Below are positions 1-35,435 of a DNA stretch of 35,435 bases, one piece after another (the first letter of the stretch is position 1; each line of letters begins with the position of its first letter). Under the pieces are notes generated by a model. It was not told the origin of the DNA, ran no database searches, and saw only the letters and a list, made by a program, of their open reading frames with translations. The translations under genes were made by a program, and so were the position numbers. The stretch lies in assembly GCA_903899985.1 (NCBI GenBank), contig CAIULL010000013.1, positions 1 to 35,435 of the forward strand, given 5' to 3'. The DNA comes from an uncultured Schlesneria sp. GTDB taxonomy: Bacteria > Planctomycetota > Planctomycetia > Planctomycetales > Planctomycetaceae.

Positions 1-421
1 CGCCGTAATCGGTATCTACGGAAACTCCAAGCAGGAGGCGATCTATCCAATCTATACCGTTGATGATGGCGGAAAACCGCTGACCGGTTCCAACCGTTAC
101 ACCCTTCGCTTTGCTGCGGGTGAACTCCCTCCCGTTGACGCATTCTGGTCATTGACGATGTACCAATTGCCGGAAAGCCTGCTCGTGGCCAATCCACTCG
201 ATCGTTACCTGCTCAACTCGCCAATGCTGCCGAATTTCAAGAAGGATTCTGATGGAGGTTTGACGCTCTACTTCCAGAACGAGTCGCCAGGCAAAGAACT
301 GGAGTCGAACTGGTTGCCCGCTCCCAAGGGGCCTTTCATGCTCGTCATGCGTCTCTACTGGCCAAGAGAAGCAGTGCTCGACGGCAAGTGGACCGCACCC
401 CCGCTAAAACTGATCAAGTGA
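1..421 (+). CDS. DUF1254/DUF1214-type protein, C-terminal fragment
   Basis: An open frame enters from the left edge (first full codon at position 2) and stops with TGA at 419-421, leaving about 139 residues. The visible part reads as a DUF1214 domain: a beta-rich segment with YTLRFAAGELPPVDAFWSLT near the start, YLLNSP in the middle, and a closing stretch with NWLPAP, RLYWPRE and a tryptophan near the C terminus. Proteins of this family usually carry an N-terminal DUF1254 domain, which would lie outside the window. The biochemical role of the family is not settled. The gene converges on the sulfatase at 670-3030, and the gap holds a palindromic repeat. I am fairly sure of the family and cannot judge the full length. 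Confidence 0.8.
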   Translation, partial: AVIGIYGNSKQEAIYPIYTVDDGGKPLTGSNRYTLRFAAGELPPVDAFWSLTMYQLPESLLVANPLDRYLLNSPMLPNFKKDSDGGLTLYFQNESPGKELESNWLPAPKGPFMLVMRLYWPREAVLDGKWTAPPLKLIK

Positions 422-468
422 GCGACGATAAATCCGTCCTGTCAGTTTCGTCGTCCCCTCGTTCCCTC

Positions 469-640
469 GATCCCAAGCTCCAGCTTGGGAACGAATCTCT
501 TCGAAGCTCTGCTTCGCGATTCGTCGAACGACCTACGAACAAATTCTGCAGCTATAATCGGTGATGACATCAGTCGCCGTCATTCCCCATTGGGAAGCAG
601 TGCTTCCAAGACAGGCGTTCCCAAGCTCCAGCTTGGGAAC
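469..640. repeat. Palindrome-bounded 148-bp repeat, locus 1
   Basis: Two near-identical 24-bp palindromes with arms GTTCCCAAGCT / AGCTTGGGAAC and a 2-bp centre lie at 469-492 (second base changed) and 617-640, exactly 148 bp apart. Between them are two smaller hairpins: CGAAGC/GCTTCG at 502-516 and GGAAGC/GCTTCC at 593-607. The element fills the gap between the convergent DUF1214 gene and the first sulfatase. The same layout recurs at 3103-3422 and, decayed and inverted, at 7496-7671. It is non-coding and looks like a REP/MITE-type interspersed repeat. That class is inferred. Confidence 0.85.
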
Positions 641-669
641 GAGAGAACCGGAAGGAAAACTTACCCAAG

Positions 670-3030
670 TCACTTCAGATCGATCGTGACTTTCTCCAGT
701 TTACCCGTAAAGGTGAATGGTGCCTTGTACTCATGACTGACGGACGTACCGGTGTTCCGGCCGATGAGTAACCCATATCCCGTCACGGCGCTGTATTGGC
801 CTGCGACCTTGATACCCTTCAACTGGCCCACTTGCTTGCCATCCACAGACAGTGTGACATCACCGATGAAGAAGTCGGGCTTCAAGTGCTTCTCGGTCGG
901 CGTGAAATGAACGCTCAGGGTGTGCTGTCCTGGAGGTATCACATCGGAGGAGGAGGCCGCGAAGTGCTCCAGCTTCAGGTAATTATGGTCGTAGTGGAAC
1001 TTTCCATCCTTGAGGAACAGAGTCCAACCGCCGAACTCGCCCCCACTACAGGCGAGGACCCCTTCGGCACCTTTTTCCGGGATCGTGACGTGTGCCGTGA
1101 TCGTGTGCTCGACGCCTAGAATCTGTGGTGCGGCCAACGGGTGCAGGATCGACGTGCCAGGATAAAACGCATACTGCTTTTTTGGGAGTGCCGCGACCGG
1201 ACGAGTCGGGTCTGCGACTCGCTCGTACCGCCGATCATCGAGTGGGAAGACGTTGTACTTCTTCGCTTCGCTGTTCCAGATTTCGATCATCGCCTTGAGT
1301 TTCTCGGGGTTTTTCGCGGCGAGGTCGTTGGATTGAGTGAAGTCCACGTCCGTGTGGTAAAGTTCCCATTTGTCCTCTTCCCATGGTGTGTCCTTCTTGT
1401 GCCACGTGACGGCAGTCCAGCCGTCAGCCCAGACAGCACGGCTGCCGAGCATCTCAAAGTACTGCACCTGTTTACGGGTCTTCGCCGCGCCCTCGGTGAA
1501 CGTGTAGGCCATGCTGACGCCATGCAGCGGCATTTGTTTAACGCCGTTGATGGACGTGGGTACCGGCAGGCTGCTTGCTTCAAGAATCGTCGGAACGACA
1601 TCAACAATGTGGTGATATTGATTGCGGATCGCGCCACCGTCTTTGATCTTCGCGGGCCATGAGACGATGAACGGATCGGTATTTCCCCCCGCGTGTGTGT
1701 CCTGTTTCCAGCGTTTCAGCGGCGAGTTGCCCGCCATTGCCCAGCCCATCGGGTAGTGCGGGTCGGTTGACGGCCCACCCGCTTCGTCGAGTTTCGTCAA
1801 CATCTCGGCGACCGTATCGGGGAAGTAGTTCCGGTAGCGGTCGGTGTTCATGGTGCCGTTCTGTAGCCCCTCTTGTGAGGCTCCGTTATCTGAAACGAGG
1901 ACTATCAGCGTGTTGTCACGAATGCCCATCTCATCAAGGGCGTTGAACACTCGACCGAGCTGGTGATCGGCATGATCGACGAACCCTGCAAAAACTTCCT
2001 GCAGCCGACAATAGACCTTTTTCTGCTCGGGAGTCAGCTCTGACCAGGCCTGGACACCAGGGTTCGCTGGGGGAAGAACCGAGTCCTTCGGGATGATGCC
2101 GAGCTTCTTCTGCCGCTCGAAGGTCTCTTCGCGGACCTTGTCCCAGCCCTGATCGAACTTGCCCTTGTACTTGGCGATGAACTCCTTCGGCGCATGCAAT
2201 GGCGCGTGAGCCGCAGCGAGAGCAAGATACGCGAAGAACGGACGCCCTGTGTTCGCCTGCTGCTGGTCACGGATGTCGGCGATCGCACGATCGCAGAGGT
2301 CTTCCGTCAGGTGATAGCCCGGGCCGGTGGGAGTGTCGATGAAGTGATTGTCCTGAACCAACAGCGGTGCCCACTGATCGGTCTCGCCGCCGAGAAAGCC
2401 ATAATACTTTTCGAATCCCATGCCGAGCGGCCAGCGGTCAAACGGCCCGGCTGCGGTGTACGCGGTATACGGGGCAAGGTGCCACTTGCCGATCGCCATC
2501 GTGTTGTAGCCATTCTGCTTCAGGGTCTCGGCGATCGTCCCGGTACTTTTGGGAATTGACCCGAAGTTGCCAGGAAAGCCGGTGGCGGCTTCGGTGATGG
2601 CAGCGAGTCCGATGGCGTGATGGTTGCGGCCTGTGAGCAGTGCCCCACGCGACGGTGAACAGAGTGCCGTCGTATGGAAATTGTTGTACCGCACGCCACC
2701 GGCGGCGAGCTTGTCAATGTTCGGTGTCGCGATCGGACCGCCGTAACAGCCGAGGTGTCCATATCCGACATCATCAAGAACGACAAAAAGGACATTCGGG
2801 GCACCTTCGGGAGCCGCCACAGGTGCCGCAGGCCCGAAGTCCGGTGTCGATTCCTTATAGTTCGGTCCGATCTTTCCCTTGAATTCCGGCGGTGCCTGCG
2901 GGAGTACCGTGCGGTCAATCCTGGTGGACTCATTCGGCTTCGCCGACTTGTCCTCGGCAGCAGCGACAAACCAGCCGAGTGCACTGCCGACCAGGATGAC
3001 CACGGCTGGGTGCATGAATCGCAATCGCAT
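670..3030 (-). CDS. Arylsulfatase (exported, formylglycine type)
   Basis: Type I sulfatase of about 786 residues that hydrolyses sulfate esters. The open frame extends to 3063, but the ATG at 3030 is preferred: AAAGAG lies about 8 bases upstream, and it gives a clean signal peptide (MRLRF, then a hydrophobic run ending AAAED). The sulfatase core starts with NVLFVVLDDVGYG (Asp pair about residues 86-87), followed by the CSPSR motif (Cys about 124), whose cysteine is converted to formylglycine in this family, then GRNHH. A later SDNGAS motif supplies metal ligands. The last 150 or so residues form a separate beta-rich domain seen in sulfatases of this length. A close paralogue follows upstream at 3469-5853, separated by a repeat array. 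The substrate is unknown; a sulfated polysaccharide is likely from context. Confidence 0.93.
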   Translation of the reverse strand: MRLRFMHPAVVILVGSALGWFVAAAEDKSAKPNESTRIDRTVLPQAPPEFKGKIGPNYKESTPDFGPAAPVAAPEGAPNVLFVVLDDVGYGHLGCYGGPIATPNIDKLAAGGVRYNNFHTTALCSPSRGALLTGRNHHAIGLAAITEAATGFPGNFGSIPKSTGTIAETLKQNGYNTMAIGKWHLAPYTAYTAAGPFDRWPLGMGFEKYYGFLGGETDQWAPLLVQDNHFIDTPTGPGYHLTEDLCDRAIADIRDQQQANTGRPFFAYLALAAAHAPLHAPKEFIAKYKGKFDQGWDKVREETFERQKKLGIIPKDSVLPPANPGVQAWSELTPEQKKVYCRLQEVFAGFVDHADHQLGRVFNALDEMGIRDNTLIVLVSDNGASQEGLQNGTMNTDRYRNYFPDTVAEMLTKLDEAGGPSTDPHYPMGWAMAGNSPLKRWKQDTHAGGNTDPFIVSWPAKIKDGGAIRNQYHHIVDVVPTILEASSLPVPTSINGVKQMPLHGVSMAYTFTEGAAKTRKQVQYFEMLGSRAVWADGWTAVTWHKKDTPWEEDKWELYHTDVDFTQSNDLAAKNPEKLKAMIEIWNSEAKKYNVFPLDDRRYERVADPTRPVAALPKKQYAFYPGTSILHPLAAPQILGVEHTITAHVTIPEKGAEGVLACSGGEFGGWTLFLKDGKFHYDHNYLKLEHFAASSSDVIPPGQHTLSVHFTPTEKHLKPDFFIGDVTLSVDGKQVGQLKGIKVAGQYSAVTGYGLLIGRNTGTSVSHEYKAPFTFTGKLEKVTIDLK

Positions 3031-3102
3031 ATTCGTACTCTTTTCGAATAGGGAAACCGTCACAGAGTGAGTTTTTTATCGTTCCTAATCGCCGGCTTTC
3101 TC

Positions 3103-3422
3103 GTTCCCAAGCTCCAGCTTGGGAACGAATCTCTTCGAAGCTCCGCTTCGCGATTCGCGTAACGACCTGCGATTGGTATTCGCATGGATTACCGACGATG
3201 ACATCGGTTGCCGTCCTCGCCAATCGGGAAGCAGCGATTGCAAGACGTGTGTTCCCAAGCTCCTGCTTGGGAACGAATCTCTTCGAAGCTCCGCTTCGCG
3301 ATTCGCGTAACAACCTGCGATCGGTGTTCGCATGGATTACCGACGATGACATCGGTTACCATCCTCGCCAATCGGGAAGCAGAGCTTCCAAGACGTGTGT
3401 TCCCAAGCAGGAGCTTGGGAAC
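3103..3422. repeat. Palindrome-bounded 148-bp repeat, locus 2 (two units)
   Basis: Three 24-bp palindromes with arms GTTCCCAAGC / GCTTGGGAAC start at 3103, 3251 and 3399, exactly 148 bp apart each time. The centres differ (CC/CAG, CTG, AGG types) while the arms stay perfect. The two 124-bp interiors differ at about ten positions and each contain the GAAGC-tcc-GCTTC hairpin. The second unit keeps GGAAGC/GCTTCC near its end; in the first that hairpin is broken. The array sits between the two sulfatase genes, so any promoter of the downstream sulfatase must lie inside it or in the roughly 70 bp after it. Confidence 0.9.
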
Positions 3423-3468
3423 GAGGTAATGAGGGAGCGACGAAGCTTGGAGGCCGGGGATTTCATTG

Positions 3469-5853
3469 CTATTTTCTGGTCAATTCGAAGCGGATTTTCT
3501 CGATTGTCCCCGTAAATGCGAACGGCGATTTTGATTTGTAGTCGGGTGAGACTGAGGTGATGGAGTCGCGGCCGACCTCGAAGGATTCAAGCCCGTGACG
3601 GAAGAAGGAACGCGTAATTTTCCCTTCTCCGGCCGGCTTGCTGTCCACAAATAATTTGAGCGTGCCAGCCCCTTCTTTCGAACCGTCTGGTGCGAATTCT
3701 GTCTTAAGAGTCACTTTCCCTTCGGGGACATTGACTGTTCCGACAATCGTGATGTCCGAAAGCTCAAAGCCGGTGTAGCGGAAGACTGGTTTCGCGTCTT
3801 TGATGTAAAGTGACCAGCCCGCCGAGAAAGCCCCGGCACAGGCGACAACCCCTTCCGCACCACCCTTCGGGATCGTCAGATCCGCCGTGACTGAGTGGGG
3901 GCGAGGAAAAAGTTGCGGACCAATTGGCTCGGGTAACCAGACGCTGTTGCCGTAGTAGGTCCAACTCGTTCTCGGTTCGCCAGACTCCCGCAACATCGGA
4001 TTGAGTCTCTCGGAGAATCGTGGGTCGAGAGGGAACACGTCATACTTCTTGGCCTCTTCCAGAAACCTGGCCTGTAACGCCTTGAGTTTCTCTGATTCCT
4101 TTGACGCAAGATCGACAGCCTGACTGAAGTCATCGGTGACATGGTAAAGCTCCCAAGTGGCGTTGACGAAGTCCATCCCGCGGCCAGCCGTCACCCACGG
4201 ATAGCCGTAGCGGCTGCACGCCACCCAGCCGTCGTGGTAAATCGCCCGGTTGGTCGCCAGTTCAAAGTACTGCGTCGTCCGCTTGCTTTTCGCTTTTGCG
4301 TCGCCGAATGAGTAAAGCATTGATACGCCTTCGATCGGCTTCTGCACGATGCCGTTCACCACGTTCGGCTCCGGGATTTTACAGGCGTCCAGAATGGTTG
4401 GTACGACATCAATGACATGATGGAACTGGTCGCGGATTTCCCCTTTAGCCTTGATCCCATTGGGCCAGTGAACGACCAGTGGGTTGCGGGTCCCGCCAAA
4501 GTGAGATGCGACCTGTTTAGTCCATTGGAACGGCGCGTTCATCGCCCACGCCCATCCGACAGGAACGTGAGGTTCGCTCGTCGGTCCACCGATCTCGTCG
4601 ATCCGCTTGATCGTACTTTCCAGGCCAAGCTGCACGCCAATGAGACTGGCGAGTTCACTGAAGGTCCCTTCCAGACCACCTTCGGCACTCGCGCCGTTAT
4701 CGCCGACAATGTACATGACCAGCGTGTTGTCGAGTTCGCCAGAGGCGGCAAGGCTGTCAATCAAGCGCCCGACTTCGTGGTCGGTGTAGTCCATGTAACC
4801 AGCGTAATTCTCCATGAGCCGGGAGTAGACTTTCTTCTCGTCTGCGGACCGCGAGTCCCATGAAGGAATGCCTGGATCGCGTGGCGTCAGCTTTGTCCCT
4901 TTTGGAATAATGCCGATTTCCTGTTGCTTCGCATGGGTCAACTCACGCTGCTTGTCCCATCCGTAATCAAATTTTCCTTTATACTTGTCCCGGTATTCCT
5001 TCGGGGGCTGATGAGGTGCGTGCACGCCGGAAGTACTGAAATAAGTGAACCACGGTTTGTCAGGGTTCGCAGCTCGGACGTTATGCGTCCAGGCGATGGC
5101 CTCATCGGTCATGTCGGCAGTAAAGTGGTAGCCTTGCTCCGGAGACTTCGATTGGGGGACGGGCCTGGTGTCACGGTAGAGCGTGGGGTAGTACTGGTTC
5201 GTCTCGCCCTGATTGAAGCCGTAAAAATACTCAAAACCCTGACCAGTGGGCCAGTTGTGGAAGGGGCCCGCAGGACTGATCTCCGGCTCGGGTGTATTGT
5301 GAGCCTTGCCGAACATCGCCGTTGCGTAACCGTTGTCACGAAGCGTCTGGGCCACGACAGATGTGCTTTGGGGAATAATTCCAGTGTAGCCGGGGAAACC
5401 CGTTCCCATCTCGATAATCACGCCTGTGCCGCAACTGTGATGGTTGCGACCGGTGAGCAGTGCCGCCCGGGTTGGACTACAGAGTGCCGTTGTGTGGAAA
5501 TGGTTATAGGTTAGCCCGTTCTTTGCGAGCTTATCTAAATGCGGTGTCGGCACCGGTCCACCAAATGTCGAGCACATGCCGAAGCCAACATCGTCGAGCA
5601 GGACGAGCAGAACATTGGGCGCGCCTTTAGGAGCCTTCACCGGCTGTGGATAATCAGCCGTCGAGTCCTTAAACGTTTCGCCGATCTTACCCTTGAATGC
5701 GGGGTCGGGCTTGGGTAACTGCTTGCCGTCCGTGACAGCGGGCGGCGCCTTCGTGTCCTGGGCGAATGTTTCAACCAGGCGGCCAGAAGCCGCGAGCCAA
5801 CCGAACAACGAACCGACGGCGATGACAGTCGGAATCAAAAATCGCGAACTCAT
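3469..5853 (-). CDS. Arylsulfatase (exported, formylglycine type), paralogue of the 670-3030 gene
   Basis: Type I sulfatase of 794 residues. The N terminus is a signal peptide (MSSRF, hydrophobic run, likely cleavage after about residue 31 near TFAQD). The core opens with NVLLVLLDDVGFG (Asp pair 87-88) and has the formylglycine motif CSPTR at Cys125, followed by GRNHH. A metal-ligand motif GDNGAS lies mid-protein. As in its neighbour, a C-terminal beta-rich domain of about 150 residues ends the protein. ATG at 5853 is the only start that includes the signal peptide; its ribosome site (AAGG about 10 bases upstream) is weak. The tandem arrangement suggests duplication followed by divergence, giving two sulfatases of different position specificity. 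Activation needs a formylglycine-generating enzyme, and none is in this window. Confidence 0.93.
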   Translation of the reverse strand: MSSRFLIPTVIAVGSLFGWLAASGRLVETFAQDTKAPPAVTDGKQLPKPDPAFKGKIGETFKDSTADYPQPVKAPKGAPNVLLVLLDDVGFGMCSTFGGPVPTPHLDKLAKNGLTYNHFHTTALCSPTRAALLTGRNHHSCGTGVIIEMGTGFPGYTGIIPQSTSVVAQTLRDNGYATAMFGKAHNTPEPEISPAGPFHNWPTGQGFEYFYGFNQGETNQYYPTLYRDTRPVPQSKSPEQGYHFTADMTDEAIAWTHNVRAANPDKPWFTYFSTSGVHAPHQPPKEYRDKYKGKFDYGWDKQRELTHAKQQEIGIIPKGTKLTPRDPGIPSWDSRSADEKKVYSRLMENYAGYMDYTDHEVGRLIDSLAASGELDNTLVMYIVGDNGASAEGGLEGTFSELASLIGVQLGLESTIKRIDEIGGPTSEPHVPVGWAWAMNAPFQWTKQVASHFGGTRNPLVVHWPNGIKAKGEIRDQFHHVIDVVPTILDACKIPEPNVVNGIVQKPIEGVSMLYSFGDAKAKSKRTTQYFELATNRAIYHDGWVACSRYGYPWVTAGRGMDFVNATWELYHVTDDFSQAVDLASKESEKLKALQARFLEEAKKYDVFPLDPRFSERLNPMLRESGEPRTSWTYYGNSVWLPEPIGPQLFPRPHSVTADLTIPKGGAEGVVACAGAFSAGWSLYIKDAKPVFRYTGFELSDITIVGTVNVPEGKVTLKTEFAPDGSKEGAGTLKLFVDSKPAGEGKITRSFFRHGLESFEVGRDSITSVSPDYKSKSPFAFTGTIEKIRFELTRK

Positions 5854-6280
5854 TGGGAATCGACCTTAAGATGTGGGTTCACTCGATTGCAGCTCTTCAG
5901 CGGCGAACAAGATTGTTCCAACGCTTTGGGAATCCAATGATCGCGAGTGATGACCGATTGATCCCAGGGTCGATCTTATCGAGCCTGCCACAAATCCGCG
6001 AGTTCATGACCCATCGCCGTGCAGGGTACTTTGAGGCAGGTTAATACGGAATTGATTTCCACAGCGGGTCGAATGGAATCACTTGTACGTCGAATTGAGC
6101 TGTGACAGCGATAAAACAAATCGGGATTGAACTGAGTCATGCAAATCAAAATGTGGACAGGCACTGCAGATGGAACCAGTCGGCGTTTTTGCGAATTCGA
6201 TTTGGAAAACAAGATTGAACGACTGCTGAGTTTCTGTCGCTTGCCCGCTTGATAAGTCCTGGTGGATACAAATCACGACA
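5854..6280. other. Intergenic stretch with no recognised gene
   Basis: These 427 bases separate the sulfatase start from the stop of the upstream esterase. Short frames on both strands lack plausible starts and recognisable sequence. No repeat copy and no terminator-grade hairpin was found. The length leaves room for an independent promoter for the two sulfatases. Confidence 0.5.
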
Positions 6281-7492
<1,212 letters not shown>

Positions 7493-7495
7493 CTA

Positions 7496-7671
7496 GTTCC
7501 AAAGCTCCTGCTTCGGAAGGCCCGTTTTGGAAGCTCCTCTTCCCGGTCGGCGACGACGGCAACTTACGTGACTTCACCGAATATCGATGAAATCACGAGT
7601 CGCAGGTCGGTAAACGAATTGCGAAATGAGGCTTCGAAAAGATGTGTCTTCCAGGCAGTGAGCTTGAAAAC
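7496..7671. repeat. Decayed, inverted copy of the 148-bp repeat, locus 3
   Basis: Read on the minus strand this segment lines up with the locus 1 and 2 repeats: a degraded palindrome at 7496-7519, a TTGGAAGCTC block at 7527-7536, a CGCAGGT segment, GCTTCGAAaAGAT, and a degraded second palindrome at 7646-7671. The palindrome starts are 150 bp apart, against 148 in the intact copies. Many substitutions break the arms. It lies between the two esterase genes, so all three copies sit in gaps of the same cluster. Confidence 0.7.
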
Positions 7672-7686
7672 GAGGGAAACCAAGCC

Positions 7687-9596
<1,910 letters not shown>

Positions 9597-9618
9597 GGTC
9601 AGCTCCGTGGAATTAAAT

Positions 9619-9632
9619 GTGCGTATACGCAC
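9619..9632. promoter_or_regulatory. Probable MarR operator
   Basis: GTGCGTATACGCAC is a perfect 14-bp palindrome whose near edge is 22 bases upstream of the preferred marR start. MarR dimers bind palindromes of this size. The position, at or just after the predicted transcription start, suits repression. Assignment to this MarR is inferred from proximity. Confidence 0.65.
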
Positions 9633-9641
9633 GATATTCAG

Positions 9642-9670
9642 ATCGTACGTCAATAAATTGCAAACGTCAA
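9642..9670 (-). promoter_or_regulatory. Candidate promoter of the marR-esterase unit
   Basis: On the minus strand TTGACG (9665-9670) is followed after 17 bases by TACGAT (9642-9647), a fair match to a housekeeping -35/-10 pair. Transcription would start near 9635, so the palindrome at 9619-9632 would cover the first transcribed bases. Weak consensus in the -10 keeps confidence modest. Confidence 0.4.
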
Positions 9671-9815
9671 CTCAGGGATTGACCTGTCACAGTGCAGCGC
9701 TTTTTGGCTGATTTTTTTGCGGGACGCGGGAAAAGCTGTCCCCTGATCAATTTGTTCTCGCTCTTCCAGTTAGTGGGACAGCGTAGTGACGACATTCAAA
9801 ACTGGGACGAACAAG

Positions 9816-10292
9816 ATGTCAGATGGGACTGTAGTCAGCACCAGGAATTTAAAGCCCGTGGCGTTTGATTCGTACGGCGAATTCCGGGTCGTAAAAGTCG
9901 GAACGATGGAGATCTGGGACGGTGAGGAACTGTCGTTGATCAGAGAGGGATTCCGTCGTTTGATGGAAGAGGAAGAATGCCGATCAATGGGCGTTGACAT
10001 GAATTATGTCAAATATGTTCCCAGCGGCTTTTTTGGAACGCTTTGTGACTGGCATGATAAAGGGGTCTGCATTCGCGTTTTTGGGCCATTGCCCAACGTG
10101 AAGCAAATGCTCTGGTTCACCACTTTTTTCCAGAGCATTGGCGATAATGTTCACGAATTACGCCCTTCACCAGTGAGCGACTTCGAAGAAGCATCAGAAT
10201 GCGAACCAGGGCAAGAACCTGTCATCACTGACGATTCTCGAAGGACAACGAAAAACGCTCGGTCATCGAGCGTTCCCCTTCAGGCAAACTAG
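9816..10292 (+). CDS. STAS-domain protein (anti-anti-sigma-like)
   Basis: Protein of 158 residues from the ATG at 9816, which has GGGA 8 bases upstream; a GTG at 9786 in the same frame is the alternative. The central part follows the STAS pattern: a first strand (FRVVKVGTMEIWDGEEL), a helix (IREGFRRLMEEEE), a second strand (MGVDMNYVKYV), then PSGFFGTL, where Ser70 aligns with the phosphorylated serine of SpoIIAA-type proteins. A later strand (GVCIRVFG) and helix (NVKQMLWFTTFF) complete the fold. The last 45 or so residues are acidic then Ser/Arg-rich and look disordered. The gene converges on a Ser/Thr kinase gene. A hairpin (AACGCTCG/CGAGCGTT, 10254-10274) lies inside its 3' end without a following T run. 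The STAS call is by pattern and not certain. Confidence 0.62.
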   Translation: MSDGTVVSTRNLKPVAFDSYGEFRVVKVGTMEIWDGEELSLIREGFRRLMEEEECRSMGVDMNYVKYVPSGFFGTLCDWHDKGVCIRVFGPLPNVKQMLWFTTFFQSIGDNVHELRPSPVSDFEEASECEPGQEPVITDDSRRTTKNARSSSVPLQAN

Positions 10293-10387
10293 TTTGTGAC
10301 CTGTTCGTTCAAGCACACATTTTATCGAGGTCAATAACAATCAAATGATGTCACAGATTTATACTGATCTTTCGACGAAACCAGTTC

Positions 10388-12481
10388 TTACTGGGGAGTG
10401 GATTCAAACTGTACCAGAACGAAATGCCCACCCGTCGCTGGAATTATCGCGAAATAGAATGTTGCCGGTCGACCCCCGTCAAAATCCGTTGCGTGCGCGT
10501 AGCCAGCTTCCTGCTGCTGCATTTGTTGCCAGATGGGTAGAAAACCTGAGTCAACCGGAATGCGATCCAGCGACGAATTCTCTGACGGAAATTCGTACTG
10601 AGGATTCGGGTGATAAATGATTTGTCCCCCTGGGCTGACCACGAAACTGTAACAGTCCGCACCCAGATATTTCTTCTCCAGTCGTGTGTGCAACTCGCGG
10701 AAATACTTGATCGACAGATCGGTTGCCACGACACCACGAAACTGCCCGTCACGTTCAATGGGGCATGAATAGGTCAGCATCGGCGTTTCATTCGCTCGCT
10801 GCCCGAGATACGGTTCGGTCCACATTCGTTTGCGGTTTTGTTTCGGAGCCGAGTACCAGTGCCGATCACGGTATCCGGGCATGGGGTACTCGGGAGGAAG
10901 TAACTGTTTGGCAATCAGTCCGGTTGCTTCTTCATGGATATATAGACAGTAATCATCGTAAACACGCGAACCGACAAATTGTTGAGGTTCGAAAGCGAGG
11001 CTGATCCCAAAAACTCTTGCGTCCTTTTTCACCAGGGATTTCGTCCAGTCTTCAAGCTCTTTCTCGTCCCACTGTTTTCGAAGAGACAGCAGAGCGACCA
11101 TCGACTGAGGGACAATTTCCAATTGTTTGAAATCAGCATCCATGGCGGCGGCGACTTCGGCGGCCAGCGCCAACTTCAGTCGATGTCCAGCCGCTTCGGT
11201 CTTCTGTTGTTCAGCACGAGTATTCCGCAGTTCCTTTGCGAGGCGCTGATTGAATAACCAGCCGGCCGTGAGCAGAGCGACAATAGAAAGTCCGCTCACG
11301 CCAATCAGGCTGGCGGCAGCAGGTCGACGACGAACCCATTTGGTCAGTCGGCCAAACCAACCAATCGGCATGGCAAGAATCGGCTCATTGGCCAGAAAAC
11401 GTCGCAGGTCTTCCGCCAGCGCCGCGGCGCTTCCGTACCGCTGCGACGGCTGCTTGTTGAGGCACTTCAGGCAAATCGTTTCCAGATCGACGGGAATCGA
11501 TGGCTGCAGAATACGCGGTGATACCGGGTCAGCATCGACAACTTGACGCACAATTTCGATCACGGATTCGCCAACGAATGGAGGTCGACCGATCAGCAAC
11601 CGGTACAGGATTGCGCCAAGAGAATAAATATCTGTCGCGGGGCCGACTTGTCTGCTGTGGCCTGCTGCCTGTTCCGGGGCCATATAGGTCGGAGTCCCCA
11701 GGACATGTTCGGTGAGCGTCGGTCCTGTTGGGACATCCGTACGCTTGGCGAGACCAAAGTCGCTGATTTTTGGAATGCCGAATCCATCAACGCCCCAACG
11801 CGCGTTCGTCGCGTCTGACGTCGTGAGCAGGATGTTTGCCGGTTTGAGGTCACGGTGAATAACACCCTGCTGGTGAACCGCTTCGATGGCGTCAGCCAGA
11901 ATCTTCAAGATTTCGGCCGCCTTCCGTGCGGGCCAGGGAATATTGGCAATTCGATCTTCAAGACTGCCGCCTGCCAGATATTCCATCGAGTAATAGACAC
12001 GGCCATCGTGTTCACCGACGTCAAAGACCTGGATCAAGTTCGGATGCTGCATCCGGCCGATCGCGTCCACTTCGGCTTTAAAACGTTCTTGCGACTTGGC
12101 TGTCGCGTACCTGCCCCCAAGTAGAACCTTGACGGCGACGTGTCGATTTAATCTTTGCTGGCGAGCTTCATAGACCACCCCCATTCCACCGCGACCCAAC
12201 TCTCGAATAATTTCATACCCGGGAATGACCGGCTGAGATCCGATTCGTACAGCAAGATTGTCGCTGGCGGAGTTTTTGTCGTTCACAACAGTGACAGTAC
12301 CTTCAGTGGTCTCGTTCACAAGTACGGCATCCAAAGCACCAAGTGCTTTTAGACGCGTGCGCAAGTCAGGTATCAGCTCGGCGCAATCCTTGCACAGTTC
12401 CTCAATCGTGACGGGCGTGCCCGCTTCGTGAAGTTCTTCCCAGAGGACGACCAGATCTAACAAGCGGTCATTTTCCGGCAT
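10388..12481 (-). CDS. Transmembrane Ser/Thr protein kinase with extracytoplasmic dCache sensor
   Basis: Receptor kinase of 697 residues. ATG at 12481 is preferred, with AGGA 6 bases upstream; an in-frame TTG sits at 12487. The cytoplasmic kinase domain spans about 88-365, with glycine loop GRGGMG (97-102), Lys118 in VAVK, HRDLKPAN (209-216), DFG (241-243) and MAPEQ. A single membrane span lies at about 392-410. The remaining 285 residues would be periplasmic and read as a double-Cache domain: RHWY (540-543), WTEPY (Tyr558), and DGQFRGVVATDLS with Asp588. This resembles the RxWY...Y...D ligand-binding signature of amino-acid or amine dCache sensors, but the usual Asp two residues after the Tyr is Gly560. 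The ECF sigma gene ends 11 bp upstream, so the pair is probably co-transcribed and works together. Confidence 0.93.
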   Translation of the reverse strand: MPENDRLLDLVVLWEELHEAGTPVTIEELCKDCAELIPDLRTRLKALGALDAVLVNETTEGTVTVVNDKNSASDNLAVRIGSQPVIPGYEIIRELGRGGMGVVYEARQQRLNRHVAVKVLLGGRYATAKSQERFKAEVDAIGRMQHPNLIQVFDVGEHDGRVYYSMEYLAGGSLEDRIANIPWPARKAAEILKILADAIEAVHQQGVIHRDLKPANILLTTSDATNARWGVDGFGIPKISDFGLAKRTDVPTGPTLTEHVLGTPTYMAPEQAAGHSRQVGPATDIYSLGAILYRLLIGRPPFVGESVIEIVRQVVDADPVSPRILQPSIPVDLETICLKCLNKQPSQRYGSAAALAEDLRRFLANEPILAMPIGWFGRLTKWVRRRPAAASLIGVSGLSIVALLTAGWLFNQRLAKELRNTRAEQQKTEAAGHRLKLALAAEVAAAMDADFKQLEIVPQSMVALLSLRKQWDEKELEDWTKSLVKKDARVFGISLAFEPQQFVGSRVYDDYCLYIHEEATGLIAKQLLPPEYPMPGYRDRHWYSAPKQNRKRMWTEPYLGQRANETPMLTYSCPIERDGQFRGVVATDLSIKYFRELHTRLEKKYLGADCYSFVVSPGGQIIYHPNPQYEFPSENSSLDRIPVDSGFLPIWQQMQQQEAGYAHATDFDGGRPATFYFAIIPATGGHFVLVQFESTPQ

Positions 12482-12492
12482 GTTCAATCCTG

Positions 12493-13116
12493 TCAGATAT
12501 CAGGCAGCAGGCCGCCGAGGGCTTCGTGTAACATCAGGCGTGCGGAAGCCCAGCGCCGCTTTACCGTTCGCGTCGAGATATTCAGCAGTTCAGCAACATC
12601 GGCTTGAGAAAGCTCCTGATACCACAGAAGGTCGAAAATCTCTTTTTCCTCGTCCGGCAGTTTTTCGACTTGTTGATGAAAAGTGGTCCATGCTTCCAGC
12701 TGGTCGGGGCTATCCTCGTTAGCAAGCGGGATATTTCCATCAGGATTGTTAGCCGATTTTCCCGTCGCCAAATCAACGCTGGCGTAGTTTGCTCCCAAGC
12801 CATTTGGTCCAAAATAGTGCTTGGCAAGGTCGAGTAATTCGCGACGAATATTCATGGCAGCCAGCCGATAGAACTCAACGGCATTGGCGGGGTGAACATC
12901 AGCGAGCGTTCGATAGAGCCGCATTATTGAGTTCTGTGTCACATCGTCCGTCTGCTCCCATCGCTTAACTCGGCCAAAATCCTTCAGCATTTTGCGAGTC
13001 AAGCTGGTCAGTCGTTCGCATGTGCAGTTGATAAGCTGTTCACGAGCCTTCAGGTCTCCGTTTTTGAGGCGGCCAATCCACCCTTCAATCTCTGCCGATT
13101 GATTCACTTTCGTCAT
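12493..13116 (-). CDS. ECF-type RNA polymerase sigma factor (PF07638-like)
   Basis: Sigma factor of 207 residues from the ATG at 13116 (MTKVNQSAE). The frame is also open to a TTG at 13164, which lacks a ribosome site and adds nothing recognisable. Region 2 is seen as DDVTQNSIMRLYRTL and the following YRLAAMNIRRELLDLAKHY. Region 4 is LPDEEKEIFDLLWYQ then the helix-turn-helix SQADVAELLNISTRTVKRRW. A short linker of about 45 residues joins them, and no extra C-terminal domain is present. No anti-sigma factor is nearby. Instead the next gene, 11 bp away, encodes a receptor Ser/Thr kinase. Some ECF groups are known to be controlled by such kinases through phosphorylation, which is the likely mode here. 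Confidence 0.92.
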   Translation of the reverse strand: MTKVNQSAEIEGWIGRLKNGDLKAREQLINCTCERLTSLTRKMLKDFGRVKRWEQTDDVTQNSIMRLYRTLADVHPANAVEFYRLAAMNIRRELLDLAKHYFGPNGLGANYASVDLATGKSANNPDGNIPLANEDSPDQLEAWTTFHQQVEKLPDEEKEIFDLLWYQELSQADVAELLNISTRTVKRRWASARLMLHEALGGLLPDI

Positions 13117-13471
13117 TGTCGGCACTGCCTGTTTGAGATGCAGGGGTACATTCGGACGCCGCAATCAAAATATCAAGATAACATTCTAAGCAGGTTGCGT
13201 CAGCAGGTCGATATTGCCTTCATAACGTGTTTCCGAATATCGATTTCCGATTTGACGGCCTGAGTTGTTTGGAATTTTTGCATCAAAACCACAGCCGCAC
13301 TGCCCTAGTCTCTGAATGAAGAGCTGTGCTACAATCTTCAACCGACCGCGGGATGGGATTTTTATACGAAACGATCAGATCTGATCGCCGTGCGTCGACC
13401 TCCCGTGAGCGGGGCAGTTCCGTCGACCACGTGTCACGGTCCATTAATTCAGTCGTTTCGAAAGCCGCCGC
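13117..13471. other. Divergent intergenic region
   Basis: This 355-base gap separates the ECF sigma gene from the divergent membrane-protein gene at 13472. It should hold both promoters, but I see no convincing -35/-10 pair, no palindrome and no coding frame with recognisable sequence. Confidence 0.4.
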
Positions 13472-14356
13472 ATGTCGATTGCTCCCGCTGCAGAACGTCG
13501 TAAACCCTGGGAAGAGCGAAACGTCGTTGTGGCGTTAATCCTCGCAGTGCTTGTCCCTGGACTTGGGCACTTATATCAAGGTCGGGTTGTTAAGGGTTTA
13601 ATCTACTTTTTTGGAATTCTCGGTTTGTTCTTTTGGGGCGTGAAGCTCGGTGAAGGGATTGTTGTTTACAACACTCCGGAAAAAGGGCTGACACGGAAAA
13701 TCACGCTGCATTATGCGGCCCAATTCGGAGCAGGGCTGGTTTCATATCCGGCTCTTTTGCAAAAACAGCGGATCACGAAGAACAATAACACGATCCGACA
13801 ACTTGACCGACCACTTTCCGCGAATTTTAAGGGAAGTTTGATTGATTCTCATAGCGATGCCGAAGCCGGAAAACTCGATGGAGTCATTACACTGAAGCCT
13901 GAATCGGGTGAATACGGGCCGGAAACGAAAGGGATCTTCACGGGCAAGTTAGACGGTCAACCCGTCAAGCTGGAACTCGGAGGGAATTTCTTTCTTGATC
14001 GGCCGATTGCAGCCGGCTTTCGTCGAACGCTGAAAATTGGGGTGACGGGAGGAATTGAAAATGGCAGGGTGATGGTCGGCTCGATTCCCAGATCGTTTAT
14101 TGACGGGTATGGAGTTCCTCCTGACCCCGACCAGCTTCAGGAAGTGACGGGCCGGTTAGGCAAGCAACATGAATTGGCTCTTGTTTTTACCTGGATCGCC
14201 GGGCTCCTGAACATTTTGGCAATTTGGGACTGTGTTCAAGGCCCCGCTTATGGCTTTGGTGACGAAGCGTGGCAGACACCCGATCCTGAAGACAAAACCA
14301 ATCCAACGATCATTGACCCTTCCTTACCCGTTGTCAGTGCTACGACCCCAGCGTGA
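13472..14356 (+). CDS. Conserved planctomycete-type membrane protein (DUF6677-like)
   Basis: Protein of 294 residues. A charged N terminus leads into a hydrophobic hairpin with VLVPGLGHLYQGRVVKGLIY (about 27-46), the PGLGxxYxGxxxKG signature of TM2-like proteins, and a second span to about residue 56. A soluble middle part of about 150 residues includes a beta-rich section (KLDGVITL, GIFTGKLDGQPVKLELGG) and a site FRRTLKIGV. A last span (LALVFTWIAGLLNILAIWDCV) lies at about 230-250, followed by a Pro/Asp-rich tail. I recall this arrangement in planctomycete proteins of unknown function, and the DUF number is from memory. The next small gene overlaps its stop by 4 bp (GTGA), so they are co-translated. 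Confidence 0.75.
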   Translation: MSIAPAAERRKPWEERNVVVALILAVLVPGLGHLYQGRVVKGLIYFFGILGLFFWGVKLGEGIVVYNTPEKGLTRKITLHYAAQFGAGLVSYPALLQKQRITKNNNTIRQLDRPLSANFKGSLIDSHSDAEAGKLDGVITLKPESGEYGPETKGIFTGKLDGQPVKLELGGNFFLDRPIAAGFRRTLKIGVTGGIENGRVMVGSIPRSFIDGYGVPPDPDQLQEVTGRLGKQHELALVFTWIAGLLNILAIWDCVQGPAYGFGDEAWQTPDPEDKTNPTIIDPSLPVVSATTPA

Positions 14357-14577
14357 GTACCCGCCCGATGCCTTCTTCACTTTTAGTTCTTGCGCAAACG
14401 GTCAATGTCACGTGGTATCTGTTACCCCTGGCCATGATCATCAGTCTGGTCTATAGCGCGAGCCGGTTTGAGCTTCCCGACCGAATCCTGCGTCGGGCAA
14501 CTTGGCTCTTTTTACAGATCATCGGCTTCATGGGGATCGTTTTTGGGGTGTTGTGGGTTTTGTCCTACAAAATGTAA
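14353..14577 (+). CDS. Small two-span membrane protein
   Basis: Protein of 74 residues starting at GTG 14353, which overlaps the previous stop as GTGA; an in-frame ATG at 14368 is the alternative. Two hydrophobic spans are visible (WYLLPLAMIISLVYSA, about 21-36; WLFLQIIGFMGIVFGVLWVL, about 50-69), joined by a basic loop with RFELPDRILRRA. The tight coupling to the larger membrane protein suggests a two-protein complex. The family was not recognised. Confidence 0.7.
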   Translation: MSTRPMPSSLLVLAQTVNVTWYLLPLAMIISLVYSASRFELPDRILRRATWLFLQIIGFMGIVFGVLWVLSYKM

Positions 14578-14818
14578 AATTCAGGCTGTTGCAGGTCCCG
14601 CGAGCGATTTTATCAAAAATTCTGTGGTGAATCGGGCCGCTTCAAAGAGAAACCCGATAACAAGACCTCCACAAATGAGGCGGTTAACCGGCGTTTTGTG
14701 CCAGCAAGTCCCAACATTGGCGGCAAATGCTCCAATTTATCGAGCAACTGGATCGTGTGAAGGTTCCGTCGAAGAGGCTTGGTTATTCAATTGGCTTGAA
14801 ATCAGGGAATGTCAACGA

Positions 14819-14853
14819 AAAGAGCCAGTCCTCTATTGAAGACTGGCTCTTTT
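14819..14853. terminator. Bidirectional rho-independent terminator
   Basis: A perfect 12-bp stem (AAAGAGCCAGTC / GACTGGCTCTTT) with a 10-base loop is followed by a T run on the plus strand and a shorter one on the minus strand. It lies between the small membrane-protein gene (plus) and rpsT (minus), 36 bp past the rpsT stop. The rest of 14578-14889 holds nothing else recognised. Confidence 0.85.
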
Positions 14854-14889
14854 TATCAATAAACCACCATCATGGGCAGTTTTTTACGA

Positions 14890-15204
14890 CTACTTGGCTT
14901 CAGCAGACGTCGCTGGGGCAGCGGGAGCTGTCAATTTGTTGATAAGTTTGGTCAACCGTGATTTGTCTCGTGCCGCTTTGTTGGCATGAATCAGGTGCTT
15001 GGCGGCCGACTGATCGATTCGCTTAATCGCCAAGTGGAGAACAGCCTTCGCGTCTTCAACCTTCGCTGATCCCGTGGAGGCGGCGGCTGCCGTGACACGG
15101 ACCTTCTTCACGGAAGTGCGCAAAGCCGATCGTTCATTTCGGTTTTTGACACGACGACGTTGCATTTTTCGAAGAGCACGCTTCGCACTGTCTGTATTCG
15201 GCAT
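14890..15204 (-). CDS. rpsT: 30S ribosomal protein S20
   Basis: Basic helical protein of 104 residues that binds 16S rRNA in the small subunit. The family signature is clear: PNTDSAKRALRKMQRRRVKNR at the N terminus (about 2-22), a central AIKRIDQSAAKHLIHANKAAR (about 60-80), and SRLTKLINKL before an Ala/Pro-rich tail. The usual length is 85-90 residues, so the tail (APAAPATSAEAK) is a modest extension. A strong terminator lies just downstream. It appears to be a single-gene unit. Confidence 0.95.
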   Translation of the reverse strand: MPNTDSAKRALRKMQRRRVKNRNERSALRTSVKKVRVTAAAASTGSAKVEDAKAVLHLAIKRIDQSAAKHLIHANKAARDKSRLTKLINKLTAPAAPATSAEAK

Positions 15205-15358
15205 TGAATCGTAACCACAAGGAATTTCTGTCCGTGGCGTTATTTCAGGAAAACCCTTCGCGCGCCACGTCTCCGCGAGGGGAGGGCGATGATACCCGAA
15301 CAGTCTGAAAGATTCCAGTCTTCCATGCTGCTGATTTTGTGGAAATCTTCCTGCCGCA

Positions 15359-15724
15359 TTAACTGTCTGACAGTGCCTTCAGCAGGGCCGTGGCGTTGGC
15401 CAGGCTTCCAGTCGCAGTCAGCAGTTGGCGGGCCAATTTGATCGCTTCAACCCACAGTGCCGCAGACGTTAATGGCGATTCGGATTTTATTGTTTTTCCG
15501 TTTCTGGTCGGTCTGACTCGACCGTCCGCCGCCATGTTCGTCTTGGTTTTGACCATGTAAATCATATTCTTGCCGACATCATGTCCAAATTCGGTCTTGA
15601 CCGCTTCGGCCACTTCTGAAGCCTTGGCGTTTGGCAGCTTCGCTAAGATGTTTCGAATCGCCAGGCTCTTGTTGCTGCGGGGATTCGAACGGTGGGTGCT
15701 TCGCCCAGGTTTTTTCTTTGGCAT
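15359..15724 (-). CDS. Small basic protein with predicted winged-helix-like domain
   Basis: Protein of 121 residues. A Lys/Arg-rich N terminus (MPKKKPGRSTHRSNPRSNKS) leads into SLAIRNILAKLPNAKASEVA, then a segment ending GKNMIYMVKTKTN. This helix, proline turn, helix, recognition-like helix pattern occurs in many small planctomycete proteins and suggests nucleic-acid binding. The C-terminal third is helical (SAALWVEAIKLARQLLTA). I know no defined function. The upstream region carries several AATGTGAT motifs, the first only 2 bp before the start, which would suit autoregulation. Confidence 0.7.
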   Translation of the reverse strand: MPKKKPGRSTHRSNPRSNKSLAIRNILAKLPNAKASEVAEAVKTEFGHDVGKNMIYMVKTKTNMAADGRVRPTRNGKTIKSESPLTSAALWVEAIKLARQLLTATGSLANATALLKALSDS

Positions 15725-15726
15725 AG

Positions 15727-15863
15727 ATCACATTTTCTATTCAGTTTTGGAAATTGCTTCGAACAGAATGTGATTATGTGATGTTGAAATCAATATGTCT
15801 ATTAAAAAATAATATTAACAATAACATTAAAAAATGTGATAGATTTGTTGAAAGCAATGTGAT
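15727..15863. promoter_or_regulatory. AT-rich region with repeated AATGTGAT motif
   Basis: AATGTGAT occurs at 15767-15774, 15833-15840 and 15856-15863, its inverse ATCACATT at 15727-15734, and TATGTGAT at 15775-15782. Five near-identical octamers in under 140 bp far exceed chance. The segment is much richer in A and T than its surroundings and lies upstream of the small basic protein gene. It is probably a cluster of regulator-binding sites. Confidence 0.55.
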
Positions 15864-15907
15864 GGAAACGAACGACGTTCGCTTGTGGCAAATTGGTCAC
15901 ATGCTGA

Positions 15908-16603
15908 TCAACCTAACCACTTGGCGATCGCGAATGCTGCCGTCGCGGCCAATCCACCCACGAACACAGTTTGCCAGGCACTTCGAAAAGGGTGAGTCGT
16001 GGTGAATCGCCCCTTGATGTAGCCGAACACAAACAATGCCAGCAAGGTGAGGATGACAGATCCTAACAGGCCTTCCTGAACAGTGCGTGCGAAGAAATAG
16101 GGGGTGAGGGGAACCATGCCACCCGCGATGTAGGAAAGTGCGATCGTCAAGGCACTTTTGCCAGCTCGACGCGGATCTGGCTCTTCCAGTCCCAGTTCAA
16201 ATCTCATCATAAAATCGACCCAGCGCTTTTCGTCAGCGCAGATCGAATTTGTCACAGACATCACCATTTCTTCGGTCAGGCCATAGGTTCGTAAAACGTC
16301 GGCGACTTCCTCAATTTCCTTTTCGGGGATTTCCTTAATCTCTTCGTATTCCCGCTGGCGTTCAGCCACAAAGTGCTCGGCATCAGTCTTAGCGGCAAGA
16401 AATCCTCCCAGCCCCATCGCGATTGATCCGGCAGCGACTTCGGCCAGCCCGGCCGTGATAATTAAATTATTGGCCGAGACTGCGCCCGAGAGTCCTGCCG
16501 CCAGCGCAAAGGGGACGGTTAAACCGTCTGACATCCCAATTACGATGTCGCGCACCATCTCGGAAGATGTGAAATGTTTTTCGATATGGGGTGTTTGCGG
16601 CAT
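15908..16603 (-). CDS. VIT1/CCC1-family metal (Fe/Mn) transporter
   Basis: Inner-membrane protein of 231 residues related to vacuolar iron transporters, which move Fe2+ or Mn2+ in exchange for protons. The first two spans contain MVRDIVIGMSDGLTVPFALA (about 16-35) and AEVAAGSIAMGLGGFLAAKT (about 54-73), both typical. A cytoplasmic acidic domain of about 70 residues follows (REYEEIKEIPEKEIEEVADV), whose glutamates bind metal in the family, and then three further spans (SALTIALSYIAGGMVPLTPY, a Leu-rich span, and a C-terminal one). The length matches the family. No linked regulator is obvious. Confidence 0.9.
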   Translation of the reverse strand: MPQTPHIEKHFTSSEMVRDIVIGMSDGLTVPFALAAGLSGAVSANNLIITAGLAEVAAGSIAMGLGGFLAAKTDAEHFVAERQREYEEIKEIPEKEIEEVADVLRTYGLTEEMVMSVTNSICADEKRWVDFMMRFELGLEEPDPRRAGKSALTIALSYIAGGMVPLTPYFFARTVQEGLLGSVILTLLALFVFGYIKGRFTTTHPFRSAWQTVFVGGLAATAAFAIAKWLG

Positions 16604-16772
16604 AAGGGTTCTTTTTTTGATTTTGATTCAGATCACATCGAAGGCGTCCGGATGCCGATTCTAGGCGATTTGGTTCTGCCGCCAAGGATCAAATCGTTTC
16701 TTTTCAATTTGAGCGTCGGGCTCCCGAAATGGTTACAATTGCCCACATCATTGATATGCTCGCTTTAGTTCC

Positions 16773-18221
16773 ATGCAGTTCGTTCCTCTGTCACATGAAC
16801 TGGAAATGCTGAAAGCGTCCGTACCTTTATCGCGACGAACATGCCTTCAAGCGGGTGGACTGTCCGCTTTCGGGCTTTCGTCATCGCAATTGTTGAGTGC
16901 GCGAGAGAGTACAAGTCGGGCGTCCTCTGAGTCGACGTCAAATACTGGCAAGGCGAAGTCCTGTATCCTGCTTTATATGCTCGGTGGACCACCGCAGCAG
17001 GAAACATTTGACATGAAACCGGAGGCACCTGGCAGCGCTCGCAGTTTGTTTCCAGCCATTGCGACGAACGTTCCCGGCATTGAGATTTGTGGCTTGCTTC
17101 CCGATCTCGCCAGGCAAGCCGACCGGTTCGCGATTATTCGATCGGTCTATCATCGCGGAAACGCTTTGTTCCATGGAGCGGGGGTTCACTACAACCTGAC
17201 GGGTTTTCCGAATATTCCTCGCGAAGGAGAGCCGTTCCTTGATCGACGTGACTATCCGTCAATCGGTGCCGTGCTGAATCAATTACGAGGACCACAACAT
17301 GGGCTACCTGCTTCGGTTCAATTGCCTATGTGGATTACTCAGGATGGACCTGGCCGTGAATGGGCTGGCCAGAATGCCGGATTTCTTGGTCGACAATACG
17401 ATCCGCTGGTCATGGATTACGGCTACCTGAAATTGAATATGGACTTCAACAATGCCCCGGCAACTGGCGAGGCGAGTTTGCCAGGGGCGCTGCTTCCAGG
17501 ATTTTCGCTTAACGAAGAGCTGAAAGGTCGTCGTCTCGGGAAGCGTTTGGAACTACAGCGTTCTCTGTCCCGTCAGCAGATTGGTGATGGGACGTCTCTG
17601 GTTCGCGATTGGACAAAGAATCAGTCCCAGGCAATCGATGTCCTTGGTTCAGCATCGACCTGGAAGGCGTTCGAGATTGAAGGGGAGTCCCCCTCATTAA
17701 GGGCACGATACGGCGACGATCGGCTGGGGAGAAGTTGTCTGGTTGCCAGGCGACTGGTCGAAGCTGGGGTTTCTCTTGTGACGGTCATCTTTGGTGGCTG
17801 GGACACACATTCGCACCATTTGGAGCACACTCGCGATCAGTTACTGCCACCGCTCAACCGAGCGTTCAGTGCGCTGCTTGATGACCTGGCTGACCGAGGG
17901 TTGCTGGATACGACTCTGATTGCCTGGACCGGCGAATTTGGACGTACACCGGTGATCAATGCAAACAGTCCTCCTGGCCGCGATCACTGGGCGAGTGTTT
18001 ACAGTACCGTCTTGGCCGGTGGAGGCATTCGCGGCGGGCAAGTCTACGGCAAAAGTGACAAGCTGGCGGCCGAGCCGGTCGACAATCCGGTTCCTGTCGC
18101 GGACTTCGTAGCGACAATCTATCACGCACTCGGATATGACGCCGAGACAACTGTGATCGATCCCCTTAACAGGCCACATCGTATTCTGGCAGGGCGACCA
18201 CTTACTGGATTGTTTACCTGA
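16773..18221 (+). CDS. DUF1501 exported protein (sulfatase-like fold)
   Basis: Protein of 482 residues. It has a Tat-like signal with SRRTCL at 20-25, then a hydrophobic stretch, so export through the TatC machinery is likely. The DUF1501 core is visible from CILLYMLGGPPQQETFDMKP (about 64-83), through HRGNALFHGAGVHY, to VTVIFGGWDTHSHH and TGEFGRTP followed by GRDHW near the C terminus. The family is abundant in planctomycetes and related to the alkaline phosphatase/sulfatase fold, with function unproven. Members usually stand beside DUF1549/DUF1553 cytochrome-like genes, but here the partner is a cysteine hydrolase 23 bp downstream. Confidence 0.92.
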   Translation: MQFVPLSHELEMLKASVPLSRRTCLQAGGLSAFGLSSSQLLSARESTSRASSESTSNTGKAKSCILLYMLGGPPQQETFDMKPEAPGSARSLFPAIATNVPGIEICGLLPDLARQADRFAIIRSVYHRGNALFHGAGVHYNLTGFPNIPREGEPFLDRRDYPSIGAVLNQLRGPQHGLPASVQLPMWITQDGPGREWAGQNAGFLGRQYDPLVMDYGYLKLNMDFNNAPATGEASLPGALLPGFSLNEELKGRRLGKRLELQRSLSRQQIGDGTSLVRDWTKNQSQAIDVLGSASTWKAFEIEGESPSLRARYGDDRLGRSCLVARRLVEAGVSLVTVIFGGWDTHSHHLEHTRDQLLPPLNRAFSALLDDLADRGLLDTTLIAWTGEFGRTPVINANSPPGRDHWASVYSTVLAGGGIRGGQVYGKSDKLAAEPVDNPVPVADFVATIYHALGYDAETTVIDPLNRPHRILAGRPLTGLFT

Positions 18222-18244
18222 AACGACATTCGCGGAGATTCAAT

Positions 18245-19189
18245 GTGCGAAAATGGTGTTCGAAACAGATAGCAATACATTCCGCGTTGCTGTTGAGTTG
18301 CATGATGAGATTCCAACTTTTGACCGCAGCGGAGAAACCTGTGGAAACCGCCTCAAAATCGCTGATATTGCATACGAGAGCCTTACAGACAAAATCGACT
18401 GATTTGTCGGCTAAAGCAGAGGTCAAAGAAGCGACGGTGGAATGGGATCCGCATAAGACCGCATTGATCATCTGCGACATGTGGGACAACCACTGGTGTC
18501 AAGGAGCCGCTCGACGCGTTGAAGAATTGGCCGGACCGATGAACAAAGTCGTTCAAGAGGCGCGGCGTCGAGGGGTGTTCATCATTCATGCTCCCAGTAC
18601 GACTGTCGATTTCTACAAAGAGACCCCTCAACGAAAACGGGCTCAGAATGCGAAATTCGTAAAGACCGCTGTTCCGCTGGCAACCATTGAACGCTGGGGA
18701 ACGGCCTGGTGTTATCCTGACCCGAAGCGCGAATCGGAATTGCCGATCGACGATACGGATATGGGCTGTGATTGTGCGACGAAGTGTGAGATCGTTCCAC
18801 CTTGGACCCGGCAGATCAAGACGATTGAAATCGCTGAACCTGACGCGATCACCGATAACGGGCAAGAAACATTTAATCTGCTGGCAGAACGTGGTATCGA
18901 CAATGTGATCATGATGGGAGTGCATTTGAATATGTGTGTTCTCGGTCGTCCCTTTGCCATCCGACAGTTGGTTACGCAGGGTAAAAAAGTCCTGTTGATT
19001 CGGGACATGACGGACACAATGTACTGCTCGAAGATGAAGCCGTTTGTGAATCACTTTACGGGGACAGATCTTGTGATCTCACACGTCGAATCGAATTGGT
19101 GTCCAACAATTCTGAGTACCGACTTTGTCGGCGGAAAACCATTTCGATTCCAGGAAGACAAGCGAGTCTCTGCAAACGCATCGCGTTAG
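18245..19189 (+). CDS. Exported cysteine hydrolase, isochorismatase-like
   Basis: Protein of 314 residues starting at GTG 18245, with GGAG 7 bases upstream. A signal peptide is likely (MRKWCSKQIA, then a hydrophobic run to LLTAAEKP). The hydrolase core begins with TALIICDMWDNHWC (Asp78 or Asp81) and ends with VIMMGVHLNMCVLGRPFA, whose Cys231 matches the family nucleophile. A Cys-rich insert (DMGCDCATKCE, about 172-182) is unusual for the family and may bind a metal. The family includes isochorismatase, nicotinamidase and related amidases; the substrate is not predictable here. It is the second gene of a four-gene operon, 44 bp before a DJ-1/PfpI gene. Confidence 0.85.
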   Translation: MRKWCSKQIAIHSALLLSCMMRFQLLTAAEKPVETASKSLILHTRALQTKSTDLSAKAEVKEATVEWDPHKTALIICDMWDNHWCQGAARRVEELAGPMNKVVQEARRRGVFIIHAPSTTVDFYKETPQRKRAQNAKFVKTAVPLATIERWGTAWCYPDPKRESELPIDDTDMGCDCATKCEIVPPWTRQIKTIEIAEPDAITDNGQETFNLLAERGIDNVIMMGVHLNMCVLGRPFAIRQLVTQGKKVLLIRDMTDTMYCSKMKPFVNHFTGTDLVISHVESNWCPTILSTDFVGGKPFRFQEDKRVSANASR

Positions 19190-19233
19190 GTTCGTACTGC
19201 TCTGTATATTTCCGAAAAGGGTTGGAGTCTGAC

Positions 19234-19794
19234 ATGCCAGTAAAAGAAGTGCTCATCATCGTCGGTGATGCGACCGAGACGGTTGATACTCTTTATCCGT
19301 ACTACCGGTTGATTGAGGCAGGGATGCGCCCTGTAGTCGCGGCACCGGAAAAACGCCGTTATCAGATGGTTCTGCACGAGGTGAAGCCGGGTTGGACGAT
19401 CACGAAAGAGTGGGAAGGTTATTCCATTGAAGCCGAGATCGCCTTTCGTGACATCATCCCGGAAAACTATGCGGGAATACTTTTTTCGGGTGGTCGAGCT
19501 CCGGAATATATTCGTTATGACCCGGATCTGATCCGAGTGACTCGTCATTTTTTTGCTGCGAATAAGCCCGTCGCAAGTGTCTGCCACGGTGTTGAAATAC
19601 CCGCTCATGCGGATTGCGTTCGAGGGCGCCGGATGGCCACCGTGCCTAAATGTCGTTTCGACCTGGAAGTCTGCGGAGGAGTTTTCGTCAACGAACCGTG
19701 CGTAATCGATGGGAATCTTGTCAGCGGTCGGACGTTTCACGACAACGGTCATTATGTCGGTCCTTGGATCAAGATGCTTCAGGAGGCTTCGTGA
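19234..19794 (+). CDS. DJ-1/PfpI family protein
   Basis: Cytoplasmic protein of 186 residues; no signal peptide. ATG at 19234 has GGAG 6 bases upstream; the frame is open further 5' but only into the preceding gene. Family features are the initial strand KEVLIIVGDATETVDTLYPY, the acidic residue in GGRAPEYIRYD (Glu91), and the nucleophile elbow VASVCHGVE with Cys117-His118. Known relatives act as glyoxalases, deglycases or amidases. The pairing with a second cysteine hydrolase suggests processing of a reactive or nitrogen-containing small molecule, which is speculation. The following gene starts inside its stop codon. Confidence 0.9.
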   Translation: MPVKEVLIIVGDATETVDTLYPYYRLIEAGMRPVVAAPEKRRYQMVLHEVKPGWTITKEWEGYSIEAEIAFRDIIPENYAGILFSGGRAPEYIRYDPDLIRVTRHFFAANKPVASVCHGVEIPAHADCVRGRRMATVPKCRFDLEVCGGVFVNEPCVIDGNLVSGRTFHDNGHYVGPWIKMLQEAS

Positions 19795-21029
19795 CCGAAC
19801 TCAACTCTCGTGAAAACGACCCACTATCGAAGGAACTTTTACGATCAGACTTTGAGTCAGTTCCGACGAGATCAACCGCGATCAATTCCGAGGCAAATGG
19901 ACTCGAAATTCGGGATTTTGTGGAGGAGTTGCCTGTCGAACAGGTCAGCCACAATAGTTCGCTAAGCACTGCTCCTGTTGACAGCCCACCCAGCTGGTCT
20001 CGCGGTATCGCAGAAGCGATGGGATGGTTGGTTGGTGCATGGCTCGTTCATGTGATCGCTGCCGTGTGCATTGTCATTCTCATGATTGTTAATTTGTTTG
20101 TTAACAATTTCGCATCGGGAAAAACCCGATCGATGAATTTTGACGATCCAGATTCGGTCATGATCATCACTTTGGGAGAGATGGTTCTTTTTGTACTTGC
20201 TGCGATCCTGGCTGTTACATTTCGTTTTTGGGGGCGATTATTTAACGAATTGAATTTCACCCGTCCTGATCCGAGGCATGTTTGGATTGTTGTTGCAGTA
20301 ACATTGCCGCTGACGTTTTGTATTGCCATCTGGAGCGTTCCAACTCAGTTCGCCTGGGATTTAATTGTTGAAGTCTTTCCAGGTTTGAAATTTATCGATG
20401 GGATGAATGTCAATGATGAAATAAAACGCATGGCTGACACGACCCCCTTGTGGCTGATGATTTTCAGTGTTGCCGTCTTGCCTGCGATTGGCGAGGAACT
20501 GATTTTTCGTGGTGCAATCGGACGGGCACTCATCGCCAACCTTGGATTATGGGGCGGCATTTTGTTGACGTCGTTTCTGTTTGGCTGGTTTCACATGCAT
20601 CCCGTTCACGCGATTGCGGTCATGCCACTGGGGTTGGCCATGCATATGGTCTATTTGTGGACGCGCAGCTTCTGGTTGCCGATGCTATTGCACTTTGTAA
20701 ATAACTGCTGGGCAACAGTCGTGGCACATTTTTCAACGGCAGACCACGTCGGTCATGGAGGTTCGTTGAACTTGATGGAGGGACTCCAAATGATCACGGC
20801 GATCATTGCCCTTTTCGCACTCGGTCTCGGACTTTGGCAATCTCGGGTACGACTCGTCAAAGAAGATGGAAGTGCCTGGGACGCGGGCCGATTTCCTCTC
20901 CGTGTTCCTTCTGACCATGGAGTCTTCAGACAAGCTGATCCGATGGACCCCTGGTGCTGGAGGCTTGCGCTGATCAGTACCGTTTTGTGTCATGGGTTGG
21001 TTGTATTTGAGCTCGTGACTCCGCGCTGA
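19791..21029 (+). CDS. CPBP-family intramembrane metalloprotease (Abi/Rce1-like)
   Basis: Protein of 412 residues. GTG at 19791 overlaps the preceding stop as GTGA and has a perfect AGGAGG 4 bases upstream. The first 70 residues are acidic and probably disordered. About eight hydrophobic spans follow. Catalytic motifs are in order: GEELIFRG (Glu235, Glu236, Arg240), FGWFHMHP (His268) and HFVNNCW (His301, Asn305). Relatives include CAAX proteases, bacteriocin-immunity proteins and other intramembrane proteases. Coupled translation links it to the PfpI gene, but a shared pathway is not evident. Confidence 0.92.
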   Translation: MTELNSRENDPLSKELLRSDFESVPTRSTAINSEANGLEIRDFVEELPVEQVSHNSSLSTAPVDSPPSWSRGIAEAMGWLVGAWLVHVIAAVCIVILMIVNLFVNNFASGKTRSMNFDDPDSVMIITLGEMVLFVLAAILAVTFRFWGRLFNELNFTRPDPRHVWIVVAVTLPLTFCIAIWSVPTQFAWDLIVEVFPGLKFIDGMNVNDEIKRMADTTPLWLMIFSVAVLPAIGEELIFRGAIGRALIANLGLWGGILLTSFLFGWFHMHPVHAIAVMPLGLAMHMVYLWTRSFWLPMLLHFVNNCWATVVAHFSTADHVGHGGSLNLMEGLQMITAIIALFALGLGLWQSRVRLVKEDGSAWDAGRFPLRVPSDHGVFRQADPMDPWCWRLALISTVLCHGLVVFELVTPR

Positions 21030-21126
21030 TGTCATTGGGAATTGTGACGATCTGCTCAGCATGCCGGAGTATCAACCGCTGGTCGGTCGTTGTAATTTCT
21101 TTTTGACGGGGAACAACGTCATTTTC

Positions 21127-21702
21127 CTACTGGTTCGCTCGTAGTATTTTGCGCAACTCGGACATACGCTCCGAATGAACTTTATCACTCAGCACGGGGT
21201 GCAGTCCGTCGGTGGGAAAAGGAGTTGGAAAATCGACCCAGCTTCGGCAACCGGCGAAGTGAGGCGACGCGGGAATACTGATCTGGATTGGCAGTTGATG
21301 GACTCTTACAAGAACGACAAATAATCCAGGTTGCTTGTAGTGGTATCGAGCGTCGACGGTTTTGTTTGACAAAATATGAAACTGACTCAAACGCGATAGC
21401 CGGGATTCATCGTGAAGCTCGATCACGTCTTCAACTTCAACATAATTTTGGATATGAATTTCATCGGCGACTGGCCGCCGGGTCAGAACCTCCTGCAGCA
21501 ATCGTTGCGCGTCCTGAGTAACGGAATCAGATTCTTGATGGAACCCGGTTGGGAATAACCAGAATTCGCTGTGCGCAACTCGGAATCCGTCACGACCTTC
21601 GTGTAGCCCTCCTTTTCGCAGAATCAGGCTCTGTCGCCCCGAGGCCAGTGCGGAACAGACGACAGCCCACTCTTTAAATGCAATATGATTGTCGACTTGC
21701 AT
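21127..21702 (-). CDS. DUF1802 family protein
   Basis: Protein of 191 residues. The N terminus AFKEWAVVCSALASGRQSLILRKG (with Lys10-Glu-Trp and the LILRKGG turn at about 27-33) is the hallmark of DUF1802, and EFWLFPTGFHQ follows at about 46-56, as expected. The remainder has a strand-rich part with PVADEIHIQ and a C-terminal motif ending HPVLSDK. No signal peptide or membrane span is present. The function of the family is unknown. It stands alone, about 100 bp from tatC. Confidence 0.85.
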   Translation of the reverse strand: MQVDNHIAFKEWAVVCSALASGRQSLILRKGGLHEGRDGFRVAHSEFWLFPTGFHQESDSVTQDAQRLLQEVLTRRPVADEIHIQNYVEVEDVIELHDESRLSRLSQFHILSNKTVDARYHYKQPGLFVVLVRVHQLPIQISIPASPHFAGCRSWVDFPTPFPTDGLHPVLSDKVHSERMSELRKILRANQ

Positions 21703-21806
21703 GAGCGTGTTCCGGTGAAATGACGAATCAAACCATCCGCAACCGAGATCGGGTACTGGCGACGTCTACGATTGGATGCGTCGCGAGAATTAAAACGAAT
21801 CCTGCT

Positions 21807-22880
21807 TTAGGCGGGTTCACCGAGTGGTGATTTTGCGACGTTCCATTTGCACAGCGCAATACCAAGTCCGTAGAGCACAAGCAGAGGTGTCATCATCATC
21901 AGCATCGTCATCGGATCAGGAGTTGGAGTCAGGACCATCGAAATAATTGCGATTGCCAGCACAGCCAGTCGCCATTGTGCGATGTAGTGCTCGACCTGAA
22001 AGACATTGATTTTTGAAAGGAACAACATGGCTAGCGGCAATTGAAAACTGATACCAAACATCAATGGCAACATCACCGCAAAACTGATCCATTCCGAAAT
22101 TCGAATCTGAGCCGTTAATTCCATGCCTGCATTGTAGCTGAGCAGAAAGTCGAGCACAGTTGGTAAGACGGCGTAGAAACAGAAGGCAACTCCACCGAGA
22201 AACAGGAAAACGCTCATCGGTAAATATGTGTGTACGTATTTTCGCTCGTGCGGATAGAGACCTGCCGCGACAAAGAGCCATAACTGATAGAACATCCAAG
22301 GACTTGCGATGACCAGTCCCGCAATGAACGAGACCTTCATATAGGTCATGAACGCCTCTTGAACGTTCAAGGTGACGGGCCGATCAATCTTTTCAGCAGA
22401 TCGACGGAACTGTCGAAACGCTTCTGACCGGGCAGGTAGCGACACAGATTTCTCTTTCATCGCTTCTGTCGGCTCCGGGAAATTGCGGGGCGCCGCGTCA
22501 TGAAGCATCGATACAAGGTCGTAGGCGGACAGTTCAATCGTAATCGCTCGCTTTTCATCTTCGGACAGCGGCTTGAGAGCGGCTTTGTCCTCTTCGCGAA
22601 CACTTGGGGGGATGAACTGCCCTTTAATTCCCGCCGTGAGCCAGGTCCACAAATCGAAACCTTTTACGTCATCTTGAACCGCTGCAATCACGTTTGCACG
22701 GCGCAATGCTGCGTCGATCGGTTGACGGATCATCCGGACGAGTTGTTCGCCGAAGATCAATGAAAAAATGACACTGACCATCAGTCCAAGAAGCGCACGA
22801 ATGAGATAAAAACGAAGCACCTCAAGGTGTTCACCAAAAGTCATCGTGGAATCGTCGAACAGATCTTTGCTGGTCGTCAT
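21807..22880 (-). CDS. tatC: Sec-independent protein translocase TatC with enlarged first periplasmic loop
   Basis: Core subunit of the twin-arginine translocase, 357 residues from ATG 22880 (GGAG 10 bases upstream); the frame is open to 22946. The N terminus FGEHLEVLRFYLIRA (15-29) and the later PWMFYQLWLFVAAGLYPHER (194-213) and MVLTPTPDP are standard TatC. Six spans are predicted. E. coli TatC is about 258 residues; the extra 100 or so are all between the first and second spans (about 65-167), rich in charged residues and predicted periplasmic. No tatA or tatB is seen in the window. The exported DUF1501 protein with its SRR motif is a plausible client. Confidence 0.93.
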   Translation of the reverse strand: MTTSKDLFDDSTMTFGEHLEVLRFYLIRALLGLMVSVIFSLIFGEQLVRMIRQPIDAALRRANVIAAVQDDVKGFDLWTWLTAGIKGQFIPPSVREEDKAALKPLSEDEKRAITIELSAYDLVSMLHDAAPRNFPEPTEAMKEKSVSLPARSEAFRQFRRSAEKIDRPVTLNVQEAFMTYMKVSFIAGLVIASPWMFYQLWLFVAAGLYPHERKYVHTYLPMSVFLFLGGVAFCFYAVLPTVLDFLLSYNAGMELTAQIRISEWISFAVMLPLMFGISFQLPLAMLFLSKINVFQVEHYIAQWRLAVLAIAIISMVLTPTPDPMTMLMMMTPLLVLYGLGIALCKWNVAKSPLGEPA

Positions 22881-23110
22881 TACAATCACTCTCCATCGGA
22901 AGCGGAAATTCGTGGGACAACTCGACCGCAATGGGGCAACGTCCACTGAATCATTCGAGGAATCTGGCCGCAGATTGAATCAGCGAATACTCGTACGACT
23001 GACCTCGCGGTGTCCACTCGAACCGCCCCGGCTAGATGAGCAGGGCATGAGAGCGGTGCAGACCCTATTCTACGCGAATGACTAGCCATGTCCAGCCGAA
23101 TAAACAACCG

Positions 23111-24988
23111 TTAATTCCCCGGTGGAGATGCACTACTCGTCGGCGGATTTTGAGTGGGCATGCCCGGAATCGCGTTTTGGCCAGGTTGCGGCATCATCTG
23201 ACTCGGATCCATCGGGTTTTGAGCTGCCGGTGGAGCAGGCGACTGCCCAGCAGTGGTTGACGAACCGAACGGGTAGACCCCCATTGCAAACGCGGTGACG
23301 ACAATTGCGATTTCAGCAATTAACGAAAAGAGCATTTGGAAAAACAGGGGCTGACGATATTCCCATTGTTTGGAAACAAACACAAACGCGGGAACGATTG
23401 GGATCAGATTCAGAAAGCCCCACATTTGACTATCCTGGAAGCCTTCCTTGATGCTGTTGAAATAGGATGCGATCCAAGCCAGCGTCAATCCGATCAACAT
23501 TCCGGTGACAATTCCCTTGGGAACGCCTGCATCCGTCAGTGACCCATAAAGCATTCCACCAACAACGCCAACAAGGGCGAACACGAGTACAAACACAAAT
23601 CCATCTACAGCTTGCTGAACAACAGTTTTTGGCTTTTCGTCTTCGTCCTCATCTCGCTTTTCCTTGGCCTTATATTTGTACTCTTTCAGCTTGTCGACAA
23701 GTTCCAGGGACGATTTGTTGTAATAGGTGAACTGGCCGCTGGTTCGCATGTTGAAAAGACTGGTAAATCCGTTGATGACGCACATGACCGAAAGAATAAT
23801 TACGGGAACGATCAGCGGTTTATAATTGACGGGTTGAGGATCTGGGAGTTTTTCGAGCTTGGGCGCCTCTTGCCCCTTCTTCTTCGTGTTCGGATTTTGA
23901 ATGCGTGCAAATTCCTGGCGCCTGATGCTGGCATTACTTTCCATGACGTTGACGATGTTTGAAATATCAGCACCGTAAACTGCAGCAATCGAGGCGATAC
24001 CCGCAATATTGAATACATTCGTAAGAAGAAACCACATCAGCCATACCGACAGCGGTTTCAAATTTCTGGTCCAGATGGGAAGGACTTTCCAGACCAACCA
24101 ACCTTTATACTGGACGGGCATCGACATGTGGGACATGACCACCGGCAACATCCAGAGAGCGGGTATTGCCCCAATTCCAGCGCAGACGGGTAGAACATAC
24201 TGCGGCATTCCCGCGTAATTGACCAGGACCCAACCCAGCGCGGCAGGAAGTGCCAATACGGGCAACAAGAGCGCGACGATCCAACAGACGAAAGCCCCAC
24301 CCATCGCGCTAGCAAGGAAAAAATCGAAATTCAATTTCTTGAATTTGTCTTTTCGTTCAAGTGTCAGCTTGATGACCTCAGTGTCAAGTAACCACATCCA
24401 ACCGGGGATGACCAGAAAACTGATGACGAAACACAGTGCCAGAAAAACTCGCGGTGGCCACATTGAAATCCAGAAATACAGGAACAGGCAACCGAGTGCG
24501 ATCAAAAGGCTGACAAGTGTGTATGCGACTGTTCGCCAGGCGAGAAGTACGTTTTTGCCAACGAACTTCCATGCTTCTTTGGCGAGGCCTGGGTAAAAGT
24601 CTGCAGGGTCCGGCCCTTTCATCGCTTTCTTGCGTGCCTTTGCCCCCAATCCTCCTTCGGCGGAATCGAACCCGCATTCTGGGCATTCCGTGTCTTCTTC
24701 ATCCTGATACTGCATGTCGAAGCCGCACTTTGAGCAGATGCGTGCTTCGGTATCTTCAGCTCGCCTCATATCGAACGATGCAAGGGCATCTTCTGAATCA
24801 ATAGGCTTCGAACTTTTCTTCGTCTTCGATTTGGAGGAGGCTGACTTTGAACTCGCTTTCGGAACATCGTCTTCCTCAGGAACCGAAATCCGTGTCTGGC
24901 ATTGCGGGCATTTTACTGCTTTTCCGCGTGCGGCATCGGGGACCGAAAGGACCTTTTCACAACTGGAGCACTTCACCTTGACGGGCAT
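23111..24988 (-). CDS. Polytopic membrane protein with N-terminal MJ0042-type zinc finger
   Basis: Protein of 625 residues. The N terminus has a CxxC...CxxC finger (Cys7, 10, 27, 30: VKCSSCEK and VKCPQCQT), then a Ser/Lys-rich linker, then a second finger (Cys85, 88, 102, 105: CSKCGFD and CPECGFD). From about 140 onward there are at least ten hydrophobic spans in two blocks, separated by a charged section with KEKRDEDEDEKPK near 450. The last 45 residues are Pro/Gln/Asn-rich. Zinc fingers fused to membrane proteins of unknown role are common in planctomycetes. No family function is known to me. The gene is monocistronic or begins a unit with tatC 230 bp downstream. Confidence 0.8.
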   Translation of the reverse strand: MPVKVKCSSCEKVLSVPDAARGKAVKCPQCQTRISVPEEDDVPKASSKSASSKSKTKKSSKPIDSEDALASFDMRRAEDTEARICSKCGFDMQYQDEEDTECPECGFDSAEGGLGAKARKKAMKGPDPADFYPGLAKEAWKFVGKNVLLAWRTVAYTLVSLLIALGCLFLYFWISMWPPRVFLALCFVISFLVIPGWMWLLDTEVIKLTLERKDKFKKLNFDFFLASAMGGAFVCWIVALLLPVLALPAALGWVLVNYAGMPQYVLPVCAGIGAIPALWMLPVVMSHMSMPVQYKGWLVWKVLPIWTRNLKPLSVWLMWFLLTNVFNIAGIASIAAVYGADISNIVNVMESNASIRRQEFARIQNPNTKKKGQEAPKLEKLPDPQPVNYKPLIVPVIILSVMCVINGFTSLFNMRTSGQFTYYNKSSLELVDKLKEYKYKAKEKRDEDEDEKPKTVVQQAVDGFVFVLVFALVGVVGGMLYGSLTDAGVPKGIVTGMLIGLTLAWIASYFNSIKEGFQDSQMWGFLNLIPIVPAFVFVSKQWEYRQPLFFQMLFSLIAEIAIVVTAFAMGVYPFGSSTTAGQSPAPPAAQNPMDPSQMMPQPGQNAIPGMPTQNPPTSSASPPGN

Positions 24989-25586
24989 TGGTCAACAGCC
25001 TTCCAAATCGATTGTGAACGCGAAACGGTCAAACCCGCCTCTGTCGGTCATCTGGCAGTACATGACAAAAAGGCCATTTGGGGCTGCCTGTCAAATGCCT
25101 AGACACGGACGGGAAGGCGTTGATAACGGATTTCGAAATCAAAGAGATCAAACGACCATCGGGCGGACACCGAGCGCTCCAAGTCAAAAGGGACCGGCGC
25201 GACGATTCCGCAAACAGTCCGGCGGTCACGACTTCCAGCAAGTTACTCCGCAACGGACAGAATTCAAGTCACTTCGACCTCTCACCCAGAATCGTGAAAG
25301 CTTTTTTGTTGGTGAGCAAATCCAGTTGATCAATGATTGCAGCCTTTGGTCTGATTCGTTTTCAATGAAAAGTGAACGTCGCGTATTTCGTCGACCAGTT
25401 TCGTCATGATGGAAAACAAAGTAGTTGCAGCCAAAAACGCTCGAAAGCTTCTGCCATTCCCCTCGAACACACTCAATTTCCGTGCTGCCGCTTGAAGTTG
25501 TGCTCGGAATCGCCAACATGGCGATTCGGCAGGTGTAAAATCATCGACGATGCGAAGTTCGTTATCTTGCGACAACAGGAGTTTCG
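24989..25586. other. Long intergenic region with no recognised gene
   Basis: The 598 bases between the divergent zinc-finger membrane-protein gene and purE contain only short frames without plausible starts or recognisable sequence. I see no palindromic repeat and no terminator. The purE promoter must lie here. A decayed gene cannot be excluded. Confidence 0.4.
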
Positions 25587-26087
25587 ATGTCCGATTCCAG
25601 TCCACTCTCACCATTGGTCGGGGTCATTATGGGGAGTAAATCCGATTGGGAGACAATGCGGCATGCGTCCGAGCTCTTGAATGAATTTGGTGTTCCCCAC
25701 GAATGTCGCATCGTCTCGGCGCATCGCACCCCTGAATTAATGAACGAATACGCAACCGGTGCCGAATCGCGCGGATTGGAAGTCGTGATTGCGGGGGCTG
25801 GCGGCGCAGCTCATCTCCCCGGAATGGTGGCATCGCAAACGGTGCTTCCCGTGCTGGGCGTTCCCGTGCAAAGTCGTGCTCTGAGTGGCCTTGATTCGTT
25901 ATTGTCGATCGTGCAAATGCCGGGAGGGATTCCGGTCGGCACACTCGCGATTGGTGACGCTGGAGCGAAAAATGCAGGGCTTTTGGCCGTGCGAATCCTT
26001 GCCACGACTCGCCCGGATTTGCGTGCAAAACTCCACGACTTTCAACAACGTCAACGCGACCGAGTGCTGGGAGAATCTCTGCCATGA
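25587..26087 (+). CDS. purE: N5-carboxyaminoimidazole ribonucleotide mutase
   Basis: Enzyme of purine synthesis, 166 residues, moving the carboxyl group from N5-CAIR to give CAIR. ATG at 25587 has AGGAG 5 bases upstream. The motifs are complete: [13 protein letters not shown] (about 11-23), [11 protein letters not shown] (about 42-52), [16 protein letters not shown] (about 67-82), and [18 protein letters not shown]. The presence of a partner purK, which overlaps its stop by 4 bp, marks it as the class I type that works with PurK. Confidence 0.97.
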
Positions 26088-27223
26088 CGAATCCGATTCT
26101 CCCCGGCGCAACACTGGGCATGCTTGGAAGCGGACAGTTGGGCCGAATGTTTACGATCGCCGCACGGCGACTGGGCTACCGGGTCCACGTCCTCTCGCCT
26201 GATACGGAAACTCCGACGGGTCAGGTCGCCGACGTTGAAGTTCGTGCCGATTACCTGGATCTTGAACGGGTAGCCGAATTCGCCCGAAATGTCAGTGTCG
26301 TCTCGTTCGAGTTTGAAAATGTCCCCGCCGAAACGACGGAAATCTGTCAAAAGTATTGCCCGGTTCGCCCCGCAGGTTCCGTATTGTTTACTTCACAGAA
26401 CAGAAAACGCGAAAAGACCTTCTTGCGAGATGCTGGACTGCCGGTGACTCCATTTACTGCGGTCGGCTCAGAAGTTGAATTGATCGCCGGATTGCAAAAG
26501 CAGGGGGCACCTGCCGTCTTGAAAACCGCTGACTGGGGTTATGACGGCAAGGGTCAGATCGTTATTCGAGCCATCGAAGATGCGAAAAACGCCTGGTCAG
26601 CGTTGAATGTGCCGCACGCTATTCTTGAAGCGTTTATCGACTTTGAGTGCGAGCTCTCAGTTGTCGCCGCTCGCGGCCTGGACGGACAGTTTGTCAGTTA
26701 TGGTCCGATTGGTAATTCTCATAGCCACCACATTCTCGATATTTCGGTCTGTCCAGCGGCGATCCCATTGTCAGTCGCAACGGAAGCGATCGAGATCACT
26801 CGTGCGGTCCTTGAAAAGCTTGACGTCGTAGGCGTCATGTGCGTTGAATTCTTCCTGACAAAATCGGGAAAACTGTTAATCAATGAAACCGCACCAAGGC
26901 CGCATAACTCGGGGCATTTGACGATCGATGCACACGTGACGTGTCAGTTTGAACAACAGGTTCGAGCAATCTGTGGATTGCCACTCGGTTCGAGTGAACT
27001 TCGGAGCTCGTCAGCGATGGCCAATCTGCTTGGCGATGTCTGGGAAGCGGGTGAACCAAACTGGATCGCCGCCTTGAGCCATCCAAATTTAAAACTGCAT
27101 TTATATGGGAAGCAAGAAGCCAGAGCAGGTCGCAAGATGGGACATTTGACGGTGCTTGGTGACACCGTAGAACAGGCGGAACGAACTGCCCGGGCAGCCC
27201 GGACGGCATTGAGGAAATCCTAG
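26084..27223 (+). CDS. purK: N5-carboxyaminoimidazole ribonucleotide synthase
   Basis: ATP-grasp enzyme, 379 residues, that makes N5-CAIR from AIR, bicarbonate and ATP. The start overlaps the purE stop (ATGA). The N-terminal Rossmann part begins [16 protein letters not shown]. The ATP-grasp section shows [28 protein letters not shown] (about 144-159), the metal-binding region [20 protein letters not shown], and [13 protein letters not shown]. The length matches the family. The pair forms a two-gene unit; leuS begins 142 bp later and may be read through. Confidence 0.97.
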
Positions 27224-27365
27224 TCCGCAGTTCGGCTCTTGAGTTGATCTGAACCTGCAACGGATCACAGTGAATGCTACGACAGCCACTCGCCGCTGTT
27301 CGAACTTATCAACCACAATCGAAGTTGTTTGAAACTTTTTTGAATACGGAAACGGATCGAAGTCC

Positions 27366-30365
27366 ATGCCGCGTTACGATGACGAAGTAAAACGAATTGA
27401 AGCGAAATGGCAGGCCTATTGGGACCAGAATCAGACATTTCGCGTTGATGTACTGGATCGAATACCTGATACAAACTGCGCGAATGTCCCTCAATTGCCG
27501 ATCGCGGTTCAGCGGAATTCCCATCGCGAGAGCGGCATCGCCACCCAAAACCCTTCTTTCGACGCGCATGAAAAAATGTACGTGTTGGATATGTTTCCTT
27601 ATCCTTCGGGGGCAGGGTTACACGTGGGTCATCCTGAGGGATACACGGCGACTGATATTGTTTGTCGGTTTAGTCGGATGCGAGGGAAACAGGTCCTTCA
27701 TCCCATGGGCTGGGATGCGTTTGGGCTCCCTGCTGAAGACTATGCGATTAAGACAGGGACTCATCCCGCTGTCACCACGGCGAAAAATATTGAAACGTTT
27801 AAGAGACAATTGAAGTCACTCGGGTTCAGTTACGACTGGAGTCGCGAATTTGCGACGACAGATCCCGAGTACTATCGATGGACTCAGTGGATTTTCCTTC
27901 AGCTCTTCGACACGTGGTACGACTCGACGTATGTCTGGACGGGTCCAGACGGAAAATCCAGGACGGGTAAGGGGCGACCGATTGCTGAGTTGCCGATCCC
28001 CGAGGAAGTGTCTCAGGCCGGATCGGCAGCCGTTCGACGATATCAGGATCAGCATCGGCTCGCTTATCAGCACGAAGCCCCCGTCAACTGGTGCCCCGAA
28101 TTGGGAACCGTGCTGGCCAATGAAGAAATCGTTGACGGAAAAAGCGAACGTGGCGGGCATCCTGTCGAGCGTGTTCCGCTTCGTCAATGGTTGCTTCGCA
28201 TCACCGCTTACGGCGACCGCTTGGCCAATGAGTTGGATGATCTTCATTGGCCTGAATCGATCAAGGCCATGCAGAAGAACTGGATCGGCCGCAGTGAAGG
28301 GGCCGAGGTTGATTTCTATCTCGGTGGAACCGGATTGGGCTATGAACAGTGGAAAGCATCACGCGCCAGTTCAGGGTTTTCTCGAGAGCCGGGTGCGGAC
28401 GAGTTGCGCATCTACACGACGCGACCCGATACGCTGTTTGGTGTGACCTATATGGTTCTTGCTCCTGAGCATCCTGCCGTCAACAGGCTGACGACAATGG
28501 AACACAAGGAGGCTGTCGAAGCTTATCGTCAGCAGGCGGCGACAAAAAGTGATCTTGATCGTACTGACCTCGCGAAAGGGAAGAGTGGCGTATTCACCGG
28601 TGGCTATGCGATCAATCCCGTCAACGGCGAGCGGGTTCCGGTCTGGATCGCGGACTACGTATTGATCAGTTATGGGACCGGAGCGATCATGGCCGTTCCG
28701 GCGCATGATGAGCGTGACCTTGAATTCGCAAAGCAATTCCAAATCGAAATCAAGCCGGTCGTCGCACCGGTCGGTGAATCGACAGGCACCACTGAGGGCT
28801 TTTTCGATTATGGCGTCGCCATCAATTCTGGTGCTTACAGCGGTCTTCCCACACTCGAATTCAAGGCGAAGATCACAGCCGACCTGGAGTCGGGTGGCTT
28901 GGGGCGTAAGGCAGTGAACTATCGCTTGCGCGATTGGCTTTTCTCACGTCAGCGTTACTGGGGCGAGCCATTCCCGATCTGGCACGAACTTGACGCTAAC
29001 GGCCAGCCAACCGGCTTGTTGCGAACCGATCCGGCGGAATCGTTGCCAGTCCGGCTTCCGGAAATGGCCGACTTTAAACCGACAGGAACGCCCGAGCCGA
29101 TGCTGTCAAAAGCTCCGACAGAGTGGCTTTATGCGACTGCGCCGGATGGAACTCGCTTAAAACGAGAAACGAACACCATGCCGCAATGGGCGGGTTCGTG
29201 CTGGTACTACTTGCGATTTGCCGACCCCCGTAACGACCAGCATTTCCTCAACCCCGCAATTGAAAAGCAGTGGTTGCCCGTGGACCTTTACGTCGGTGGC
29301 GCAGAACACGCGGTTCTTCATCTGCTTTATTCACGCTTCTGGCACAAAGTCCTGTTCGATCGCGGTCATGTTTCTACGGCTGAACCGTTTCAGCGTCTGG
29401 TCAATCAAGGGATGATCCTGGGCGAAGTGGAGTTTACTGGCTATGTCCTCGGCAATGGAACAGACGACCCAAATCGGCAATTTGTTTCTGTTCGCGACCT
29501 CAAGGCTGGCGTTGATGAAGAAGGTGTTGCGACGCGGATCGTTGAAAAGACCGGCGAAGTCGCGATCCCGGTGACACTGTCCGTCGAACAGATTGAGAAA
29601 AAGGGGGATTCCTTCATCCTGAAGGAACACCCTGAAATCGTTGTCGACAGCCGTGCCCACAAGATGTCCAAATCGCGCGGCAATGTCATTAATCCCGATG
29701 TCGTCGTCGATCAATTCGGGGCTGATTCGTTGCGGTTGTACGAAATGTTCATGGGCCCGCTGGAAGCGGTAAAACCGTGGAGCATGAAGGGGGTCGAAGG
29801 GGTCGCCCGATTTCTCGGCCGAGTCTGGCGTATGATTGTTGATGAGCCGAACGAATCACAAACACAACTCAGTTCTGCTGTGCAGGATGTTCCGCCAACC
29901 CCAGCCCAACTTCGTGTATTGCACCGAACGATTAAGGCGGTGACTCGTGACGTCGAGTCATTGGGATTCAATACGGCTATCAGCCGAATGATGGAATTCG
30001 TGAATGAATTCCTGGCGTTCGACGTACGGCCCAAGTCGGCGATCGAGCCGTTTGTCCTGTTGCTCAGCCCCTTCGCTCCTCATATCTCGGAGGAACTTTG
30101 GGAACTTCTTGGACACACGAAAAGTCTGGCCTACGAATCGTGGCCAACGTTTGACGAGAAATACCTCGTTGAAACCGAGATTGAGGTCCCGATTCAGCTG
30201 AACGGCAAGTTACGCGGAAAAGTGACCGTTCCTGCTGGTTCTGATCAGGCAACAATCGAGGCTGCAGCAAAAGCTGAGGCGACGATTGCAGGTCAATTGG
30301 AAGGAAAGACAATCGTCAAGACGGTCTACATTCCAGGAAAAATGGTAAACTTCGTTGTGAAATGA
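27366..30365 (+). CDS. leuS: Leucyl-tRNA synthetase with family-atypical insertions
   Basis: Class I aminoacyl-tRNA synthetase of 999 residues charging tRNA-Leu. The HIGH motif is HVGH at 86-89 within [16 protein letters not shown], and KMSKS is at 766-770. The editing domain is visible ([10 protein letters not shown], then [20 protein letters not shown]). E. coli LeuRS is about 860 residues. The excess lies partly in an insert of about 36 residues before the HIGH motif (about 31-67) and one of about 45 between LQLFDTWYD and [12 protein letters not shown]. The zinc cysteines of the E. coli enzyme are absent ([14 protein letters not shown]). A strong terminator follows within 90 bp. Confidence 0.96.
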
Positions 30366-30378
30366 TGATTCACGAAGT

Positions 30379-30493
30379 GGTGGCTTCCAGCCGCCGACAA
30401 TACGAGAGGTGGTTGAAAGCCCCAGATCGGCTATCGCGATCTGGGGCTTTCAAAATTGTAGACACAATACATTGACGGCGGATGGAAGCCGCC
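30379..30493. repeat. Nested imperfect inverted repeat around the terminator
   Basis: The 23-base arms at 30379-30401 and 30471-30493 match at 20 of 23 positions as inverted repeats (GGTGGCTTCCAG... and its complement). Between them sits the 17-bp perfect stem at 30413-30453. The right arm ends just short of the stop codon of the FAH gene. The composite resembles a small palindromic mobile element that now serves as the shared terminator. Confidence 0.65.
30413..30453. terminator. Bidirectional terminator between leuS and the FAH gene
   Basis: A perfect 17-bp stem (TTGAAAGCCCCAGATCG and its complement) closes a 7-base loop. It lies between convergent genes, about 50 bp from each stop. The arms start or end with A/T runs that give weak U tracts on both strands. 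Confidence 0.85.
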
Positions 30494-30499
30494 GCTACG

Positions 30500-31357
30500 T
30501 CATTCGGCAACCACCGAGTTGACCAGCACGCCAACGCCCTCAATTTCGACTTCCATTCGGTCGCCGGGTTTCAGGTAAATTGGTGGGGTGCGAGCCACGC
30601 CGACACCCGGTGGCGTCCCTGTGAAAATCAGGTCGCCAGGTTGTAGTGTGATCAATTGAGAAACGTGAGCGATCACCTCGTCGACACCGAAGATCAGTTC
30701 TTTTGTGGATGAGTTCTGCAAGGTCTCACCGTTCAGTCGCAAGCCAATCTTGATATTGTGCGGATCAACTTCGTCGGCCGTCACAAGGTAAGGGCCGGTT
30801 GGAGCAAACGTGTCAGGCGTCTTACCAAGTAACCACTGCCCACCAGGTCGTCCCTTCTGCCAGTCACGAGCCGAGATGTCGTTGCCGCAGGTATATCCCG
30901 CAACGTGAGAGAACGCGTTTGCTTTGGAGATATTTTTTCCCTGCTTACCAATGATCACCACAAGCTCCGCTTCATAGTCGACTTCGTGAGCGACTTTCGG
31001 CAGGATGACGGAGTCTTCAGGGCCTACCACCGCTTGAGAGAACTTGTTGAAAACGACCGGTTCGCTGGGAATCGGAGAATTCGTTTCGATCGCGTGATCG
31101 CGATAGTTCAGGCCGATACAAAACACCTTTCCAGGGTTTTGAATGGGAGCCAAAAGTCGGCCGGTAACGAACGGACCCTTCGTTAGACCTGTTGCCAGCG
31201 AGTGTGCCGCAGCGGCCAATCCTTCAGTTGCGGCAAGAATGTCGCGCAGCGTGGTTGGAAGTTTCGGATCGACCGCACAAAGATCGACGTAGCGCCCATC
31301 TAAGGCGACTCCAACAACTCGGGGTCCGTGATCCGTTAACACAGTGGCCAGCTTCAT
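30500..31357 (-). CDS. Fumarylacetoacetate hydrolase (FAH) family protein
   Basis: Protein of 285 residues with an FAH fold at about 72-283. ATG at 31357 has GGAG 7 bases upstream. Motifs are IGLNYRDHA (81-89), [12 protein letters not shown] with the metal ligands Glu129 and Glu131, and [11 protein letters not shown] with Asp160; then [16 protein letters not shown] and [16 protein letters not shown]. This pattern fits the large branch of acylpyruvases, oxaloacetate decarboxylases and 2-hydroxyhepta-2,4-diene-1,7-dioate isomerases rather than true fumarylacetoacetase. The N-terminal 70 residues form the usual small cap. No pathway partners lie beside it, so the substrate is open. Confidence 0.92.
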
Positions 31358-31644
31358 TCGACATCTCCAAAAAATAAAGTGTCAATCAATCTCAGGGGCA
31401 ACATCTCAGGCACGTTCGATACACGAAGAGAAAATACGCGAAACCCGTTGGGTTGATAATGACGCCCGATTGCACAAACGATGTCACAAAGACTAGTCAG
31501 CGGACGAAGGATTTTCATCCGTACCTGCCACATCAGGGCTTGTTCCGTTTTTCGAAATCTGCGAAACACGGTCTGCGTTGTCAGTTCGCAAGTCGGTTGG
31601 TCGACATTCCTCGCTTTAATTCCAGTACCTCCAATAAACGTCAC

Positions 31645-32787
31645 ATGAACCCGCCATCGACAATTCTATTCGCCGGAGGAGGGACTGGTGGGCATCTATT
31701 CCCCGGGATTGCCGCCGCCGATGAGTTACGACGTCGCGATCCCTCGACCCGTGTTGTCTTCGTCGGTTCCACTCGATCCATTGAATCGACGATCGTCGCC
31801 GAACATGGTCTTGAACATCGGATGCTTCCCGTTGAACCGCTACCAACACTGAAACGAAACCCACTTCGATTTCTGTTTCGAAACTGGGCGGCCTTGCGCG
31901 AGGCCATTCGGTTACTGAAGGAACTACGTCCGGATGCTGTCGTTGGTCTCGGGGGATACGCAAGTGCCCCGATTGTCTGGGCTGCCAGTCGACGTCGCAT
32001 CCCAGTCATTCTGATCGAACAAAATGTCATCCCCGGTCGAACAACACGACTTCTCAGCCGTTTCGCCGACCACGTCTGCGTCTCATTCAGCGAATCCATT
32101 TCGCGACTCCCCAAAGCCCGTCACATTGTCGTCACTGGTAATCCCGTCCGAGCATCGATTGCGAAGCTCTACAACCGAAATTCACTTGAACTCACCGACG
32201 AGGAACCTTCAACATTCAAACAGCAGCAACTTTTGATTCTTGGGGGCAGCCAGGGAGCCGATTCATTGAATGTCGCCGTCATGGCAGCCATCAAAAAACT
32301 AGCTGACCAGTTGAAAACTTGGAAAATCGTGCATCAGACAGGACCACGTGATGCCGAAAGGACACGAAGCCAATATCAAGAACTGGGGCTGACGTTCGTT
32401 GTGGAACCTTTTTTTCATGACATGGCCGAATTATATTCCCTGTCAGACCTCGTCGTTTCGAGATCGGGCGCAACAACCCTGGCGGAATTGGCATGTGCTC
32501 AAACGCCGATGATCTTGCTCCCGTATCCTCACGCCGCCGATGACCACCAGAGAGCAAACGCTCAAGCCTTCGTCGATCACAACGCAGCAGTCCTGGTGGA
32601 ACATTCGACCCCGCCCGAAACAACCGCTGACAAATTGGCTGACGCTTTGAAGTCGTTGATCGATGATGTGGCCTGCCGAAAGCGAATGAGCCACGCGGCG
32701 AAAAAACTCGCTCATCCCGACGCGGCTCAGATGTTTGCCGACGTGATTGAAGCGTCGATTCGTCCCGCTTCGCAGGAGCCCCATTAG
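31645..32787 (+). CDS. murG: UDP-GlcNAc : undecaprenyl-PP-MurNAc-pentapeptide GlcNAc transferase
   Basis: GT-B glycosyltransferase of 380 residues that makes lipid II at the inner face of the membrane. ATG at 31645 is chosen because the first strand (STILFAGGGTGGHLFPG) starts directly after it; the frame is open to 31453 but the extra sequence is not family-like. Signatures are GGTGGH (12-17), VVGLGGYASAP, ILGGSQGADSLN and the UDP-GlcNAc site SRSGATTLAELACAQTPMI. It stands apart from other mur genes, unlike in many bacteria with a dcw cluster. Its presence supports peptidoglycan synthesis in this organism. Confidence 0.95.
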   Translation: MNPPSTILFAGGGTGGHLFPGIAAADELRRRDPSTRVVFVGSTRSIESTIVAEHGLEHRMLPVEPLPTLKRNPLRFLFRNWAALREAIRLLKELRPDAVVGLGGYASAPIVWAASRRRIPVILIEQNVIPGRTTRLLSRFADHVCVSFSESISRLPKARHIVVTGNPVRASIAKLYNRNSLELTDEEPSTFKQQQLLILGGSQGADSLNVAVMAAIKKLADQLKTWKIVHQTGPRDAERTRSQYQELGLTFVVEPFFHDMAELYSLSDLVVSRSGATTLAELACAQTPMILLPYPHAADDHQRANAQAFVDHNAAVLVEHSTPPETTADKLADALKSLIDDVACRKRMSHAAKKLAHPDAAQMFADVIEASIRPASQEPH

Positions 32788-32830
32788 ACATCCTGCGATC
32801 GATCTCAGCCCAGTGGACGATATTATAATG

Positions 32831-33349
32831 TCATTGTTGCTCAATCCTGCGCAGCGGGTTCGCGGGCCAGTTCACAAGCACTGCAGCAATCAGGCAAATG
32901 ACCAAGCCCGTTAGATTGATCCACTTTGAGGCCGAGTGATAGGTGACAAACTGAGCGGATTTGGGCTGGCCTGGGGGAGTCACCATCTGCAGAAGTGGCT
33001 GATAGACCGAGACATAGTCCACGGCCATGATGGCTAACACAATGACCAGCAAGAAGAGCGTACTGATTCGACGCTTTCTGGGAAATAAGTCGGAATTCCC
33101 CGCGACCCAGGCGCCTAACAGGCCAAGGCTGACGAGAGTCACTCCACACAGATAAAACGCTGGAAATCGAAGTGCGACAAGAACGTCTTTCGTCTTTGCG
33201 TCGAAATTGCCTCGAGTCACTTCGGTCACACCAACAATCACGAACAGCGTTGCGGCACCAATCCAGGAAGACAGGCAGAATCGGGCGAGAAACAGCCCGA
33301 GTCGCGCGAGAAATGGGGCGGCGACGTCGTTTGTGGGGGCAATCCCCAT
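32831..33349 (-). CDS. Four-span membrane protein (DUF4149/TMEM205-like)
   Basis: Protein of 172 residues; ATG at 33349 has GGAG 8 bases upstream. Four hydrophobic spans are seen: ARFCLSSWIGAATLFVIVGV (about 22-41), FYLCGVTLVSLGLLGAWVAG, TLFLLVIVLAIMAVDYVSVY and LTGLVICLIAAVLVNW. The W-I-G-A-A-x-L-F pattern in the first span and the final short basic tail recall DUF4149 proteins. Family function is unknown. It converges on murG and lies about 80 bp downstream of the HlyD-like gene, probably in one unit with it. Confidence 0.7.
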   Translation of the reverse strand: MGIAPTNDVAAPFLARLGLFLARFCLSSWIGAATLFVIVGVTEVTRGNFDAKTKDVLVALRFPAFYLCGVTLVSLGLLGAWVAGNSDLFPRKRRISTLFLLVIVLAIMAVDYVSVYQPLLQMVTPPGQPKSAQFVTYHSASKWINLTGLVICLIAAVLVNWPANPLRRIEQQ

Positions 33350-33428
33350 CTTTGATTCTCCACAGTCGATTGATCAATGTATGACAGACCGAAAACGGTA
33401 TTCATGCATTGTGACCGAGAATCACCAG

Positions 33429-34556
33429 TTACGGAAGCAAGACTTTGACGTTTGAGCCGATCGCGAGTTTCGGCCAAAGCTTTCCGGCGGGCTCGATTTT
33501 CACTGCCACGAACGATTCCGACACACCGGCGACGGACGTGGTTTGTGGCGGGATATCGGTAATGATCCCGATCCGTTGGTCGTGCGCGGGGAAGATCAGA
33601 GTCACCTTTGATCCATGTCGCAATCGGGATGCTTCCGCCGAAGGGAACTGAGCCACGACGTGAGGTTGGATATCGTCCAGAATCTCAATCAAAGTCTCAC
33701 CATTGGGGACTCGATCCCCTGGCAGGAACCGGACGTCACCGACCGTTCCGTATGTCGGACTGGTGATCGTCAGCTCCTTCAACTGGCTGTCGAGCGACTC
33801 CAGTTCCAGTTTGGCTCCAGCAAGCCGAGCTTCCGCGACGTCAACGCCAGACGCTGATCGAATCTTGCTTTGTAGTTCTTTTTCCAATGAGGCGAGTGAT
33901 TTCAGTCGCTCCTCGCAAAGAGCGATTTGCGTGGCGAGAGTTTCTGTGGAGGCGGCTGCTGCATCTTCGCGGAGCATCGCTTGCAAACGTCGTTCATCCG
34001 GAAGATGAAGCTCACGCTTGATGGACCGAAATGGATGATCAACTTCTGCGACGACGGGGCTGACGTTGGCGTCGGAGTTCGTCAAATGATCTTTCCAAGC
34101 GAGTTGCTCAACCTGTTTGTTCAGCTTTTCCTGCGAGAGTTCAGACTCTTTTAATTGAGTTTCAAAGACTTCAGACTGAAGTTCACGTCGACGCCAGGCA
34201 AAATCGACCTCAGCACTGATCCTGGCTCGGTTGACTTCGGCCTCCAGTTCGGCAATCTCGCGTCGTTTTCCAATCAACCGTTCTTCGAGCTGGACGTCGA
34301 CCAATTGAAACAGCGCATCGCCAGGAGAGACTGACTGACCTGGTTTGACGGAGACATCTCGAATGCGAGCCACACAATTTGATTTCACAACGGTCGTGCG
34401 CGACTGAAGTGACCCGGGATGTGCACGCTCACCAGTCCATCCCAAGACCCAGGCAAATCCGGTTCCGGCAATAAGTGCCAGACCAATGATAAGTCCGATG
34501 CGACCTTGTCGCATGGAAGTTGAATTGTCCGTATTTACAGGAAGATTGGTCGGCAT
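33429..34556 (-). CDS. HlyD-like membrane fusion (efflux adaptor) protein
   Basis: Protein of 375 residues with one N-terminal span (RIGLIIGLALIAGTGFAWVLG, about 19-39). It is followed by a biotinyl-lipoyl-like half-motif (VKSNCVARIRDVSVKPGQSV, about 57-76), a long coiled-coil hairpin (about 90-255, rich in Glu/Leu/Lys/Arg heptads), the second lipoyl half (ITSPTYGTVGDVRFLPGDRV) and a beta-barrel (PHVVAQFPSAEASRLRHGSK). This is the order of membrane fusion proteins that bridge inner-membrane exporters to the outer envelope. No transporter or TolC partner gene is in the window. Confidence 0.88.
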   Translation of the reverse strand: MPTNLPVNTDNSTSMRQGRIGLIIGLALIAGTGFAWVLGWTGERAHPGSLQSRTTVVKSNCVARIRDVSVKPGQSVSPGDALFQLVDVQLEERLIGKRREIAELEAEVNRARISAEVDFAWRRRELQSEVFETQLKESELSQEKLNKQVEQLAWKDHLTNSDANVSPVVAEVDHPFRSIKRELHLPDERRLQAMLREDAAAASTETLATQIALCEERLKSLASLEKELQSKIRSASGVDVAEARLAGAKLELESLDSQLKELTITSPTYGTVGDVRFLPGDRVPNGETLIEILDDIQPHVVAQFPSAEASRLRHGSKVTLIFPAHDQRIGIITDIPPQTTSVAGVSESFVAVKIEPAGKLWPKLAIGSNVKVLLP

Positions 34557-34848
34557 CGTGCACGTGACCCTGGTAAGCGGAAAGAGATCTTTCCTCGAAT
34601 CGGCATAACGACGTGCTTTTCATCGGGCAGAGTGCTCGGTGGTCGTACGGAACTCCGAAAGTGAATGTTAGAAGCGCGTTAAACCGCAAAGTCGGGACGG
34701 TTCGTTACCTTCGCTTCCATCGGTTAACGAGTTTTTCTTCATGAATTCTGCGGCCGAGAAATTTAGTGTCAAAGTTCACCCGAGTTCGCGCGACTTCGAC
34801 GATTCCACGTAATTCATAGGCTTTGCGTCATTTTTCGATCGTGGATGA

Positions 34849-34928
34849 GTTCACCCGAGTTCACCCGAGTTCACCTGAGTTCACCTGAGTTCGCCTGACT
34901 TCGCCTGACTTCAATTGAATTCGATTAA
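34849..34928. repeat. Tandem decamer array, copy A
   Basis: Eight units of exactly 10 bp follow one another: GTTCACCCGA twice, GTTCACCTGA twice, then GTTCGCCTGA, CTTCGCCTGA, CTTCAATTGA and ATTCGATTAA. The consensus is about GTTCRMYYGA and drifts gradually along the array. A shorter lead of three decamers is at 34774-34803. The period matches one helical turn. Confidence 0.9.
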
Positions 34929-34990
34929 CCTCGCGGTTTCGAGTTCCGTTCGCTGCGGATATTTACTTCGAATTCAATTCTTGATCTTTA

Positions 34991-35076
34991 ACCACGGATC
35001 ACACGGATGGACACGGATAAATGCAGGGGCAATTTCCTGTTTTTTCTTATCCGTGATTATCCGTGTGATCCGTGGT
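34991..35076. repeat. Long perfect hairpin (MITE-like insertion)
   Basis: An 18-bp perfect inverted repeat (ACCACGGATCACACGGAT at 34991-35008 and its complement at 35059-35076) is followed inward, after 3-base bulges, by a 9-bp one (CACGGATAA / TTATCCGTG). It splits copy A of the long repeat, which is about 180 bp longer than copy B. I recall similar CACGGAT-type palindromes dispersed in environmental bacterial genomes; no coding capacity. Confidence 0.85.
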
Positions 35077-35178
35077 AAAAAAAATCCTGTCTTCACTCAG
35101 TTACCTTCGCGTACTGCTGTTCAAAAATCTTCTCTTCCGTTCCGCGACAATCCGGCCGCCGACAAATCTGGTGTCACA

Positions 35179-35304
35179 GTTCGATCAAGTTCGATCGACT
35201 TCGACCATTACTCGTAAACTGTAGGGTTTTGGCGATTGTTTCCTCGTGTTTTGAGGGTGTTCGAGTTCGATCAAGTTCGACGCAGTTCGATCGAGTTCGA
35301 ATTT
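35179..35304. repeat. Decamer arrays, copy B
   Basis: Three decamers lead (GTTCGATCAA, GTTCGATCGA, CTTCGACCAT; 35179-35208). After a spacer, four more follow at 35265-35304 (GTTCGATCAA, GTTCGACGCA, GTTCGATCGA, GTTCGAATTT). The unit has shifted from the ACCYGA ending of copy A to GATCRA, but the 10-bp phase is intact. Confidence 0.85.
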
Positions 35305-35435
35305 CTCTATTCCTCTGAGGCGAGCCGCGCGGCGTAAGCCTTTGGACTCTTCGTAGACAACTGTTATTCCGGCACTCAGCGACCGAGAAATTTGATGTCA
35401 AAGTTCACCCGAGTTCGCGCGACTTCGACGATTCC

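What the first reader, a model, noticed from the sequence alone, without database searches (positions are those of the whole stretch)
34754..35435. Hierarchical repeat: 10-bp phased GTTCRMYYGA arrays inside a larger repeated unit
Decamers repeat with an exact 10-bp period in at least two arrays (34849-34928; 35265-35304), each preceded by a three-decamer lead, in a unit present three times and running off the window. The sequence of the decamer drifts between copies while the 10-bp phase and the order header-lead-spacer-array are kept. That suggests selection on helical phasing, as for a cooperative DNA-binding protein, a partition or condensation site, or a bent or protein-coated segment. Ten bp is not a multiple of three, so a coding origin is unlikely. 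The explanation is inference; the periodicity is directly visible.
Basis: partly seen in the sequence, partly recalled or inferred. Interest (0 to 1): 0.75.

Follow-up and report, generated by a model that had tools for sequence, protein, structure and literature searches.

The report
Phased ten-base repeat arrays, dispersed genome-wide
A group of closely related planctomycete bacteria carries roughly a hundred scattered copies of a non-coding DNA element made of two runs of ten-base repeats that stay in step with each other across a probably bent spacer, which looks like a protein-binding site but has no known reader.

Summary
The window is one whole contig of a planctomycete (genus Schlesneria, inferred) and ends inside the third copy of a dispersed element: header, lead of 2-4 decamers, conserved core plus spacer, array of mostly 3-6 decamers, tail. 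Model matches number 106, 127, 78 and 74 in four sister species (scored candidates capped), ten in G006 (mostly look-alikes), one borderline in G007, none in nine other genus genomes; of 294 genomes of the phylum only the window's own matched.

New evidence supports phasing. Anchored on the core alone, 194 of 194 arrays start 4-7 bases beyond a multiple of ten, in two main classes ten bases apart. T-runs in the spacer repeat every 10.5 bases and are its better conserved columns. Lead and array carry the same letter type in 104 of 108 units. Clusters are never mixed in direction, and units lie mostly on the C-rich strand (39 of 54; repeated in other loci). RNA structure is not supported.

Against: look-alike arrays in G006 repeat every nine bases; indels are rare elsewhere in the unit too; ancestry is shared.

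Best reading: a BIME-like dispersed element acting as a DNA-level nucleoprotein site with an unknown reader; a selfish element is the main rival.

The parts
34750..34773 (+). unit 1 header (..CCGAGAAATTTAGTGTCAAA)
   Evidence: alignment A1 of 47 units; direct reading
34774..34803 (+). unit 1 lead: three decamers GTTCACCCGA GTTCGCGCGA CTTCGACGAT
34804..34848 (+). unit 1 core and spacer (short class; lead-end to array 55 bp), T-runs in helical phase
34849..34928 (+). unit 1 array, eight decamers, B-type letters (ACCC/ACCT/GCCT) drifting to AATT/GATT
34987..35080 (.). separate inverted repeat between units (TTTAACCACGGATCACACGGATGG..), 34-nt arms, 88% complementary; not part of the unit
35150..35178 (+). 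unit 2 header
35179..35208 (+). unit 2 lead: GTTCGATCAA GTTCGATCGA CTTCGACCAT
35209..35264 (+). unit 2 core and spacer (long class; lead-end to array 66 bp)
35265..35304 (+). unit 2 array, four decamers, A-type letters (GATC/GACG)
35364..35435 (+). unit 3: header and lead only, cut by the contig end

Best explanation
It is a clade-specific, dispersed, polar intergenic DNA element that most likely works as a double-stranded binding platform. An unidentified protein, or one protein and its variants, would bind each decamer, so that the lead and the array each carry a row of the same protein on one face of the helix. The T-run-phased, probably curved 45- or 55-bp spacer would let the two rows meet or be wrapped together, which would explain why its length differs by one helical turn or by about one base. 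Copies spread and turn over much like REP/BIME elements do. SHOWN: dispersion, anatomy, register across the spacer, matching letters in the two arrays, polarity relative to GC skew, clade restriction. PREDICTED by wedge models recalled from memory: curvature. INFERRED: a protein reader, bridging or wrapping, and the use (chromosome organisation, or a site handled during replication).
For: (1) Core-anchored test without any array or profile-end requirement: 201 cores, 194 followed by at least three in-grid decamer starts; register mod 10 is 4 (3), 5 (97), 6 (84), 7 (10), nothing else; first in-register decamer mostly at 54-56 (45) or 64-67 (140), the other nine at 35-47, 75 and 76, also in register. 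The seven without such an array include chance and cousin matches. An earlier profile-based parse agrees (117 of 117; 85 of 87 in 60 further loci; details in the report). (2) TT dinucleotides in the spacer alone peak at 10.5 bp, 3.8 times dinucleotide shuffles. The four spacer consensuses have p 0.018, 0 of 2000 shuffles, 0.009 and 0.0195; T-run columns are better conserved than the others in all four classes. (3) Predicted spacer curvature has mean z 2.4 in both models; 92% and 78% of 117 units exceed the 95th percentile of random windows. (4) Lead and array letter type agree in 104 of 108 typed units of 117. (5) Polarity: 0 mixed of 73 loci, 0 mixed of 60 clusters, 24 of them multi-unit. GC3 skew on the unit strand with coding strand balanced is negative in 39 of 54 (p 0.0015) and in 13 of the 15 non-overlapping loci where it could be computed; raw skew there is negative in 40 of 59. 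No bias to transcription among 17 co-directional sites: 9 opposite, 8 same. (6) No RNA structure: plus-strand fold z +1.47 and -0.90, consensus fold -0.45 kcal/mol with no compensatory pair.
Against: Indels are rare in the unit in general: lead-end to ATTCATAGG is 18 bases in 108 of 110, header to lead-end 35 in 80 of 92, and a decamer-free control distance (upstream box to header) is 39-44 in 71 of 79. So constancy within one base is weak evidence by itself; the ten-base step and the T-run period carry the argument. Units share ancestry, so the two length classes may reflect few events: the tree from 93 columns gives at least 21 class changes against 25-35 in shuffles but is poorly resolved. 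Predicted curvature of lead and array is mildly raised in one model and near random in the other, and the whole unit is near random. Look-alike elements in G006 use a nine-base repeat with TTGGCCAA letters, and TT power there peaks at 9 (55 modules, 39 of that type). Letter agreement between the arrays may be plain subfamily descent: only one independent pair lay on supported branches. The minus strand of unit 2 folds moderately as RNA (z -2.07). Placement among genes is ordinary (17 of 41 co-directional against 122 of 233 elsewhere, p 0.24). Eleven of fifteen genus members lack the elements or have far fewer. No binding protein was found.
Confidence: 0.48

Rival explanations
1. A REP/MITE-like selfish element without host function, moved as single-stranded DNA by a transposase in trans; the orientation bias comes from insertion at the lagging-strand template, and the decamers are enzyme-binding or foldback repeats.
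For: High copy number in intergenic DNA; clade restriction; presence/absence at orthologous sites: units beside P0003 in G000, G004, G001 but not in the G005 stretch, and beside P0001 in G000 and G004 but not in the G001, G005, G002 and G006 stretches; [quoted passage not shown] GATC, GGCC and GCGC letters make self-complementary octamers that can fold back. Two Y1-transposase genes lie near units by their coordinates: G005 C84 (about 0.8 kb) and G000 C76 (about 2.0 kb).
Against: No conserved foldback: B-type arrays (ACCC/ACCT) cannot pair with themselves, and unit 1 folds worse than most shuffles; no compensatory pair in the alignment. None of the 20 Y1 loci fetched has a unit within 1.5 kb, and two near cases among 49 Y1 matches in the four carriers is about what chance gives (own rough estimate, 1-2). 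Y1 genes occur in all 15 genus genomes, carriers or not. Many positions are shared between species. It does not explain the ten-base step or the T-run phase of the spacer.
Confidence: 0.34
2. Passive debris: a tandem decamer array that grows and shrinks by slippage inside an old repeated intergenic segment; phase is kept only because slippage moves whole decamers and other indels are rare.
For: Array length varies from 2 to 14 decamers by the parse; arrays are often at contig ends; bare decamer arrays without lead or core occur in unrelated bacteria; other distances in the unit are also fairly constant.
Against: The ten-base step lies in the non-decamer spacer; T-run columns are preferentially conserved; matching letters and polarity are not expected.
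Confidence: 0.14
3. A transcribed structured RNA, terminator or riboswitch-like element.
For: Position between genes; a moderately stable minus-strand fold of unit 2 (z -2.07).
Against: No covariation, plus-strand fold z +1.47 and -0.90, no Rfam match at a family's gathering score in four loci and only sub-threshold ones in the window stretch searched, no orientation bias relative to genes among 17 co-directional sites.
Confidence: 0.04

Closest known systems
REP / BIME elements (bacterial interspersed mosaic elements)
   Same: Short, usually >100 copies per genome, extragenic, species-specific, clustered; BIMEs and REPs are reported to be protein-binding sites (PMC2817692, abstract).
   Different: No conserved palindrome found; units in a cluster always point the same way here, whereas REPs in BIMEs alternate; no RAYT gene beside them in the 20 loci fetched; anatomy is two decamer arrays around a phased spacer.
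GTAG/CGTC-tagged REPs, which are also reported from Planctomycetes (PMC3733652, abstract and passages)
   Same: Dispersed repeats in the same phylum; the look-alike G006 core contains GTAG.
   Different: Those are 20-40 bp palindromes with an unpaired tag; the lead-to-array element here is well over 100 bp without a conserved stem.
Iteron / partition-type direct-repeat arrays (recalled, no call)
   Same: Direct repeats of about one helical turn that a protein can coat; a bent segment between two groups of sites.
   Different: Those are one or few loci beside their own gene; here there are about a hundred dispersed copies, and neighbouring genes were not searched for a binding protein.
HIP1-type highly iterated palindromes (recalled; one search listed no paper with that phrase)
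   Same: Octamers centred on GATC.
   Different: HIP1 is a single octamer, not a phased array with a core.

Membership tests
REP/BIME | Palindromic stem-loop in each unit | tested here: not met
   RNAalifold -0.45 kcal/mol, 3 pairs, none compensatory; plus-strand fold z +1.47, -0.90; one minus-strand fold z -2.07
REP/BIME | Alternating orientation of units in clusters | tested here: not met
   0 of 73 loci and 0 of 60 clusters mixed
REP/BIME | RAYT transposase flanked by the repeats | tested here: inconclusive
   no unit within 1.5 kb in the 20 Y1_Tnp loci fetched; among the listed rest two are near a unit by coordinates (G005 C84, G000 C76) and were not examined further
REP/BIME | High copy number in extragenic DNA, species- or clade-specific | tested here: met
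   106, 127, 78, 74 matches in four species; own genome alone of 294 in the phylum at E <= 1e-5
Structured RNA family (Rfam) | Match to a family at its curated score | tested here: not met
   none at gathering score in L090, L205, L221, L196; in window 34000-35435 two MIR1509 hits of 27.5 and 21.2 bits against 87, on the neighbouring inverted repeat
MITE | Terminal inverted repeats and target-site duplication | tested here: inconclusive
   no inverted repeat over the unit in the window; no clean empty-site junction could be read at the two sites compared
Iteron/partition array | Dedicated binding-protein gene beside the array | not tested
   flanking ORFs were listed but not searched against protein families
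Nucleoprotein site with helical phasing | Spacing conserved in steps of one helical turn | tested here: met
   194 of 194 core-anchored arrays in register, ten-base step; a control distance is also fairly constant, so shared ancestry contributes
Nucleoprotein site with helical phasing | Protein bound at the site | not testable with these tools
   needs binding experiments

The most novel reading that the evidence does not exclude
A chromosome-wide, replication-polar set of nucleoprotein sites with swappable recognition letters: the helix-phased frame (lead, curved spacer, array) is fixed, while the four middle letters of the decamers (GATC, GCGC/ACCC, and in a cousin species TTGATCAA or TTGGCCAA) change together in both arrays, as at orthologous sites where one sister species carries B letters and another A letters. 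That would be a coevolving DNA-reader system that organises or marks planctomycete chromosomes.
Probability: 0.15. Interest if true: 0.8.

Novelty: new variant of a known kind. Interest (0 to 1): 0.52.

Why it matters
If the phase is selected, these elements are natural helix-spacing experiments, about a hundred per genome, from which the geometry of an unknown nucleoprotein complex can be read before its protein is known. Planctomycetes have unusual, condensed nucleoids (recalled), and a polar, dispersed, clade-specific site family would give a handle on how such sites arise, spread and change recognition letters. If the rival is right, it is a new architecture of REP-like selfish DNA with an unknown mobiliser.

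Tried and rejected
RNA element: not supported on fold, covariation and Rfam. Coding origin: stop-poor frames run over many units; 17 of 95 units overlap a simple ORF call of 130 aa or more; no such product was searched, so this rests on the ten-base period and on the drift of letters. RAYT/Y1 transposase: present in all 15 genus genomes, so not specific; no unit in the 20 loci fetched; two near cases by coordinates were noticed only on re-reading and not followed up. Gene-context bias: a first small count (7 co-directional of 31) was not borne out by a larger one with a baseline (17 of 41 against 122 of 233). General ten-base rule for the wider group: rejected by TTGGCCAA arrays with period nine. 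Tree-based count of spacer changes and the independent-pairs test: not decisive because the alignment is short. Literature: nothing describing such an element was seen in the listings, seven searches of one open-access library and no proof of absence. The genome-contig scan with three decamers gave 21 stretches, seven from uncultured Schlesneria MAGs; in the other fourteen the unit profile found no lead or core, at most the array part.

Full report
WHAT IS THERE. The window is the whole of contig C13 (35,435 bp) of an 8.0-Mb, 296-contig genome, 99.97% complete. The genus is inferred to be Schlesneria: three contigs of genomes that share the window's genus code (G005 C101, G004 C66, G001 C194) agree in number and length with contigs titled 'uncultured Schlesneria sp.'. 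The contig ends inside the third copy of the element, so 'running off the window' is an assembly break at a repeat. Many other copies also sit near contig ends.

ANATOMY. From 119 full units and an alignment of 47, the element reads: header ..AAATTTGGTGTCAAA; a lead of two to four decamers (three in 93 of 113 parsed) usually ending in CTTCGACC; a conserved core ATTCCTCGTAATTCATAGG; a T-rich spacer; an array of 2-14 decamers by the parse (one unit with none by that parse); and, in the 40 of 117 units where it was found, a box GGCGAGCCG at 34, 44, 54, 64, 74 or 84 bases from the array start in 24 and at other distances in 16. GTTC-to-GTTC distances in units are 10 (355 times), 6 (63), 20 (37) and 4 (33); the 6 is mostly a GTTCGAGTTC that precedes the array in one subtype.

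COPY NUMBER AND SPREAD. With a sequence-only model R1 of the unit, G000, G001, G004 and G005 have 106, 127, 78 and 74 matches at E <= 0.01, with scored candidates capped at 150 per genome. G006 has 10, G007 one at E 0.004, and the other nine of 15 genus genomes none. The four carriers are sister species: their orthologues of two G000 neighbour proteins are 93-96% identical to G000, those of the other genomes at most 85%. Of 294 genomes drawn from the phylum only the own genome matched at E <= 1e-5, with stricter filters. The double-decamer pattern was found in 4 of 59 genomes, the own one counted, with no match of the backwards control.

REGISTER ACROSS THE SPACER. A decamer array keeps its own phase trivially if it grows by slippage. 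The informative distance is from the last lead decamer to the array, across non-decamer sequence. The cleanest test is: cores were found by a fuzzy pattern alone, with no demand on array or profile ends, in the first-set loci and 54 of the 60 later ones (the six overlapping loci left out). Of 201 cores, 194 were followed within 35-110 bases by an array of at least three decamer starts, and all 194 stood at 4 (3), 5 (97), 6 (84) or 7 (10) mod 10. The first in-register decamer lies at 54-56 in 45, at 64-67 in 140 and at 35-47, 75 or 76 in nine. The seven without such an array are, by eye, two chance matches (L231, L254), one cousin element (L260), one match on a unit's array rather than its core (L087), one core with no array (L238), and two units with degraded arrays that are in register by eye (L048, L251). 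The earlier profile-based parse gave 47 (1), 54 (3), 55 (18), 56 (14), 65 (37), 66 (37), 67 (7) in 117 units, with the search limited to 46-71. By the plain first-match rule, 108 of 117 were at 4-7 mod 10, six of them at 75-86; the nine others (48, 49, 60, 61) are arrays with a GTTCGAGTT or similar prefix read six bases early. In 60 further loci 87 of 89 full units parsed: 55 (11), 56 (5), 62 (2), 64 (1), 65 (33), 66 (30), 67 (5); the two at 62 start from a mis-registered lead and are 66 when read by eye. Both classes occur in both letter types by the crude typing (A: 32 long, 15 short; B: 49 long, 21 short).

WHAT LIMITS THE REGISTER ARGUMENT. Other distances in the unit are also fairly constant: lead-end to ATTCATAGG is 18 in 108 of 110, header to lead-end 35 in 80 of 92 with ten-base steps from lead length, and upstream box to header, which holds no decamers, is 39-44 in 71 of 79 with no ten-base step. 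So rarity of indels and shared ancestry explain part of the constancy; what they do not explain is the second class exactly ten bases away. How many independent events lie behind the two classes is not settled: the tree from 93 columns gives at least 21 class changes, fewer than 100 shuffles (25-35), but its branches are poorly supported.

CURVED SPACER. TT dinucleotides of the spacer alone have 3.8 times the power of dinucleotide shuffles at 10.5 bp, with no peak at 6-8 or 13-15 bp. In 79% of 117 units fewer than 5% of the unit's own shuffles reach the observed power; the consensus of each of the four length classes has p 0.018, 0 of 2000, 0.009 and 0.0195; in each class the T-run columns beyond the core are better conserved than the rest (0.77 v 0.66, 0.77 v 0.68, 0.89 v 0.63, 0.85 v 0.74). 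Lead-plus-core and array are mildly raised in one model (z 1.5 and 1.4) and near random in the other; the whole unit is near random.

LETTERS. The four middle bases of the decamers come in two sets, A (GATC, GACG, GACC, GTTC) and B (GCGC, ACCC, ACCT, ACCA). Lead and array are of the same set in 104 of 108 units that could be typed, of 117. Because subfamilies share descent this is not proof of coevolution: on supported branches only one independent pair was available. At orthologous positions the set can differ. At one site both of two tandem units are B in G000 (L093) and A in G001 (L116). At a second, G005 (L228) is B with a long spacer and G001 (L253) and G004 (L270) are A with short ones. 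Beside P0001, G000 is B and G004 is A. Of the six orthologous sets aligned the other four keep their set. The window's own first unit has its orthologue in G004 (L129) with the same spacer length and changed decamers.

POLARITY. Units in a cluster always point the same way: 0 mixed of 73 loci and 0 of 60 clusters, 24 of them with several units; tandem duplication could account for that. The unit strand is more often the C-rich one. Raw skew was negative in 39 of 58 (p 0.012). Third-position skew with coding strand balanced was negative in 39 of 54 (p 0.0015, Wilcoxon 2.5e-4), while coding bases divide evenly (0.501) between strands. In the first set with the six overlapping loci dropped, raw skew was negative in 40 of 59, and GC3 skew, computable in only 15, in 13. 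The four genomes give 12/16, 8/13, 9/11 and 10/14. That this skew follows replication is supported by the complete chromosome of G002, where GC3 skew is mostly positive in one arc and negative in the other (20 windows). If the G-rich strand is the leading strand, as usual (recalled), the element reads against the fork. About 28% of clusters go the other way, so the bias is moderate.

TURNOVER. Beside P0003, G000 has three full units and a fragment, G004 two full units and fragments, and G001 three units, in the same intergenic region and direction; the G005 stretch has none and a much shorter region. Flanking DNA is 85-88% identical; the longer alignable pieces of the unit region are about 67-77%. 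Beside P0001 a unit is present in G000 and G004 and not found in the stretches of G001, G005, G002 and G006; the G014 contig ends too early to tell, and the sequence past the gene does not align among G000, G001, G004, G005 and G002. Many other positions are shared between two or three carriers (those loci were chosen because they hold units, so no rate can be given).

COUSIN ELEMENTS. In G006 one full GTTC-type unit (L180) was read, and the weaker matches read (L187, L190, L193, L195-L197) have a similar plan with other letters: TTGATCAA decamers and the core CATCCCTGTTTTGTAGSGTTTG, mostly given twice 64-65 bases apart. A second kind has TTGGCCAA in nine-base steps with cores 53 bases apart. 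The core pattern, two mismatches allowed, occurs 78 times in G006, 2, 1, 3 and 2 times in G000, G001, G004 and G005, and never in the other 94 of 99 genomes; backwards control 0. Common descent with the window's element is suggested by plan and core but was not tested formally. In these cousins TT power peaks at 9, not 10.5 (55 modules, 39 of the TTGGCCAA kind), which speaks against a universal helical rule.

READING. The evidence fits best with a double-stranded site: two rows of the same binding motif on one face of the helix, on both sides of a curved spacer. REP/BIME elements are the nearest known kind in abundance and habitat, but the palindrome and the alternating orientation that define them are not met, and the RAYT link is unproven: no unit in the 20 Y1 loci fetched, though by coordinates two other placements lie about 0.8 kb (G005 C84) and 2.0 kb (G000 C76) from a unit, about as many as chance would give by my rough estimate. 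A selfish, single-strand-mobilised element remains a serious rival because of the orientation bias and the presence/absence pattern. No reader protein was identified.

LITERATURE. Abstracts of PMC2817692 and PMC3733652 were read, with passages of the latter; PMC6006769 only in search listings. No description of this element was seen in the listings.

Noticed in passing
window 34987-35080: Inverted repeat of ACGGAT motifs (34-nt arms, 88% complementary) between units 1 and 2; the sub-threshold Rfam miRNA hits on it are probably chance.
   Followed up: no
window 3103-3424: Tandem repeat of a 148-bp unit, 2.2 copies, 92% matches.
   Followed up: no
L205 (G000:C296), about 1500-2450: Six tandem copies, 170-171 bp apart, of the cousin element (GTTGGCAAA repeats plus TTCCCTGTTTTGTAGGGTTTG), each with a partly inverted second half.
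   Followed up: partly
L056 and L131 (G004:C66 start), L066 and L132 (G004:C181 start): Contigs begin in long near-perfect decamer arrays (GTTCACCCGA; GTTCGTTCGA), so some true array lengths are probably longer than the assemblies show.
   Followed up: no
L083, L275, L030, L012 and others, downstream of arrays: A further interspersed repeat, like TCGTGTTTTCGAACTTTCGTGCTTTCGTGATTGGTTT, follows several arrays; the intergenic regions are mosaics of several repeat families.
   Followed up: partly
L169 (G001:C85), past the P0001 orthologue: Where G000 and G004 carry a unit, G001 has two small ORFs that look by eye like an antitoxin and a PIN-domain toxin; not searched.
   Followed up: no
G000, G001, G004, G005 and G002 beside P0001: Sequence past the conserved gene does not align between these species: an apparent synteny breakpoint where two of them carry a unit.
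   Followed up: partly
G005:C84:21482-22702 and G000:C76:90076-92568: Y1 transposase matches about 0.8 and 2.0 kb from a unit.
   Followed up: no
L067 (Microcoleus), L072 (Mycobacterium attenuatum), L074 (Hydrogenedentota) and others: Bare decamer tandem arrays of the same general form in unrelated bacteria, without lead or core.
   Followed up: no
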